Below, in pieces: positions 1 to 64,000 of a DNA stretch of 64,000 nt. Under the pieces are notes generated by a model that did no database searches, had not been told where the DNA came from, and saw only the letters and a list, made by a program, of their open reading frames with translations. The DNA comes from Spirochaetaceae bacterium (lineage in GTDB: Bacteria > Spirochaetota > Spirochaetia > DSM-27196 > SKKC01). Within the stretch, counting starts at the first letter, position 1; every line of letters begins with the position of its first letter. The stretch is from NCBI GenBank assembly GCA_007694005.1, contig RECN01000197.1, positions 1 to 64,000 of the forward strand, in the 5' to 3' direction. A program made the translations under genes and the position numbers.

Positions 1-2
1 GG

Positions 3-1202
3 CGCTTCGTCGACCCGGAAGTCGGAGCTGCATACGCATTCCTGCTCGGAAGCGTGCAGGAGATTACCGCGGTCAGCGAGTATGAACTCGAGCTCCGACT
101 CGCACGACCCTTCGCGCCTATCCTTTCGCACCTCTCCCACAGCTTTATCGGCATTGTAAGCCCGGCACAGCTTGCGGGTCTTGGTCCGAATGATGCCATT
201 GAGATTCCTGTCGGTACCGGTCCCTACGTCATGGATGCGTGGAACCGCGGTGAAAGCATTACGATGAGCGTCAATGCGGACTACTACGGAAACACACCGC
301 AGATCGAAAACCTCGTTTTCAACTTCATCCCCGAAGCATCGGCGCGCATCGTAGCCCTTGAAACCGGCGAAGCGGATGCGATCATGGCCGTACCTCCTCA
401 GGATGCCGCGAGGCTTGATGCTGACCCGAACATAGACGTGGTGTATCAGACCAGTGTTCGTACGATCTACATCAGTTTCAACAACGTCCGCGAGCCTTTT
501 ACCGATCGACGCGTACGCCTCGCCATGAACCACGCAATCGACAAGCAGGCTATCGTTGACGGCCTGTTCGGTGGAAACGCCTTCGTCGCAGATGCACCGG
601 TTGTAGACGCAGTATTCGGCCACGTCTCTGTCGGCCCCTACGAATACGATCCTGACCTGGCGCGTGAACTTCTTGCCGAAGCCGGTTTTGAAGACGGACT
701 CGACATCACCATACATCACCCGACCGGTCGCTATCCGCTTGATGCAACGGTTGCCGAAGCGGTTCAGGACATGCTTGCAGACGTCGGCGTAAACGCAACA
801 CTCGAAACACGCGAGTGGTCAAGCTACCTGAGTTTCACGGCACAGCCCCCGGAGCTCGCCGAATACGACACCTTCCTGCTTGGATGGGGTACGGTAACGC
901 TTGACTCCGATTATGGACTGTTTGCCCTTCTTCACACGCAGCAGTGGAATCCGAACGGAAATAACCGTGGTTTCTACAGCAACGAACGTGTCGACGAGCT
1001 GCTTTCCGCAGCCCGGGTAGAGACTGACCCTGCGACGCGCGAAGTGATGTATGCCGAAGCCATTGAACTGATCTGGGACGATGCTCCATGGATTTTCCTC
1101 TACAACGAAGGCCAGATTAACGCTGTGCGTTCGAATGTAGGCGGATTGATCCATCATCCCCTGGAGAACCTCAGTGCCTGGGACGCGTTCTTCATCGACT
1201 GA
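3..1202 (+). CDS. Peptide/dipeptide ABC transporter solute-binding protein (SBP_bac_5 family), 5'-truncated by window edge
   Basis: Frame open from base 3 (RFVDPEVGAAYAFLLGSVQEITAVSEYELEL...); VGTGPYVMDAWNRGESITMSVNADYYG and RLAMNHAIDKQAIVDGLF are typical of DppA/OppA-like proteins. Confidence 0.9.
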   Translation, partial: RFVDPEVGAAYAFLLGSVQEITAVSEYELELRLARPFAPILSHLSHSFIGIVSPAQLAGLGPNDAIEIPVGTGPYVMDAWNRGESITMSVNADYYGNTPQIENLVFNFIPEASARIVALETGEADAIMAVPPQDAARLDADPNIDVVYQTSVRTIYISFNNVREPFTDRRVRLAMNHAIDKQAIVDGLFGGNAFVADAPVVDAVFGHVSVGPYEYDPDLARELLAEAGFEDGLDITIHHPTGRYPLDATVAEAVQDMLADVGVNATLETREWSSYLSFTAQPPELAEYDTFLLGWGTVTLDSDYGLFALLHTQQWNPNGNNRGFYSNERVDELLSAARVETDPATREVMYAEAIELIWDDAPWIFLYNEGQINAVRSNVGGLIHHPLENLSAWDAFFID

Positions 1203-1236
1203 TAGTCAGTTGTCATAGCGTCCAGAGAAATTTATA

Positions 1237-1273
1237 CGACGTCGTTGCGGTCATCCCGACCGTGGCGACGTCG
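1237..1273 (+). repeat. Long intercistronic stem-loop between solute-binding-protein and permease genes
   Basis: CGACGTCGTTGCGGTC-ATCCC-GACCGTGGCGACGTCG: 16 paired positions, three of them G-T, 5-nt loop, no T-run after it. Confidence 0.8.
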
Positions 1274-1299
1274 ATTCTGTTTTACGGAGATAGATACCC

Positions 1300-2235
1300 G
1301 TGTATCAGTACATTGCCCGTCGACTGCTACTTACCATTCCCGTTGTGTTCGGTGTTGCAGTGATCGTTTTTTCTATTGTCCGCTTTATTCCTGGTGACCC
1401 GGCGCGGGCCATTGCGGGAGTGCAGGCAACGCCCGAGTTTATACAACAGGTACGGGTACGGTACGCCCTCGACCAGCCCTTGCACGTACAGTTTGGTCTG
1501 TATCTGCGAGGTCTGGCCCGGGGTGATCTTGGACAGTCAACCTTTACGCGTCGGCCGGTTACAACCGAAATCGCCGAGCGTTTTCCACGGACTCTGCTTC
1601 TTGCTTCTATTTCGCTGGCCTTTGCTACCGTTCTCGGGGTTGGGGCAGGAATCGTTTCAGCGACGAGGCGCAATTCCCTCTTTGACAATGCGAGCATGTT
1701 TATTGCCCTCGTAGGGGTTGCAGCGCCGGTTTTCTGGCTGGCGCTGATGCTGCAGCTTCTTTTTGCGGTTCAGCTGAGGCTGCTTCCTGCGACCGGGATG
1801 GGAAGCTGGCGGCACCTGGTTCTCCCGGCGGTGACGCTCGGAAGTGCGAGTGCCGCGCTCATGGCCCGCATAACTCGATCAAGCATGCTCGAAGTCCTGC
1901 GTCTCGACTTTATTACGACCGCGCGAGCGAAAGGACTTACTGAGCGCGTCGTAATTTACAAGCACGCCCTGAAAAACGCCCTGATTCCCGTTGTAACGGT
2001 TCTCGGCCTGCAGTTCGGCATCCTGCTCGGCGGAGCAGTTCTGACCGAAACCGTTTTTGCCTGGCCCGGTGTCGGCAGGCTACTCGTAGACGCAATTCTC
2101 AGACGGGATTATCCGGTGGTTCAGGGTACCGTGATGCTGCTTGCCCTGCTTTTTGTGCTGATTAATCTCGTTGTCGATATCGTATACGCCTTTCTTGATC
2201 CGCGTATTCACTATCAGGGCGGATCAGAGGAGTAA
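1300..2235 (+). CDS. Peptide ABC transporter permease, DppB/OppB type
   Basis: MYQYIARRLLLTIPVVFGVAVIVFSIVRFIPGDPA; EAA-loop region TARAKGLTERVVIYKHALKNALIPVVT. Confidence 0.95.
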   Translation: MYQYIARRLLLTIPVVFGVAVIVFSIVRFIPGDPARAIAGVQATPEFIQQVRVRYALDQPLHVQFGLYLRGLARGDLGQSTFTRRPVTTEIAERFPRTLLLASISLAFATVLGVGAGIVSATRRNSLFDNASMFIALVGVAAPVFWLALMLQLLFAVQLRLLPATGMGSWRHLVLPAVTLGSASAALMARITRSSMLEVLRLDFITTARAKGLTERVVIYKHALKNALIPVVTVLGLQFGILLGGAVLTETVFAWPGVGRLLVDAILRRDYPVVQGTVMLLALLFVLINLVVDIVYAFLDPRIHYQGGSEE

Positions 2236-2238
2236 GTC

Positions 2239-3129
2239 ATGAGCACAGCAACAGCGACCGATGCAACATTGCCAAAAGAGAAAACAAAAAAGACAAGCGA
2301 GCTGAAGGAAGTCCTGAAGCACCTGATCCGCAACCGCGCCGCGGTGGCAGGCCTCGTCATTATCGGGTTCTTCCTGATAGTAGCCATTTTTGCCCCGTAT
2401 ATCGCAACTCACAGCCCGACGTCGACATCGCTTGTGACGAGGCTGCAGGGTCCAAGCGCTGAGCACCTCCTGGGGACCGACGAACTCGGGAGGGATCTGT
2501 TCAGCCGCATGGTATTCGGAAGCCGTATCTCACTGAACATCGGACTGATCTCTACACTCATCGGGGTCGTATTCGGCGTCCCTATCGGTGCCGTCAGTGG
2601 GTATTACGGCGGTAAGCTCGACATAATTACCCAGCGTTTCATCGATATCATGATTGCCTTTCCGGGCATTCTTCTGGCCATAGTTGTCGTGACGGTTCTC
2701 GGCGTCGGCGTGCAGAACGTCATGATCGCAACGGGTATCGCGAGCGTTCCGGTGTACGCCCGCCTGGTCCGCGGATCGGTACTTGCGGTTAAAGAGCAGA
2801 GCTACGTTGCCGCCGCGCGCGCAGCCGGCCTTGGCGACTTCAGCATCATCTTCAAACACATTCTTCCGAACTGCCTTGCCCCCATAATCGTGCAGAGTAC
2901 ATTCCAGATCGCAACATCAATTCTGTGGGCAGCGGGTCTCGGATTTCTTGGCCTCGGCGCACAGGCACCGACCCCGGAGTGGGGAGCCATCCTCAGTAAC
3001 GGTCGCGCATACATTCGCACGGCTCATCACCTGACAACCTACCCGGGTCTCGCGATCCTGTTCATGGTACTCGGGTTCAACCTGGTCGGTGACGGTCTTC
3101 GTGATGCGCTTGATCCGAAAACACGATAG
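2239..3129 (+). CDS. Peptide ABC transporter permease, DppC/OppC type
   Basis: LLGTDELGRDLFSRMVFGSRISL and AARAAGLGDFSIIFKHILPNCLAPIIV motifs. Confidence 0.95.
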   Translation: MSTATATDATLPKEKTKKTSELKEVLKHLIRNRAAVAGLVIIGFFLIVAIFAPYIATHSPTSTSLVTRLQGPSAEHLLGTDELGRDLFSRMVFGSRISLNIGLISTLIGVVFGVPIGAVSGYYGGKLDIITQRFIDIMIAFPGILLAIVVVTVLGVGVQNVMIATGIASVPVYARLVRGSVLAVKEQSYVAAARAAGLGDFSIIFKHILPNCLAPIIVQSTFQIATSILWAAGLGFLGLGAQAPTPEWGAILSNGRAYIRTAHHLTTYPGLAILFMVLGFNLVGDGLRDALDPKTR

Positions 3130-3144
3130 GAACGGATATACACC

Positions 3145-4185
3145 ATGAAGAACCTGCTGGAAGTCAAGAATCTTCAGACGAGCTTCAACACCGAGGGTGG
3201 AAAGGTACGGGCCGTAGATAACGTATCGTTCAGTATCAAGGCTGGCGAAGTGGTCGGGCTCGTCGGAGAGAGCGGATGTGGAAAAACTGCCGCCTCCCTG
3301 AGCATACTGCAGCTCCTCCCGACACCACCGGCATCCATTGACGGGGGACAGATCATCTTCGACGGAACTGATCTGCTTACGCTGTCGAGGGAAAAAATCA
3401 GAAAGATCAGGGGAAACGATATTGCCATGATCTTTCAGGAGCCGATGACAAGTCTCAACCCCGTCTACACCATCGGTAACCAGCTGTCTGAGTCAATACG
3501 GCTGCACCAGGGCTTGAACCCGCGACACGCGCGCGTGAAGAGCATAGAAATGCTCAAACTTGTCGGTATACCCCGTCCCGAGGAAGTCATAGACGAGTAT
3601 CCGCATCGCTTTTCGGGCGGCATGCGGCAGCGGGCCATGATTGCCATGGCTCTGAGCTGCAACCCCAAGCTTCTCATCGCGGACGAGCCGACGACTGCTC
3701 TCGATGTGACCATACAGGCACAGATCCTCGAACTCATGCGTGATCTGAAAGACCGGATCAATACGGCGATTCTGTTTATTACGCACGATCTCGGTGTCAT
3801 CGCCGAAATGGCTGATAGAGTCGTCGTCATGTATTCCGGGAAGGTTGTGGAGCAGGCTGATGTAAAGACACTCTTCCACGATCCACAGCATCCCTACACG
3901 CAGGGGCTCATTAACTCACGGCCCGGTATCGATCAACTCAGCCGGCGACTTCGCTTTATTCCCGGTAATGTGCCGAATCCGCTTGAAATGCCGGGAGGCT
4001 GTCCGTTTCATCCCCGCTGCAGGAAAGCAATGACGATCTGCAGCCGGGAAATGCCCCGGCAACGGGAGCTGGCTCACGGACATACGGTACGGTGCTGGCA
4101 GCACGAGAATGTCCCGGAGCAGGACGCGAAACCGCTGGCGTCGGCAGCAGTCGCCCAGGCGAGTATGGAGGGACAGTATGAGTGA
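3145..4185 (+). CDS. Peptide ABC transporter ATP-binding protein, DppD/OppD type
   Basis: Walker A GESGCGKTA, signature FSGGMRQRAMIAMAL, Walker B LLIADEPT, C-terminal Cys motif GGCPFHPRC. Confidence 0.95.
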   Translation: MKNLLEVKNLQTSFNTEGGKVRAVDNVSFSIKAGEVVGLVGESGCGKTAASLSILQLLPTPPASIDGGQIIFDGTDLLTLSREKIRKIRGNDIAMIFQEPMTSLNPVYTIGNQLSESIRLHQGLNPRHARVKSIEMLKLVGIPRPEEVIDEYPHRFSGGMRQRAMIAMALSCNPKLLIADEPTTALDVTIQAQILELMRDLKDRINTAILFITHDLGVIAEMADRVVVMYSGKVVEQADVKTLFHDPQHPYTQGLINSRPGIDQLSRRLRFIPGNVPNPLEMPGGCPFHPRCRKAMTICSREMPRQRELAHGHTVRCWQHENVPEQDAKPLASAAVAQASMEGQYE

Positions 4186-5176
4186 TACGAAGCCGGTGCT
4201 GTCGGTCCGGAGTCTGAAGAAATATTTCCCTATACGTACGGGGGTTTTCAGCCGGACTGTCGGGCACGTAAAGGCCGTTGACGACGTATCGTTCGATATC
4301 GTACCCGGTGAAACCTTTGCGCTCGTCGGTGAAAGCGGGTGCGGGAAGAGCACGACCGGCCGGACGATACTCCGCCTTCAGGGAGCAACTGGTGGTGAGG
4401 TCACTTTTCAGGGCGAGGACGTGTTCAGCGCGAGCGGTGAGCGCATGCGAAAGCTCAGAAAGGACATGCAGATCGTGTTTCAGGATCCATACAGCGCTCT
4501 GAATCCCCGGATGAGGGTTGGAACGGCGATACGCGAGATCCTCAGCGTGCACGGAGTTGCACACGGTCAGGAGGCTCAGGAGCGTGCCGAGGAAGTACTC
4601 GTTCGTTGTGGTCTTGAGCGCTATCACGCGACGCGCTATCCCCACGAGTTTTCCGGTGGTCAGCGGCAGCGTGTCGTCATAGCCCGTGCACTCGCCCTCG
4701 ACCCGAAGTTTATCGTCGCCGATGAACCGATTTCGGCTCTCGACGTGAGCATACAGAGTCAGGTCATCAATCTGCTCGAGGACCTGCAGGATGAGTTTGA
4801 GCTGACCTACCTGTTTATCAGCCATGACCTGAGTGTGGTCAAGCACATGGCCGACCGGGTTGGGGTCATGTATCTTGGCAAACTCGTCGAGGTCGCGGAC
4901 AAGGCCGACTTCTACCGGGAGCCGCTTCATCCCTACAGTCAGGCTCTGTTGTCCGCGATTCCCGTGAACGATCCGACCGAGAAAAAGCAGCGTATTATCC
5001 TCAAGGGTGACGTTCCGAGTCCGGCGAACCCTCCTTCGGGGTGCCCCTTCCATACCCGTTGTCCACACGCCATGCCGGTGTGTAAAACAGTGGTCCCGAA
5101 GCTCAAAAAAACAGATGTTGGACGAGAGGTTGCGTGTCATCTCGTGCACCCGCCAGAGGAAGAGGTTCCCGCGTGA
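4178..5176 (+). CDS. Peptide ABC transporter ATP-binding protein, DppF/OppF type
   Basis: Start MSDTKPVL overlaps the upstream gene by 8 nt; Walker [35 protein letters not shown]. Confidence 0.95.
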   Translation: MSDTKPVLSVRSLKKYFPIRTGVFSRTVGHVKAVDDVSFDIVPGETFALVGESGCGKSTTGRTILRLQGATGGEVTFQGEDVFSASGERMRKLRKDMQIVFQDPYSALNPRMRVGTAIREILSVHGVAHGQEAQERAEEVLVRCGLERYHATRYPHEFSGGQRQRVVIARALALDPKFIVADEPISALDVSIQSQVINLLEDLQDEFELTYLFISHDLSVVKHMADRVGVMYLGKLVEVADKADFYREPLHPYSQALLSAIPVNDPTEKKQRIILKGDVPSPANPPSGCPFHTRCPHAMPVCKTVVPKLKKTDVGREVACHLVHPPEEEVPA

Positions 5177-5310
5177 ACGAAGACCGCATACGAGGTCGCG
5201 AAATACTGCTGCTGCTGTGGGTCGCCGCCCGTGTCGTGCTTCCCATTCTTGGGCTCCTGATCCTGACTGTCACGCTCGGGTACGGTCTGTTTATGCTCGT
5301 ATTCGGGTAA
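5173..5310 (+). CDS. Small hydrophobic membrane peptide (45 aa), translationally coupled to the DppF-type gene
   Basis: GTG start in a GTGA overlap with the DppF stop; VNEDRIRGREILLLLWVAARVVLPILGLLILTVTLGYGLFMLVFG; too short for the ORF track. Confidence 0.5.
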   Translation: MNEDRIRGREILLLLWVAARVVLPILGLLILTVTLGYGLFMLVFG

Positions 5311-5383
5311 GTACACCGGTTTTTTGTTCGAACAAGGCCTCATGGTCGCTGTTTAGACGGTACTTGTGGTATACTATAGCCAT

Positions 5384-7510
5384 ATGCTCAGGAACAGATC
5401 TCCGTTTCTTCACAGCATATTGCGTACCCGCACCGCATTCGCACTGGTTCTGATTGCCGGTCTGCTCGCGTGCGAGGGGGGAGCGCTGTTTCTCCCGGAT
5501 GCCAATGGCGAACAGAGCGTAGAAATACGCATGGTCGACTCGGGAAGCACCGTGCAGCGTTCCGACGGTCTCAGCATATCCTTTGAAACCCTGCGTTCTC
5601 AATCCGACACATCCGATTTTGATTCCGTCGTTCTCGTGCTTGAACCAGCATCTGAAATAAGCGGCCTGACGTCCTCGGGCTTGTCTGAGCGCAGAGAGCG
5701 ACGCGTCAACAGGGATGAACTTGGGGCTGACCGTGTACTTTTCGAGTCGCTCGAAGACCTGAGCCCCGGTCTCTACACCGTCATTATCACCGTCTACAAC
5801 GGCCCCGAAGAGATTCAGTCGATCAGGCGCTCGGTGTTTGTGGTCGACGAAATCTTCGCAGTAGATGGTCTGTCGGTGTACCCGGCTACCATGACGCCCG
5901 GGTCTTCCGGCATCGTGCAGGCGACCCTGCAGGTACCCGATGGCAGTGATCCCTGGTTGCGATGGTCGATCGGGGACGAAATACTCGCGTCCGGGTACGC
6001 AACCGACGGGTATACCGAGATCGAATGGCAGGCGCCCTCCCGGGAGTCGGTCTACCGGATCGGACTCGAAGTCTTTCCCTCGAGACCGTCCGCGTCAGGT
6101 CTCGCGGATCTTCGTTCATCCATACGCGAGTCTGCCGACGTTCTGGTGAGTTCTGCACGCAGCGCCCGAGAATCGCAACTCGGCTCCATCGATTCGTTTT
6201 TTCTCCTGTATCGCCTTCAGGGCAGTGTGTCCGACGATGGATTTCGTGCATCGATCGCCGATGAGCCGACAGACCATACGGTAATCGGCCACCCCAGGCT
6301 TAGCGTCGTTCAGGGTCTGTTCGGATACACGCTCGATGGTTCAAGCGGGTTCCAGTCCGAGGGCGCGGGCGTACCCTTTATCGGTGCTACGCCGACCCCG
6401 TTCACGCTTCACGCGCGTATCGTGCCTGAACCTTCGTCAGCGGGTTCTGCAGGGAACGATTCGCGGCCTTCGGGTACGCTCTTCGAGACCGAAACAAGTG
6501 CACCCTCATTTCGATTTGCAGTCTCAGTCGATGCGGATGGCACGCCCGCGGTGCGTCTCTCAAATGGCGATCATGACGATCTCGCAAGCGGCCCGCCGGG
6601 ACTGCTTCCTGGTGGCGAAGCAGCTCTGTTATCCGTTTCGGTCGTCCCCGCCGAACGGAGCACGGCCATACTCTGGTTCCTGAACGGACGCCTCGTTGAC
6701 ATTTCCGAGCTTGCGGTCGCGTTCCCGGCCTCCCCGGTTACGGCGGAACACGCAGGTGGAAGCGCACGGATCGACGTTGAAGAGTCCGAGATCACGGCAA
6801 GACAGGGAGTTACCCGCATTGGAGCCGCCGAGCGAGGTTTCCGGGGGCTGGTTGACGAGATAGGTATCCTGTTCAGGGACGGTGAAGGGCAGATAGGAAC
6901 CGACTCGGCGGTGTTCCGTAACGCGATGGAAAGTCGCTACGCGGGACGCCTCGCGTATGCGCGCGGGTTCCAGGGAATGTTTGTGCCCGATGAACTGCAA
7001 ACCATAGGCCGGGTTACCGTTCGGCGCGGAGCGCTGGAACTCGACCCGGGTGCATCGGTCCTGTTTCCGGCATTTCTTTTTGAGCATGAACAGCTTGTCG
7101 TCGAGCTGGGCCTGGGCGTAACGGCTCCCGAGGCCGAAGGTACATTCCGCTTCGAAATAGAACAGTCCGACGGTACCGGGACCGACGATCGCAGTCAGCT
7201 GATTGACGTCAGTTCTTCGGGCAGCGCCACGCAGGATGGAGAGCGCATCGGAACGCTGACCTTCGTCGACGATCCCCCGGTCCTGGTTCTGCGTCTTTCG
7301 CACCAGGACGGTGTTGTACATATACGCGGAGCAGGTGATTTTGAGACCAGTATCGATCTCGGGGACGCCCGGTTCACCGGCGTACGTCTCTCAGCGCTCC
7401 ATAACGAAGCGCGCGTGATCCCCTTCCGCATTCGCAGTGTTGTCGCGCACCGTGACCGGGTATCGCTTGCCGACCGCCTCTCTGCCGGAGCTCAATCCGA
7501 GGGGGACTGA
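5384..7510 (+). CDS. Predicted lipoprotein with LamG/concanavalin-A-like domain(s)
   Basis: Lipobox-like LIAGLLAC; FTLHARIVPE...AILWFLNGRLVDISEL...GVTRIGAAERGFRGLVDEIGILFRDG resembles LamG-like jelly rolls. Confidence 0.7.
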   Translation: MLRNRSPFLHSILRTRTAFALVLIAGLLACEGGALFLPDANGEQSVEIRMVDSGSTVQRSDGLSISFETLRSQSDTSDFDSVVLVLEPASEISGLTSSGLSERRERRVNRDELGADRVLFESLEDLSPGLYTVIITVYNGPEEIQSIRRSVFVVDEIFAVDGLSVYPATMTPGSSGIVQATLQVPDGSDPWLRWSIGDEILASGYATDGYTEIEWQAPSRESVYRIGLEVFPSRPSASGLADLRSSIRESADVLVSSARSARESQLGSIDSFFLLYRLQGSVSDDGFRASIADEPTDHTVIGHPRLSVVQGLFGYTLDGSSGFQSEGAGVPFIGATPTPFTLHARIVPEPSSAGSAGNDSRPSGTLFETETSAPSFRFAVSVDADGTPAVRLSNGDHDDLASGPPGLLPGGEAALLSVSVVPAERSTAILWFLNGRLVDISELAVAFPASPVTAEHAGGSARIDVEESEITARQGVTRIGAAERGFRGLVDEIGILFRDGEGQIGTDSAVFRNAMESRYAGRLAYARGFQGMFVPDELQTIGRVTVRRGALELDPGASVLFPAFLFEHEQLVVELGLGVTAPEAEGTFRFEIEQSDGTGTDDRSQLIDVSSSGSATQDGERIGTLTFVDDPPVLVLRLSHQDGVVHIRGAGDFETSIDLGDARFTGVRLSALHNEARVIPFRIRSVVAHRDRVSLADRLSAGAQSEGD

Positions 7511-8271
7511 CCCTCCTTCACGGGCCGGTCGTAGAGAACACTGCCGGCGAGGGCCGGATCGTTGGTTATGACACCCGCCGCACCTCGAGCCACGCTTTCC
7601 TTCATGACCTGCGCGTCGTCGACCGTCCACACAAAAACCTCGCGTCCCTGCATCCGGGCTATAAGCGCGTGCATGCCCCGGTATTGTGCGTGGTCCGGTT
7701 TCAGAGCGTCTGCCTGACACATGTACCGGCCGAATCCGCTCCGCAGGATACGTGGCACCTCGGGATCGTGCGAATAAATGACCGCTACCGGTATCGTTTC
7801 CGAGATGCGTCTTATCTCTTTTACTGCATAGGGGTTAAAGGAGCTCACGAGGCAGCGCCTGTCGAGTCCACGCGACGAAATCATGGAAACGAGAGCCTGT
7901 TCTATGCCTGATGGTCCGTGCACTTTGTGCTTGATCTCAATGTCGTAGCACAGTCGATCGCCGAAGCGGTCGAAGACTTCACGGAGAAGAGGAATCGCTT
8001 CGGTCTCATGCACGCGAAGTTCGGACAGCGCACGCCAGCCGGTCTCGTCGACACGGCCGGGCGAGCCGGTTACGCGCTCGGTCGTGTAGTCGTGAAAGAC
8101 TACCATCTCACCGGTACTGCACACCTGTACGTCCAGTTCGATCGCGTGGGCCCCGGCGTCGTACGCCGCTTCGAAGGCTTTCATGGTGTTTTCCGGGTAG
8201 AGGCGCGAGAACCCGCGGTGCGCGAGGATCACCGGGCGGGGGGCATCGGGAAAAACTGCTCTGCGAGCCAT
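7492..8271 (-). CDS. Glycerophosphodiester phosphodiesterase family protein
   Basis: ILAHRGFSRLYPENTMKAFEAAYDAGAHAIELDVQ, typical GDPD N-terminus. Confidence 0.93.
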   Translation of the reverse strand: MARRAVFPDAPRPVILAHRGFSRLYPENTMKAFEAAYDAGAHAIELDVQVCSTGEMVVFHDYTTERVTGSPGRVDETGWRALSELRVHETEAIPLLREVFDRFGDRLCYDIEIKHKVHGPSGIEQALVSMISSRGLDRRCLVSSFNPYAVKEIRRISETIPVAVIYSHDPEVPRILRSGFGRYMCQADALKPDHAQYRGMHALIARMQGREVFVWTVDDAQVMKESVARGAAGVITNDPALAGSVLYDRPVKEGQSPSD

Positions 8272-8274
8272 AGC

Positions 8275-8784
8275 TTACTCGCCTTCTTCCCGCAGCTTGC
8301 GCTTGAGCTGTTCGAGCTCGGAATCGACGTTAATGCTTCGAATCGCCTCACTGGTTTTCGTGTCACCAACTGCTTCCTGCAGCTGCTCGGCGAGCGCAGC
8401 CGCGTCAACGCTCATCTCGGGTGTTCTCTTGAGGCGTTCGAGGTTGCTTTTCATGAGCACCACAATTTCCGAAAGATCAGCCTCTTCGCTCTGCAGCCGT
8501 GCGAGCGTTTCTTCAGCCTGCTTCCATTCCGCAAGCGCAGTCGCGGCAAGCTCACGGTTCTGCTTCTCATACGCCAGATGTGCCCGTCGCTTCCAGAGTG
8601 CGATACGGTCCTCCGCTTCTTTTCGTTGCTGTTTCAACTGATTCAGGGACGTAATATAGGAACCGACGTACGCTGTCGCGTCGGCTCGCGTCATACCGCT
8701 GAGGTCCGCCTGTTCTGCGCGACTCCCCGGTCCCTGAGGAAGTGGGTTGTCGTAGGATCCAGTCATGTCGTTCTCCCAATACAT
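8275..8784 (-). CDS. Coiled-coil protein, weakly PspA/IM30-like
   Basis: Alternative starts at 8784 (overlapping the upstream stop) or 8766; ADATAYVGSYITSLNQLKQQRKEAEDRIALWKRRAHLAYEKQNRELAATALAEWKQAEETLARL. Confidence 0.6.
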   Translation of the reverse strand: MYWENDMTGSYDNPLPQGPGSRAEQADLSGMTRADATAYVGSYITSLNQLKQQRKEAEDRIALWKRRAHLAYEKQNRELAATALAEWKQAEETLARLQSEEADLSEIVVLMKSNLERLKRTPEMSVDAAALAEQLQEAVGDTKTSEAIRSINVDSELEQLKRKLREEGE

Positions 8785-9725
8785 CACGCCTGTACGATGT
8801 CGATACACAGGATAACAGGAGTCTGTTCCTTCGTATATGTCTTCACACTCACCGTGCGGCACAGAGTACCGGTCGCCCGCGAGAGATACGCGCCGGTTAG
8901 AAAATGAGGAGCACCAAGCGAACGTATGTGATACACGTAGTCTTTCAGGGAGTGATCCGCTCCGCGCCGGGCAGGTCTGAACAGAACCCCTTCGCGCGTT
9001 CCTGTCGACGGATTAAAGACGGTCTCTGTGATCTGCATGCCGTGAAGGTCGGTCACATATGCGCATTGTATATCCGGTAGCCTGCGAATGAGCCCTGAAA
9101 GCTGTTCGTCGATGCGAGACAGGCGTTGGAGTTCACGTCCCAGGTGCCGTCCTGTCTCTACAATGCGTGTAATCTCATCATGTACGCCCCGAGCACTATC
9201 GGCTATACGGAGGGCCGTCTGCGAGGCATGCCAGAGCACGCGTTTCCGTACTTCAGTTAGCGACGAATCGTAATCTTCCAGAGGATGTGAGAGGAGATAG
9301 CCCTGGAATAGATCGCACCCCAGGGAGCTGAGGCATTCGAGCTCCTGGCTTTCCTCGACTCCTTCAGCCAGACTTATGGCTCCGAGACTGTGACACAGGC
9401 CATTGATGGCTTCTACTACCGATCGTTTGTAGTGGCTGGCGTGGACTTCTGATACAAGGTGTCGATCGATCTTGACGATATCGGGTTTCAGTTCAACAAG
9501 ACGCTCCAGATTGGAGTGTGAAGCACCAAAGTCGTCAAGCGCGATGAGAAAACCGTATGCCCGGTACCGCTCAACGAAACGACGAAGCACGCTCAGTGAC
9601 TGTATGCCGCTTTCGACAACTTCGATCGCAACATGCCCGGGATCGATGTTCCAGCGCGTAACCTGCTCAAGCAGATAGTCATCACTGCTCGACGGGTCCT
9701 CGAGCAGTGACGAGGTGATGTTCAC
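8784..9725 (-). CDS. EAL-domain c-di-GMP phosphodiesterase, downstream fragment (rest of EAL plus C-terminal sensor-like domain); frameshifted relative to 9722..10033
   Basis: VNITSSLLEDP, EVVESG, ALDDFGASHSNLERL, DIVKIDRHLV, LAEGVEESQEL; C-terminal Cache/EAL-associated-like region. Confidence 0.8.
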   Translation of the reverse strand: MNITSSLLEDPSSSDDYLLEQVTRWNIDPGHVAIEVVESGIQSLSVLRRFVERYRAYGFLIALDDFGASHSNLERLVELKPDIVKIDRHLVSEVHASHYKRSVVEAINGLCHSLGAISLAEGVEESQELECLSSLGCDLFQGYLLSHPLEDYDSSLTEVRKRVLWHASQTALRIADSARGVHDEITRIVETGRHLGRELQRLSRIDEQLSGLIRRLPDIQCAYVTDLHGMQITETVFNPSTGTREGVLFRPARRGADHSLKDYVYHIRSLGAPHFLTGAYLSRATGTLCRTVSVKTYTKEQTPVILCIDIVQA

Positions 9726-10033
9726 GAAGAGTACCGCCGGTCATCACCATGGATGCGCTGGTACGATCTGAATGCAGCTTCCCTGCACTGACGGTCGAGC
9801 ACGAGTATGCCCCCTGTCTGCGACGCGGTCTCAAACAGTGTGTGGGGCGTGCAGATCGCCCCCCGTCCGTCGACACCGCGCACAAGGGCCTCTACACCGA
9901 TGATCTCGTGGTCTTTCAGGTTTATGATGGGCTGTAGTACGCTGTCGAGACTATACTGTTGCCATAGAAGTGTGTGGTCATCCGTGGTCACGGGTGACGT
10001 TATAGCCCGCATGGGCAACAAGACACCAGACAC
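9722..10033 (-). CDS. EAL-domain phosphodiesterase, N-terminal fragment, interrupted in the EAL fold
   Basis: LQPIINLKDHEIIGVEALVRG (EAL motif)...LDRQCREAAFRSYQRIHGDDRR then stop; EAL continues in the -1 frame at 9725. Confidence 0.75.
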   Translation of the reverse strand: MSGVLLPMRAITSPVTTDDHTLLWQQYSLDSVLQPIINLKDHEIIGVEALVRGVDGRGAICTPHTLFETASQTGGILVLDRQCREAAFRSYQRIHGDDRRYSS

Positions 10034-10044
10034 CGAGGAAAAAC

Positions 10045-11418
10045 GTGCAGACGAACTATACCAGTACCGATGACTGTATCGTAGCGCTGGCTACTCCCTA
10101 CGCCGAAAGCGCGATTGCCGTCATTCGGGCGAGTGGCGACCACTGTATTTCATACGCAGACCGTCTTTTTTCCCGCCCTGGTGCAATCGCCACAGCCGAC
10201 GGGAATCGCGCACACGTCGGATACCTTCTGCACCCGGACAGTCGCGAGCGCATCGATCAGGTCGTATGTACGGTGTATCGGGCTCCGGCGAGCTACACGG
10301 GTCAGGACAGCGTGGAGGTGAGCTGCCACGGGAGTCTTTCAGTGATTCAGGCTTGTCTGGAAGCCTTCCGGGCCGCCGGATTCCGCCCCGCGGGCCCGGG
10401 CGAGTTCACGCTCAGAGCCTTCCTTGCAGGCAAGCTCGGGCTGACCCAGGCTGAGGCGGTAGCCGAGCTCGTCCGGGCCCGGACCCGCACCGCCTCGACG
10501 CTGGCGCTCGGCCGGCTGTCGGGACGTCTCGAACGCCGCATCGAAGCGATCAAGCAGTCGCTGCTGCGCGTGCTCGCGGGTGTCGAAATACAGCTCGACT
10601 ACCCCGAAGAGGACACCGGCGAGGTGCCTCACGATATCGCGTCGCTCATTCGTGCCCGCGACGACGTGGCTGCTCTCGCCGACACCTATCGAACCGGGGC
10701 CCTGTATCAGGACGGGGTGCTTGTCGCGCTCGCGGGTGCGACGAATGCCGGAAAATCGAGTCTGTTCAACGCCCTCCTTCGCGAGGATCGCAGCATTGTC
10801 AGTGACGTTCACGGTACGACGCGGGACTACATAGAAGCTTCAGTTGACGTTGGCGGCGTTCCCGTCAAGCTCGTCGACACCGCAGGCCTGAGAGACGTCG
10901 ACGAGCAGGTGGAAGGCGAGGGAATCAGGCGCAGTGGCCAGATAATCGCCCGATCCGCTGCCGTCGTGTATCTCGTTGACGCAACCGCGGGAGTTTCGAC
11001 CGGGGATGAACAGAATCTTGCAAGCTTTGCTCCCGACAAGCCGGTGGTCAAGGTCTGGAACAAGGTAGATCTGCTTCCGGTGGATCATGCGGTGCCTGAA
11101 GGATATATCCGCTCGAGTGTCGAAACAGGCGAGGGGATCACCGGGATTCTCGATGCCCTGTTCAGCCGCATATCCGGAGGTGCTGCTGCGCTGACCGGAG
11201 ACGAGACCGTTGTCGACAGTGCACGGCAGCACGATCTGCTGCGCCGCGCAGCAGAGGCTCTTGAGCGAACCATCGCTTCGGTTCACGATGGAATGCCTGC
11301 CGACATTGTCGCGGTCGACCTGCAGGATGCGGTCGGGGCGCTCGGCGAGATCACCGGCGAGGTTTCAACCGATGATGTGCTGGAAACCATGTTCGGAGGG
11401 TTCTGCGTCGGGAAATAG
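10045..11418 (+). CDS. mnmE: tRNA modification GTPase MnmE (TrmE)
   Basis: GATNAGKSSLFNALL G1, DTAGLRD G3, NKVD G4, C-terminal FCVGK. Confidence 0.97.
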   Translation: MQTNYTSTDDCIVALATPYAESAIAVIRASGDHCISYADRLFSRPGAIATADGNRAHVGYLLHPDSRERIDQVVCTVYRAPASYTGQDSVEVSCHGSLSVIQACLEAFRAAGFRPAGPGEFTLRAFLAGKLGLTQAEAVAELVRARTRTASTLALGRLSGRLERRIEAIKQSLLRVLAGVEIQLDYPEEDTGEVPHDIASLIRARDDVAALADTYRTGALYQDGVLVALAGATNAGKSSLFNALLREDRSIVSDVHGTTRDYIEASVDVGGVPVKLVDTAGLRDVDEQVEGEGIRRSGQIIARSAAVVYLVDATAGVSTGDEQNLASFAPDKPVVKVWNKVDLLPVDHAVPEGYIRSSVETGEGITGILDALFSRISGGAAALTGDETVVDSARQHDLLRRAAEALERTIASVHDGMPADIVAVDLQDAVGALGEITGEVSTDDVLETMFGGFCVGK

Positions 11419-11428
11419 GAGGGAGAAC

Positions 11429-12211
11429 ATGTACGCTGTACACGGAAAATCTGCTGTGATCGACCCTGAGGCCTGCCGGAATATACTCGTGTTCGGTGAC
11501 GTACACGGCGATCTCGCATCGCTGAAACGGGGCTTATCGAAGGCCGGTGCGGATGACCTCATTGTCTTTCTTGGCGACTACGCAGACCGGGGACCGGATG
11601 GCGTCGAGGTTATTGAGACCATACACGACCTTCTGCTGCACGAGTCCGACCGCGTGATCGCCCTGAAAGGAAACCATGAGGACTATACGGATCAGGGGGC
11701 GCCGCTGTTTCACCCCTGTGATCTCATCGAAGAAGCTCGCCGGAAGCGGGGAAGCTGGGAAGCGTTTTTTCGCCGATTCACCGGGTTCGCCCACACGCTT
11801 CTGCTGAGCGCGCGGATTCCTGGCTATGCGCTGTTCGTGCACGGGGGGGTCGGCTCGCATCTTGATTCCCTTGAGCAGCTTGAGAACCCGGACGCGGCGC
11901 GTGAAACGGAGTTTCTCTGGAACGACCCGGTTCCGGCACCGGGTGAACACATCAGTATACGGGGTGCCGGACGCGCCTTCGGACCCGACGTTTCTGCGGC
12001 TGTCTGTGAGGCGCTCTCAATCCGGCACATAATCCGAAGTCATGAGCCGCGGAAGGCTTCGCGCGGACCCTTCCCGGAGCACGAAGGGCGGGTCATTACC
12101 ACGAACTCCACCTCGGCCTACGGAGGAGCACCATCGATCCTGCGCCTGCAGGCTTCACGGATACCGCAGCTCGATCCGCTATCCAGAGACTCGGTCGTTT
12201 TTCTTAATTAG
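11429..12211 (+). CDS. PPP-type metallophosphoesterase / serine-threonine phosphatase-like protein
   Basis: GDVHGDL, GDYADRGPDG and GNHEDY motifs. Confidence 0.88.
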   Translation: MYAVHGKSAVIDPEACRNILVFGDVHGDLASLKRGLSKAGADDLIVFLGDYADRGPDGVEVIETIHDLLLHESDRVIALKGNHEDYTDQGAPLFHPCDLIEEARRKRGSWEAFFRRFTGFAHTLLLSARIPGYALFVHGGVGSHLDSLEQLENPDAARETEFLWNDPVPAPGEHISIRGAGRAFGPDVSAAVCEALSIRHIIRSHEPRKASRGPFPEHEGRVITTNSTSAYGGAPSILRLQASRIPQLDPLSRDSVVFLN

Positions 12212-12257
12212 CGGATAATTGCTATCCGTACGCCGCTTTTGGTACACTCAGCCCACA

Positions 12258-14147
12258 ATGGACTTTGATGCGATAGTCATAGGAGGCGGGCACGCTGGCA
12301 TAGAAGCTGCAATGTGCATGTCCCGTCTCGGCTTTGAAACAATGATGGTCACCCAGAATCTCGACTGCATAGGCAAGATGAGCTGTAACCCCGCCGTCGG
12401 CGGTCTCGCGAAGGGCAACATGGTTCGCGAGATTGACGCTCTTGGTGGGGAAATGGGGCGGCTGATAGATGCAACAATGATACAGTTCCGGGTACTGAAC
12501 CGGAGCCGGGGCCCTGCCGTTCAGGCACCGCGGGCACAGGCTGATAAGAAAGCCTACGAGGTTCTCGCGAAAAAAACAGTCGAGCGTCAGGATCACCTGC
12601 ATCTCTACATGGACACCGTCGTCGACCTTACCTTCGACTCAAGCGGGCGCACGGTTACCGGGGTAGTGACGCAGCGCGGAAAACGCATGTCGGCGAAAGT
12701 GGTCGTCCTGACCACCGGGACCTTTCTGAACGGTAAGGTGTTCATTGGCGAGTATTCCGAAACCGCCGGTCGCCTGGCTGAACCGGCCGCCTTTGGTCTC
12801 GACCGGACACTGGCTGGACTGGGATTCCGCATGGGTCGCATGAAAACCGGCACGCCGGCACGGGTTGCGCGCTGGAGTCTCGACTTCGATAAAATGGAAG
12901 AGCAGTTCGGAGATGACGATGTGGTCCCGTTCAGTTTTTCGCACACGTCGGTGAACCGCCCGAAGCTGTCCTGTTACATCACATTCACGAACCGACAGAC
13001 GCATCGTGTACTCGAAGAGAACATGGCACGCAGTCCCCTGTATTCCGGCCTGATCGTCGGAAGCGGCCCGCGCTACTGCCCGAGCATCGAGGATAAGGTC
13101 GTCAAGTTTCCGGATAAGGACAGGCATCAGATCTTCATCGAACCCGAAGGACTCGATACCGAAGAGATGTATCTTAACGGCATCAGTTCGTCTATGCCCG
13201 AGGATGTACAGGAAGCCTTTATCCATACCATCCCGGGGCTCGAACACGCGGAGCTTATGCGACCCGGCTACGCGGTCGAGTACGACTATATCGATCCCTC
13301 GCAGCTGTATCCCACCATGGAAGCCAAGCTCTGCGAGAATCTTTTCATCGCCGGGCAGACGAATGGAAGCTCCGGATACGAAGAAGCAGCGGGGCAGGGG
13401 CTCATCGCAGGAATCAACGCAGCACGGAGACTGCAGGGCGCTCCTCCGTTTGTGCTTTCCCGGGCCGAAGCCTATATCGGGGTGCTCTGCGACGACCTGG
13501 TGACGCTTGGTACAAAAGAGCCCTATCGTATGTTCACGTCGCGGGCCGAACACAGGCTCGTTCTTCGCGCAGACAGCTGCGACATGCGGCTGTTCGAGAA
13601 AGGCTACGAGCTGGGGCTGCATCCTGAGGCCCGCTACGAGGCCTTCTGCAGGAAGCGGGATACGATAGCCGAGATAAAGGAGCTGCTTCAGAAGAGGCAT
13701 CTCTCACAGAATGACTTTGACTCCGATGCGGCATCCGCCATGAACGGAAAGAAGCTGCTGCTTGAACGACACGTCGGCAAGAGCCTGTACCAGATTCTGA
13801 AAGATCCCCAGCTTTCGCTCGCCGACGTGCAGTACGTCGCTCCGGAACTCGTGGAAGCAAACGGCGAGATTATTCCCGGTGAATGGCTCCGGCAGGTCGA
13901 GCTCGACGTTAAATACGAAGGCTACGTCGCGCGTCAGGAAAAACAGATACTCCGCATGGACAAGATCGAACGGATTCGCATCCCCGACGGATTTGATTTC
14001 GATGCTGTCACCGGTCTGTCGACTGAGAGTCGTGAGAAGCTCAATCAGATCAGACCGCTGAACGTCGGGCAGGCAAGCCGTATTTCGGGTGTCCGAAACT
14101 CAGATATTGCGGTGCTCATGGCCTCAGTGCAGAGGCGGCGTTCATAG
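12258..14147 (+). CDS. mnmG: tRNA uridine-5-carboxymethylaminomethyl modification enzyme MnmG (GidA)
   Basis: MDFDAIVIGGGHAGIEAA FAD motif; CNPAVGGLAKG; GQTNGSSGYEEAAGQGLIAGINAA. Confidence 0.97.
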   Translation: MDFDAIVIGGGHAGIEAAMCMSRLGFETMMVTQNLDCIGKMSCNPAVGGLAKGNMVREIDALGGEMGRLIDATMIQFRVLNRSRGPAVQAPRAQADKKAYEVLAKKTVERQDHLHLYMDTVVDLTFDSSGRTVTGVVTQRGKRMSAKVVVLTTGTFLNGKVFIGEYSETAGRLAEPAAFGLDRTLAGLGFRMGRMKTGTPARVARWSLDFDKMEEQFGDDDVVPFSFSHTSVNRPKLSCYITFTNRQTHRVLEENMARSPLYSGLIVGSGPRYCPSIEDKVVKFPDKDRHQIFIEPEGLDTEEMYLNGISSSMPEDVQEAFIHTIPGLEHAELMRPGYAVEYDYIDPSQLYPTMEAKLCENLFIAGQTNGSSGYEEAAGQGLIAGINAARRLQGAPPFVLSRAEAYIGVLCDDLVTLGTKEPYRMFTSRAEHRLVLRADSCDMRLFEKGYELGLHPEARYEAFCRKRDTIAEIKELLQKRHLSQNDFDSDAASAMNGKKLLLERHVGKSLYQILKDPQLSLADVQYVAPELVEANGEIIPGEWLRQVELDVKYEGYVARQEKQILRMDKIERIRIPDGFDFDAVTGLSTESREKLNQIRPLNVGQASRISGVRNSDIAVLMASVQRRRS

Positions 14148-14149
14148 CC

Positions 14150-14857
14150 GTGTCCGTGGACAGTCGCTCCGAATCGGTCCTTGCTTCGGGACTCGAAGAA
14201 CTCGATCTGTACTCGGACCGACTCGCCGCAGACCTCAAACGATACGTGCAGGAAATCGAGCTGTGGAATCCGAAACTGCGGCTGGTCGACGCTGCCGGAG
14301 TGGATATCATCACCCGGCATATTCTTGATTCCCTGACCCTCGTACGCTTTCTCGATGAATTTATCGCGCGAAGCCCGTTTTCACGCACGTCCGGGGACCA
14401 GGCTGGTCACCAGCCATCCCTTGCCGACCTTGGCAGCGGCGCCGGACTTCCGGGCGTACCGGTCGCGCTCGCGAGACCTGAGCTTGCAGTCAGCCTTGTT
14501 GAACGCATGGAGCGTCGATGCGGCTTCCTGCGCAACGTTTCGGCGATCCTGCGGCTGTCACGGGTGGAAATCTGCCATATGCAGACCCGGGACCTTCCTC
14601 CGAGGCGCTTTGACATCATTACAGCCCGCGCGTACCAACCGGTCGACGAGCGCTTCATACAGGATCTGCTCGCGGTTCTCGCGGACGGTGGTGAAGGTAT
14701 GTTTCTGAAGGGCCGGATCGAGAAAACCAGGAATGAAATAGAGCAGCTGCCGCAGGAAACGCGTTCACGTGTTCGTTGCGAGTTCACGGCGCTGAATGCC
14801 AGTTTCCTTCCTCCGAATTCCCGGCACATTCTGCGGATCACCCGTAACGCGGGCTGA
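14150..14857 (+). CDS. rsmG: 16S rRNA (guanine-N7)-methyltransferase RsmG (GidB)
   Basis: LWNPKLRLVDAAGVDIITRHILDSL, ADLGSGAGLPGVPVAL; directly follows mnmG. Confidence 0.93.
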   Translation: MSVDSRSESVLASGLEELDLYSDRLAADLKRYVQEIELWNPKLRLVDAAGVDIITRHILDSLTLVRFLDEFIARSPFSRTSGDQAGHQPSLADLGSGAGLPGVPVALARPELAVSLVERMERRCGFLRNVSAILRLSRVEICHMQTRDLPPRRFDIITARAYQPVDERFIQDLLAVLADGGEGMFLKGRIEKTRNEIEQLPQETRSRVRCEFTALNASFLPPNSRHILRITRNAG

Positions 14858-14882
14858 TGCTCCTGCCTGCGGGCCGGTGCTC

Positions 14883-16244
14883 CTACCCGCGGGCTGCGAG
14901 TCGTTCAAGAATCTTGTTCAGTTCGTCCTTGCCGAGCAGGTCGATCAGGCGGGCTTCGACGAAAGCCTGTGCTCCTTCGGTATACGTTCCGGCGCTGAGA
15001 CAGAGTCCCCGTCCCGCCTTCACGTCCTTGATCCGGGTGTGAAAATCCCGGAGCATGAGCTCGCCGACGGCTCCGTTGGTTCTCATGAAGCGGAACAGAA
15101 TGAGATCCTCCCAGCTGGAGGTTTCGACCTCGGCGAGGATATCCGCGTATTCGTTCCCTTCAACGTGTATGTCGGTGACCTTGATATGAGCCTTCTTGAA
15201 ATAATTCGAGACGATACGTCGGCAGAGGGTCACGAAGTCACTCGAGGCGCCGATCAGGTAGGTCTGCAGGTGGCGGTTGCTGTTCAACTCCTCGACCTGA
15301 CTGAGCTGCGCGGCAACGTCTTTATACGAAGGTGCGACAGAGTAGACTTCGCGAAGGAGGGGGAGCGCCTGATCGAGCTCCTGGTTCTTGGAGTGCGCGG
15401 CGGCGAGGCGATATTTCAGCTCCAGCGACAGCTCAGGCGCTATCTGCTCGTGGCGCAGTCCAATCTGAAAGTCCATGATCGCATCTTTGTATCGACGGTG
15501 CTGCATGCGAATACTGCCCGATCGCAGTGCCGCGCTCGGACCGAGCACGGGGTCTCCCCGGAGATGGGTAAAGGTTCGCAGAGCCTGTTCCTGCTGCCCG
15601 AGTTCAAACGCGCATTGACCGAGAACAAACATGCTCTCCTTGTCTCCAGGCGCCTGTTCAACGGCACGTTTCAGTACTGAGCCGGCTGCTTTATATTCCT
15701 TCATGCGGTACAGGCTCTGACCGAGATACCGCAAGGTGTCGGTGTGCTCGGGTTGCTGCTCCGAAGCCTGTTTCAGCAGCGCAACTGCCCGCTCGTAGCG
15801 CTTGCGCCGGAACTCCAGATAGCCGAGATTATGGTTAACCTCGAACACGTCCTGCTTCGAGTTGCGACATACCGAGAGATCCTTGTAGGCTTCGGTCCAC
15901 TTCTTCAGGTGTAGAGCCGATAGCCCCCGGCGAAGTGTAATAGTAAAATCGTCGAGTTCGGGCGACGTTGGTACGAGCTGCATCAGGGCGGTGTAGGTTG
16001 AATACGCTTTCTCCCACTCCCTGTCCTTGTAATACACCTCTGCAAGGTCGCTGAGTGCGCCGGTATCCTTAGGATTCTGGCTGAGTTTCCGGTTTGCGTC
16101 CTTGATGATGGTGTTGCGGTCACGCTGCTTCCGTCGTTTTCCCGGGCTACCGCTACTGGTCCAGCGTACGACCATTATACTCAGACCGAGCAGTACGAGG
16201 ATCCCGACGATAAGAAGCCCGATGAGTACCGGGAGTGCAAGCAT
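14883..16244 (-). CDS. Membrane-anchored TPR protein
   Basis: N-terminal TM (MLALPVLIGLLIVGILVLLGLSIMVV) then TPR-like repeats; the 16307 start is TTG, ATG at 16244 has a better SD. Confidence 0.75.
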   Translation of the reverse strand: MLALPVLIGLLIVGILVLLGLSIMVVRWTSSGSPGKRRKQRDRNTIIKDANRKLSQNPKDTGALSDLAEVYYKDREWEKAYSTYTALMQLVPTSPELDDFTITLRRGLSALHLKKWTEAYKDLSVCRNSKQDVFEVNHNLGYLEFRRKRYERAVALLKQASEQQPEHTDTLRYLGQSLYRMKEYKAAGSVLKRAVEQAPGDKESMFVLGQCAFELGQQEQALRTFTHLRGDPVLGPSAALRSGSIRMQHRRYKDAIMDFQIGLRHEQIAPELSLELKYRLAAAHSKNQELDQALPLLREVYSVAPSYKDVAAQLSQVEELNSNRHLQTYLIGASSDFVTLCRRIVSNYFKKAHIKVTDIHVEGNEYADILAEVETSSWEDLILFRFMRTNGAVGELMLRDFHTRIKDVKAGRGLCLSAGTYTEGAQAFVEARLIDLLGKDELNKILERLAARG

Positions 16245-16360
16245 GCCGAGATTATTCCTGTTCCGTGGGAACGGTGTCAATGAATCTTGATTTACGCCGA
16301 TGCTCAATCATAAGATGAGAAAAGCCCGGCTCTCGTGCCCCGGGCTACGGAGGATCAGAA

Positions 16361-17317
16361 GTGAGTGACTCGGTAATTGCAATTCGGACAGCAGACAGGA
16401 AACTCGTGCCGGTCCTGAGTGGCCCACACGGCACGAAACGCCGTATGGTCCTGACCACGGTTCACGAAAATCAGTCAAGTGTGCATATCGACCTGTTCCA
16501 GATGGAAAGCGAGCAGGATCAGCAGTCCGATTATATCGGAAGTCTGGTAATCGAGCATCTGACTCCTGCTCCCGCCGGTGAGCCCGATATAACGCTGAAC
16601 ATCGCGATCGACGAGCAGGGTAATCTTAACGCTACGGCAACCGATTCATCCTCGGGTGATTACCAGAGTCTCTCCGTCAGCCTTCGCGACTCAGACAGTG
16701 CTATGCAGGATCTGCCGGATTTCTCGCTTTCCGAAGATGAAGAGCTTGAGGTAGGTGATGATTTTGACCTCTCAGGGTTCGACGAGCCCGGCCTTGTGGA
16801 TTTTGGGGACGAGGACGAAGGCGAGGACGAGGATTTCGAAGTCGGCGAGGCCACGGCCGAATCCGATCTCGCCGACGAACCGGACTTTTCATTCGACGAA
16901 GGCGAAGACGAAGATGGAGACGATAGTGATTCCTTCGAGGCATCATTTGACGACTTTGCCGAAGAAGGCTTTTCCGAAGGGAGCTTCACCGAGGAAGACT
17001 TTGAGCTTCCTGACCTTGAGGACGATGCCGGCCCGGAGCCTGTCTCCGTTGACGAGACCGTTTCCTCGTATGCGGGTGTCGCCCGCTCTGGTGATGTTAC
17101 CGAGTCTGAAACCGGGGGGTCGGTACCAAAACTCCTTTTCATTGCGTACATCGTGCTTGCGATTGCCATTCTGACAGGGCTCATCTTCATAGTGTATCGG
17201 CTGCTTGAGGGCGATCCGGTGCCGCCTCTGGAGGCCTGCATTCCCCTGGTCAGCCCTGTCGGGTTGCGCGGGAAAGCCGTTTTTCCGAGAGCCTTTCGAC
17301 GTCGTCGCGACACCTGA
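16361..17317 (+). CDS. Hypothetical protein with highly acidic central region and C-terminal TM segment
   Basis: GTG start with GGAGG upstream; long D/E-rich region then LLFIAYIVLAIAILTGLIFIVYRLL. Confidence 0.65.
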   Translation: MSDSVIAIRTADRKLVPVLSGPHGTKRRMVLTTVHENQSSVHIDLFQMESEQDQQSDYIGSLVIEHLTPAPAGEPDITLNIAIDEQGNLNATATDSSSGDYQSLSVSLRDSDSAMQDLPDFSLSEDEELEVGDDFDLSGFDEPGLVDFGDEDEGEDEDFEVGEATAESDLADEPDFSFDEGEDEDGDDSDSFEASFDDFAEEGFSEGSFTEEDFELPDLEDDAGPEPVSVDETVSSYAGVARSGDVTESETGGSVPKLLFIAYIVLAIAILTGLIFIVYRLLEGDPVPPLEACIPLVSPVGLRGKAVFPRAFRRRRDT

Positions 17318-17346
17318 TTTCTGCACTTCATCGTCGTTGAGCACCC

Positions 17347-19560
17347 ATGGGTAAGCGTTCCATCTTCCGTTCACACATCATCATGCTCCTCAGTGCGTCG
17401 CTCCTGTTGTCCGCCTGCGAAACGCATCCCACCTTTCTCGGCCTCGACCCTTCGGCGGCAATGGACCTCATGTCTCAAGGCTCCTACGACTTTCTCGTGG
17501 AGATAGATGTCGATCCGCAACGTCTCGACCGCGTGGAAATCTACGGTATAGAACGCGGAAGTGCCTACTACACGGCGCGGGCCCTGGAGGACCTGGGCAG
17601 ACAGGAGCTTGCGTTCGCGCTTCTCGGACGGCAGCACGCGCACGGAGAAGAACCCTGGAGTAGCCGGTCAGCGCGGGTAATGCTCGAGCAGGCCCGCACC
17701 GACGAGCAGCGCGGCACAGCCGTCGGGGCGATCGGGTCTCTGTCGTCTGTTGAAGACATCGATGACGATCTTGCTTCGGCCTGGATTGAAACGCTGTGGT
17801 CGCTCGGGCGCTACGAAGAAATGCTCGAGCGCTACGAGGCCTTCGGGCGACCGGCTGTACTGTCCGCCTGGGCCGCCCTCGCACAGCTCGCAACCGGACA
17901 CGATCGGGCGGTTGACACGATACGCGAGGCTCTGCAGAGCGCCCCACGCGGGCGGGGACTGGTAATACTCCACGACTACCTGCAGGACGGGATTTCCGGG
18001 AGCGTGCGCGATCACGTTGAACGCGAGTTGCGGCCGTTTGAATACGAGCTGCTCGAGTTTCGCTCAGCAGTTGCAGAGGCAGACTGGCAGTCGACCGCCG
18101 ACTTTCTCGCGACCGTCAGGGAGGATCCCGATCGCGCCCCGTCCGGTGAAGCGGCGCAGGCATTGGGTTCGCGCGTACTTATCGGTGATCTTCGGGAGGC
18201 CTGGTTCAGGCGCAGAGAGTCTGCTGCCGGGGCTGAGATCATGGAAGCGCTTTCGATACGACTCACGGGGGAAGTCGAGTCATACGCGCTTGAGGCCGCC
18301 GGACGGCTATGGAGGGCGGAGAGTGCGAACCGTCAGGCTGTTCGTGTTCTTGAGCGGGCGCTTGAAGAAGCGCTACCGGGAGCGGATCGCGATCGTGTCC
18401 TGTTCCATCTTCTGCACGCACAGATCAGCTACGACCACCACGGTGTTATCGAGCGTGCGGACCGCTATCTTTCGATGATTCACGATCCGCTTCCCTTCAA
18501 CGAGATATGGGAACGTGTACTTTCTCATCTGCTTGTGAACAGACGCTGGCAGGACCTCGCGGAGATCTACGGGCCTGTCCGGCGCTACGCCTCCGAGCGC
18601 ACCCTGGGACAGTACGGGGTCGCCCTTGCGTCAGCAATCGACGCCGGTTTCGTGAGCGCAGCGTGGGTGCCGGATGTTCCGGCCGGAGTGTCTTCCCGTT
18701 CACATGTGCTTGAGGCCGCGTATCGTCAGAACGGAAGCATCTACTACCGCATGCTCGCTGCGGTTATGCTCGGTGAGCCTCTTCGCGGGATGCCGGACGA
18801 CGCGCGTGTCGTTGAGCCTCCCGTGCAGAGCCTCGACGATCGCCTTGTGGCGGGGTATCTGGATTTCGGACTCGTAGACCGTGCGTACGCAGCGGTCAGG
18901 GAAGAAGGCAGGCATCCGGGTGAAGATGTGCTCAGACGGCTCGCGGTCATTCTCGCTGATCAGGGCGACTTCCTTCGATCGTTGAGGACGGCGAATCGGC
19001 TTACCGCGCTCGAAGGAGCCATTCTCGACAGCGATCTGGCACGCATCATCTATCCCGAGGCTTTCGCCGAGGAAATGGACAGGGTTCTCGACGAGTTCCC
19101 CCTGGAACGCGATATCTTTTACGGGCTGGTCCGTGAGGAGAGCTATTTCGATCCGCAGATTCAATCCTGGGTTGGTGCAACGGGGCTGGCGCAGCTTATG
19201 CCGCAAACGGCCGCAGATGTAGCTGCCCGCCTGCGTGTAACGGATTTCGATCTCACCGACCCCTACACGAATCTGCGTTTCGGCGCGCGGTATCTGAACG
19301 ATCTCGTTGTCCGACTGGACGCATGGGTCCCCGCGATGATTGCATACAATGCCGGTCAGGGTCGTGTTCGGACCTGGCTTTCCGAGCGGCAGGGTCTGCC
19401 GATGATCCTCTTTCACGAGTCGGTTCCATTTCAGGAGCCACGAAGCTACATACGCAATATCACGGTAAGTGCCGTGTACTACGAGTTCCTCTCAGGTCGG
19501 GGCGACGGCACCGGCGTCATACGTCTGTTCTTTCCCGAGCTTGGTGATCTGCGACCCTGA
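17347..19560 (+). CDS. Soluble lytic murein transglycosylase-like lipoprotein (SLT domain)
   Basis: Lipobox LLLSAC; FYGLVREESYFDPQIQSWVGATGLAQLMPQTAADVAARL...LRFGARYLNDLV...AYNAGQGRVRTW. Confidence 0.93.
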   Translation: MGKRSIFRSHIIMLLSASLLLSACETHPTFLGLDPSAAMDLMSQGSYDFLVEIDVDPQRLDRVEIYGIERGSAYYTARALEDLGRQELAFALLGRQHAHGEEPWSSRSARVMLEQARTDEQRGTAVGAIGSLSSVEDIDDDLASAWIETLWSLGRYEEMLERYEAFGRPAVLSAWAALAQLATGHDRAVDTIREALQSAPRGRGLVILHDYLQDGISGSVRDHVERELRPFEYELLEFRSAVAEADWQSTADFLATVREDPDRAPSGEAAQALGSRVLIGDLREAWFRRRESAAGAEIMEALSIRLTGEVESYALEAAGRLWRAESANRQAVRVLERALEEALPGADRDRVLFHLLHAQISYDHHGVIERADRYLSMIHDPLPFNEIWERVLSHLLVNRRWQDLAEIYGPVRRYASERTLGQYGVALASAIDAGFVSAAWVPDVPAGVSSRSHVLEAAYRQNGSIYYRMLAAVMLGEPLRGMPDDARVVEPPVQSLDDRLVAGYLDFGLVDRAYAAVREEGRHPGEDVLRRLAVILADQGDFLRSLRTANRLTALEGAILDSDLARIIYPEAFAEEMDRVLDEFPLERDIFYGLVREESYFDPQIQSWVGATGLAQLMPQTAADVAARLRVTDFDLTDPYTNLRFGARYLNDLVVRLDAWVPAMIAYNAGQGRVRTWLSERQGLPMILFHESVPFQEPRSYIRNITVSAVYYEFLSGRGDGTGVIRLFFPELGDLRP

Positions 19561-19636
19561 CTGGTCGTTTGAGGCTAAACAGGCAGGGAAGGACTACCGA
19601 TAGTATAGACGTATCCAGGGGAGGGTTTGGTTCACC

Positions 19637-22201
19637 GTGCAGAAATCCGTACGCAGTACTACATCACACGTGCTTGCTTCCGTGAGCGCTCTACTCGGGC
19701 TGAGTTTCGCCCTGCTGCCGCTTCTGTCGCTGACGAGCGTCGGAGTCGTGATCATGCTCGGATTTCCGGCGCATTATCTTGTCCGCAGTTTTCACGCCGC
19801 GGCAGTCTTCGTGCCTTTGTACTTCGGCATCAACGCGTGGCTCGTCCGGCGGGATGCGGACGGCATCGCGTTCTTCGGGCTGAACCTGAGTGTTCTGCCC
19901 TTCTTCAGTCTTGCGTTGACCCTACGGCTGGCATTTGATGCTCAGCTCGCCGACAGTCCGGCTACAGCCGGCATCGTCTCTGTCGTAGGTAGAACGAGAG
20001 GTGCGTGGGCCTTTGGACTGCTGACTGTGATTCTGATTGCTGCGGTCATTGCGCTGGTGCGCATGTGGCAGATGCTTTCGGTGGATGCGCCGCCTGCACA
20101 GCCTGTTGATGAGACCGAGGTCCTGACCCTCCCGGCACCCGCTGCCGCCTACGCGGGACCGGGTACCCCGACCGCATTGAGACGCGCAGAAGAAGTGCTG
20201 TGGCGCGCAAACGGGCCGGACGAAACCGACGGCGACGACGAGCGCACGGCTTCTGAGGTCGCGTACGAACGCACAGAATCTGTCGAAACGGCCGAGGATC
20301 CCGAAACCGACGTTGCGACCGTCGCGTACGCGGATACCGATACGACGTACGCGTCTTCCCGTCTCGGTATCGCATGGCCCGAAGGCCGTACACGCGTCCG
20401 TTTCGATGAAGACGACGCTGACGAACTCGTTGAGGACACCGATCTCGGCGAACAGCACGAGTTTGTCGTGCAGTACCGGGACGGTTCCTTTCGAAGCCTG
20501 TATGCGGGCGAGTACTACGCGGACGAGCCCGAGCTTGCGCAGGAATCCGGCATGAAGGACGAGTTTGATGAGCTTGAGGCGGTTGAAGGCGGCGACGACC
20601 TGGAAGTGCATCTCGGCTTCTTCGCCGGCGACGACGATGCCGGCGACGACGTGGACGACGAAGACACCGACGAGTTCTGGGAAGGTGCAGACGAGCCGGA
20701 TGAAGAAGAGCTTGTCGGTGAAGGTGCGCTTATCGGCGTAGAGGCCTTCGAGCCGGATCCGGAGCCGGTGGTGAAGAAGCCGGTCCGCCGGAAACGACAG
20801 AAACGATATCACGTACCGGTTGAGGGTCTGCTCAACGAGTATCCGGACAAGCATTACTGGGAAATCGACCAGAAGACACGGGATGCCGCGGAGACGCTTC
20901 GAATTACCCTTCAGGAGTTCGGAATCGAAGCCGAAGTAACCGGGATCAGACGAGGACCGGTCATTACCATGTTCGAGATTCTCCCCGCTCGCGGTGTGAA
21001 GCTCACTAAGATCGTGAACCTCGCGGATAACATCGCGCTGCGACTGGCAGCCCAGACGGTTCGCATTGTCGCGCCGATCCCCGGCAGGCATGCGGTGGGG
21101 ATAGAGGTTCCAAACCATGACAGGGCAATCGTCAGCTTTGGCGATCTGATACAGGAACGGGAGTTTACAAGCGGAGACTACGACATTCCGCTTGCCATCG
21201 GCAAAGACATTCCCGGTGACGCTCAGATCATCGATCTGACCAAGACACCTCATCTCCTCATCGCTGGCGCAACCGGCAGTGGAAAGAGTGTATGCGTGAA
21301 CTCGATTATCTGTTCTATCCTGTACCGGCAATCGCCGAGCGAAGTGAAGATGGTTCTTATTGACCCCAAGATCGTGGAACTCAAGTTCTATAATGATATT
21401 CCACATCTGCTGACACCGGTGATCACCGAGCCGAAGAAGGCTTTTCAGGCGCTTCAGTGGTGCCTGTACGAGATGGAACGCCGCTATCAGCTTCTGGACA
21501 AGCTTCAGGTGCGAGACCTGAAAAGCTATAACAAACGAATCGAGCAGCGAGAGCTCGCGACCGAAAAACTTCCGTACATCGTAGTTGTCGTCGACGAGTT
21601 CGCCGACCTCATGGCAACCAGCGGCAAGGAGCTTGAGCAGACGCTCGCGCGTCTTGCGGCCATGAGTCGAGCTGTCGGAATCCATCTGGTCCTCGCGACT
21701 CAGAGGCCGAGCACCGACGTCATAACCGGGCTTATCAAGGCGAACATTCCGTCGCGCATTGCCTTCATGGTATCCAGCAAGGTTGACAGTCGCATCATTC
21801 TCGACGGACAGGGTGCTGAGAAACTGCTCGGGCGCGGCGACATGCTCCTCACAAGCGCCTGGGATCCGGCTCTGAACCGCATTCAGGGCGCATTCCTGAG
21901 TGACGAGGAAATTGAACGTGTGGTGCAGCATGTCCGGACTCTCGGTGAGCCGGATTACATCGACGACGAGATCTTTATCGAGGAAGACGACGACTTCGTG
22001 CAGGAAGAACTTGAAGACCCGCTGATGGAGAAGGCGATGCAGATTGTGCAGACATCACGAAAGGCATCGGCGAGTTACCTGCAGCGTCGCCTGAAGATCG
22101 GCTACAATCGCGCTGCGCGCATGGTCGAAGAGATGGAACGGGTCGGTATTGTGGGGCCGCAGAATGGTTCCAAGCCGCGTGAAATTCTCATGAACGTATA
22201 G
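19637..22201 (+). CDS. ftsK: DNA translocase FtsK/SpoIIIE with gamma domain
   Basis: N-terminal TMs, acidic linker, IAGATGSGKSVCVNSIICS Walker A, VVDEFADLM, winged-helix gamma domain SASYLQRRLKIGYNRAARMVEEME. Confidence 0.96.
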   Translation: MQKSVRSTTSHVLASVSALLGLSFALLPLLSLTSVGVVIMLGFPAHYLVRSFHAAAVFVPLYFGINAWLVRRDADGIAFFGLNLSVLPFFSLALTLRLAFDAQLADSPATAGIVSVVGRTRGAWAFGLLTVILIAAVIALVRMWQMLSVDAPPAQPVDETEVLTLPAPAAAYAGPGTPTALRRAEEVLWRANGPDETDGDDERTASEVAYERTESVETAEDPETDVATVAYADTDTTYASSRLGIAWPEGRTRVRFDEDDADELVEDTDLGEQHEFVVQYRDGSFRSLYAGEYYADEPELAQESGMKDEFDELEAVEGGDDLEVHLGFFAGDDDAGDDVDDEDTDEFWEGADEPDEEELVGEGALIGVEAFEPDPEPVVKKPVRRKRQKRYHVPVEGLLNEYPDKHYWEIDQKTRDAAETLRITLQEFGIEAEVTGIRRGPVITMFEILPARGVKLTKIVNLADNIALRLAAQTVRIVAPIPGRHAVGIEVPNHDRAIVSFGDLIQEREFTSGDYDIPLAIGKDIPGDAQIIDLTKTPHLLIAGATGSGKSVCVNSIICSILYRQSPSEVKMVLIDPKIVELKFYNDIPHLLTPVITEPKKAFQALQWCLYEMERRYQLLDKLQVRDLKSYNKRIEQRELATEKLPYIVVVVDEFADLMATSGKELEQTLARLAAMSRAVGIHLVLATQRPSTDVITGLIKANIPSRIAFMVSSKVDSRIILDGQGAEKLLGRGDMLLTSAWDPALNRIQGAFLSDEEIERVVQHVRTLGEPDYIDDEIFIEEDDDFVQEELEDPLMEKAMQIVQTSRKASASYLQRRLKIGYNRAARMVEEMERVGIVGPQNGSKPREILMNV

Positions 22202-22217
22202 GCGGATCGAGTACCGT

Positions 22218-22898
22218 CTACGCGAGCTCGATGCTGCGGCCGATTGATGTAAGCCAGGCGCTTTTCGGATACAGGTTCAGGGCGCGCTTATAGAACTCAA
22301 CCGAGTAATCGGTCGCACCACTCTCATAATATGCATATGCAAGCAGGCTGCATACGAGAAACTGTTCGAGTTTCGTGATGTTATCGGTACCGCCTGCCTG
22401 TTCCAGAATATCCACGGCGTGGCCTATGTCTCCGCCCGCGAAGGACGGCGCATTCAGGTACCACCCGGCTGCCGCTATGTGAGCCCGGATATTTCCAAAG
22501 TCGAGATCAAGCGCGCGCAGAGCCGCATCCCTGGCCTTCATGCCGTACAGGAACTGAAAGACCGGTCCGCGTATCAGCAGGAGTTGTCCCATCGCGTCCG
22601 ACAGAAGACGCCACGCGTCGCTGAACTCCTGCTGGTCGAGGGTATCAAGAGCGTAGTGGCGCGCCGCCAGGAAGTGCGATGCCGCCGTTCTGTCATGCGA
22701 AACGAAGGTCTGTTGCATACCAAGAATCATTTCGATGCGCCCGAGCCAGTAGGAACGGTCCATGCGGTGTACGATGCCTGCCGCCCTGCTTCGAAGCTCA
22801 AGGAGCTGCGCGTTCAGGGCTGCGAACCCCGGTTCATTCTGAACGAGCAGCTCTTCGGCCTCATTTACCTCGTGAAACGACGCAGGTTTGATCGTCAT
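22218..22898 (-). CDS. Hypothetical TPR-like protein, overlapping the end of rex
   Basis: Start MTIKPASFHEVNEAEELLVQ overlaps the rex stop; DUF2225-like helical repeats. Confidence 0.65.
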   Translation of the reverse strand: MTIKPASFHEVNEAEELLVQNEPGFAALNAQLLELRSRAAGIVHRMDRSYWLGRIEMILGMQQTFVSHDRTAASHFLAARHYALDTLDQQEFSDAWRLLSDAMGQLLLIRGPVFQFLYGMKARDAALRALDLDFGNIRAHIAAAGWYLNAPSFAGGDIGHAVDILEQAGGTDNITKLEQFLVCSLLAYAYYESGATDYSVEFYKRALNLYPKSAWLTSIGRSIELA

Positions 22899-23563
22899 GA
22901 AACGGAATGCAGGGAGCTTTTCAGATTTACCAGATAGAAGAGATTCTCGATTTCGAGACTGATGTTTACGTTCTGCACGATGCACTCGCTTTCGCAACCG
23001 TCATCGGGACACTTACCCGAGCACTTCAGTTCGACCGTCGTAAAGTTCAGAAAGCCCCGAATGCCAGCCTGCATCATGATCTCAAAGACGGACGCAGCCG
23101 ATGTGTCAGGCACCGCAAGGATGCCAACGCGAATACCGTTTTCGACGACGTAGTCGGCAAGCTTCCCGGTATGGAGAACGGGGATGTCGCTGTGACTGCC
23201 GATCCGGCTCTCATCAACATCGAAAGCGGCTTTGATGATTATGCCTTCCTTCTTGAACTCCTGGTACTCCATGAGCGCGCGGCCGATCTTTCCACAACCG
23301 ACGAGAACGACATCCTGTGTTTCGCGTTTTCCGAGTATGCGCTCGAGTTCCGGAATCAGGTAATCAATGGTATAGCCACCGCGTTTGTTTCCGGTAATGC
23401 TGATCATTGAGAAGTCTTTGCGTACAACAGCGGGCGTGACACCGATAGCGTCGCCGAGGTTGTTCGAGAACACTTTCACGAAGCCGAGCGATCTCAGTTT
23501 CTGCAGGACCCGGAGATATCGGGCGAGTCTCAGAATGATGTGCTCGGAAATTGCGTCGGCCAT
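22895..23563 (-). CDS. rex: Redox-sensing transcriptional repressor Rex, with a Cys-rich insertion
   Basis: RYLRVLQKLRSLGFVKVFSNNLGDAIGVTPAVVRKDFSMI winged helix, VVLVGCGKIGRALM Rossmann motif, VQNVNISLEIENLFYLV C-terminus. Confidence 0.92.
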   Translation of the reverse strand: MADAISEHIILRLARYLRVLQKLRSLGFVKVFSNNLGDAIGVTPAVVRKDFSMISITGNKRGGYTIDYLIPELERILGKRETQDVVLVGCGKIGRALMEYQEFKKEGIIIKAAFDVDESRIGSHSDIPVLHTGKLADYVVENGIRVGILAVPDTSAASVFEIMMQAGIRGFLNFTTVELKCSGKCPDDGCESECIVQNVNISLEIENLFYLVNLKSSLHSVS

Positions 23564-23592
23564 GCAGGAACCCCTTAACGTATCGTTCTGGA

Positions 23593-23622
23593 ATTATAGG
23601 TCTATAATGCGAAAGAGGACAA
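23593..23622 (-). promoter_or_regulatory. Putative sigma70-type promoter for rex
   Basis: On the minus strand TTGTCC - 18 nt - TATAAT, upstream of the rex start. Confidence 0.5.
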
Positions 23623-23711
23623 GTTAAAACGATTTATTTCACATTATATCGGAAATCATTCGTGAAAAAGAGATTTTGTGATCCTACATTTATGTAGTAC
23701 GAAAATAATAA

Positions 23712-23729
23712 TCACACGAAACTGTGTGA
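23712..23729. promoter_or_regulatory. Inverted repeat in the rex / peptide-SBP divergent intergenic region
   Basis: TCACAC-GAAACT-GTGTGA, perfect 6-nt arms. Confidence 0.45.
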
Positions 23730-23747
23730 CTGTCTGAGAACAATCGC

Positions 23748-23764
23748 TTGTCAAAACTTCACAA
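23748..23764. promoter_or_regulatory. Rex-box-like palindrome upstream of the peptide-SBP gene
   Basis: TTGTCAA-AAC-TTCACAA; resembles Rex operator TTGTGAAnnnnTTCACAA with one arm mismatch and a 3-nt instead of 4-nt spacer. Confidence 0.35.
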
Positions 23765-23815
23765 CCTCTGATACAGTTTCCTATATTACATCCACACCAA
23801 TATAAGGAGGCATGG

Positions 23816-25639
23816 ATGAAGAACTACAGGTTTTTTGTAACACTCCTGACCGTTCTGCTATTTGCAGCCGCGGCGGCTTTCGCCGGGGGCGGTCGGGAGG
23901 CTCCGGACATCCTCGACGTAGACGAGGAGGGAGCAGTATCTCAGATCGAAGGTCTTCTGGCCATCGATCGTGAAGCAGGCTGGGAAATCGGTGAGCGAGG
24001 CGGGAGTGTAACCCTTGCAACGACCAACGATCCCCGTACATTCAACGACTGGGTAGCAGCAGAGACCTCATCGACCGTCATAACTGCACTCATGCACTCA
24101 GGCATGCTCCGTCGAAACACGCACACCCTTGAGTTCGAGCCCTCCATGGCGGAAGGCTGGGTAGTGTCGGACGACGAGCTTTCTGTGACTTTCACGCTTC
24201 GGCAGGGACTTCGGTTCAGTGACGGCGAACCTATTACCGCCCACGACTTCGTATTCAGCGCTGAATTGGTGCAGAACGAGGAAGTTGGAAGTAACGCCCG
24301 TTCGTCACAGCTTGTCGGTGGCGAAATGGCACAGTGGGAAGCGATCGACGACCGCACCGTTCGCGTAAGCGTTTCGGAGATCTATGCCGGTCTTCTGACC
24401 CTTTCCGGTCTTCCCCCGGCCCCGCGCCACATTCTCGAGCCCATCATCGAGGCAGAAGGCTACGGTCGCATGCAGAGTTTCTGGGGTGTCGACACCGATA
24501 TCTCGACGCTCGTCGGCAGCGGTCCGTACATGGTTGCCGAGTATGTTCCGGGACAGCGCATTGTCCTGAGCCGCAATCCCAACTACTGGGAGAGCGACGA
24601 TGCAGGCACACAGCTTCCCTATCTTGACGAGGTTGTCTTTAGCGTAGTGCCCGATAACGACACAGCCCTGCAGCGCTTTCTCGCAGGAGAAATCGACATC
24701 TACGGGAGTGGCAGCTCCTCGTTCCGCGGCGAAGACTACGCCGTACTCGTAGACCGCCAGGACGAGCTCAGCATCCGTCTCTACGATGTTGGACCGGCTG
24801 CGTCGACGCAGTTTATCACCTTCAACCAGAACTGGGACGGCCCGCTGGACGAGTATCGCCTGGAATGGTTCAACAACAGAACCTTCCGTCAGGCCATGGC
24901 TCACCTCGTAGACCGCCAGACCATCATTGATAACATCGCGTTCGGGTTCGGCTTTCCGCAGTACGCTTTCGTGCCGCAGTTCAGCCCCTTCTACCTGGAA
25001 AGCGCACCTGAACTTGCCTTCCCCTATGATCCTGAAGCCGCAGCGGATCTCCTTGATTCAATCGGCTACGTCGATCAGAATGGCGACGGCTGGCGACAGG
25101 ATCCGGACGGTAACCGAATCGCGTTCACCCTGCAGACCAACTCTGACAACAGTCAGCGCGTCGGTATCGGTGAGCTCTTCTCACAGGAAGCGCGCGAGGT
25201 TGGTATCGAGATTACCTTCCGCCCCGGTGACTTCAACGCCATCGTCGGTCAGCTCACGGGAAGCTTCGACTGGGAAGCGATCATTATCGGACTGACCGGT
25301 AGTGTTGACCCGATCAGCGGTGCCAACGTGTACCCGAGCCGCGGTAACCTGCACATGAGTCACCCGAATCAGGAATCACCGCTGCGTGACTGGGAGCAGG
25401 AAGTCGACGACATCTGGTTCGGACGTGGTGAGCTTAACGCGAACTACACGCTCGACGAGGATGTACGCAGAGCTGGCTACCACAGGTTGCAGGAAATCTG
25501 GATCGAAGAGGTCCCCTGGGTCTTTACCTTTAATCCGGCTGTCATGGTTGCAGCATCTACCGACCTCGGCAATGTAAAGCCACAGCCCATAAACGGCTTT
25601 GAAGCGGTCGCGATCGTATCGCGAATGTTCCGCCGCTAA
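23816..25639 (+). CDS. Peptide ABC transporter solute-binding protein (SBP_bac_5 family)
   Basis: Signal peptide FFVTLLTVLLFAAAAAFA; FTLRQGLRFSDGEPITAHDFVFSAEL, VGSGPYMVAEYVPGQRIVLSRNPNYW; SD AAGGAGG. Confidence 0.95.
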   Translation: MKNYRFFVTLLTVLLFAAAAAFAGGGREAPDILDVDEEGAVSQIEGLLAIDREAGWEIGERGGSVTLATTNDPRTFNDWVAAETSSTVITALMHSGMLRRNTHTLEFEPSMAEGWVVSDDELSVTFTLRQGLRFSDGEPITAHDFVFSAELVQNEEVGSNARSSQLVGGEMAQWEAIDDRTVRVSVSEIYAGLLTLSGLPPAPRHILEPIIEAEGYGRMQSFWGVDTDISTLVGSGPYMVAEYVPGQRIVLSRNPNYWESDDAGTQLPYLDEVVFSVVPDNDTALQRFLAGEIDIYGSGSSSFRGEDYAVLVDRQDELSIRLYDVGPAASTQFITFNQNWDGPLDEYRLEWFNNRTFRQAMAHLVDRQTIIDNIAFGFGFPQYAFVPQFSPFYLESAPELAFPYDPEAAADLLDSIGYVDQNGDGWRQDPDGNRIAFTLQTNSDNSQRVGIGELFSQEAREVGIEITFRPGDFNAIVGQLTGSFDWEAIIIGLTGSVDPISGANVYPSRGNLHMSHPNQESPLRDWEQEVDDIWFGRGELNANYTLDEDVRRAGYHRLQEIWIEEVPWVFTFNPAVMVAASTDLGNVKPQPINGFEAVAIVSRMFRR

Positions 25640-25647
25640 GTCAGGAA

Positions 25648-25773
25648 ACATCACCGGATTTTCCGGTGATGTGCTACCGGCGACGCCTCAGGGTGTCGCC
25701 GGGCCGCAGGTGTGCACGATATAGTGCACACGCGGCAGCGGGGTTCAGAGCGTATCTGAGTCCCGCTGCCGCG
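25648..25773 (+). repeat. Array of four consecutive stem-loops in the SBP-permease intercistronic region
   Basis: HP1 25648-25672 (11 bp, loop TTT); HP2 25677-25702 (11 bp with one G-T, loop TCAG); HP3 25710-25731 (8 bp, loop GATATA); HP4 25731-25773 (19 bp with two G-T, loop GCGTA). Confidence 0.85.
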
Positions 25774-25843
25774 TAACTTCGTCCTGCCTGTCGTCCTTGT
25801 CGATACGTCGGGATCATCCCATGAGGTTCGCGGAAGGGTCTGC

Positions 25844-26968
25844 ATGAAAGCACTGAAACAATTCAACTGGCGACTCACATTCATCCTGGACATACTGGCT
25901 ATCATAATGCTGGTGTCGGGCGGGACGAATCTTTTTTTTGCCGTCGTTCTTACCGAAGGCGCACTCTGGATGGTGAGGCTGCTCTGGCTGTCACCCGCCA
26001 TGCTGTCTTACATTCTGCGACGTCTTGCCCAGATGGTTCCCATCGTTCTGGCCGTTCTCGCGCTCGGATTTGCGCTCATACAGCTGGCCCCGGGAGACAT
26101 GTTTTCACAAATGGAGCTCGATCCGGCGATCAGTCGTGATCAGCTTGAGATGTTTCGGCGGCAGTTCAGGCTGGACCAGCCCTGGTACGCACAGTTTTTC
26201 CAGTATATCTGGAACGCCCTCCAGGGTGATTTCGGATTTTCCCGGACATACCGGGCTCCTGTTTTTGCGATTGTCGGACAGCGCGCGTGGAATACCATAC
26301 TGTTGTCTTTGACGTCGCTGGTGTTTGCCTGGGTCTTAAGCATTCCAATGGGTGTTTTTGCGGCTACAAACCAGTACAACTGGAAAGACCAGTTCGTGTC
26401 GATTTTTGCGTTTTTCGGACTCGCAATCCCGAACTTCTTTCTGGCCTTTCTACTCCTGTATCTGATCTCGTCGACGGGTAACTGGCTGCCGCTTGGCGGC
26501 ATGACGAGTGTCGGCTTCAGAAACATGACAGCGACGCAGCAGTTCTTTGACGTACTCAGACATATGATTGTCCCGGTCGTGGTTATCGGGACGAGCGTCA
26601 TGGCGACGCTCACCCGTGTCATGCGGGGCGAAATGCTCAAGATCATGAACGAACAGTACGTGACTACTGCCCGCGCGAAAGGCCAGACCGAGAACAAGGT
26701 CGTGTACATGCACGCGCTGCGCAACGCCATTAACCCCATGATTACGCTGCTGGGGTTTCAACTCGGTAACGTCATGAGCGGTGCAGCTCTCGTTGAGATC
26801 GTCGTTGCCTGGCCCGGCCTCGGAAGCGTGCTTCTTGAAGCTGTTCTGAGTCAGGACCTGTATCTGGTTGTCGGTAGTCTTGTGTACGGCGTAGTCCTGC
26901 TGGTGATCGGTAATCTTCTCGCCGATATTGCGCTTGCCCTGGTAGACCCGCGAGTGAGGATAAGCTGA
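25844..26968 (+). CDS. Peptide ABC transporter permease, DppB/OppB type with N-terminal extension
   Basis: MLSYILRRLAQMVPIVLAVLALGFALIQLAPGD...; TTARAKGQTENKVVYMHALRNAINPMIT; extra N-terminal TM pair. Confidence 0.93.
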   Translation: MKALKQFNWRLTFILDILAIIMLVSGGTNLFFAVVLTEGALWMVRLLWLSPAMLSYILRRLAQMVPIVLAVLALGFALIQLAPGDMFSQMELDPAISRDQLEMFRRQFRLDQPWYAQFFQYIWNALQGDFGFSRTYRAPVFAIVGQRAWNTILLSLTSLVFAWVLSIPMGVFAATNQYNWKDQFVSIFAFFGLAIPNFFLAFLLLYLISSTGNWLPLGGMTSVGFRNMTATQQFFDVLRHMIVPVVVIGTSVMATLTRVMRGEMLKIMNEQYVTTARAKGQTENKVVYMHALRNAINPMITLLGFQLGNVMSGAALVEIVVAWPGLGSVLLEAVLSQDLYLVVGSLVYGVVLLVIGNLLADIALALVDPRVRIS

Positions 26969-28401
26969 TGTCTGATAAGGAACAGATGGAAATCAAGGAC
27001 GGTGTCTCGGAAGAGATTCTGGAGCATTACGATTCGCAGGGAGACGAGCACGGAGAGTCCATATGGACTATCTATGTACGGCGCTTTCGCAAGCACACGC
27101 TCGGACGCGTCGGTCTCGGAATACTGCTGTTTCTCTACTTCATTGTCATATTTGCCGACTTTCTCGCTCCCTACGATATGACCTACAGCGACAGTCGAAA
27201 GCCGTTTCACGCGCCGAGCCAGATTACCTGGTTCTACACCAACCCGGACGGAGGCCGCGAGTTCAGGCCATTCGTGTGGGAGCACATACAGACGGATATC
27301 GCCCGCCGGACCTATAGAGTCGTACCGCAGCACACCATGCGGGCGATCATCGTACCCTTGCAACCCGGCCGAAGAACGCACCGCTTTGTCGCGGTGGCGA
27401 GTAACCAGATGCAGCGGGAGTCCGAACTTATCGAAGGGGTTCAGCGACAGCTGCGCATACCCGAAGGCGACGAGCGGCTTGTCCGACTGCAACAGGCAAT
27501 TCGGGATCTCGAGGCAGGTGATCGCGTCGATCACGTGGAAGAGTTCGTCCTCGATACGGTGACGATCGACGACGTGGAGCGTGACCGGATCATCTATCTC
27601 GCACGCGGGAACAAGAATTTCGTCGGTATGTTCGAGGAAGGCATACCCTATCGTTTCATGGGTATGTTCGAGACCCGCCGTCACTTCGTGACCTCACGAA
27701 CCGGTGGCTTCTTCCCCTTCGGCGCCGACCGGAACGGCAGAGACCTTCTTTCGCGCCTCATACACGGCTCCCGTGTATCCATGACCGTCGGTCTCATTGG
27801 TGCGGCTATAACTTTCACCCTCGGGCTGACCTTTGGGGGCATCGCCGGATACGCCGGTGGAAAAACCGACAACCTCATAATGCGATTATGTGAGATCGTG
27901 ATCGCGTTCCCTGGTCTGTATCTTCTGCTGACGCTGCGGGCTGCTTTTCCGGCGAACCTCGATTCCATACAGGTATACTTTCTGATTGTTGTCGCGACTG
28001 CGTTTATCGCGTGGGCGAGTTTTGCCCGCATAATTCGCGGTCTGGTGCTTTCAATCAAGACGCAGGACTTTGTCATGAGCGCCCGGACACTCGGTCTGTC
28101 GCACTGGAAGATAATCCGGAAGCACGTGCTTCCGAACACCTTCTCATACTCGATCGTTCAGGTAACCCTGCTTATTCCCTCGTTTATCCTTGGTGAGGCT
28201 GCCTTGAGCCTGCTCGGACTTGGCATCGTAGAACCGCAGGCGAGCTGGGGCAATATGCTTTCAGTTGCCCGTAACTACCGTGTCGTCAGGGACTTTCCCT
28301 GGATACTCTGGCCCGGATTCCTGATCTTTCTCGCAATTCTGGCCTGGAACTTTTTCGGTGACGGTATACGGGACGCAGTCGACCCACGGAGCAAGCACTA
28401 A
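26968..28401 (+). CDS. Peptide ABC transporter permease, DppC/OppC type with enlarged N-terminal extracytoplasmic domain
   Basis: First TM FLYFIVIFADFLAPYD, then about 170 aa before FPFGADRNGRDLLSRLIHGSRVSM; SARTLGLSHWKIIRKHVLPNT. Confidence 0.93.
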   Translation: MSDKEQMEIKDGVSEEILEHYDSQGDEHGESIWTIYVRRFRKHTLGRVGLGILLFLYFIVIFADFLAPYDMTYSDSRKPFHAPSQITWFYTNPDGGREFRPFVWEHIQTDIARRTYRVVPQHTMRAIIVPLQPGRRTHRFVAVASNQMQRESELIEGVQRQLRIPEGDERLVRLQQAIRDLEAGDRVDHVEEFVLDTVTIDDVERDRIIYLARGNKNFVGMFEEGIPYRFMGMFETRRHFVTSRTGGFFPFGADRNGRDLLSRLIHGSRVSMTVGLIGAAITFTLGLTFGGIAGYAGGKTDNLIMRLCEIVIAFPGLYLLLTLRAAFPANLDSIQVYFLIVVATAFIAWASFARIIRGLVLSIKTQDFVMSARTLGLSHWKIIRKHVLPNTFSYSIVQVTLLIPSFILGEAALSLLGLGIVEPQASWGNMLSVARNYRVVRDFPWILWPGFLIFLAILAWNFFGDGIRDAVDPRSKH

Positions 28402-28404
28402 ACT

Positions 28405-29526
28405 ATGGACAACGTACTCGAAGTAAAAGATCTGGCGACGTATTTCTTCATGCACGACTATATCATCCGGGCGGTGGATGGTGTTGACTTTACCTTAGGT
28501 CGTGGGGAGACGCTGGGAATCGTCGGTGAGTCGGGCTGTGGTAAGTCCATCACCTCAATGAGCATGATGCGCCTCGTTCCGGATCCGCCCGGCAGGATCA
28601 TTTCCGGGGAAATTTCTCTGAAAGGCCGTGATATCCTCAAAATCAGCGAAGACGAGATGCGGAAGGTCAGGGGAAACGAGATATCGATGATCTTCCAGGA
28701 GCCCATGACGAGTCTCAACCCTGTGTTTACGATCGGATTTCAGATTTCTGAGGTTCTCCGTCTGCATCGGGATATCGGGAAACAGGACGCGATAAAGGAA
28801 GCGGCGCGTCTTTTGCGCATGGTTGGTATGTCCGATCCTGAAGAACGTGTAAACGAGTACCCCTTTCAGCTTTCGGGCGGGCTGCGCCAGCGGGCAATGA
28901 TTGCAATTGCGATGGCCTGCGAGCCGACCGTCATGATTGCCGACGAACCGACTACAGCTCTCGATGTGACTATACAGGCCCAGATTCTTCGCCTCATGAG
29001 GCAACTGAAAGAAACGAAGGATACCTCGATCGCCTTCATTACACATGACCTCGCGGTCATCGCGAGCTTCACCGACCGGGTTATGGTCATGTACGCTGGC
29101 GTGGCGGTCGAGACCTCGACGGTACACGAGATCTTCAAGAATCCTCTGCACCCCTATACGCAGGGTCTGCTCGGGTCGGTGCCGGTCCTTGGTGACAGGA
29201 AAGTCAACGCAGACGGAAGCAGGAAACTCCTCAATGCGATTCCGGGCTCGCTGCCCGATGCACGAAGGTTTCCCCGGGGGTGTCGCTTTGCCCCGCGCTG
29301 TCCGAAGGCCATGAAAAAGTGCTGGGAGGCGGAACCCGCAAAAGTGGAGGTGGCACCGGGCCATCAGGTCCGATGTTTTCTCCACCATGACGAAGTACGG
29401 GTCATAAGCAAGCGGGACCTTGGAGCGGCCGGTAAGCGCGTTCTTAAGAACCAGCAGAAGATTTCCGGCAAAAAGAAAGGCTCCGCCGACGGCTCCAAGA
29501 CAGATACCCCTATAGCAAGGAACTAG
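28405..29526 (+). CDS. Peptide ABC transporter ATP-binding protein, DppD/OppD type
   Basis: [50 protein letters not shown]. Confidence 0.95.
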
Positions 29527-29530
29527 TACA

Positions 29531-30688
29531 GTGAGCTCGAAAAATGAAACCCTAATAGACATCCGCGGCCTCAAGAAGACGTTCCCGGTCAAAGCCAGCG
29601 TTTTTTCGAGTAAGTCTATCCCTCTGAAAGCTGTCGACGGTGTTAACGTGCAGATCAGGAAAGGCGAAACACTCGGACTTGTCGGTGAGTCTGGCTGCGG
29701 AAAAACGACGGTCGGTCGCTGCGTGCTTCGTCTGTATGAGCCTGACAGGGGACGCGTCTGGCTTGACCCCGACCCGGCCGTTGTGGCGGAGGTCGAGCAG
29801 TTCGACCTCGAGTACGAGCAGCTGCAGAGTCAGCTCGACGACGTCATTGCTGGAGGGCGGATACGCGGCGCCGGGCAAAAGTCGCGGGAACTCAAGAACA
29901 GAATACGAAAGAACCGGAATACCGCCCGTCGCAAGGCAATGCAGCAGGACATCCTGAGCATGGGACCGGATCAGATGCATAAGATGCGTCGAAACGTTCA
30001 GATGGTTTTTCAGGACCCGTGGGCAAGTCTGAATCCACAGATGGTCGTATCAGACATCATCGGCGAAGGTCCTTATACCTATGGAACGCACAAAGGTGCG
30101 CGTCTGAACAAGTGGGTCATGGAGCTGCTCGACAAGGTCGGTCTTCCGCGCAACGCGGCGAACCGCTACCCCCATGAGTTCTCCGGCGGCCAGAGACAGC
30201 GCATCGGAATCGCGCGGGCCCTGGCGCTCACACCGAAGCTGATCGTCTGCGATGAACCCGTCAGTGCCCTGGATGTGTCAGTTCAGGCGCAGATAATCAA
30301 CCTGCTCATCAGTCTGCAGGACGACTTCGAACTGGCGTATCTCTTTATCGCCCACGATCTCAGTGTTGTCCAGTACATCTCCGACCGTGTAGCGGTCATG
30401 TACCTCGGAAAAATTGTCGAGCTCGGTACCGGCGAACAGCTGTACAACAATCCACGACACCCGTATACCATAAGCCTTCTCGGTTCTATTCCGGTCGCGG
30501 ATCCGGAGATCAAGACACAGGAACGCATACTCGAAGGGGATGTGCCGAGTCCGGTAAACCCACCGAAAGGCTGCACCTTCCACCCACGATGTCCGAATCG
30601 AATCGACAGCTGTTCACAGATTATCCCGGTTCTGGAGAAAAGCCAGGACGGACACGTGATAGCCTGCCACAATCCACCCAACGGATGA
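29531..30688 (+). CDS. Peptide ABC transporter ATP-binding protein, DppF/OppF type with coiled-coil insertion
   Basis: GESGCGKTTVGRCVLRLYEP, FSGGQRQRIGIARAL, KGCTFHPRCP; about 60 aa insertion before QMVFQDPWASLNPQM. Confidence 0.94.
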   Translation: MSSKNETLIDIRGLKKTFPVKASVFSSKSIPLKAVDGVNVQIRKGETLGLVGESGCGKTTVGRCVLRLYEPDRGRVWLDPDPAVVAEVEQFDLEYEQLQSQLDDVIAGGRIRGAGQKSRELKNRIRKNRNTARRKAMQQDILSMGPDQMHKMRRNVQMVFQDPWASLNPQMVVSDIIGEGPYTYGTHKGARLNKWVMELLDKVGLPRNAANRYPHEFSGGQRQRIGIARALALTPKLIVCDEPVSALDVSVQAQIINLLISLQDDFELAYLFIAHDLSVVQYISDRVAVMYLGKIVELGTGEQLYNNPRHPYTISLLGSIPVADPEIKTQERILEGDVPSPVNPPKGCTFHPRCPNRIDSCSQIIPVLEKSQDGHVIACHNPPNG

Positions 30689-30695
30689 TGCCGGT

Positions 30696-31277
30696 ATGAT
30701 TTCGGTACGGTCGCGCCTGAGTCTGAGAAAGGTATCGGAAGACTCTCTGAGGATGCAGATCAGCCCCTGGAGACGGGGACTGTACGGCACAATTGCGCTT
30801 ATACTCCTCGCAGGCCTTCTCATCGGAGGGTCGGACATCCCGTTAACCGGAATAAACGCAGGACTCATCTTCTATCTGCTTATGATCGTCGTGTCGCTGG
30901 CGGTCGCAGGCTGGAACACGATCACGCAGGTCGATCGACGTCGCGGAATTATCGCGGTCAGCAGGCGCCTGTTTGGTGTTAAAATCACGCAAAAAGAGTT
31001 TCTGTTTCCCGATCTGCAGGAGATCCTGATCCGAAAAATCGTCCTGTTCGGTGGGTTCAGACAACAGGGCGGGACCGAATACGCCCGTGGCGGCATGTTG
31101 ACACCTGGTCGAAACGCGCTTTCGCCCCGGCGAAAAGAGCTGGGGAAGCTGTATCTTATCTCAAAGTCGCAGAAACCCGAGTTTCTGGAAGAGTCAACCG
31201 ACGTCGCAGACCTCTGGTCCCTCGGGGAGTCGATCAGCGAGTTCTGCGGCCTGCCGGTGCGTAGCGAAGAAATTTAA
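30696..31277 (+). CDS. Hypothetical membrane protein
   Basis: Two predicted TMs GTIALILLAGLLIGG and GLIFYLLMIVVSLAVAGW; starts 8 nt after the ATPase gene. Confidence 0.65.
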   Translation: MISVRSRLSLRKVSEDSLRMQISPWRRGLYGTIALILLAGLLIGGSDIPLTGINAGLIFYLLMIVVSLAVAGWNTITQVDRRRGIIAVSRRLFGVKITQKEFLFPDLQEILIRKIVLFGGFRQQGGTEYARGGMLTPGRNALSPRRKELGKLYLISKSQKPEFLEESTDVADLWSLGESISEFCGLPVRSEEI

Positions 31278-31283
31278 GCTTTC

Positions 31284-31312
31284 TTGTTTTCAGAATCTCG
31301 CTCCGATATAGT
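31284..31312 (+). promoter_or_regulatory. Putative sigma70-type promoter for the GGDEF/EAL gene
   Basis: TTGTTT - 17 nt - TATAGT, upstream of GTG at 31335. Confidence 0.5.
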
Positions 31313-31334
31313 ATAGCCTAGGAAGTGTTCTCGC

Positions 31335-32825
31335 GTGACGACAGATGATGTAAAACAAAGCGCAGACGGCCCACTCGAGGACGGTCAGGATTTCGAGGAG
31401 CTGCAGGAAGAAAACCGTCGCCTCAGAAGTCATCTTGAAGAACTCGAAAACATTGTCAATCTTGACCCGACGACTGGACTCCCTATCCGTCGCGTTCTAT
31501 TCAGATCTCTTTCGAAACTACTCTCCGGCGAGTCACTGAAGACTGTCGTGCAGGCCCTTCCACAGAGTGCTCCGTTCTTCATGGAGAACGGCATAGGAGA
31601 TTATCATGCCGACGGCCCGGTATCGCATCTGCTTGTGGGAATAGTCCGGCTGAGCCGCGGATACCGACGCATTCGTGCGACGCGTGACCGGGATAACATT
31701 CTGTTGTTCAAGACGGTTGTACGCACGCGATCCCGTGCAGGGGCGCTTCTCTTTCAGTCCGACCGATCGGACGAGTTCGTCTTTCTGTCGGCAGAGGCTA
31801 CCGATCTTCCGTCGGCGCTTTCGTATGCGCGCTCAATCGCCGACGCAGTTTCCCAACCTCATGAGCCACCTGCCGACGACATCGTTCTTGGGGCTCATAT
31901 TGGCCTCGCGAGATTTCCTGATGATGCGAAAACACTCGACGACCTGTTAGAGTTTGCACACGCTGCGGTCGACCGGGCCGAGGATACCGGTTCGACCGTT
32001 GTATCGTACAGCCGACGCCTGGGAGAAGAGCGGGCATTCCGACAGAAAGTGGAACGGGCGGTGCGCGAATCCATTGCCGACGACTTCAAGGGCTTCGGCC
32101 TGGTATACCAGCCCATTGTTTCGCCCGACGGCGCTCTGGTGGCCGCAGAAACCCTGGTCCGCTTTGAGCACGCCTCGCTTGGGCAGATCTCACCGGCTCT
32201 GTTTATTCCCATCCTTGAAGACAACGGCGATATACGTCTGCTTGGACAGTGGATCCTCTTTCACGCGTGTCGAACGCTTAAGTCATGGCAGAACGCCGGA
32301 TTCACGGATATGAGACTCTCGGTGAATCTGTCACCGGCACAATTCATACAGCCGGATATTACGAAACGCATACAGGCCACGATCAATGCAGTCGGGATTG
32401 ATCCCAGGAGTCTTAAGATTGAACTGACTGAGACCATGGTCATGAACGATCCGACGGAGACCATACAGGCCATGAAGGAGCTCAAGGCGCTGGGGATTTC
32501 GCTCCTCATTGATGACTTCGGCACCGGTTACAGTTCTCTCGCGTATCTCAGGCAGCTGCCGGTAGACACGCTCAAGATCGACAAGAGCTTCGTGGATAAT
32601 CTGTGCAACGATAATGGTGATCAGGCTATTATGGAGGCCATAGTCACGCTCGGGAAAAGCCTGAGTCTGCAGATACTTGCCGAAGGGGTCGAGGACGAAT
32701 GCCAGCTCGCGTTCCTGCGTACAATCGGGTGTGACCTGATACAGGGATATTACTTCGCCGGTGCGGTCGACGAGCCGGAAATGAAGCGTCTGCTTGAGAA
32801 AGGATACGTGACCGGTGGGAAGTAG
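31335..32825 (+). CDS. Degenerate-GGDEF / EAL domain protein (probable c-di-GMP phosphodiesterase)
   Basis: NLDPTTGLPIRRVLFRSL GGDEF-like start, RSDEF in place of GGDEF; EAL motifs LKIELTE, LLIDDFGTGYSSLAYLRQLPVDTLKIDKSFV, LAEGVEDECQLAFL. Confidence 0.9.
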   Translation: MTTDDVKQSADGPLEDGQDFEELQEENRRLRSHLEELENIVNLDPTTGLPIRRVLFRSLSKLLSGESLKTVVQALPQSAPFFMENGIGDYHADGPVSHLLVGIVRLSRGYRRIRATRDRDNILLFKTVVRTRSRAGALLFQSDRSDEFVFLSAEATDLPSALSYARSIADAVSQPHEPPADDIVLGAHIGLARFPDDAKTLDDLLEFAHAAVDRAEDTGSTVVSYSRRLGEERAFRQKVERAVRESIADDFKGFGLVYQPIVSPDGALVAAETLVRFEHASLGQISPALFIPILEDNGDIRLLGQWILFHACRTLKSWQNAGFTDMRLSVNLSPAQFIQPDITKRIQATINAVGIDPRSLKIELTETMVMNDPTETIQAMKELKALGISLLIDDFGTGYSSLAYLRQLPVDTLKIDKSFVDNLCNDNGDQAIMEAIVTLGKSLSLQILAEGVEDECQLAFLRTIGCDLIQGYYFAGAVDEPEMKRLLEKGYVTGGK

Positions 32826-33291
32826 TCTGTGGAAGGTGCCGCGGCTGCGACGTTTCGCGATGGGCGTCGCCGCAGCAATCGTGTTCATAGTCCCGGCGCG
32901 ATCGATGGATGCCGAACTCATCGGTAAACCACCGTCCGAAATAATTGAACGCTACGGAGCACCCGACCGCTTGTTTATCGAGCAGACCGCCTCAGATACG
33001 GATCACTTCATCGTACTTCTGTACGCGGACTACCGCTATTTTTATTTTTATGAGAATGAGCTCTGGCAGATACGTGTGGACGAGCGATCGGAACACACTC
33101 TGTCCGGCGTCAGTATTGGAGATCTGGTTGATGATGTCGCCTTCGAGATCGGACCGCCCGACTGGAATCGTGATTCCGGTGAAAGCGCTTCGTTCAGACT
33201 GCCGGACCATGATCACCCCGTGGAACTCAGGGTATACGTTGACGGCGACGGGCTGATCCATGATATCTATCTGTACAGGATGGACTTCTGA
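32815..33291 (+). CDS. Hypothetical secreted protein
   Basis: Overlaps the upstream gene; signal-like MGVAAAIVFIVPARS; FIVLLYADYRYFYFYENELWQIRVD. Confidence 0.6.
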   Translation: MGSSLWKVPRLRRFAMGVAAAIVFIVPARSMDAELIGKPPSEIIERYGAPDRLFIEQTASDTDHFIVLLYADYRYFYFYENELWQIRVDERSEHTLSGVSIGDLVDDVAFEIGPPDWNRDSGESASFRLPDHDHPVELRVYVDGDGLIHDIYLYRMDF

Positions 33292-33292
33292 T

Positions 33293-34783
33293 ATGCCGGA
33301 TATCTGCCTGTGTCTTACCGCTGAAACGATGGCGCAGAACAACGCGCTGTTTCGGCAATATCGATCCTGCATTGACATGGTTGAGCTGCGAGTCGATCTG
33401 TTGAGCGACGCGGAGCAGGCGACCCTCCGTGCGGACCCGGAGCTTGCGGTACGTGAGTTTCACGGTGTGGACAGCATTCTGACCGTCCGCCGCAAAATCG
33501 ACGGCGGGTCGTGGAAGCGCAGTGAAGTGGAACGGATTGCTCTGCTCGAGCACATGCTTCCCGCGGGATTCACCAGTATCGATGTCGAGGCTGATCAAGT
33601 CGGGCTTTCCGACCGTCTGAGCCTCATTGCCTCAGCGCGCGCCGCAGGTGTTACCGTCATTGCCAGTCGCCACTACATGGAATACGTGCCAACGGACCTG
33701 GACAGCGAACTGCAGCGTCTTTCAGCGATTGGCGACTATGCTAAAATCGCCGCGCGTCCGAATGGTATCGCTGATTTCCGACGCCTCCTGCACGCGGCAC
33801 GCGCGCACGCGGGGCCTCACGTTGTCCTCGGTATGGGTTCGTATGGGGTCGCGAGCCGGATCATGGGACACACGTTTGGTAATCGCTTTACGTTCTCAAG
33901 CGCGGCGGACGTACAGCAGGCTGCAAGCGGGCATATTTCTCCGGATGTTCTTCAGACGCTCTACGCACACGGAGAGACAGGATCGGCTACGCGATATTTC
34001 GCGGTCGCCGGGGATCCCATCGCTCACTCGAAGTCACCCGAGTACCACAACCGGCGGTTTCGGGCAGACGGTCTTAACGCTTTGTATGTTCCCTTTCGAG
34101 TCGACGACTTCGATGAGTTCATGGAGCTTGCGCGCGAGCTTCCCCTCTCGGGGATCAGCGTCACGGTACCGCACAAGGAGTCGGCGGCTCGGGCAGCGGC
34201 TACGGTGAACGAAGGAGTCACCGCGACACGCGCCTGTAACACGCTGATTCGCCAGTCGGACGGAAGCTATCGAGGTGTGAACACGGATATAGAGGGGTTC
34301 CTGAGCGCTATCCGAACCCGCCTTTCGACCTTCCGCGGGGCAACCGTACTCGGTGCAGGAGGCGCGGCCCGGGCCGCGGTATACGCTCTTGCTTCCGAAG
34401 GTGTACCGGTTCTCGTGTGCAATCGCACCCTGTCCCGGGCACAGACGCTGGTTGCAGAACTCGGTGAAATTCTGCGCGATGAAGGACAGAGCACCGCCCT
34501 CAGCGCTGCCGCCTTACCGGGCGACGGTACCGACCTTGGCGCCTACGGTGACCTCATTGTCCAGACCAGCTCTGTCGGGATGCATCCTGACCATGAAGGC
34601 GACCCTATCCCGGCGTATCGCTTCTGTGGAACCGAGACGGTCTACGACATTATCTATACGCCACCAATGACTCCCGTCCTGAAACGGGCGCAACAGGCGG
34701 GGTGTGCCATCGTTAATGGAAGCGGAATGTTCGACGCACAGGCCGACGCTCAGTATCGTTTATTCAGGACTGTGCTACCATAA
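33293..34783 (+). CDS. aroDE: Bifunctional 3-dehydroquinate dehydratase (type I) / shikimate dehydrogenase fusion
   Basis: AroD-like N-half (VELRVDLL, SRHYMEYVP, YAKIAARPNG) and AroE-like C-half (GDPIAHSKSPEYHNRRF, VTVPHKES, VLGAGGAARAAVYAL). Confidence 0.92.
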   Translation: MPDICLCLTAETMAQNNALFRQYRSCIDMVELRVDLLSDAEQATLRADPELAVREFHGVDSILTVRRKIDGGSWKRSEVERIALLEHMLPAGFTSIDVEADQVGLSDRLSLIASARAAGVTVIASRHYMEYVPTDLDSELQRLSAIGDYAKIAARPNGIADFRRLLHAARAHAGPHVVLGMGSYGVASRIMGHTFGNRFTFSSAADVQQAASGHISPDVLQTLYAHGETGSATRYFAVAGDPIAHSKSPEYHNRRFRADGLNALYVPFRVDDFDEFMELARELPLSGISVTVPHKESAARAAATVNEGVTATRACNTLIRQSDGSYRGVNTDIEGFLSAIRTRLSTFRGATVLGAGGAARAAVYALASEGVPVLVCNRTLSRAQTLVAELGEILRDEGQSTALSAAALPGDGTDLGAYGDLIVQTSSVGMHPDHEGDPIPAYRFCGTETVYDIIYTPPMTPVLKRAQQAGCAIVNGSGMFDAQADAQYRLFRTVLP

Positions 34784-34812
34784 AGACAGCACGATAAAGA
34801 CAGGGGGGAATC

Positions 34813-36123
34813 ATGGCATCCTCAGTGAAACCTGCTAAAACCTTCGTCATCGATACGAACGTATTCATCCACCGCTCGGACGCCATATTGAGTTTCCGTG
34901 GCGTCGATGTCGTTATACCGCTCTGGGTGCTCGAAGAACTCGACCAGCTAAAAAGCTACTCGGACGAGCGCGGCAGAAACGCACGCCACGCGATCCGCCT
35001 CATTGACACCATAGGAAAGCACGGAAACCTTCGCGAAGGTGCGAAGATGGACAACGGATCGCGTCTGTGGGTAGCCCTTACGCACGCTGATCCGCGAGAT
35101 GTCGGGTTTCTCAACGACAAGATGGACAACCGCATCATCCTTGCGGCATACCAGCTGCAGCAGGAGGGCAGGGAGGTTTTCTTTGTCTCCAAAGACATCA
35201 ACGCCCGCATCAAGGCGGCAGCTCTGGGGATCAAGGCGGTCGACTACGACAAGCAGAAGGTTGACGCGGACTCACTGTATTCCGGCTACTCTGACTTCGA
35301 TGCTTCCGCCGAGGATATGGAAAAGCTGTCCCGTGACGGCGAGCTATCCTGGATGGATACGCTTCCCCCCAATCATTTTCTCATGCTGCGGAATCCGTCG
35401 GTGGAAGACTCGGTCATGGGACGATACGACAGCGCCCGACAGAAGCTTCGTTTCGTCGACTATAAAATGCCATCCGTGGTCGGTGTAAGACCTTTGAACT
35501 CCGAGCAGCGAATGGCCTTTGAGCTTCTCCTGGACCCGGATGTGAATCTGGTTACCCTGATCGGCAAGGCAGGTACGGGTAAGACGCTTCTGGCGATTGC
35601 AGCGGGTCTTCAACTGACCATAGACGACAAGGCCTACCAGCGGGTGCTTGTGAGCAGACCCGTCATACCCATGGGGAAAGATATCGGCTACCTTCCCGGA
35701 GCAAAGAATGAGAAGCTGTCGCACTGGATGCAACCACTGTTTGATAACCTGGAATACATCATTGCCTCGTACAAACGCCCGAACATGAAGACTGTCGACC
35801 AGCTGGTCGGGAGTAATCTGATCGAGCTTGAAGCCCTCTCGTATATTCGGGGGAGAAGTCTTCCGGGGCAGTTTATCGTCATAGACGAGGCGCAGAACCT
35901 GTCTCCCCACGAGATCAAGACCATCGTCAGTCGGGCCGGTGAGGGTTCAAAGGTTGTGTTGACCGGTGACCCACAGCAGATTGACAGCCCGTATCTCGAC
36001 GCGAGCTCGAACGGCTTGTCGTTCCTCGTCGAGGCCTTCAAGGGTCAGGATCTGTTTGGCCATGTGACGCTGCAGCGCAGCGAACGCAGCCGGCTTGCCG
36101 AGCTTGCCGCCGAACTGCTGTGA
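34813..36123 (+). CDS. PhoH family ATPase with N-terminal PIN domain
   Basis: TFVIDTNVFIHRSDAI PIN start; LIGKAGTGKTLLAIAAGL; FIVIDEAQNLSPHEIKTIVSRAGEGSKVVLTGDPQQID. Confidence 0.95.
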   Translation: MASSVKPAKTFVIDTNVFIHRSDAILSFRGVDVVIPLWVLEELDQLKSYSDERGRNARHAIRLIDTIGKHGNLREGAKMDNGSRLWVALTHADPRDVGFLNDKMDNRIILAAYQLQQEGREVFFVSKDINARIKAAALGIKAVDYDKQKVDADSLYSGYSDFDASAEDMEKLSRDGELSWMDTLPPNHFLMLRNPSVEDSVMGRYDSARQKLRFVDYKMPSVVGVRPLNSEQRMAFELLLDPDVNLVTLIGKAGTGKTLLAIAAGLQLTIDDKAYQRVLVSRPVIPMGKDIGYLPGAKNEKLSHWMQPLFDNLEYIIASYKRPNMKTVDQLVGSNLIELEALSYIRGRSLPGQFIVIDEAQNLSPHEIKTIVSRAGEGSKVVLTGDPQQIDSPYLDASSNGLSFLVEAFKGQDLFGHVTLQRSERSRLAELAAELL

Positions 36124-36135
36124 GCCGGCAGCCGT

Positions 36136-37092
36136 TCAGACGATGCGGTTGCGCTGTTCGCCTGCAAGGAAGGCCCTGATATTGGCTGCGACCTCCTGAA
36201 TGACCCGGGTCCTGGCCTCGATACTCGCCCACGCGATGTGAGGGGTGAGCAGCAGCTTTTCCTGCAGGTCCGACGCGAGCAGCGGGTTGTCCGGGTTTAT
36301 CGGTTCCTGCGCGAATACATCGAGAGCGGCGGCACGCAGAACACCTTTGCGCAGTGCATCTGCGAGATCCCCTTCGTCGACTATTCCACCGCGGCCCACA
36401 TTCACGAGGATCGAGTCCGGTTTCATGCGTGAAAGTTCCGCAGAACCGATCAGGCCCCGCGTGTGGTCGTTCATCGGTGCGTGTACACTCACGATGTCGC
36501 TGTCCCGCAGAAGATCGTCCAGAGATTGCCGGGCGTACTCTGCGTCGTTATTACGGCCCGAGGTACTGTAGTACGTCACCGTACACCCGAGAGACCCGGC
36601 GACTCGTGCGACGGCCCTGCCTATGGCTCCGAGACCGATTATTCCCCATCGTTTCCCGTCCAGTTCCCAGAACGTTCGGGACAGGTGTGTAAACATGGTG
36701 TTTCCGGCGTAAGCTCCGCTTTTAACGTACCCGTCGTAATAGTGAAGATGCTCAAGAAGGGACAATGTCATTCCTATCGTGTGCTGGGCTACACTCGCAG
36801 TGGAATACCCCGCCACGTTGGTGACAGCAATATTCTGCCGTTTCGCTGCTTCGAGGTCTATGTTATTGACACCGGTTGCGGTCAGACAGATCAGCTTCAA
36901 GGACTGAGCCGCCTCAAGTCTGCCCGCGTCAAGTATGATCTTGTTTGTAACGACGATTTCTGACTGCGCGATTCTGTCGTGTATTTCGTCATCTGCCGTC
37001 GCCGCGAAATCACGAAATGTACCGAATTCTCCGAGTATACCCGTAACAATATCGCTTCCGAGCGTGGCGGAGTCCAACAGTGTGATAATCAT
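36136..37092 (-). CDS. D-isomer-specific 2-hydroxyacid dehydrogenase (glycerate dehydrogenase-like)
   Basis: Start MIITLLDSATLGSD; WGIIGLGAIGRAVARVAGSLG; LVNVGRGGIVDEGDLADAL; LTPHIAWAS. Confidence 0.93.
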   Translation of the reverse strand: MIITLLDSATLGSDIVTGILGEFGTFRDFAATADDEIHDRIAQSEIVVTNKIILDAGRLEAAQSLKLICLTATGVNNIDLEAAKRQNIAVTNVAGYSTASVAQHTIGMTLSLLEHLHYYDGYVKSGAYAGNTMFTHLSRTFWELDGKRWGIIGLGAIGRAVARVAGSLGCTVTYYSTSGRNNDAEYARQSLDDLLRDSDIVSVHAPMNDHTRGLIGSAELSRMKPDSILVNVGRGGIVDEGDLADALRKGVLRAAALDVFAQEPINPDNPLLASDLQEKLLLTPHIAWASIEARTRVIQEVAANIRAFLAGEQRNRIV

Positions 37093-37108
37093 GCCGATGA
37101 TTATACCA

Positions 37109-37345
37109 ATGAACGAACAGAAGGCAAACGGAGACGCGTTCGAGGCTCTGCTGCAGGCCCCTTTTGAGCGTCTGGAGCAGGTGGCTGAGCTCTGTGTCGA
37201 GACACGATTCAGTCGGATCATTCAGCGACTGGAAGAGATTGAGACGGAACTGGACCTGTTTGTACGCACGGCCGGTTCGCGCGAACCCTCAACTTTACGG
37301 CACAGGATGCCGATACTCTACAAAAGGCGCTCATGCGAACAATGA
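37109..37345 (+). CDS. Small hypothetical protein (78 aa)
   Basis: MNEQKANGDAFEALLQAPFERLEQVAELCVETRFSRIIQRLEEIETELDLFVRTAGS...; divergent from 36136..37092, overlaps the next start. Confidence 0.5.
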   Translation: MNEQKANGDAFEALLQAPFERLEQVAELCVETRFSRIIQRLEEIETELDLFVRTAGSREPSTLRHRMPILYKRRSCEQ

Positions 37346-39648
37346 ACATGGCACGTACAACGCTTCTCACTCTCTCAATGGCGTTCCTGCTCGTTACCGG
37401 TGCTGCCGGTGACGTTGTGTTCTCCGATCTGCATCTGTCTCCGGACAACCATCTGCTCTTTCAGGCAGAGGTTCAGGCTCCGGGCATCGGTCGATACCGC
37501 GCCGCGTTTCTGACCGAACTGAGTGACGGGCATACGCGCGCCCTGACCGTGTTTCCTGAGCAGATGCAATATCTCAGCGCTATCGGCGAGATACACGTGC
37601 AGAATCGATTCGGAATCTTCCGACTCCGGAGCGACGAGTCCGGTTTTCAGCCGGTAATCACCGAACAATCCCGATCCGGCTCCATAGACGTTACCTTAGG
37701 TGCATTGGGCGAAAGCCTCGTTTCACCCGACGGGCAGTACCTGATCCGTCTTGAAAGACAGTCACCATCTCAGGCTTATCTGATTCTGCAGAACATAGGG
37801 TCAGGAGAAGAGATTGTACTGAGCCGGGGCGTTGAACGCACCGACAGTGGCCCCCCGGCGAAATTTTCTCCTGATGGATCGGTGATCGTATACTCGGACA
37901 CGAATTCGCTGTACTACTTTTCCATCCCCGCGTACGAGACGGGGAGGCTGACCAGCGAGCGTTTCCGTCGGATCGGCGACGGGTCCATAGGTCAGGCAGG
38001 CTTTAGCGAGAACGGTTACCTGTTCCTCGCCCGGGGTAGAGTGATCTACCGGACTTCGCTGAACGCGCTTTTCGCCCGAAGCCTGCTCCACGACGGCTTT
38101 GTAAGCAGTACGGCAGTCGCCAGGCTTCCGTTCGCCTTCGAATCAGGCCTCGACACCATGATCGCTGCTCCGGACGGACGGTCCGTTCTGATTCAGCGCG
38201 GAAGCGATCATATACAGCTTTTTCCGATACAGCCTGCCACCGACATAACTGACATACCAGCACTTCGCCTGCCGCCAGGCACACAGTTACTGGAGACCAC
38301 CTGGGTTCGCGACGGCCTGCTCTACATTCTCGTGACAAGCCCGTTTAGCAGCGACAGGACATCCCTGTACCGGGTCCGGCAGAGTGGTGGCCGATGGACG
38401 ACGGATCGTGCCTTGAGCACGCAGGATATACGCAGCATCGTCTCTTCACCAGACGGCCGGCGTATCGCGGTCCTTCAGCGTGACAGAGTCGTAATCCGGG
38501 ACTCCGAAGCGCTCGATCTCGTTGCAACGATCAGCGCAGACCGTCCTTTGAATGTAGTCTGGACGTCGAACGACGAACTGGTGCTCGGCGATTTCGAGAC
38601 GATACGGCGTGTCAATGTAGGAACGGCACGAGAGCAGGTTCTCGCCCTGTCTCGCGCCGATCGCCTGAGCTTCCCGGTACGCGCCGGTCAGGAGTCGGCT
38701 GATTCAGTCAACGTCCTCACCGGACTGCGCGCATTTGTTATGGATCCTTCGAGCGCGGAACTGGAGATACCCGAGGACACACCCGACTTTGGATTGCGGA
38801 ACACCGTATCCGACCGGTTTCGTGTGTATCTCGACGTGCTTCCGAGTGGACGCTACCGGAATCAGATCATGGTGCGGAATGTTGCAAGCCTCGAGACCCG
38901 ACCGCTTTTTGAGACACCTCCATTCCGTTTTCGGCCGCTTCCGGAGACAGCCGAACCGGTGGATTTTGAGTATTTTCGCCATGGCTCACGGGCGCGTTCG
39001 CGCGATGTGGCCGTCGTGATTAACCTGCCGCGCTCCTCGGAAGGGTTACTCCACGTGCTTGACGTGCTTGACCGTTATGAGATTACCGCGACCATGTTCA
39101 TAGGCGGTGAGTTCATTCGCCGGAACCCGGAAGCGACCCGCGCCCTGGCACGAAGCCGGCACGAGATCGGCAGTCTGTTCGCCATACATCGGGACCTTAC
39201 CGACGCCGAGTTTTCGGCGGACGAGGCCTTCATACAGCAGGGCCTTGCGGAAACACAGGATCTGTACTTCAATCTCACAGGCAGCGAGCTGAGTCTTATC
39301 TGGCACGCACCGTTTTATGCGTCGTCACCGCTCATACGATCAGCGGGCGCCGCGATCGGGTATCGCTATATAGGCCGTGACGTCGAGACCCTGGACTGGG
39401 TGCCCCTCTGGACGGGCGAGCGGCGCTCTGCGCTGTATCAGCCGACATCAGCATTGCTCGAACGGGTCGTCCGCAACGCGATGCCGGGTTCCATCATCAA
39501 CCTTACGCTGGGTATACCCGGGGAAACAGGGCTGTTTCCGGGTCGGCCGGATTATCTCTGGCAGCGTACAGAAACACTCATCAATGAACTTCAGGATCTT
39601 GGATTTTCCGTACAACCGGTTTCGACGCTTCTTTCGAGAGCACGCTAA
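37333..39648 (+). CDS. Secreted protein with beta-propeller-like region and C-terminal polysaccharide-deacetylase-like domain (catalytically degenerate)
   Basis: Signal TTLLTLSMAFLLVTGAAG; repeats such as LVSPDGQYLIRLER, KFSPDGSVIVYSDT, VSSPDGRRIAVLQ; NodB-like VLDRYEITATMFIGGEFIRRNPEATRALARSRHEIGSLF. Confidence 0.75.
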   Translation: MRTMNMARTTLLTLSMAFLLVTGAAGDVVFSDLHLSPDNHLLFQAEVQAPGIGRYRAAFLTELSDGHTRALTVFPEQMQYLSAIGEIHVQNRFGIFRLRSDESGFQPVITEQSRSGSIDVTLGALGESLVSPDGQYLIRLERQSPSQAYLILQNIGSGEEIVLSRGVERTDSGPPAKFSPDGSVIVYSDTNSLYYFSIPAYETGRLTSERFRRIGDGSIGQAGFSENGYLFLARGRVIYRTSLNALFARSLLHDGFVSSTAVARLPFAFESGLDTMIAAPDGRSVLIQRGSDHIQLFPIQPATDITDIPALRLPPGTQLLETTWVRDGLLYILVTSPFSSDRTSLYRVRQSGGRWTTDRALSTQDIRSIVSSPDGRRIAVLQRDRVVIRDSEALDLVATISADRPLNVVWTSNDELVLGDFETIRRVNVGTAREQVLALSRADRLSFPVRAGQESADSVNVLTGLRAFVMDPSSAELEIPEDTPDFGLRNTVSDRFRVYLDVLPSGRYRNQIMVRNVASLETRPLFETPPFRFRPLPETAEPVDFEYFRHGSRARSRDVAVVINLPRSSEGLLHVLDVLDRYEITATMFIGGEFIRRNPEATRALARSRHEIGSLFAIHRDLTDAEFSADEAFIQQGLAETQDLYFNLTGSELSLIWHAPFYASSPLIRSAGAAIGYRYIGRDVETLDWVPLWTGERRSALYQPTSALLERVVRNAMPGSIINLTLGIPGETGLFPGRPDYLWQRTETLINELQDLGFSVQPVSTLLSRAR

Positions 39649-39671
39649 AGCAGAATGTGGAGGGGATACCT

Positions 39672-40121
39672 ATGAGCTATCAGACAACAACCAACAGATT
39701 GAACGCATACAGGCAGACACGGGTCAAGACCGCGAGCCAGGGACAGATGATCATCATGCTGTATGACGAAACCCTGAAACAGATCGACCTTGCTGCCTCG
39801 CTTCTCGAGGAGCAGAGCAAGCAGCTCGACCGGGTCCACAACGCAATCGTCATTGCGCAGAGCTGTATCACCGAACTGACCGTCGGTCTCGACTTCGAAA
39901 AGGGCGGTGAACTCGCCGAGAATCTGTACGGCTTGTATCGCTTTTTTAACAGACAGCTCATGGACGCAAATCTGAAAAAGGAAGTGCAGCCGCTCCGGTC
40001 GGTACGGAAGATGATTTTCGAGCTGCGGCAGAGCTGGCACAAGATTATGCAGCAACAGGGCACGGTTGATGCGCACACCGAAAGCGGCTCCAGTCGTAAA
40101 GGTATCAACTTCGCCGGGTGA
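39672..40121 (+). CDS. fliS: Flagellar export chaperone FliS
   Basis: NRLNAYRQTRVKTASQGQMIIMLYDETLKQIDLA, typical FliS N-terminus. Confidence 0.85.
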   Translation: MSYQTTTNRLNAYRQTRVKTASQGQMIIMLYDETLKQIDLAASLLEEQSKQLDRVHNAIVIAQSCITELTVGLDFEKGGELAENLYGLYRFFNRQLMDANLKKEVQPLRSVRKMIFELRQSWHKIMQQQGTVDAHTESGSSRKGINFAG

Positions 40122-40152
40122 CCCCGGTCGCCGAACACCGCTATAATGCGAC

Positions 40153-43008
40153 ATGGCGACAGATAATACCGAAGATCTGTATCTGCTCGACGGATACAGT
40201 CTTATTTACCGCAGTTATTTCGCGTTTATTCGCAATCCGCTCCGAAATTCCCGGGGCGAGAACACGAGTGCGCTATTCGGGTTCTTCCGTTCTCTCTTCC
40301 TCCTTTTCAAGCAGTATGAACCACGTCATTTCTGCGTCGTTCTCGACTCGAAGGGTCCGACCTTCCGTCATGAGAAGTTTCCGGAGTACAAGGGCACACG
40401 GGATGAAACACCACAGGAGCTCAAAGCTCAGATACCCATTATCGAAGAAATCTGTTCCGCTCTCGGGGTCCCCATGGTTCGTTCCGAGGGCTATGAGGCA
40501 GACGATTGCATAGCGACACTCGCTAGTCGGACCACCGACGCCACCCGGCACGCCTGGATCGTAACTGGCGACAAGGACCTTCTGCAGCTGGTGAGCAGGA
40601 CGACGACAGTACTCAAACCGGACACACAGGGTTTTGTCGAAATGACTCCCGAAAGCGTGCCGGAGCAGTGGGGCGTTCGGCCGGATCAGATCGTGGACTA
40701 TCTGTCCCTCGTCGGAGACAGTGCGGACAATATCCCCGGAGTCAAAGGAGTCGGGAAAAAAACCGCCGTACAGCTACTCGGCGAGTATGAAACGCTCGAC
40801 GGTATCTACGAACACGTCGATGAAATCACGGCAAAAGGTACGCGGCAGAAACTGATAGACGGACGGTCGGACGCCTTTCTGAGTCGCGACCTCATAACCC
40901 TCGCCTTCGATGCACCCATCGATGACGGACTGTCACAGTTTGCGATGCCCCAGGAGCTTGCCTACGCGAAGGCAATTCCGTATTTCGAGGAACACGGCAT
41001 GTCGAGTCTGGTGCGTGACGTGAAGGTAATGACCGGTACAGCCGCATCGGACGTTACGACGGCTGCATCGGCTTCAGCTGCATCAGCTCCCGCGGCTGCA
41101 TCAGCTTCCGCAGCTGCGGCATCACCGACAACCGGCTCGGCCATGTCCGAGCGGGCGCAACGCCGCGCATCCGAACTCGGTCAGCTGAAAGGTTCGGTCC
41201 GCGACGGAACGTATGAGTGCGTTACCACCGTCGATGCGCTCGACACCTGGATTTCCGACGCAGCTTCGGCCGGCCGTTTTGCATTCGACAGCGAGACCGA
41301 TGGCCTCGATTCGATGCGCGCAAACCCAGTAGGTTTCTCGCTGTGCATCACCCCGGGGACGGGCTGTTATATAGCCCTGCGTGGACCCGAAGGTGCCGTG
41401 CTCGATCCGGATATCGTGCGCGAAAAACTCGCATCTCTGCTTGAGAACCCGGCTCACACCGTCATAGGACAGAACCTGCAGTACGACTACAAGGTGTTAA
41501 AGCGCTGGGGTATCACTATGAAGGGCACCTTCTTTGACACGCTCGTCGCCGCGTGGCTGCTCGAACCAGGTGTCACGAGCAGTTATGGAATGGACAAGCT
41601 GGCCACCACGTATCTGGGGTACAGCACCATGCACTACGATGACGTTGTACCAAAGGCTGCCCGAGGTTCCGAGCGACCTACGTTTGACACGGTTGATCTC
41701 GAGAACGCGACGGATTATGCCGCTGAGGACGCGGACATCACGATGCGCCTCGGTGAGCTCTTTACCGAAATGCTTGAGGACCGAGGTCTCCTGTCGCTTG
41801 CAAACGAGCTCGACATGCCCCTCATTCGGATTCTCGCGGAAATGGAGTACCGGGGAATCGGGCTCGACAGTGCTGCGCTCGACACATACTCGGAGGAGCT
41901 TGTCGGAAAGCTTGCCGATATCGAGGCGGAAATATATCGCCTGTGCGGGCATGAGTTCAACATCGGCTCAACACAACAGCTGCAGAAGGTACTCTTCGAG
42001 GAACGCGGCCTGAAGCCCAGGAAAAAGACCAAAACCGGCTACTCGACCGATACGACGGTGCTCGAAGAACTGTCAGCCGACGACCCCGTACCCGAACTCG
42101 TGCTTCGGTATCGTGGACTGAGTAAACTCAAGAGCACCTATGTTGATGCGCTCCCGAAAATGGTTAATCCGGAAACGGGGCGGATACACACCAGCCTCGT
42201 CATTTCGGGGACCGCCACCGGTAGAATCGCGAGTCGCAATCCGAACCTGCAGAATATTCCGATTCGTGATGAGGAAGGACGCCGTATCAGGGACGCGTTT
42301 GTCCCGGCCGACGGGAATACGTTTGTCAGCGCCGACTACTCGCAGATTGAGCTCGTCGTCCTCGCGCATCTTTCCGGTGACCCGGAACTGACCGAAGCCT
42401 TCAAGTCAGGGCGCGACGTTCATGCCGCTACGGGGGCCAGGATCTTCGGGTGCAGCCCGGAGGACGTGAGTGCTGAGCAGCGCAGGATCGCGAAAACCAT
42501 CAACTTCGGCGTTATGTACGGAATGTCGGCGTTCCGGCTCGCACGCGACCTGAAGATCCCTCGAAAAGAAGCCGACGCGTTTATTCAGAGTTATTTCTCT
42601 ACCTATAGCCGCATACGCAGTTTTGTCGATGAGTCGGTACAGTCTGCGCGCGAGACGGGCTACAGCACGACGCTGCTGGGGCGACTGCGTCCTATCCCCG
42701 AGTTAAAGAGCCGAAACCGCGTCGAGCGCGAAGGTGCAGAGCGCATCGCGGTGAACACACCGATACAGGGAAGCGCCGCTGACATCGTAAAACAGGCAAT
42801 GCTCAATGTGGACCGGGTTCTGCAGGAGAAACAGCTCAAAGCGAGACTGATCCTTCAGGTTCACGATGAGCTCATGATCGAATGCCCGAGGGATGAGGTC
42901 GACGCGGTGAAGGAGCTCCTTTCTCACGAAATGACGGAGGCAGTCAGTCTCTCGGTACCGCTGAAAGTGCAGATTGAAAGCGGCAGTCGCTGGGGCGAGT
43001 TTCATTGA
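40153..43008 (+). CDS. polA: DNA polymerase I with 5' nuclease, 3'-5' exonuclease and polymerase domains
   Basis: YLLDGYSLIYRSYFAF; FAFDSETDGLDSM exo motif; YAAEDADIT; ADYSQIELVVLAHLSGD; QVHDELMIECP. Confidence 0.97.
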   Translation: MATDNTEDLYLLDGYSLIYRSYFAFIRNPLRNSRGENTSALFGFFRSLFLLFKQYEPRHFCVVLDSKGPTFRHEKFPEYKGTRDETPQELKAQIPIIEEICSALGVPMVRSEGYEADDCIATLASRTTDATRHAWIVTGDKDLLQLVSRTTTVLKPDTQGFVEMTPESVPEQWGVRPDQIVDYLSLVGDSADNIPGVKGVGKKTAVQLLGEYETLDGIYEHVDEITAKGTRQKLIDGRSDAFLSRDLITLAFDAPIDDGLSQFAMPQELAYAKAIPYFEEHGMSSLVRDVKVMTGTAASDVTTAASASAASAPAAASASAAAASPTTGSAMSERAQRRASELGQLKGSVRDGTYECVTTVDALDTWISDAASAGRFAFDSETDGLDSMRANPVGFSLCITPGTGCYIALRGPEGAVLDPDIVREKLASLLENPAHTVIGQNLQYDYKVLKRWGITMKGTFFDTLVAAWLLEPGVTSSYGMDKLATTYLGYSTMHYDDVVPKAARGSERPTFDTVDLENATDYAAEDADITMRLGELFTEMLEDRGLLSLANELDMPLIRILAEMEYRGIGLDSAALDTYSEELVGKLADIEAEIYRLCGHEFNIGSTQQLQKVLFEERGLKPRKKTKTGYSTDTTVLEELSADDPVPELVLRYRGLSKLKSTYVDALPKMVNPETGRIHTSLVISGTATGRIASRNPNLQNIPIRDEEGRRIRDAFVPADGNTFVSADYSQIELVVLAHLSGDPELTEAFKSGRDVHAATGARIFGCSPEDVSAEQRRIAKTINFGVMYGMSAFRLARDLKIPRKEADAFIQSYFSTYSRIRSFVDESVQSARETGYSTTLLGRLRPIPELKSRNRVEREGAERIAVNTPIQGSAADIVKQAMLNVDRVLQEKQLKARLILQVHDELMIECPRDEVDAVKELLSHEMTEAVSLSVPLKVQIESGSRWGEFH

Positions 43009-43595
43009 GACGGATCATAGGGGTCGCGGGAAAGATCTGCAGCGGCAAGAGTGCGTTCACCACCATGCTCCGCGACTGCTCGTTTCATGAGATCGACGTG
43101 GACGCGGTCGGTCACGAGGTCGTGCAGGAACAGATAGACGCCATCGAGGCAGCATTCGGTGCAGCGGTCGTTACCGGAGACCGACGTGTCGATCGCAAGG
43201 CGCTCGGACGGATCGTGTTCGCAGACGCCGCAGCCCTTCGAAAACTCGAGCAGATCGTACACCCTCGTATGGTAGAAGCGGTCCACTCCCGCATCAGGGG
43301 AAGCGATCCCGAGGCCCGTATTGTCGTAAATGCCGCGCTGCTGTTTCACATGGGCTTACACACGCTTTGTGACCACGTGGTCGTCGTTCGCGCATGGTTT
43401 CCGGTGCGGCTTATTCGCTCCCTGAGGAGGGACGGACACGGGCTCAAGGCTACGATCGCGCGCTTTGCGCGTCAACGCAGTCTAAGCTTATGGGGGGAAA
43501 CGGTCGATATTACTATTGTACGTAACTCAACAAGTCGGCGTGCGTTGCAGCGAAGGGTTGCTGCGTTCCTGCGGGATCAGGAAATCGAATGCTAA
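43005..43595 (+). CDS. coaE: Dephospho-CoA kinase, TTG start
   Basis: IIGVAGKICSGKSAFTTML P-loop directly after TTG in a TTGA overlap with the polA stop; DVDAVGHEVV. Confidence 0.88.
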   Translation: MRRIIGVAGKICSGKSAFTTMLRDCSFHEIDVDAVGHEVVQEQIDAIEAAFGAAVVTGDRRVDRKALGRIVFADAAALRKLEQIVHPRMVEAVHSRIRGSDPEARIVVNAALLFHMGLHTLCDHVVVVRAWFPVRLIRSLRRDGHGLKATIARFARQRSLSLWGETVDITIVRNSTSRRALQRRVAAFLRDQEIEC

Positions 43596-43616
43596 CAAGG
43601 CAGGGCAAAACTACCT

Positions 43617-44399
43617 ATGGATCACCGAAAGCTTCTCGTAGTCATCTTGTCCGTAACACTGTTTGCGGCGCTTGTTCTCGGAATCAGTCTTCTGGCCTTG
43701 TATCCGGGCGGGGATCGCGCAGCTGAAGGTGTGCGCACCGCAGACAGCAGGCGGGTATTCGATCCCATCGAGTACGTCCGATCGTCGGACGGACCGATAG
43801 GCATAATCGAAGACGAAGATGAAGACCCTGATGAACAGGACGGGGATGTGGTTATCGTGTACGGCTCCCGCCGTGAAACCGAAGACGCAGCGGGGCGTGC
43901 AGCGCGTGACAGCGACACCGTTGAAACAGCCGAAGTCCCAGCCGAAACCACTGCAGACGCAGATGCGCCCGTAGAACCGCAACCGGCTCCAGAGCAGCCC
44001 GCCGCGCCGAGGCAGCCGGCACCGCAACAGCCACGCCCCTCGACGCAGCCGTCACAACCCGCTGCACAGACTGCGCCACAGCAGACCAGACCGGCACCGA
44101 GTCAGCCTGAGCCTCCGACCCCCGATACCCGAACCGCAGCCGTGCGAACGACCGGCAGCGAGTACTGGATACAGGTGGTGTCATCGCCGAACCGCGATAC
44201 CGTGGAGCAGGCCCGTGAAACCCTGTCTGAACGGAGTCTTGGAAGTGTGATCTTTCCGGTCGAAATAGAGGGAAGGCGATTCTACCGGCTCCGCATCGGG
44301 CCGTATCCTGATCGTCAGGAAGCCGATAAGTTTCTCGTGTGGATACGCGATCTACCCGGTTTCGACGACAGCTACGTTTCGGTAGTCTTCCGAAGCTGA
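43617..44399 (+). CDS. SPOR-domain membrane protein with Pro/Gln-rich linker
   Basis: N-terminal TM, P/Q/A linker, C-terminal YWIQVVSSPNRDTVEQARETL...FYRLRIGPYPDRQEADKFL. Confidence 0.85.
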   Translation: MDHRKLLVVILSVTLFAALVLGISLLALYPGGDRAAEGVRTADSRRVFDPIEYVRSSDGPIGIIEDEDEDPDEQDGDVVIVYGSRRETEDAAGRAARDSDTVETAEVPAETTADADAPVEPQPAPEQPAAPRQPAPQQPRPSTQPSQPAAQTAPQQTRPAPSQPEPPTPDTRTAAVRTTGSEYWIQVVSSPNRDTVEQARETLSERSLGSVIFPVEIEGRRFYRLRIGPYPDRQEADKFLVWIRDLPGFDDSYVSVVFRS

Positions 44400-44403
44400 G
44401 ACC

Positions 44404-45345
44404 TCAGATCTGAAAATCAGGAATCTGCTTTCTGTCCCGCGACTTCAGTACGAAATCCGCGGGGCGGTTATACACGGTACTGCCCGGCGGAACTGAGCTC
44501 GTAATCCACATATTTCCGCCAATAATACTGTTCGCCCCGATCACCGTCTGTCCGCCAAGTATCGTTGCACCGGCGTAAATCGTGACGCCGTTTTCAATGG
44601 TCGGATGCCGTTTTACGTTCGCCTCATCCTTGCGCACGCTCAGGGCGCCGAGCGTCACACCCTGGTATATCTTGACGTGGTTTCCGATGATTGTGGTCTC
44701 GCCGATGACCACACCGGTTGCGTGGTCTATGAAAAAGGAATCGCCTATCGTCGCCCCTGGGTGTATATCTATTCCCGTGCGTCCGTGGACGTACTCGCTC
44801 ATCATTCTGGGCAGGAGCGGTATATTCCGTATCCACAGCTCGTGGGCGATCCGATGAACCATGATAGCTTCTATACCCGGGTAGGAGAGAATGACTTCTT
44901 CCCGGCTCTTGCTGGCCGGATCTCCGGCAAAGGCCGCATCAACATCCATGCGCAGCCGTCGTCGTATGTCGGGCAGGCCCGCGAGCAGCTCGTAGGTGAC
45001 CCGTTCGGCTTCCTGATGCGAGGAGTCCAGCTCTTCGGTTTCTGTCATATGCTCGCAGGATGGATCACCTTCCATACGCCGGCGGAAACAGATCGAACGT
45101 TGTGTCTCGGGGATCAGATAGCGACAGACCCGATTCAGGGATTCGGCCACCGAGTATCGCAGCTCCGACCATCGGTGTGCTCCTTCCTCCTGAAAGCCGG
45201 GAAATACAAGGGCCTGCAGATCCGCAATGATCTGTTGCACCTGATCCCGTGAAGGGAGGTTCGGGCCGTCGAGATGGTTTATGCCTCCTACATCCTCATA
45301 TGAGTTCAGGATGGAGGACACGACTCCGTCAAGCTCTGCAATCAT
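44404..45345 (-). CDS. cysE: Serine O-acetyltransferase
   Basis: HRIAHELWIRNIPLLPRMMSEYVHGRTGIDIHPGATIGDSFFIDHATGVVIGETTIIGNHVKIYQGVTLGA left-handed beta-helix hexapeptides. Confidence 0.93.
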   Translation of the reverse strand: MIAELDGVVSSILNSYEDVGGINHLDGPNLPSRDQVQQIIADLQALVFPGFQEEGAHRWSELRYSVAESLNRVCRYLIPETQRSICFRRRMEGDPSCEHMTETEELDSSHQEAERVTYELLAGLPDIRRRLRMDVDAAFAGDPASKSREEVILSYPGIEAIMVHRIAHELWIRNIPLLPRMMSEYVHGRTGIDIHPGATIGDSFFIDHATGVVIGETTIIGNHVKIYQGVTLGALSVRKDEANVKRHPTIENGVTIYAGATILGGQTVIGANSIIGGNMWITSSVPPGSTVYNRPADFVLKSRDRKQIPDFQI

Positions 45346-45419
45346 CCCATAAGTATGTGTGTGGCACTCGACACGCGTCAACCTTGCTGCAGGGCAGATC
45401 GGCGTGTCACAATGCCGGC

Positions 45420-45986
45420 ATGAGCACACATAGCCACCTGTTGTGGCACGAAGTTGATTCAGAACCGGTTCTCGACGGTAAAATATTCCAGCTTGTCAGA
45501 TCGCATCGTCGTTCCGAAGACGGACGTTCAACAGATTACATGATGGTCGACTGTCCTGACTGGGCGAACGTGATCGCAGTTGTTCCGAATGAAACGGGCG
45601 AGGACTGCTTTTTGATGGTTCGCCAGTTCCGTCAGGGCGGTAACTGTCTGACCCTGGAGTTCCCTGGCGGGATGGTCGATGAAAACGAGGATCAGGCCCT
45701 TGCAGCACTCCGCGAACTCGCCGAAGAGACCGGGTATGTCGCCGACCGCGTGGAGCATATAGGACGGACAAACCCGAATCCGGCCTTTATGACAAACAGC
45801 GTACACACCTACGTCGCGCACGGAGTGAGGCGGAACGGCGGGCAGTCTCTCGATGAGAATGAACTCGTCGACGTTGAGCTTGTACCCTGCGCGAAGGTAC
45901 TGAACGGATTACTCCCCGAGTTCTTTGCCCACGGGATTATGATTATTGCCCTGCACTGGTACGTGAGATGGCTCGCACGATCATAA
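45420..45986 (+). CDS. NUDIX hydrolase (ADP-ribose pyrophosphatase-like)
   Basis: Nudix box GGMVDENEDQALAALRELAEETGY. Confidence 0.92.
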   Translation: MSTHSHLLWHEVDSEPVLDGKIFQLVRSHRRSEDGRSTDYMMVDCPDWANVIAVVPNETGEDCFLMVRQFRQGGNCLTLEFPGGMVDENEDQALAALRELAEETGYVADRVEHIGRTNPNPAFMTNSVHTYVAHGVRRNGGQSLDENELVDVELVPCAKVLNGLLPEFFAHGIMIIALHWYVRWLARS

Positions 45987-46441
45987 CCTCCGACGATCTG
46001 GTCTGGTTTGGCGCGACTGCTGTCTCAATCGGCCTGGCGATCGCCAACGGCTTCTTTCTGATCGAGATCATTCATAACGTATTTGCGGTGGCCATGCGCA
46101 TGGTCGCAGCAGGCGGTACCATGCTTGTGTTACCGATCATCCTCGCCACCATAATCGTCACCTTCGGGATACCTTCCCTGTATCGCTGGGCACAGGGACA
46201 GTTCCTTCTCCTGGTGTGGTTTCTCGGAGTCAGCAGTATTCAGTGCATGGCTCTCGGTTCGGCCATTCTGATTCGCACACGCCTGATTGCCCGGCTCACG
46301 AACGGCACCGTCGACGATGTACTGCAGCTTGTCGGCCCGGTCTACGAGCCTGTCGGATGGAGTCTGTTTGCGGTCGCATTTGTTGCCGGGGCCTGGGCGA
46401 TATACGCGCGGGTGCGCATGAATAAACAGGACGAAAAATAG
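45968..46441 (+). CDS. Hypothetical multi-pass membrane protein
   Basis: Several hydrophobic segments; overlaps the NUDIX 3' end by 19 nt. Confidence 0.6.
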   Translation: MARTIITSDDLVWFGATAVSIGLAIANGFFLIEIIHNVFAVAMRMVAAGGTMLVLPIILATIIVTFGIPSLYRWAQGQFLLLVWFLGVSSIQCMALGSAILIRTRLIARLTNGTVDDVLQLVGPVYEPVGWSLFAVAFVAGAWAIYARVRMNKQDEK

Positions 46442-46442
46442 A

Positions 46443-46515
46443 AGGCGCCGGTCGGATTCGAACCGACGAATGGGGGCTTTGCAGGCCCCTCCCTTAACCA
46501 CTTGGGCACGGCGCC
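46443..46515 (-). tRNA. tRNA-Cys (anticodon GCA)
   Basis: Minus strand GGCGCCG...CCTGCAAAGCC...GGTTCGAATCC...CGGCGCCT: 7-bp acceptor stem, T-loop GTTCGAATC, anticodon GCA, discriminator U73 as expected for tRNA-Cys; CCA not encoded. Confidence 0.95.
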
Positions 46516-46535
46516 GAAACACGTGCGGGATCAAG

Positions 46536-46564
46536 AATATAGTACAGGCGGCAGTTCCTTTCAA
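46536..46564 (-). promoter_or_regulatory. Putative tRNA-Cys promoter
   Basis: Minus strand TTGAAA - 17 nt - TATATT, -10 about 20 nt upstream of the tRNA 5' end. Confidence 0.6.
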
Positions 46565-46605
46565 GTGCCTGGAACTGCCGGTATCTGTACTTCCTCAGTG
46601 CGTGC

Positions 46606-47052
46606 TCAGTACACCCACTCCTCGTTGCCTGCCTCGTATTCGACGATTTCGCCGTCGTTGAAAAACAGTTTCATCTCCCGCTCGGCGCTCTCGGGACTGT
46701 CCGATGCGTGTATGATATTCTTGGTCGTAACGCCGGCGAAGTCACCTCGTATCGTACCCGGCAGGGCATCCTCGATTTTCGTCGCTCCACACAGCCTGCG
46801 TACCGCGGCGATAGAACCCTCACCACGAATGGCCATGGCAAGAACCGGACCTGAGGTGATGTAACCGATCAGATCCGCAAAAAACCCCTTGCCCTGATGC
46901 TCGCTGTAGTGCGTCTCGGCGCGTTCCTTCGGAATCTGCATGAGCTTCATACCGACGATCGTAAGACCCTTCTGTTCGATTCGCCGGATGATCTCCCCGG
47001 CAAGCCGGCGTTGGAGAACACCGGGCTTTAACATTACGTATGTTGTTTCCAT
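46606..47052 (-). CDS. ndk: Nucleoside diphosphate kinase
   Basis: TYVMLKPGVLQRRLAGEIIRRIEQKGLTIVGMK; GSIAAVRRLCGATK; IIHASDSPESAEREMKLFF (active-site His in IHAS/D). Confidence 0.95.
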   Translation of the reverse strand: METTYVMLKPGVLQRRLAGEIIRRIEQKGLTIVGMKLMQIPKERAETHYSEHQGKGFFADLIGYITSGPVLAMAIRGEGSIAAVRRLCGATKIEDALPGTIRGDFAGVTTKNIIHASDSPESAEREMKLFFNDGEIVEYEAGNEEWVY

Positions 47053-47098
47053 ACGCTGATTCTCGCTTAAACCGGCGGAATCTGCAACAATGTGACCT

Positions 47099-48565
47099 GT
47101 GATAACTACGATCTTTCGGGCGCTTTTTCCGCTTGCACTGCTGACCGTCACTGTCCTGCAACCGCTTCGTGGGAACGATGTCATTCCGGTAGAGGCAGGT
47201 ATCCCCGTCCGCAGCGAGCTCGTACTTGAACGGGACGCGCGCGCGTCTCGTGAGTTCAGACTCACGGTCCCTGCCGACGCGGTTTCGCTGAGTATTTCGG
47301 TTACCGACGCACCGGTTCCGCTTGAGATACTCGTTCGAACGGGGAGTGGATCGATACTCGCGGTACACGATACCAGCCAGGTCGGTGGCAGTCTCGTTCT
47401 ACAGAGACTCGGGTCACCGGCGCTGCCGACCGGGCCGCTGCTTGTCGAGATCTCGTTTCAGACCCGACCGTCGGACGCAGGGCAGGCACCGACCCGCATT
47501 CCGTTTGTTCTTGAAGCCGGGCTGGTCATGATCGAGCTAACGGAGGTTCTCAGGCCGGGTCAGCGGGTGCAGGGTATACTCGAACCGGAACGGGGAATGC
47601 TTAACGCTTTTGCAATTGACGTCCCGGCTACAGCCGATGCCTTACGCTTCGATGTCTCAGGAGCCGCAGGAACCCTCGATCTGTTTGTCTTTTTTGAAGA
47701 GTTGCGTGGAGATCTCCGCACGGCTGACCACCGTTCCGTCAGTCCCCTCGGACAGGAGTCGATACTCATCGGCGGCGACAGTGGCAGGACGCTCCTTCCC
47801 GGCCGATGGTTCGTCGTCGTCACGGATCAGACCGCACGACGCTTTGTCGACTCCTTCGAGGTGATCGCGAGCTTCGATTCTGATCCGCCGCGGGAGCTGC
47901 TGGGTTTCCCGGACCTGCCACTGAATCGCAGCGGCCTGCAGGGGGTGCTCGACGCGACGGTGCAGGTTGTCACACCACGTGGAAGCGGCAGCGCGGTTTT
48001 TATCGGCGAGACGGGTTACCTGCTCACGAATCAGCACGTGATCGCAGACTTCTCCGCAGGAGGCTGGGGACTCCCGGTTATTGCCGTGACGCTTGACCCC
48101 GGTGTGCCGCCAAGAGAGCTGTTTCGGGCCATAGTCGTGGAAGAGGATCCCGTGCGCGACCTCGCGCTTCTGCGCATCGAGTCGGGTCTGTATGGTCAGC
48201 CGATTCCGTCGGGATATCTGTTCCCGTCCATACCCGTCGCCTCACCAGCCGGACTTTCCTTCGGAGATACGCTCCTGTTTACCGGGTATCCACGCTTTGG
48301 TGGCAGGGGCTCACGCGCGACGATTACCGTCAGCAGTGGCATCGTGGCCGGTTTCGAGCTGGTACCTGACGGGCTGGTACTGAAGACTGATGCAGCGATA
48401 GGACCCGGTAACAGCGGAGGTGCCGCGGTCAACAGTCGCTACGAACTGGTGGGGTTGCCGGCCGAGGTCATGGGGCTTGGAAGTTCAGGTATCGGTTACA
48501 TCGTATCGACCGGAATGATTCCGCCCCGGTGGCTGACACTCGCCGGTGCGACCCGAGCCGATTGA
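47099..48565 (+). CDS. Secreted trypsin-like (HtrA/Do-type) serine protease
   Basis: GSGSAVFIGETGYLLTNQHVI (His), DPVRDLALLRIE (Asp), IGPGNSGGAAVN (Ser); N-terminal beta-rich PPC-like region. Confidence 0.87.
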   Translation: MITTIFRALFPLALLTVTVLQPLRGNDVIPVEAGIPVRSELVLERDARASREFRLTVPADAVSLSISVTDAPVPLEILVRTGSGSILAVHDTSQVGGSLVLQRLGSPALPTGPLLVEISFQTRPSDAGQAPTRIPFVLEAGLVMIELTEVLRPGQRVQGILEPERGMLNAFAIDVPATADALRFDVSGAAGTLDLFVFFEELRGDLRTADHRSVSPLGQESILIGGDSGRTLLPGRWFVVVTDQTARRFVDSFEVIASFDSDPPRELLGFPDLPLNRSGLQGVLDATVQVVTPRGSGSAVFIGETGYLLTNQHVIADFSAGGWGLPVIAVTLDPGVPPRELFRAIVVEEDPVRDLALLRIESGLYGQPIPSGYLFPSIPVASPAGLSFGDTLLFTGYPRFGGRGSRATITVSSGIVAGFELVPDGLVLKTDAAIGPGNSGGAAVNSRYELVGLPAEVMGLGSSGIGYIVSTGMIPPRWLTLAGATRAD

Positions 48566-48592
48566 TCGGGACGGCACCGGCGCCCAGTCTGC

Positions 48593-49042
48593 TCAGGCGT
48601 GACCCTGGTGCTGTAGCTTTATGAGCAGATCGTTCGTCTCCCGAAACCGTTTTACCACAATGGGGAGGATATGAAGGGCAACGCTCGGGTGGCTTTCGAG
48701 AAAGCTGTTAAAGGCCCACGAAGCGAGGACAAGGCACACCGTCGGTTCTTCGGCGATAACGCTTGCAGTCCGCGGAGCACCGTCAATGACCGACATTTCA
48801 CCGATCACTTCCCCGGGGCCGTGATGCGCGATGGTCATGACCGCACCGTCCTCGTTTGTCTTCTCGATTCGAACCCGGCCGGAAACGATAATGAACACGC
48901 CGATACCGGGATTGCCCTGTCGCACGACGACGTCGCCGGTTTCAAACTCGCGTTCGGTGCAGTCGCGCGCCAGAGTTCGGAGATGCCCACTGCCGAGACC
49001 GGCAAACAACGATACTTTCTGCAATGCTTCTTCACGCTTCAT
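48593..49042 (-). CDS. Cyclic-nucleotide-binding domain protein
   Basis: GDVVVRQGNPGIGVFIIVSGRVRIE...GPGEVIGEMSVIDGAPRTASVIAEEPTVCLVL cNMP pocket. Confidence 0.92.
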   Translation of the reverse strand: MKREEALQKVSLFAGLGSGHLRTLARDCTEREFETGDVVVRQGNPGIGVFIIVSGRVRIEKTNEDGAVMTIAHHGPGEVIGEMSVIDGAPRTASVIAEEPTVCLVLASWAFNSFLESHPSVALHILPIVVKRFRETNDLLIKLQHQGHA

Positions 49043-49045
49043 GTA

Positions 49046-52000
49046 CTACCTCTTCTCGCTTGTATCGCGGGGCGGTCTCTCTGTCAAGTACGTATCGTGG
49101 GCACAACCTAAACTCCGCACCGCAAGGAGCCGTTTTCGCTGCGTTTCACTCGCCATCTGTTCGATTTCCGCCTGCATTAATGCCCGGGTACGATCCTGCT
49201 GGGCCGGGCAGCCGTCAGGACAGGCGAGGTCCTGAAGGTAGTGGTAGATAATCAGATCACGTCGTGGGAGGCTGAAGCCTGTTGCCACGTAGTAGGATGC
49301 CTGCATCAGAAAGAAATCACGCCCGATGAAGTCCTCGCGGCCGTGCAGCAGTTCAGCGAGGACGATCAGCGCCGAGAAAGCCGGATAATAGGCGCTGTGC
49401 TGCATGCCGAGGCCAATGCACTGGCGGGCAAAGCGGTCGGCGTGCTCTATATCACCGACAATCAGACTCGCGGAGGTGAGAGATCTCAGAGCGTCGATAC
49501 GGTCAAGGTCACTCCTGATCTGAAGCTGGTAGAATTCCGCCTGGCGCAGATGCTCGGTCGCTTTCTTTGGCTCTCCCAGAAAATAGTGGGCGTCAGCGAG
49601 CATGGAGTGAACCTGACTCTGATGGGTCTGCCGGTTGGGATAACTCGTTTCCGGTATTTTTGACAGTTTCGCGGCAAGCGCTATGACCGCTTCATAGTCG
49701 CAGAGCTGGCGCGACAGCAGCATCCCCAGATAAATCGCTTCCTGAGAGGATGAATCCGGATCGGCGTCGTAGGGTTCAATGTACGGCCGGAGCGCTGCCA
49801 TACCTCGCGCGTATTCTCCGAACAGCAGGTAGTAACTCGCTCTATACCCGGCTGTTTCTGCGGTTTCGCAGTCACCGTGTCCTGCGCAGTCGGCCTCGAT
49901 TCGACGAAGGAAGTCTCTGGCGGCATTCCGGTCTGCGGCCAGGCTTTCGGTCACCGAAAGGATCCCGAACACGTTCCTGCGCAGACTCCGGTGCCTGGTA
50001 TAAAGCGCCCCGCTCTTCGTGTCGCTGGCTTCAATGAGTGTGTTGTAGTACTGAATCGCAGTTTCACCCGAGATTCGAGCCTTTTCGAAGTTGTAGTTCT
50101 GCCGCTGATGACCACACATGAGATGGAATGCGCTTGCAGCGTACTCCACGTTGTGCTCGTTCATGGCGATGTCCAGCAGCTCCCTCACGGCGATATCGGT
50201 TTCCCTCATATTGCCGTTGTTGATGTTGACCGCGCTCTTCGCGAACATCAGCCGGAGGCGTCGGGAACGCTCGTCGGCAGGGAGTTTCTCGAGCAGCAGA
50301 TCGATGTACGGCAGGTAGGCAAGATTCAGGTGCAGGTCGTGTACGTCGAGCAGGGTGCTGCCTGCTTCCTCGTATGATTCGGCGTGAACGAGATGATGCA
50401 GCAGCCGTCCTGTGTGAGGCTGCTCCTGCTGTTTCATGCAGTCAGCGACGATGCGGTGCAGTATGCGCTTGTTGTGGTTGAGCAGCGAATCGTACATGGC
50501 CGTCTTGAACATGTCGTACCGGAACGAGTAGTGACCATCGTTTGAAACCAGAATACCTTCCTGTATGAAAAGATCGAGCGCTTCATCGATGATTCCGGTT
50601 TCGCCGTCGGTCCTTCTCTGCACGAAAGCCATATCTTCTGTCGTGAATGACTCTATGAACACCGAGACGCGGGTCAGCAGCTCCCGCATCGGCACCGGAA
50701 ACGCATCGATCAGACTCAGGAAGATGCTCTGTATGGTTGTCGGGACGGTGGTCAGATCCTTGTGATGGCTTTCCCGGGCGTAGCGGACGTACTCCTCGAT
50801 AAACAGCGGATTGCCTTTGGCGGTGTTAAGAATTGCGTTGCGTATCGAGGGGTCGCTGCACTCGGGCCAGAGCATGTCGACAAGATCACTGCAGGCCTGC
50901 GCGGACAGGGGTTCAAGTTTGAGTGTCTCAACATCCGGAAGAAGATCATCGATGAGAGGAGGTTTTTTCCGCCCGGTGAACAGAAAAAAGGGCTTTACAG
51001 CGCTGTTTTCGAGGAAGAAACGCAGGAAGTCTCTGCTTTCTTCGTCAAGAACCGACACATTGTCGATCACCACCAGGGTCGAAAACGCACTGTCAACGTG
51101 TTTCTCGAGTATGGCTTTGAAGATTGCGAAGAGGACGACAATGGACTGGGTTTCTGACGTCGGGGCGTCGCTGTTCTGAACAAGGTCGGCAAAACCTGCA
51201 GCGGTCTTATGTTCCACCGGCAACAGGCGTGCCGTTTCCTCGGCTATGTACGCAGCGTCATGGGACGACTCGAAGGAGAAATAGGTCAGAAGAAGATCGA
51301 TGATGACCGCGAAATTCAGGTCGCGGTACCGCCGTGCCCGTGCGGTCAGCACCGGCGCGCTGAATCCCGGGAAGGCCTTGATCTGTTCTATGAAGCGTCC
51401 CGCGAGGCGGGTCTTGCCGAGACCCGGCTGACCGGTGAGCATAAATCCACCCGGCTGCTCCGAATCGTGTCGCAGGAAGGTGCGAGTCAGCATTTCCAGT
51501 TCACGCGTGCGGTTGGCAAAGTAGCTTCCGCCGAACATGGGATTCGGGTTTCGTCCAAGAACGCGGTAGGCTTCAATGCTGTCTTCCTTACCCTTGAGGG
51601 TAAGCGTATGCCCGGTATCGAACATGAAGTCCTGTGCACAGCGCTGTTTTGTTTCCGCCGAAACAAGTATGCCTCCGACTGGTGCTTCCGTTTCCAGCCG
51701 GGAGGCAATACTCATTGCGTGTCCGGTGACCACATCGTACTCACCGCGTTTTCCCGTCGTGACGAGACCGGTGTGTATGCCCGTGCGAAAATCGAGCCGT
51801 ATGCTCCGGTCGCGGAAGCGCTCGTTTATACGACGCAGTTCCCGGCCGAAGGCGAGGGCGGTACTCACCGCGCGTGACGGGTCGTCTTCGTGTATGTTCG
51901 GGACACCGAATACGGCGACCAGTGCATCACCGATGTACTTCTCAACGGTCCCTCCGTGGGAGCGTACAATTCCCTCGAAACTCGAAAAGACAGACGACAT

Positions 52001-52120
52001 GAGAGCGTCCATGTCTTCCGGATCGAGGCGTTCTGAGAGTCGGGTAAATCCCGTCATGTCGGAGAAAAGCATGGTCGCGTGGCGGCGTTCACCGCTTTTC
52101 AGGTTCTGATCGTCACTCAT
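49046..52120 (-). CDS. Class III adenylate/guanylate cyclase with AAA ATPase and TPR-like C-terminal region
   Basis: Start MSDDQNLK preferred; RRHATMLFSDMTGFTRLSERLDPEDM, GGTVEKYIGDALVAVFG; Walker A LTGQPGLGKTRLAGRF. Confidence 0.92.
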   Translation of the reverse strand: MSDDQNLKSGERRHATMLFSDMTGFTRLSERLDPEDMDALMSSVFSSFEGIVRSHGGTVEKYIGDALVAVFGVPNIHEDDPSRAVSTALAFGRELRRINERFRDRSIRLDFRTGIHTGLVTTGKRGEYDVVTGHAMSIASRLETEAPVGGILVSAETKQRCAQDFMFDTGHTLTLKGKEDSIEAYRVLGRNPNPMFGGSYFANRTRELEMLTRTFLRHDSEQPGGFMLTGQPGLGKTRLAGRFIEQIKAFPGFSAPVLTARARRYRDLNFAVIIDLLLTYFSFESSHDAAYIAEETARLLPVEHKTAAGFADLVQNSDAPTSETQSIVVLFAIFKAILEKHVDSAFSTLVVIDNVSVLDEESRDFLRFFLENSAVKPFFLFTGRKKPPLIDDLLPDVETLKLEPLSAQACSDLVDMLWPECSDPSIRNAILNTAKGNPLFIEEYVRYARESHHKDLTTVPTTIQSIFLSLIDAFPVPMRELLTRVSVFIESFTTEDMAFVQRRTDGETGIIDEALDLFIQEGILVSNDGHYSFRYDMFKTAMYDSLLNHNKRILHRIVADCMKQQEQPHTGRLLHHLVHAESYEEAGSTLLDVHDLHLNLAYLPYIDLLLEKLPADERSRRLRLMFAKSAVNINNGNMRETDIAVRELLDIAMNEHNVEYAASAFHLMCGHQRQNYNFEKARISGETAIQYYNTLIEASDTKSGALYTRHRSLRRNVFGILSVTESLAADRNAARDFLRRIEADCAGHGDCETAETAGYRASYYLLFGEYARGMAALRPYIEPYDADPDSSSQEAIYLGMLLSRQLCDYEAVIALAAKLSKIPETSYPNRQTHQSQVHSMLADAHYFLGEPKKATEHLRQAEFYQLQIRSDLDRIDALRSLTSASLIVGDIEHADRFARQCIGLGMQHSAYYPAFSALIVLAELLHGREDFIGRDFFLMQASYYVATGFSLPRRDLIIYHYLQDLACPDGCPAQQDRTRALMQAEIEQMASETQRKRLLAVRSLGCAHDTYLTERPPRDTSEKR

Positions 52121-52196
52121 TCCGTTTCTCAGTCTATCCCGGAGTCTGGAGCCCGGTACAGACAGAAAAGTACCTGCATGATACATTGACGAGTCT

Positions 52197-53549
52197 ATGA
52201 CACCGCAGACCATGGTTCATGAACAGATAGTGCCACTCCTTCAGAAACTCATACAGAACGCATGCGTCAATACCGGAGACGACGACTCGGGACAGGAAAC
52301 ACGGTCCATTGAAACGATACGCGAGTTCCTCCGCGAACGTGATATCGACAGCCGCCTGTATTACCAAAACCCGGATCGCGCGAATCTCGTCGCCCGAATT
52401 CGCGGTGAAAACCCCATGGCGCCGACGATCGCGTATATGGGCCACGTTGACGTTGTCCCGGCCGATGTCGCCGACTGGAGCAGAGATCCGTTCAGTGGCG
52501 AGGTGCACAACGGAGAGGTATGGGGACGCGGGGCGGTCGATATGCTGGGGATGGTTGCTGCTTTCACCGCAGCCTTCGCGTCATTCGCCGAATCGGGCAG
52601 GCGGCCACCGGGGGATGTGCTTCTGGTGATCGTCAGCGACGAAGAAGCCGGAGGAACCTTCGGCGCGCGCTACCTCATAGAGAATCACTGGGACGAAGTA
52701 AAGTGTGACTACATGATCACCGAAGTTGGTGGCCTGCACATACACACCGATTCAGGACCCGCTATTACCATGACCGTGGGCGAGAAGGGCGTATGCTGGG
52801 TGCGCATGAAGTTTCGAGGTGTACCGGGACACGGTTCTATGCCGTATCGGAGCAGCAACGCAGCGATGCTCGCATCGGAAGCACTGGTACGCATCGGCAG
52901 GGCCACGACTCGACGGGTCATGACTCCGCTTGTCCGGGAAATGTCACGGGCGTTCTTTCAGGGCCACGTGGAACATCTCCTGTCGCGTTTACCGGGCTGC
53001 TTCGACCGCGCTCTTGCGCGCCTCTACCGGCGTGATCCGGGGAAGGCACGATTCCTCGATACCGCGAGTCGTATGACTATCAGCCCTGGAGTGGTCAGAG
53101 GTGGATCCAAAGTGAACATCGTCCCCGATAGAGCCGAGATCGAGTTTGATGTCCGTATTTTGCCCGGGCAGACGGTCGAACAGACTCAGGAGGCGCTGCG
53201 TGGGGCGCTCGGTACGCTGTCCGACGAAGCGGAGATCGAGTTCTTCGAGTTTTTTCCCGCCAATACCAGTGAGCAGGATACCCCTCTCTGGCGCGCCACC
53301 GAGCAGATCTGCAGCGAAATCCTGCCAGGTACGCGTATCGTTCCCATGTACATGGGAGGTGTTACCGACGGACGATACTGGCGCCAGCGAGGCACCACGG
53401 TGTACGGCTTCGCTGCCAATTCGCCAGCATTGACTATGGACCGGTTTTCCCGTCGCATTCACGGTATAGACGAGCGCATTGATCTTCAATCACTCGAACT
53501 GAATACCGGGTATCTTATGAGGCTGCCGTACGAAATAGGGAGATTCTGA
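52197..53549 (+). CDS. M20 family metallopeptidase
   Basis: IAYMGHVDVVPADVADWSRDPFSGEVHNGEVWGRGAVDMLGM; VIVSDEEAGG. Confidence 0.92.
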   Translation: MTPQTMVHEQIVPLLQKLIQNACVNTGDDDSGQETRSIETIREFLRERDIDSRLYYQNPDRANLVARIRGENPMAPTIAYMGHVDVVPADVADWSRDPFSGEVHNGEVWGRGAVDMLGMVAAFTAAFASFAESGRRPPGDVLLVIVSDEEAGGTFGARYLIENHWDEVKCDYMITEVGGLHIHTDSGPAITMTVGEKGVCWVRMKFRGVPGHGSMPYRSSNAAMLASEALVRIGRATTRRVMTPLVREMSRAFFQGHVEHLLSRLPGCFDRALARLYRRDPGKARFLDTASRMTISPGVVRGGSKVNIVPDRAEIEFDVRILPGQTVEQTQEALRGALGTLSDEAEIEFFEFFPANTSEQDTPLWRATEQICSEILPGTRIVPMYMGGVTDGRYWRQRGTTVYGFAANSPALTMDRFSRRIHGIDERIDLQSLELNTGYLMRLPYEIGRF

Positions 53550-54085
53550 TGTTTGCCGTTCTGACGAGAATAGTCGCCGCGCTGAATGCGAATCGACGAC
53601 CCGGAGAGATCGCCGGAGCGTGCTCCTTCGCGGTCATGCTCGCTCTGCTGCCCGCCGGGAATCTGATCTGGGTTTCGCTCTTTGCACTGGTTTTTCTCGT
53701 GAAAGTGAATCTCGGGATCGCACTCCTTCTGACGGCGATACTTACGCCCATGGCTGTCCTGGCCGACGGGTTTCTTGACCGCGTAGGATACGCTGTTCTG
53801 ACTGCCCCGGCGCTGCAGACATTCTTCACGCGTTTGTACAACGCTCCCTTCGGTCCGCTGACCGGTTTTAACAACAGCCTCGTACCGGGTGCCCTGATCG
53901 TCGGGCTGCTGCTCTGGGTACCGGTATTTTTTCTTTGCCGGGCCCTGGTGCAAGCCTACCGGGAACGCCTGCGGGTGAAAATCATCCGCAGTCCGCTGGT
54001 ACAGTGGTTTGCCCGTTTCCCCCTGGTCAGACGCGTGCAGGATGCGGCGCGCCGGGCACGGTCTATCTACGAGTGGGCGGGGTGA
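53549..54085 (+). CDS. TIGR03546/DUF2062-like membrane protein
   Basis: LNANRRPGEIAGACSFAVMLALLPAGNLIWVSLFALVFLVKVNLGIALLLTAI; adjacent TIGR03545-like partner. Confidence 0.7.
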   Translation: MFAVLTRIVAALNANRRPGEIAGACSFAVMLALLPAGNLIWVSLFALVFLVKVNLGIALLLTAILTPMAVLADGFLDRVGYAVLTAPALQTFFTRLYNAPFGPLTGFNNSLVPGALIVGLLLWVPVFFLCRALVQAYRERLRVKIIRSPLVQWFARFPLVRRVQDAARRARSIYEWAG

Positions 54086-54092
54086 AACGAAC

Positions 54093-56261
54093 ATGAACAG
54101 GACACCGAAAGCTCCGCGCATGTTTGCGCCCCGTATTCCGAAAACCCGATTCGAGCGAAAGATGCTCAAGCGCATACCGCTGTCGAACGAACGAGAGTTC
54201 CTTCTCGGGCTGTACACAAAGCATGACGACGTCTACGTCCGTGAAACGGAGCTCGAGAAAAAGGACTGCAAACACCTCAAGCGACTTGCAAAGGCCATAA
54301 AACATAATCGAGGTCTGTTTCAGCCGGTTAAGCTGGGACTACTCGCAGCGATCGCCGGCCTTGCCCTTGCCGGGGTAACGGTGTTCCTGAACCCGATCGT
54401 TTCTTCGGCCATAGAGCGGGGGCTGGAGGCCGCCTTCGTCGCCCGAAGCGAGCTCAGTGGCCTGTCGCTCCGCCCGCTTGTACCGGGCATTTCGTTTGAT
54501 GCTCTCACCGTCGCGGACCGTAATCAGCCTCTGCAAAACCTCTTCGAGGTGCATGATGTTCGCGTTGAGCTCGATCTCGGTCAGCTCATTCGTGGCCGCA
54601 TCGTGATCAGAGACCTCGACGCCGGACAGCTGAGATTCGCAACCGGACGCAGTACATCCGGCGCTCTGCCGGCAGATCACCCCGCGCTAATCGACGGAAC
54701 CGACGACCGACCGGCGGCGCGTACGACTCTCCGCAGCGAAGCGGGATCAGTCGTTCAGGAAGGCGTCGGTCAGCTTCTCTCGCTCGATGTACAGGAAATC
54801 GTCGCGGCCGAGCTGTCGCGGCTCGAAACCCCGGGTGTCGTGGATGAGCAGATCAGCCTCATTCGCCGGGAGATCACCGAAACGCGTGCTGAGCTCGCCG
54901 AGCTGCAGACCGCTACGGAAGTCTTTCGCTCCGATGCGGAAGGTCTGCTTTCTACCGATCCTCGCACCGTGAGTTCGATCGAACAGCTCACGAGTCTGTA
55001 CACCGATACGGAGTCCGTTGCCCGCGACGCGGCAGTGATCCTCGACAGCGCCGCAGGCGTTTCGCGAGACATTGGCGCGTCACGCGCGCGCGTGGAAGCT
55101 GCGGTCGACGCGATATCGACGGCAGTCGATGCCGACGTATCAGGTGTGCAGGACCGCATCCCCTCCGCTTCCGACGTCCTTACAGGCCCGGTAGCGGCAT
55201 TCCTCGAACCGCATATCATGGCCCTCATCGATCCGTATCGCGACACCATCGATACCCTGCTGTCGGCGGTGACCTGGCTTCAGGAGCGTTCCGCGGATCA
55301 GGAGGATCGGTCGGGTGTGACGCGCCAGGGCCGCACCGTCGCGTATCCTTCGCTGGAATACCCGCGCTTCCTCCTCGAACGCGCCGCTGTGGGTGCCGCA
55401 AGCGGGGCGGTGCAGTATCAGGCTGAGCTTCTGTCCCTGTCGAGCGATCCTGAGATGACCGAGGGCCTGCCGACGGCGCGCTACGGGCAGCGTCACAACG
55501 GCCGCAGCGCCATCGTCGATGCGGTTTTTGACCTTCGGAGGAACGCTTCGACCCCATTTGATCTTGCTCTCGTACTCGAATCGCAGCCGATAGCGTTTTC
55601 GGTCCCGAACGCACCGTTTTCCTTCTCCGGACTCGTCGGGACATTTGATCTCACTGCCGAGGCACGACTCGTGGAAACCGGCGGCACTCTCAGCGAGGAG
55701 CTCGTCGCCTTTCTGCGCGTCGTGCCGGATGACGTACAGTTTGTAACTGAAGGCCTGATCGTCGAGCGCGTGCGGTCGGTCATAGCCCGGGCCGAAACCG
55801 TAGAGATCGAAGTACAGGCTCCTGCTCCTCAGGGTGAACCCGCCGTGCGCACGAATCTCGACGGTCCGATACGCGAAGAGATCGCAGCCTATCTTGCTGA
55901 ACAGCGCGACGCGATCGTCGAACAGGTCGAAGCCGAAGTTCGCAGGCAACTCGACGAGCAGCTTTCACGCTATTCCGAAGAGCTTGATCAGCTTCTGAGT
56001 CTCTATGCGGATCTTGAAGAATACATTGCAGATGCACGGTCGCTGGCAGCGCGGGTTACCGAGCAGAGAACGGCGATCGAGACCCGAATTGCGGGTCTGC
56101 GGGGAGAGGTCGAAGACCGGGTGCGCGCAGAGGCTGAGGCGGCTCGACAGGAGGCTGAGCGCCGGGCACGGGAAGAGGCTGAAGCAGCCGCGCGAGAGGC
56201 GGAGAGGCGTGCCCGCGAAGAAGCCGGCCGCATCATCGACTCCATCCGGTCACCGTTTTAG
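54093..56261 (+). CDS. TIGR03545-like large membrane/coiled-coil protein
   Basis: Start MNRTPKAPRMFAPRIPKTRF; AsmA-like N-terminal region after TM; long coiled-coil; follows the TIGR03546-like gene. Confidence 0.7.
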   Translation: MNRTPKAPRMFAPRIPKTRFERKMLKRIPLSNEREFLLGLYTKHDDVYVRETELEKKDCKHLKRLAKAIKHNRGLFQPVKLGLLAAIAGLALAGVTVFLNPIVSSAIERGLEAAFVARSELSGLSLRPLVPGISFDALTVADRNQPLQNLFEVHDVRVELDLGQLIRGRIVIRDLDAGQLRFATGRSTSGALPADHPALIDGTDDRPAARTTLRSEAGSVVQEGVGQLLSLDVQEIVAAELSRLETPGVVDEQISLIRREITETRAELAELQTATEVFRSDAEGLLSTDPRTVSSIEQLTSLYTDTESVARDAAVILDSAAGVSRDIGASRARVEAAVDAISTAVDADVSGVQDRIPSASDVLTGPVAAFLEPHIMALIDPYRDTIDTLLSAVTWLQERSADQEDRSGVTRQGRTVAYPSLEYPRFLLERAAVGAASGAVQYQAELLSLSSDPEMTEGLPTARYGQRHNGRSAIVDAVFDLRRNASTPFDLALVLESQPIAFSVPNAPFSFSGLVGTFDLTAEARLVETGGTLSEELVAFLRVVPDDVQFVTEGLIVERVRSVIARAETVEIEVQAPAPQGEPAVRTNLDGPIREEIAAYLAEQRDAIVEQVEAEVRRQLDEQLSRYSEELDQLLSLYADLEEYIADARSLAARVTEQRTAIETRIAGLRGEVEDRVRAEAEAARQEAERRAREEAEAAAREAERRAREEAGRIIDSIRSPF

Positions 56262-56269
56262 GCAGGCTC

Positions 56270-57601
56270 ATGCAGAATTCCATGTCCGGAAAAACCCTTC
56301 TGTTCGGTTACTTCATAATAGTCATTCTCGTGGGTTCGGTGCTCCTGACGACACCGTGGGCGTGGGAAGCACCGGGGCGACTGCGTTACCTTGATGCCCT
56401 GTTTACCGCGACGTCTGCTGTCTGTGTTACGGGACTCATAGTCGTTGATACTTCGGAGTTCAGTCTGTTCGGGACTATCGTGATTATTGGTCTCATTCAG
56501 GCAGGAGGTCTCGGGATAATCGCATTTGGCACCCTCCTCGTGACGGGTAACGGCCGAAAGATTTCGCTCGCGAACCGCAGACTGATTAAGGAGTATTCGA
56601 TCGACTCGGTCGAGTACGAACCTCGACGGATCGTACGCAGAATCATCATTCTGGCGCTCGGTATCGAAGCCCTCGGAGCGGTCGTTCTGATTACGGCGTT
56701 TTCCCACGCGGGTGCACCGACGCCGGTGTTGAACGGCATCTTTCACGCCGTCTCTGCGTTTGCTAACGCCGGCTTCTCACTCTTCGATACGAGTCTTGAG
56801 GCGTTTGCGGGGAACCTGTTCGTAATTCTCCCAATCATCGTCCTGTTGACCCTCGGGGGAATCGGTTTTGTCGTGTTCATGGATGTAACGAGACGTGCTC
56901 GCGGCCTGGTGCGGGTACTTTCGCTCCATACCAGGATAGTCCTGACGATGACTGTTCTGCTCGGTTTCACCGGTACACTCGTATTCTTCGTGTTTGAAGG
57001 AAGCACGAGCCTTTCAGACCTGTCGGTGTCCGAGCGCCTTCTCGCGTCATTCTTTCAGGCAGTCACACCACGTACGGCTGGATTCAACTCCATTCCGCAG
57101 GATACCCTGTCAATGCCGTCACAGATATGGACCATCCTTCTCATGTTTGTAGGAGGAGCTCCTGGAAGCATCGCCGGTGGTGTGAAAGTTACGACGATAG
57201 TTCTGGTCTTCATGCTCGCTATCCGTCGTCGCGAGATGCACGCTGAAATCAGGATAGGGAAGCGGAGCATTAATCCGGTGGTGCTGAACAAGGCAGCGTC
57301 AATCGTGATAAAGTCGCTGCTGATCCTTGTCGGTGCAGTTCTTGTACTCAGCGTGACCGAAAACTGGGCGGCAGAAAACAGTTTCAGTTTCATGGAAGTA
57401 CTGTTTGAGACGGTATCCGCATTCAGTACGGTTGGATTATCCCTTGGCATCACACAGCAGTTGAGTGACGCGGGAAGACTGATTATTATCGCAGTGATGT
57501 TTACCGGGCGGTTGGGCATAATTGCGATGGCCATGCCGGGTAGTGAGCCGACGAAACGCCGCTTTGTCAGGTATCCTGAAGGAAACGTGTTACTTGGGTA
57601 A
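56270..57601 (+). CDS. ktrB: Potassium uptake membrane subunit, TrkH/KtrB family
   Basis: Four filter loops: TSAVCVTGLIVVDT, VSAFANAGFSLF, AVTPRTAGFNSI, TVSAFSTVGLSLG. Confidence 0.93.
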   Translation: MQNSMSGKTLLFGYFIIVILVGSVLLTTPWAWEAPGRLRYLDALFTATSAVCVTGLIVVDTSEFSLFGTIVIIGLIQAGGLGIIAFGTLLVTGNGRKISLANRRLIKEYSIDSVEYEPRRIVRRIIILALGIEALGAVVLITAFSHAGAPTPVLNGIFHAVSAFANAGFSLFDTSLEAFAGNLFVILPIIVLLTLGGIGFVVFMDVTRRARGLVRVLSLHTRIVLTMTVLLGFTGTLVFFVFEGSTSLSDLSVSERLLASFFQAVTPRTAGFNSIPQDTLSMPSQIWTILLMFVGGAPGSIAGGVKVTTIVLVFMLAIRRREMHAEIRIGKRSINPVVLNKAASIVIKSLLILVGAVLVLSVTENWAAENSFSFMEVLFETVSAFSTVGLSLGITQQLSDAGRLIIIAVMFTGRLGIIAMAMPGSEPTKRRFVRYPEGNVLLG

Positions 57602-57604
57602 AAT

Positions 57605-58372
57605 ATGAAACAGTTTGGACTGGTTGGCATAGGTAAATTCGGACGGCGCATACTCGATGAGCTTCTGAAGCTGGATGTTGAGATCCTGATCCTCGACAAG
57701 AACCCCGAGCTCATCGAACAGTATAAGAACCAGGTGGCTGATGCCTACGTTGCAGACGCATTGAATGAAGAGACTATACAGCAGACGATCCCCTCCGATA
57801 TCGATGTTGTCATTCTCGATACCGTGGATAATATCGACGTATCCATACTTGTCACGCATTATCTCAAGAAGATCGGTGTACGGGAAATCGTCGCAGTCGC
57901 GGGAACCGATCAACACGGTGAGATCCTTTCTGCCGTCGGAGCGACCCGTGTCATATTTCCGAACAAGGAAGCTGCTCTACGGATTGCCCCGACACTGGTC
58001 TCCAGTACCTTGTTTGGCTACTTCCCGATTGCCGAGGATATAGCGGTTGCCGAGATACGTTCTCCCGAGCGTTTCATCGGGATGACCCTGATCGAGTCCG
58101 ACATACGAAACGAACTCGGTATCACCGTGATTGCGGTCCGACGCGCTCTGACAGACAAGTTCGAGTTTGTCTCGGCTGCATACACGCTGTCCGCCGAAGA
58201 TTCGCTACTGATTGTCGCCCCCGAAGAGGCTATCAGCAAGCTGTCGCACGTTCGCCTCGGAGGAGCGTCCGGGGATGTCGAGACGCTTATGCCGCACAGT
58301 GGCCAGCAGCGACGATCCGAACCGCCACGTCGGAGAAAGCCGCGTTGGTCGCTTTTTGGGATGCGGGGATAG
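57605..58372 (+). CDS. ktrA: Potassium uptake regulatory subunit, TrkA/KtrA (RCK) family
   Basis: QFGLVGIGKFGRRILDELLKLDVEILILDKNPELI RCK fold; adjacent to ktrB; basic C-terminal tail. Confidence 0.92.
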   Translation: MKQFGLVGIGKFGRRILDELLKLDVEILILDKNPELIEQYKNQVADAYVADALNEETIQQTIPSDIDVVILDTVDNIDVSILVTHYLKKIGVREIVAVAGTDQHGEILSAVGATRVIFPNKEAALRIAPTLVSSTLFGYFPIAEDIAVAEIRSPERFIGMTLIESDIRNELGITVIAVRRALTDKFEFVSAAYTLSAEDSLLIVAPEEAISKLSHVRLGGASGDVETLMPHSGQQRRSEPPRRRKPRWSLFGMRG

Positions 58373-58476
58373 ACGAGAACTTGTAATGCTATTGGAGAGG
58401 TTGTTCAGCCTTTCCTCCGGTTTGATCGACCAACTCGTGGGTTGCCGATCGCTCGTCTCTCCGCAATACTGGCTTC

Positions 58477-60354
58477 GTGAAATCTTTTCCAAACCCGGAG
58501 CTGACAGAAGTCCTGAAGCATTCCTTCGGCTTCGACGACTTCAAACCCAATCAGCAGCACATCGTTGAGTCCTGGCTTTCGGGGAAAGACGTCTTCGCTG
58601 CGCTCCCGACCGGAGGCGGCAAGTCTCTGTGTTATCAGTTGCCTGCGCTGATTCGTGACGGACTCACTGTCGTGGTCAGCCCCCTGATCGCGCTCATGAA
58701 GGATCAGGTCGACGCGGCGCGCGAGAACGGTATCGCGGCGGCATATCTTAACAGCAGTCAGGATGCGGAAACAGCACGGGCGGTGTGGCGCGATCTCGCG
58801 GCACATCGGGCGAAGCTGCTCTACGTTTCACCCGAGCGTCTTTCGAGCCCGGAGTTCCGGTCTGCGATAGCGGACTTCGGCGTCAGCGCCTTTGCGGTCG
58901 ATGAGGCGCACTGTGTTTCCGAATGGGGGCACGAGTTTCGTCCGGATTACCGTACGCTTGCGAGCCTGCGCCAGGATTTTCCCGAAGCCCCGATCGCCGC
59001 CTTTACGGCAACCGCGACCCGACTGGTACAGGACGACATCGTTGCACAGCTCAGGCTTATCGATCCGGTCATCGTACGCGCAGGTTTTAACAGACCGGAG
59101 ATCACGTATCGTGTTCGCCGGAAATCCGGTGTCGACGCGCAGATTCTCAGGTTCGTTACCGAACACGAGGCGGAACCGGGTATCATCTACCGTTCGACGA
59201 GAAAAGCTACCGAACAGACCGCACAGGTTTTACAGGAACGGGGAGTATCAGCAAAAGCCTATCACGCCGGGCTCGACGATCAGGTGCGAAGCGATGTTCA
59301 GGAAGCCTTCGTTCGCGATGACGTACAGGTCGTCGTAGCGACGATAGCCTTCGGAATGGGGATTGATAAATCAAACGTACGCTGGATCCTGCACGGCGAC
59401 CTGCCAAAGAGCCTGGAAGGCTACTACCAGGAGACCGGACGCGCCGGTCGCGACGGTGAGCCGGCGGATGCGCTTCTTCTGTGGGGGCCGCAGGACATAG
59501 CCATTATTCGCCGTCACATAGGGAATATGCAGGTCGACGAAGAGCGGGATTCCGCAGAGGAAAGACTTCGCGAGGTCCTTCGATACGTCGAAGGCCGCGT
59601 GTGTCGCCGGACGGCGCTTCTGGCGCACTTCGACGAGGAGTTTCCCGGCTCCTGCTCTGCCTGCGACGTGTGCCTGGACGAGCTGACCTTCGAGGACGCG
59701 ACCGTACCCGCCCAGAAGCTGCTCTCGGCTGCCGTGAGAACCGGAGAGGTGTTCGGGACGCATCATCTCGTCGACATAGTGACCGGGACTGCAACGGACA
59801 AGGTGCTCGAACGCGGTCACGAACAGCTGCCGACCTTCGGGGTGGGAGAGGACAGGAACCGCAGCTACTGGATCGCTCTGGCCCGGGATCTGGAGTCGGC
59901 CGGATTTCTGACCCGCAGGCAGACAGATAGTGGCGTCCCGGGCGGTCTCAGACTCAGCACCCGTGGCAGACTTCTTCTGCGGGGCAGGGAGACCTTTGCG
60001 TCCGTACAGCAGGACGCGAGTAACAGCGCGACTGACACCGGCGGAGCCGCCTCCACAAGAGCGGGGGGCAGGCAGGGCGCGCGGAACGTACCCGATACCG
60101 CGCCACTGAGAAGCGACCAGAAGGAGCTTCTGCGCTGCCTGAAGGGGCTTCGCAAGGCCATAGCCCGACAGCGCGGCGTACCGCCCTACATGGTGTTCAG
60201 CGACAAGACGCTGAAGGTAATGGTAAAGAACCGGCCGACGGACCCGCAGGCGCTGCTGCGCTGCCACGGGGTCGGTGACCGGAAACTCGAGGCTTACGGG
60301 GAAGCGTTCTTACGGACGATACGGAATTATCTCGCGACCGGCGAGTGTGAGTGA
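58477..60354 (+). CDS. recQ: ATP-dependent DNA helicase RecQ
   Basis: FAALPTGGGKSLCYQLPAL, VDEAHCVSEWGHEFRPDY, QETGRAGRDGEPADALL, Cys cluster CRRT...CSACDVC, C-terminal HRDC-like region. Confidence 0.95.
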   Translation: MKSFPNPELTEVLKHSFGFDDFKPNQQHIVESWLSGKDVFAALPTGGGKSLCYQLPALIRDGLTVVVSPLIALMKDQVDAARENGIAAAYLNSSQDAETARAVWRDLAAHRAKLLYVSPERLSSPEFRSAIADFGVSAFAVDEAHCVSEWGHEFRPDYRTLASLRQDFPEAPIAAFTATATRLVQDDIVAQLRLIDPVIVRAGFNRPEITYRVRRKSGVDAQILRFVTEHEAEPGIIYRSTRKATEQTAQVLQERGVSAKAYHAGLDDQVRSDVQEAFVRDDVQVVVATIAFGMGIDKSNVRWILHGDLPKSLEGYYQETGRAGRDGEPADALLLWGPQDIAIIRRHIGNMQVDEERDSAEERLREVLRYVEGRVCRRTALLAHFDEEFPGSCSACDVCLDELTFEDATVPAQKLLSAAVRTGEVFGTHHLVDIVTGTATDKVLERGHEQLPTFGVGEDRNRSYWIALARDLESAGFLTRRQTDSGVPGGLRLSTRGRLLLRGRETFASVQQDASNSATDTGGAASTRAGGRQGARNVPDTAPLRSDQKELLRCLKGLRKAIARQRGVPPYMVFSDKTLKVMVKNRPTDPQALLRCHGVGDRKLEAYGEAFLRTIRNYLATGECE

Positions 60355-60425
60355 TCGACGAATGCGAGTGACCGGTCGCTGCCTGCCAGACCACGGTACG
60401 CGAAGGCGTCGCGCCCCACGGCGCG

Positions 60426-61019
60426 TCAGGCTTTGTAGAGACCTTCGATCTGTTCGCGGGCCTGATCGACCACCTGCTGATACTGCGTGGTGAGCTGGGT
60501 CATGTGGTGCTGCAGGGTCTTCGAAAACTCGGGATCCTGAGCGGGGTCGAGGCGTATCTGCTGTCCGGTCTGTCGTGCAAGCTCCTGCTCGCGCTGTCGG
60601 ATCTTTCCCTCGAACTGCTGCCGCAGCTGATCTACGAGCTGTTTCCGGTCCCTGATGTACTGCTGAAGAATGCTCGTGATCTGATCAAATACGGCCGGTA
60701 GATGACGGCTGTCATCGAGGACCGCCTCGAACGCCGGTTGCAGCGCCTGTATACGCGTGAGGTGATTTTCATCACTGGGTAGCGTGAGGTTGCCGAGCAA
60801 TGCGTCGAAGAGTCCCCTGCGAATCTGAGGCCGATGCTCCCGGTCGAAGTCTTTCAGTCTCTTCTTGAGGTTGATGGTCGGGTCGTCGAAGTACTCACTC
60901 AGAAGCTTTCGACCTTTCTGCTTGTTATCGTGAGCCGTCAACGACGCCTTGTCGCTTTTGACGTCTGCCGTACGTTCCAGTGCAAGTTCAAGTGCGCTCT
61001 TAATTTCTGCCATAGTCAT
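60426..61019 (-). CDS. Hypothetical coiled-coil protein
   Basis: MAEIKSALELALERTADVKSDKASLTAHDNKQKGRKLLSEYFDDP...; helical, Gln-rich C-half. Confidence 0.75.
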   Translation of the reverse strand: MTMAEIKSALELALERTADVKSDKASLTAHDNKQKGRKLLSEYFDDPTINLKKRLKDFDREHRPQIRRGLFDALLGNLTLPSDENHLTRIQALQPAFEAVLDDSRHLPAVFDQITSILQQYIRDRKQLVDQLRQQFEGKIRQREQELARQTGQQIRLDPAQDPEFSKTLQHHMTQLTTQYQQVVDQAREQIEGLYKA

Positions 61020-61068
61020 TTGTCCTCAAGGAATTGATAGTTAAAAATACACCGCCTGTCGGGACCTA

Positions 61069-61656
61069 TCAAGACGGCAACGGTATCGCGACAAGTGCAT
61101 CCACCGGCATGTCCCGCTCCTGCACCGGAAGCTCATCATACACCTGAAGATCAAGACATACACCGACCGCCCGACTCCCCGGAGGCCGGACAGACAGAAA
61201 GCGGTCGTAGTACCCGCCGCCGCGACCGAGTCTGAGCCCGGAGCGGGTGAACGCGAGTCCCGGCACAATGATCAGCGAGGCCTCGGATGGACTCCTCCGC
61301 GGAGCAGATGCAGGAGGTTGCAGGATCCCGAATACGCCGCGTTCGAGTTCCCAAGGCCCCGCGATCGCGTGAAAACTCATGACGTGGTCCCGGACGCGGG
61401 GGAGGGCGACCGGTATGTCCTGCTCCCAGAGCCATTCGAGTGTCGGCCAGGTACTGAGCTCCGACGGCATGGACGCAAACGCGAATATCGTGCCTTCCGC
61501 TTCGACGAGCTCCGGCTTCAGGCGGTCGAGAAGCGCCGTTCCGGCTATCGAGTAAAGCTCCTGTGGCAGTGCTCCCATGCGCTCGCCGACGGAGGCACGG
61601 ATCAGCGCTTTCTCAGCACTGATCCGATCCGGTTCAGGCACTGGCCGTGCCGGCAT
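61069..61656 (-). CDS. 5-formyltetrahydrofolate cyclo-ligase family protein
   Basis: VPGLAFTRSGLRLGRGGGYYDRFLS. Confidence 0.92.
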   Translation of the reverse strand: MPARPVPEPDRISAEKALIRASVGERMGALPQELYSIAGTALLDRLKPELVEAEGTIFAFASMPSELSTWPTLEWLWEQDIPVALPRVRDHVMSFHAIAGPWELERGVFGILQPPASAPRRSPSEASLIIVPGLAFTRSGLRLGRGGGYYDRFLSVRPPGSRAVGVCLDLQVYDELPVQERDMPVDALVAIPLPS

Positions 61657-62302
61657 CAGCCGGTTTCTTCCGGGGCGGAGCGGGTTTCTGCGGTTCGCTT
61701 CCGAATGACATGACCTTGTATCCGACAATACCGACATAGATGATCAGAAGCAGCCAGAAAAGATAGCGGGTCGTGATAGACCCCTGCAGGGTACTCCCCA
61801 GGGTGAGCGCGTGAAAGAATGCGGTCGGAAATACAAGATACGCGAGCAGATGGATTCGCTTCCAGGTCTGATACTTGAACTGAAGCGGCTTGAACCACCA
61901 GGAGGCCACCACGGCAAGAATGAGCATGAACAACGCCACGATGCCGAGAAGCTTGCCGGTGTTGAACACGATGCGCCCAGCGTCGTATACGTCGAAGCCA
62001 AGCATAAACAGACCGTGCGAAAGCATGAGAATAAACCCGACCTTACCGAGCGTCCGGTGGTTTTTCAGGAGCTTGCCGCGCGGTGCACCATACTTCTCGA
62101 CCACCGGGAGTTTCGTCCCTATCACAAACTGATAGAACATCAGCACGAAACCGATGAGGGCAGCAGCGCGCGCCGGGTAATAGAAGGCGAGTATTGCGGG
62201 GAACGATCCGGAACCGATATCCCGGCCGAGCTGCAGGCTGAGCTCAAACAAAGGAACCATAGGGATGGCTATGGCAATTGCAATGAGTACTTTCTTGTTC
62301 AT
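61634..62302 (-). CDS. Ferric-reductase-like transmembrane protein (MsrQ/YedZ-like)
   Basis: Multi-TM with paired His: NHRTLGKVGFILMLSHGLFML and WKRIHLLAYLVFPTAFFHALTLG. Confidence 0.78.
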   Translation of the reverse strand: MNKKVLIAIAIAIPMVPLFELSLQLGRDIGSGSFPAILAFYYPARAAALIGFVLMFYQFVIGTKLPVVEKYGAPRGKLLKNHRTLGKVGFILMLSHGLFMLGFDVYDAGRIVFNTGKLLGIVALFMLILAVVASWWFKPLQFKYQTWKRIHLLAYLVFPTAFFHALTLGSTLQGSITTRYLFWLLLIIYVGIVGYKVMSFGSEPQKPAPPRKKPADAGTASA

Positions 62303-62412
62303 GAGAATGCGAGATTATCACGGAGCGCGCGTATCATCAAGATTCGTCGCTCAAGGACCGTTTGCTTCAAACGCGCATCGGCGGTACCCTTGTGATGGAG
62401 GATATTCGTTTT

Positions 62413-63393
62413 ATGGAATACAAGCGACTGGGTTCATCAGGATTGAAGGTAAGCGAGCTTTCATTCGGCTCGTGGGTAACGTTTTCGACGCAGCTTGACG
62501 TTGAGCAGGGTAAAGCCTGCATGCATGCGGCCTACGACGCCGGGGTCAACTTCTTCGATAACGCCGAAGTGTACGCCAAGGGAGAATCCGAGCGCATCAT
62601 GGGACGCATACTCGCGGACTCCGGCTGGCGACGGGACTCGTATATCGTCTCGAGCAAGGTTTTCGGCGGGGCGATAGATAACCCCGGGCCGACACAGCGG
62701 GGCTTGAGCCGAAAGCACGTCTACGATGCCTGCCATCAGGCACTGGAACGGCTGCGGGTAGACTACCTCGACCTGTACTTCTGCCATAGACCCGATCCGG
62801 AAGTGCCGATCGAAGAGACCGTGTTCGCCATGACCGAGCTGATCAGGCAGGGCAAGGTTCTGTACTGGGGAACCTCCGAGTGGAGCGCACAGGAGCTTAT
62901 GCAGGCGTACAGCGTTGCACGACAGTACAACATGATCCCCCCGACCATGGAGCAGCCTCAGTACAACATGCTGCACCGGGAGCGTTTCGAAAAAGAGTAC
63001 GAGCGCCTGTATACGGAGATAGGGCTGGGAACAACCATCTGGTCACCGCTCGGAAGCGGGATTCTGACCGGCAAGTACAACGACGGTATCCCCGAGGGCT
63101 CCAGAGCCACGCTGCCGGGTTACGAATGGCTCAGGAAGATGATGGAAGAGAAACTCGGCGGACCGACAAAGGCCACGCTGCAGAAGCTCGGCGAGCTCGC
63201 GAATGACCTCGACATGAGTCAGGCGACACTCGCTCTCGCGTGGTGCCTGAAGAATCCCAACGTCAGCACCGTCATTACCGGCGCTTCCAAGGTCGAGCAG
63301 GTTACCGAAAACATGAAAGCGGTCGACGCGAAAGAGAAGCTGACACCCGAGGTCATGGAGCGCATCGAGGAAATTCTCGACAACAAACCCTGA
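62413..63393 (+). CDS. Aldo/keto reductase (voltage-gated K+ channel beta-subunit-like)
   Basis: [81 protein letters not shown]. Confidence 0.93.
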
Positions 63394-64000
63394 TCACGAA
63401 GCCCCCGGAAACACCGCCCCGTAGACGCGATGCCGCATGGCGCGGCGTCGTTCACGACGGCACCGCCTCGCGAGCAGTAGCATGCGCCTGCACGAGGCGG
63501 GACCGGGGGGCTTTCCCCCGTACACGAGCAGCTGAGCATCGCTGACGGTCCGCCTTACGCACGAGCCGTGCGCGGGCAGGCGGTCGGCGACCGCAGCTCC
63601 CCACTCGGCATACCCGCTTCGCGCCGGAGTCGCCACCCCAAGCCCCGCGCTCGCGCGTATGAGCTCGCCGAGGCACCAGTCGGCGTACGCCGTCTGAGGC
63701 AGCCTGCGGGCCCGCAGACGCCGTCGTGCATCAATCAGAGCCATGGCCGCCAGACCAAAGGCAGACAACAGCACAATCAGACCCAGTGCCGCACCGAGGC
63801 GGCGAAGGACGGGACCGTCAGGTGTGTCCGTGGCCGGAGCGCTGGAGGGCGCGGGTCCCGGCGCGGTGTCAACCGCTGTCCCGTTACTGCGTTCATCGAG
63901 CGTGTCGGATGTCTCTATACCGAGTTCGGCGAGCTGCCGTTCGGTGAGTCCGTCCGGCTCACCAGCCGAACCCGAGACCCAGTCGGCGAAGCTTCCCGCG
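63394..64000 (-). CDS. C-terminal part of a membrane protein, possibly transglutaminase/DUF4129-like; extends beyond the window
   Basis: Frame open to the edge (AGSFADWVSGSAGEPDGLTERQLAELGIETS...), one TM, then RARRLPQTAYADWCLGELIRASAGLGVATPARSGYAEWGAAVADRL. Confidence 0.5.
   Translation of the reverse strand, partial: AGSFADWVSGSAGEPDGLTERQLAELGIETSDTLDERSNGTAVDTAPGPAPSSAPATDTPDGPVLRRLGAALGLIVLLSAFGLAAMALIDARRRLRARRLPQTAYADWCLGELIRASAGLGVATPARSGYAEWGAAVADRLPAHGSCVRRTVSDAQLLVYGGKPPGPASCRRMLLLARRCRRERRRAMRHRVYGAVFPGAS

Follow-up and report, generated by a model that had tools for sequence, protein, structure and literature searches.

Tandem hairpins between a binding-protein gene and a permease gene

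The DNA analyzed here, referred to as the window, is a 64,000-nt stretch of the draft genome of a bacterium of the Spirochaetaceae. Its second peptide operon, at positions 23816-30688, is of the oligopeptide type by Pfam, with a binding protein, two permeases, and two ATPases. An earlier note, made from the sequence alone, had placed an array of hairpins between the binding-protein and permease genes of this operon, and the Pfam identities of the genes bear this location out. The gap is bounded by the oppA-like stop at 25639 and the oppB start at 25844, and about 125 nt of it is filled by four stem-loops, H1 to H4.

23816..25639, + strand: oppA-like solute-binding protein (SBP), SBP_bac_5, 607 aa (Pfam PF00496, E=2.7e-79)
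25648..25672, + strand: H1, 11 bp, loop TTT, -17.1 kcal/mol, starting 8 nt past the oppA stop
25677..25702, + strand: H2, 11 bp including one G-U, loop TCAG, -22.0 kcal/mol
25710..25731, + strand: H3, 8 bp, loop GATATA
25732..25772, + strand: H4, 18 bp, loop GCGTA, two G-U
25775..25843, + strand: H4-to-oppB spacer with a GGAAGG Shine-Dalgarno-like site near 25831, outside the four hairpins
25844..26968, + strand: oppB-like permease, BPD_transp_1 (Pfam PF00528, E=3.3e-37)
26968..28401, + strand: oppC-like permease (Pfam)
28405..29526, + strand: oppD-like ATPase (Pfam)
29531..30688, + strand: oppF-like ATPase (Pfam)

All four stem-loops lie where the earlier note had put them, with the stems and loops that it described, and folding gives H4 a stem of 18 to 20 bp. 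This range arises because nucleotides 25730-25731 can belong to either H3 or H4: once H3 has formed, 18 bp are left to H4, and the 20-bp form (25730-25774, -38.5 kcal/mol) is available when H3 is open. H4 is the strongest hairpin in the window. Pairing probabilities of representative pairs are 1.0 for H1, H2, and H3 and 0.94-1.0 for H4. The fold check that the earlier note had proposed for the surrounding 261 nt (25600-25860) came out in favor of real structure, at -136 kcal/mol with z = -8.1 and none of 200 shuffles equally stable. With a cutoff of -12 kcal/mol, which leaves out the weaker H3, the gap holds three hairpins, a number reached in 1 of 2,000 dinucleotide shuffles. No other cluster of strong intergenic hairpins turned up in the 449 kb of this genome that were sampled.

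No T-run follows any of the hairpins, as the earlier note had also said. The tails 3' of the strong stems are GCTACCGG, GCCGCAGG, and AACTTCGT, and the next 8 nt after the three strongest stems (H1, H2, and H4) contain 0, 1, and 3 T. A terminator scan found no terminator-like site in the gap, a sigma-70-like scan found no oppB promoter there, and Rfam gave no match for the array, its only match in the window being a tRNA.

Several features of the neighboring sequence deserve mention in their own right. The spacer at 25775-25843 is largely conserved among three species of the genus and could hold a processing site or a Rho-loading site. Occlusion of the oppB ribosome site by the array is unlikely, because H4 stops some 60-70 nt short of it and the site region lies outside the four stable stems. 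The oppB-like permease carries ~50 extra N-terminal residues (...NWRLTFILD...WMVRLLWLSP) ahead of the usual permease start, an extension conserved across the order. Divergent from oppA is a gene for a Rex-like redox repressor (22895-23563; Put_DNA-bind_N and CoA_binding). By codon adaptation, oppA stands at the 99th percentile, but the reference ribosomal proteins do not score above the background median, and since the test is therefore uncalibrated, we do not take it as a sign of high oppA expression.

A hairpin follows most of the sampled binding-protein genes that precede a permease gene

To place the array in its genomic context, ABC permease domains were located, their operons were retrieved, and the junction upstream of each sampled permease was inspected. 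The survey covers a draft of 204 contigs, leaves out about 20 weaker permease matches, and uses plain open reading frame calls as control genes. A binding-protein gene lies upstream at 32 junctions, an assignment that Pfam supports for 31 (the remaining one is C101). Eight of the 32 have fewer than 26 nt between the genes and are without a hairpin of -15 kcal/mol. Among the 24 sampled gaps of at least 26 nt, 23 contain a hairpin of -15 kcal/mol or stronger, with a median stem of 12 bp, a loop of 3 to 5 nt, and a median position 26 nt past the stop codon. Such hairpins occur in 8 of 79 other same-strand gaps of 26-250 nt (Fisher P = 3e-15), in 4 of 22 convergent gaps, and in none of 35 divergent gaps; shuffled copies of the same 24 gaps yield a mean of 0.66 with a hairpin. 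Among the junctions listed within ABC operons, those behind a gene other than that of a binding protein showed no hairpin at this threshold, and at C43, where the permease follows an AraC-type regulator, the 87-nt gap holds no hairpin.

The first peptide operon of the window, with its binding protein at 3-1202 and its permease at 1300-2235, follows the rule with one hairpin in the equivalent gap:

1237..1273, + strand: single 16-bp hairpin, -27.7 kcal/mol

The gap under study is the sole one of the 24 with more than one strong hairpin. The array is thus the most extreme case of a habit of this genome, a hairpin placed directly after the binding-protein gene. Some of the hairpins that make up the rule have T-rich tails, for example, those at L190 (ATTTTTTT) and L180 (TTTTTACA), and ordinary T-run terminators occur elsewhere in the genome. 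Separately, L190 (G000:C138) has a long hairpin (ACGGGCACAAAACCGGTTTAGCAAACCGGTTTTGTGCGTGT) in a divergent promoter region, ahead of a binding-protein gene of the sugar type; it is possibly an operator.

Hairpin sequence turns over while position persists

Across relatives, the sequence of the hairpins changes while their position is retained. Sister species G001 has all four stems, and G002, the third member of the genus, has H2, H3, and H4 and has lost H1; H2 is thus kept in all three, the H3 stem is invariant, and the loops differ between sister species. In H4, four pairs have changed on both sides with pairing retained, and in the alignment 97% of cells are paired, versus 26-47% when partners are slid. 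The compensatory substitutions that the earlier note proposed to seek are therefore present and support selection on pairing. As this covariation comes from three aligned sequences, the gaps of the g2 genus being left out because their alignment was too divergent, and as 8 of 500 shuffles match its level of four pairs, it is modest and is support rather than proof.

Outside the genus, no conservation of the array sequence was seen. In the next genus (G003, G006, and G005), the gap holds two or three long stems whose sequences are different, and at least one strong hairpin is found in all 21 spirochaete oppA-oppB gaps, with two or more in 9. The earlier note's description of a conserved architecture accordingly stands for the position and for the possession of strong hairpins; the four-stem form is seen in two close species only. 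G010, a distant genome that is closed, has 11 gaps of 26 nt or more ahead of a permease gene, counted irrespective of the upstream gene; 10 contain a hairpin, and the tails are T-richer, several of them T-rich. Gaps from other phyla, including Thermus, Trueperaceae, and halophilic bacilli, were counted irrespective of the upstream gene, so that some are not binding-protein junctions; of the 34 that reach 26 nt, 25 have a hairpin. The G005 assembly seems to be broken inside the hairpin gap, with one contig ending 124 nt past the oppA stop (L008, G005:C276) and another starting 41 nt before oppB (L035); strong hairpins at this junction may break assemblies.

Probable protection of the oppA message and rival explanations

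The position of the array, the conservation of pairing without conservation of sequence, and the concentration of hairpins where a binding-protein gene is followed by a permease gene all suggest that subunit ratio is being controlled. Very probably, the array acts by either mRNA protection or termination. Of these, we favor protection, with a probability of about 0.58: the array would be an RNA element that gives more oppA than oppBCDF product by means of a 3' mRNA-protecting block. A polycistronic oppABCDF-type mRNA would be read through the array and then cut or degraded downstream, in its permease part, with RNase Y as the likely endonuclease. Exonucleases working 3' to 5', such as PNPase, would be halted at the stacked hairpins, and the oppA segment would survive. 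Four stems instead of the usual one may give a block that is stronger or less prone to fail, for instance, if H1, beginning just 8 nt past the stop, were melted by a ribosome in the course of termination. That the array acts as RNA, in this direction, by way of exonucleases, and more strongly with four stems than with one is what we infer from its structure and setting.

The model for this reading is the malE-malF junction of Escherichia coli. In decay-regulated ABC operons of that species, the stabilized gene is always that of the binding protein, in the case of malE through 3' structure (PMC5927463). As there, strong stem-loops lie here between the binding-protein and permease genes; the present ones lack a U-tract and would probably shield the mRNA on their 5' side from exonucleases that work 3' to 5'. 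Both PNPase and RNase Y are encoded in this genome, whose assembly is 96% complete. The analogy, first drawn in the earlier note, gains from the strong genome-wide association of hairpins with these gaps. Unlike E. coli, this bacterium has no RNase E/G that could be found in the assembly, and its array consists of four hairpins of unique sequence in place of the repeated sequences known as REPs.

The main competitor, which we regard as distinctly less probable though a serious candidate, is a leaky internal transcription terminator, at which polymerase would stop in a fraction of passes and so lower oppBCDF relative to oppA. In Ruminiclostridium, stem-loops that follow binding-protein genes have been shown to act in this way (Wu et al. 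2022, PMC9045158). The likeness to those internal terminators of Ruminiclostridium/Clostridium is considerable, as there, too, most ABC importer operons of a single genome have a hairpin behind the binding-protein gene, with long GC-rich stems, low U content, and no shared sequence (PMC9045158). Low-U tracts were accepted in that study, and some rule hairpins of this genome, like others in G010, are T-tailed, so the family, the array included, may act by termination. The operons of Wu et al. have single stem-loops without additional structures (PMC9045158), unlike the four in tandem described here, with almost no U after them. Protection is preferred because the array has neither a U-tract nor a terminator-like site while T-run terminators exist elsewhere in the genome, so that it departs from the local norm, and because PNPase and RNase Y are present.

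Two further proposals of the earlier note fared less well. It is very unlikely that the array is a regulated attenuator, riboswitch, or protein-bound leader that adjusts oppB to some signal. In principle, the region could adopt either of two folds, as a GCGGC is contested by H3, extended with GCCGC, and by the base of H4, but the alternative, in which H3 is lengthened at the expense of the H4 base, has a probability of about 6%. No U-tract terminator or antiterminator partner was seen, there is no Rfam match or sequence conservation outside the genus, and the equivalent gap of sister operons has one plain hairpin. We consider it just as improbable that the array is the source of a processed small RNA of about 130 nt with targets in trans. 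Once processed, a stable and structured piece of RNA would probably last, and the H3 stem is invariant in three species, but there is no conserved single-stranded seed, the loops vary between sister species, and Rfam and sequence conservation outside the genus again give no support. The precedent, OppZ of Vibrio cholerae, belongs to the same type of operon, oppABCDF, in which oppA and oppB are expressed discoordinately; it arises from the 3' end of oppF and pairs at oppB, unlike a mechanism of gap hairpins (PMC7398697).

REPs typically sit between genes as palindromes, but an origin of the array in REP/BIME-like repeats or mobile-element remnants is rejected, as the sequences are not shared (no second copy in the genome and no common 10-mer among 27 hairpins from SBP gaps) and turn over while position persists.

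Significance

The kind of element considered here is already known from malE-malF and from Wu et al. (2022, PMC9045158), and its tandem form is a variation on that kind that brings in no new mechanism. Intercistronic stem-loops are also said to set subunit ratios in the cip-cel operon of Clostridium cellulolyticum, an example of selective RNA processing and stabilization (PMC4423207). The cip-cel operon differs from the present one in comprising cellulosome genes and in having mapped processing sites. What sets the present case apart is that four unrelated hairpins stand in tandem, that hairpins cover nearly all of the sampled importer operons of one genome, and that hairpin number changes among close relatives. 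A literature search that covered few subscription journals found no paper on tandem nonrepeat hairpins at a binding-protein/permease junction and none on a rule of hairpins in such gaps in spirochaetes.

A bolder proposal, which we regard as rather doubtful, is that hairpin number is a tuning knob in this spirochaete order, with one hairpin for each importer operon and further stems of new sequence gained by the operon in which demand for binding protein is highest. If true, this would give a graded block, the strength of which evolves by gain and loss of whole stems.

An importer needs far more binding protein than membrane partner, yet a single operon encodes both, and one draft genome offers a hairpin answer in 23 of 24 sampled importer operons with room for it. 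Among related species, this junction carries four, three, two, or one hairpin, a natural series in which to ask whether the ratio is set by the number of stems or by their stability, and the same series bears on the question of decay versus termination in bacteria that have RNase Y and in which no RNase E/G is found.
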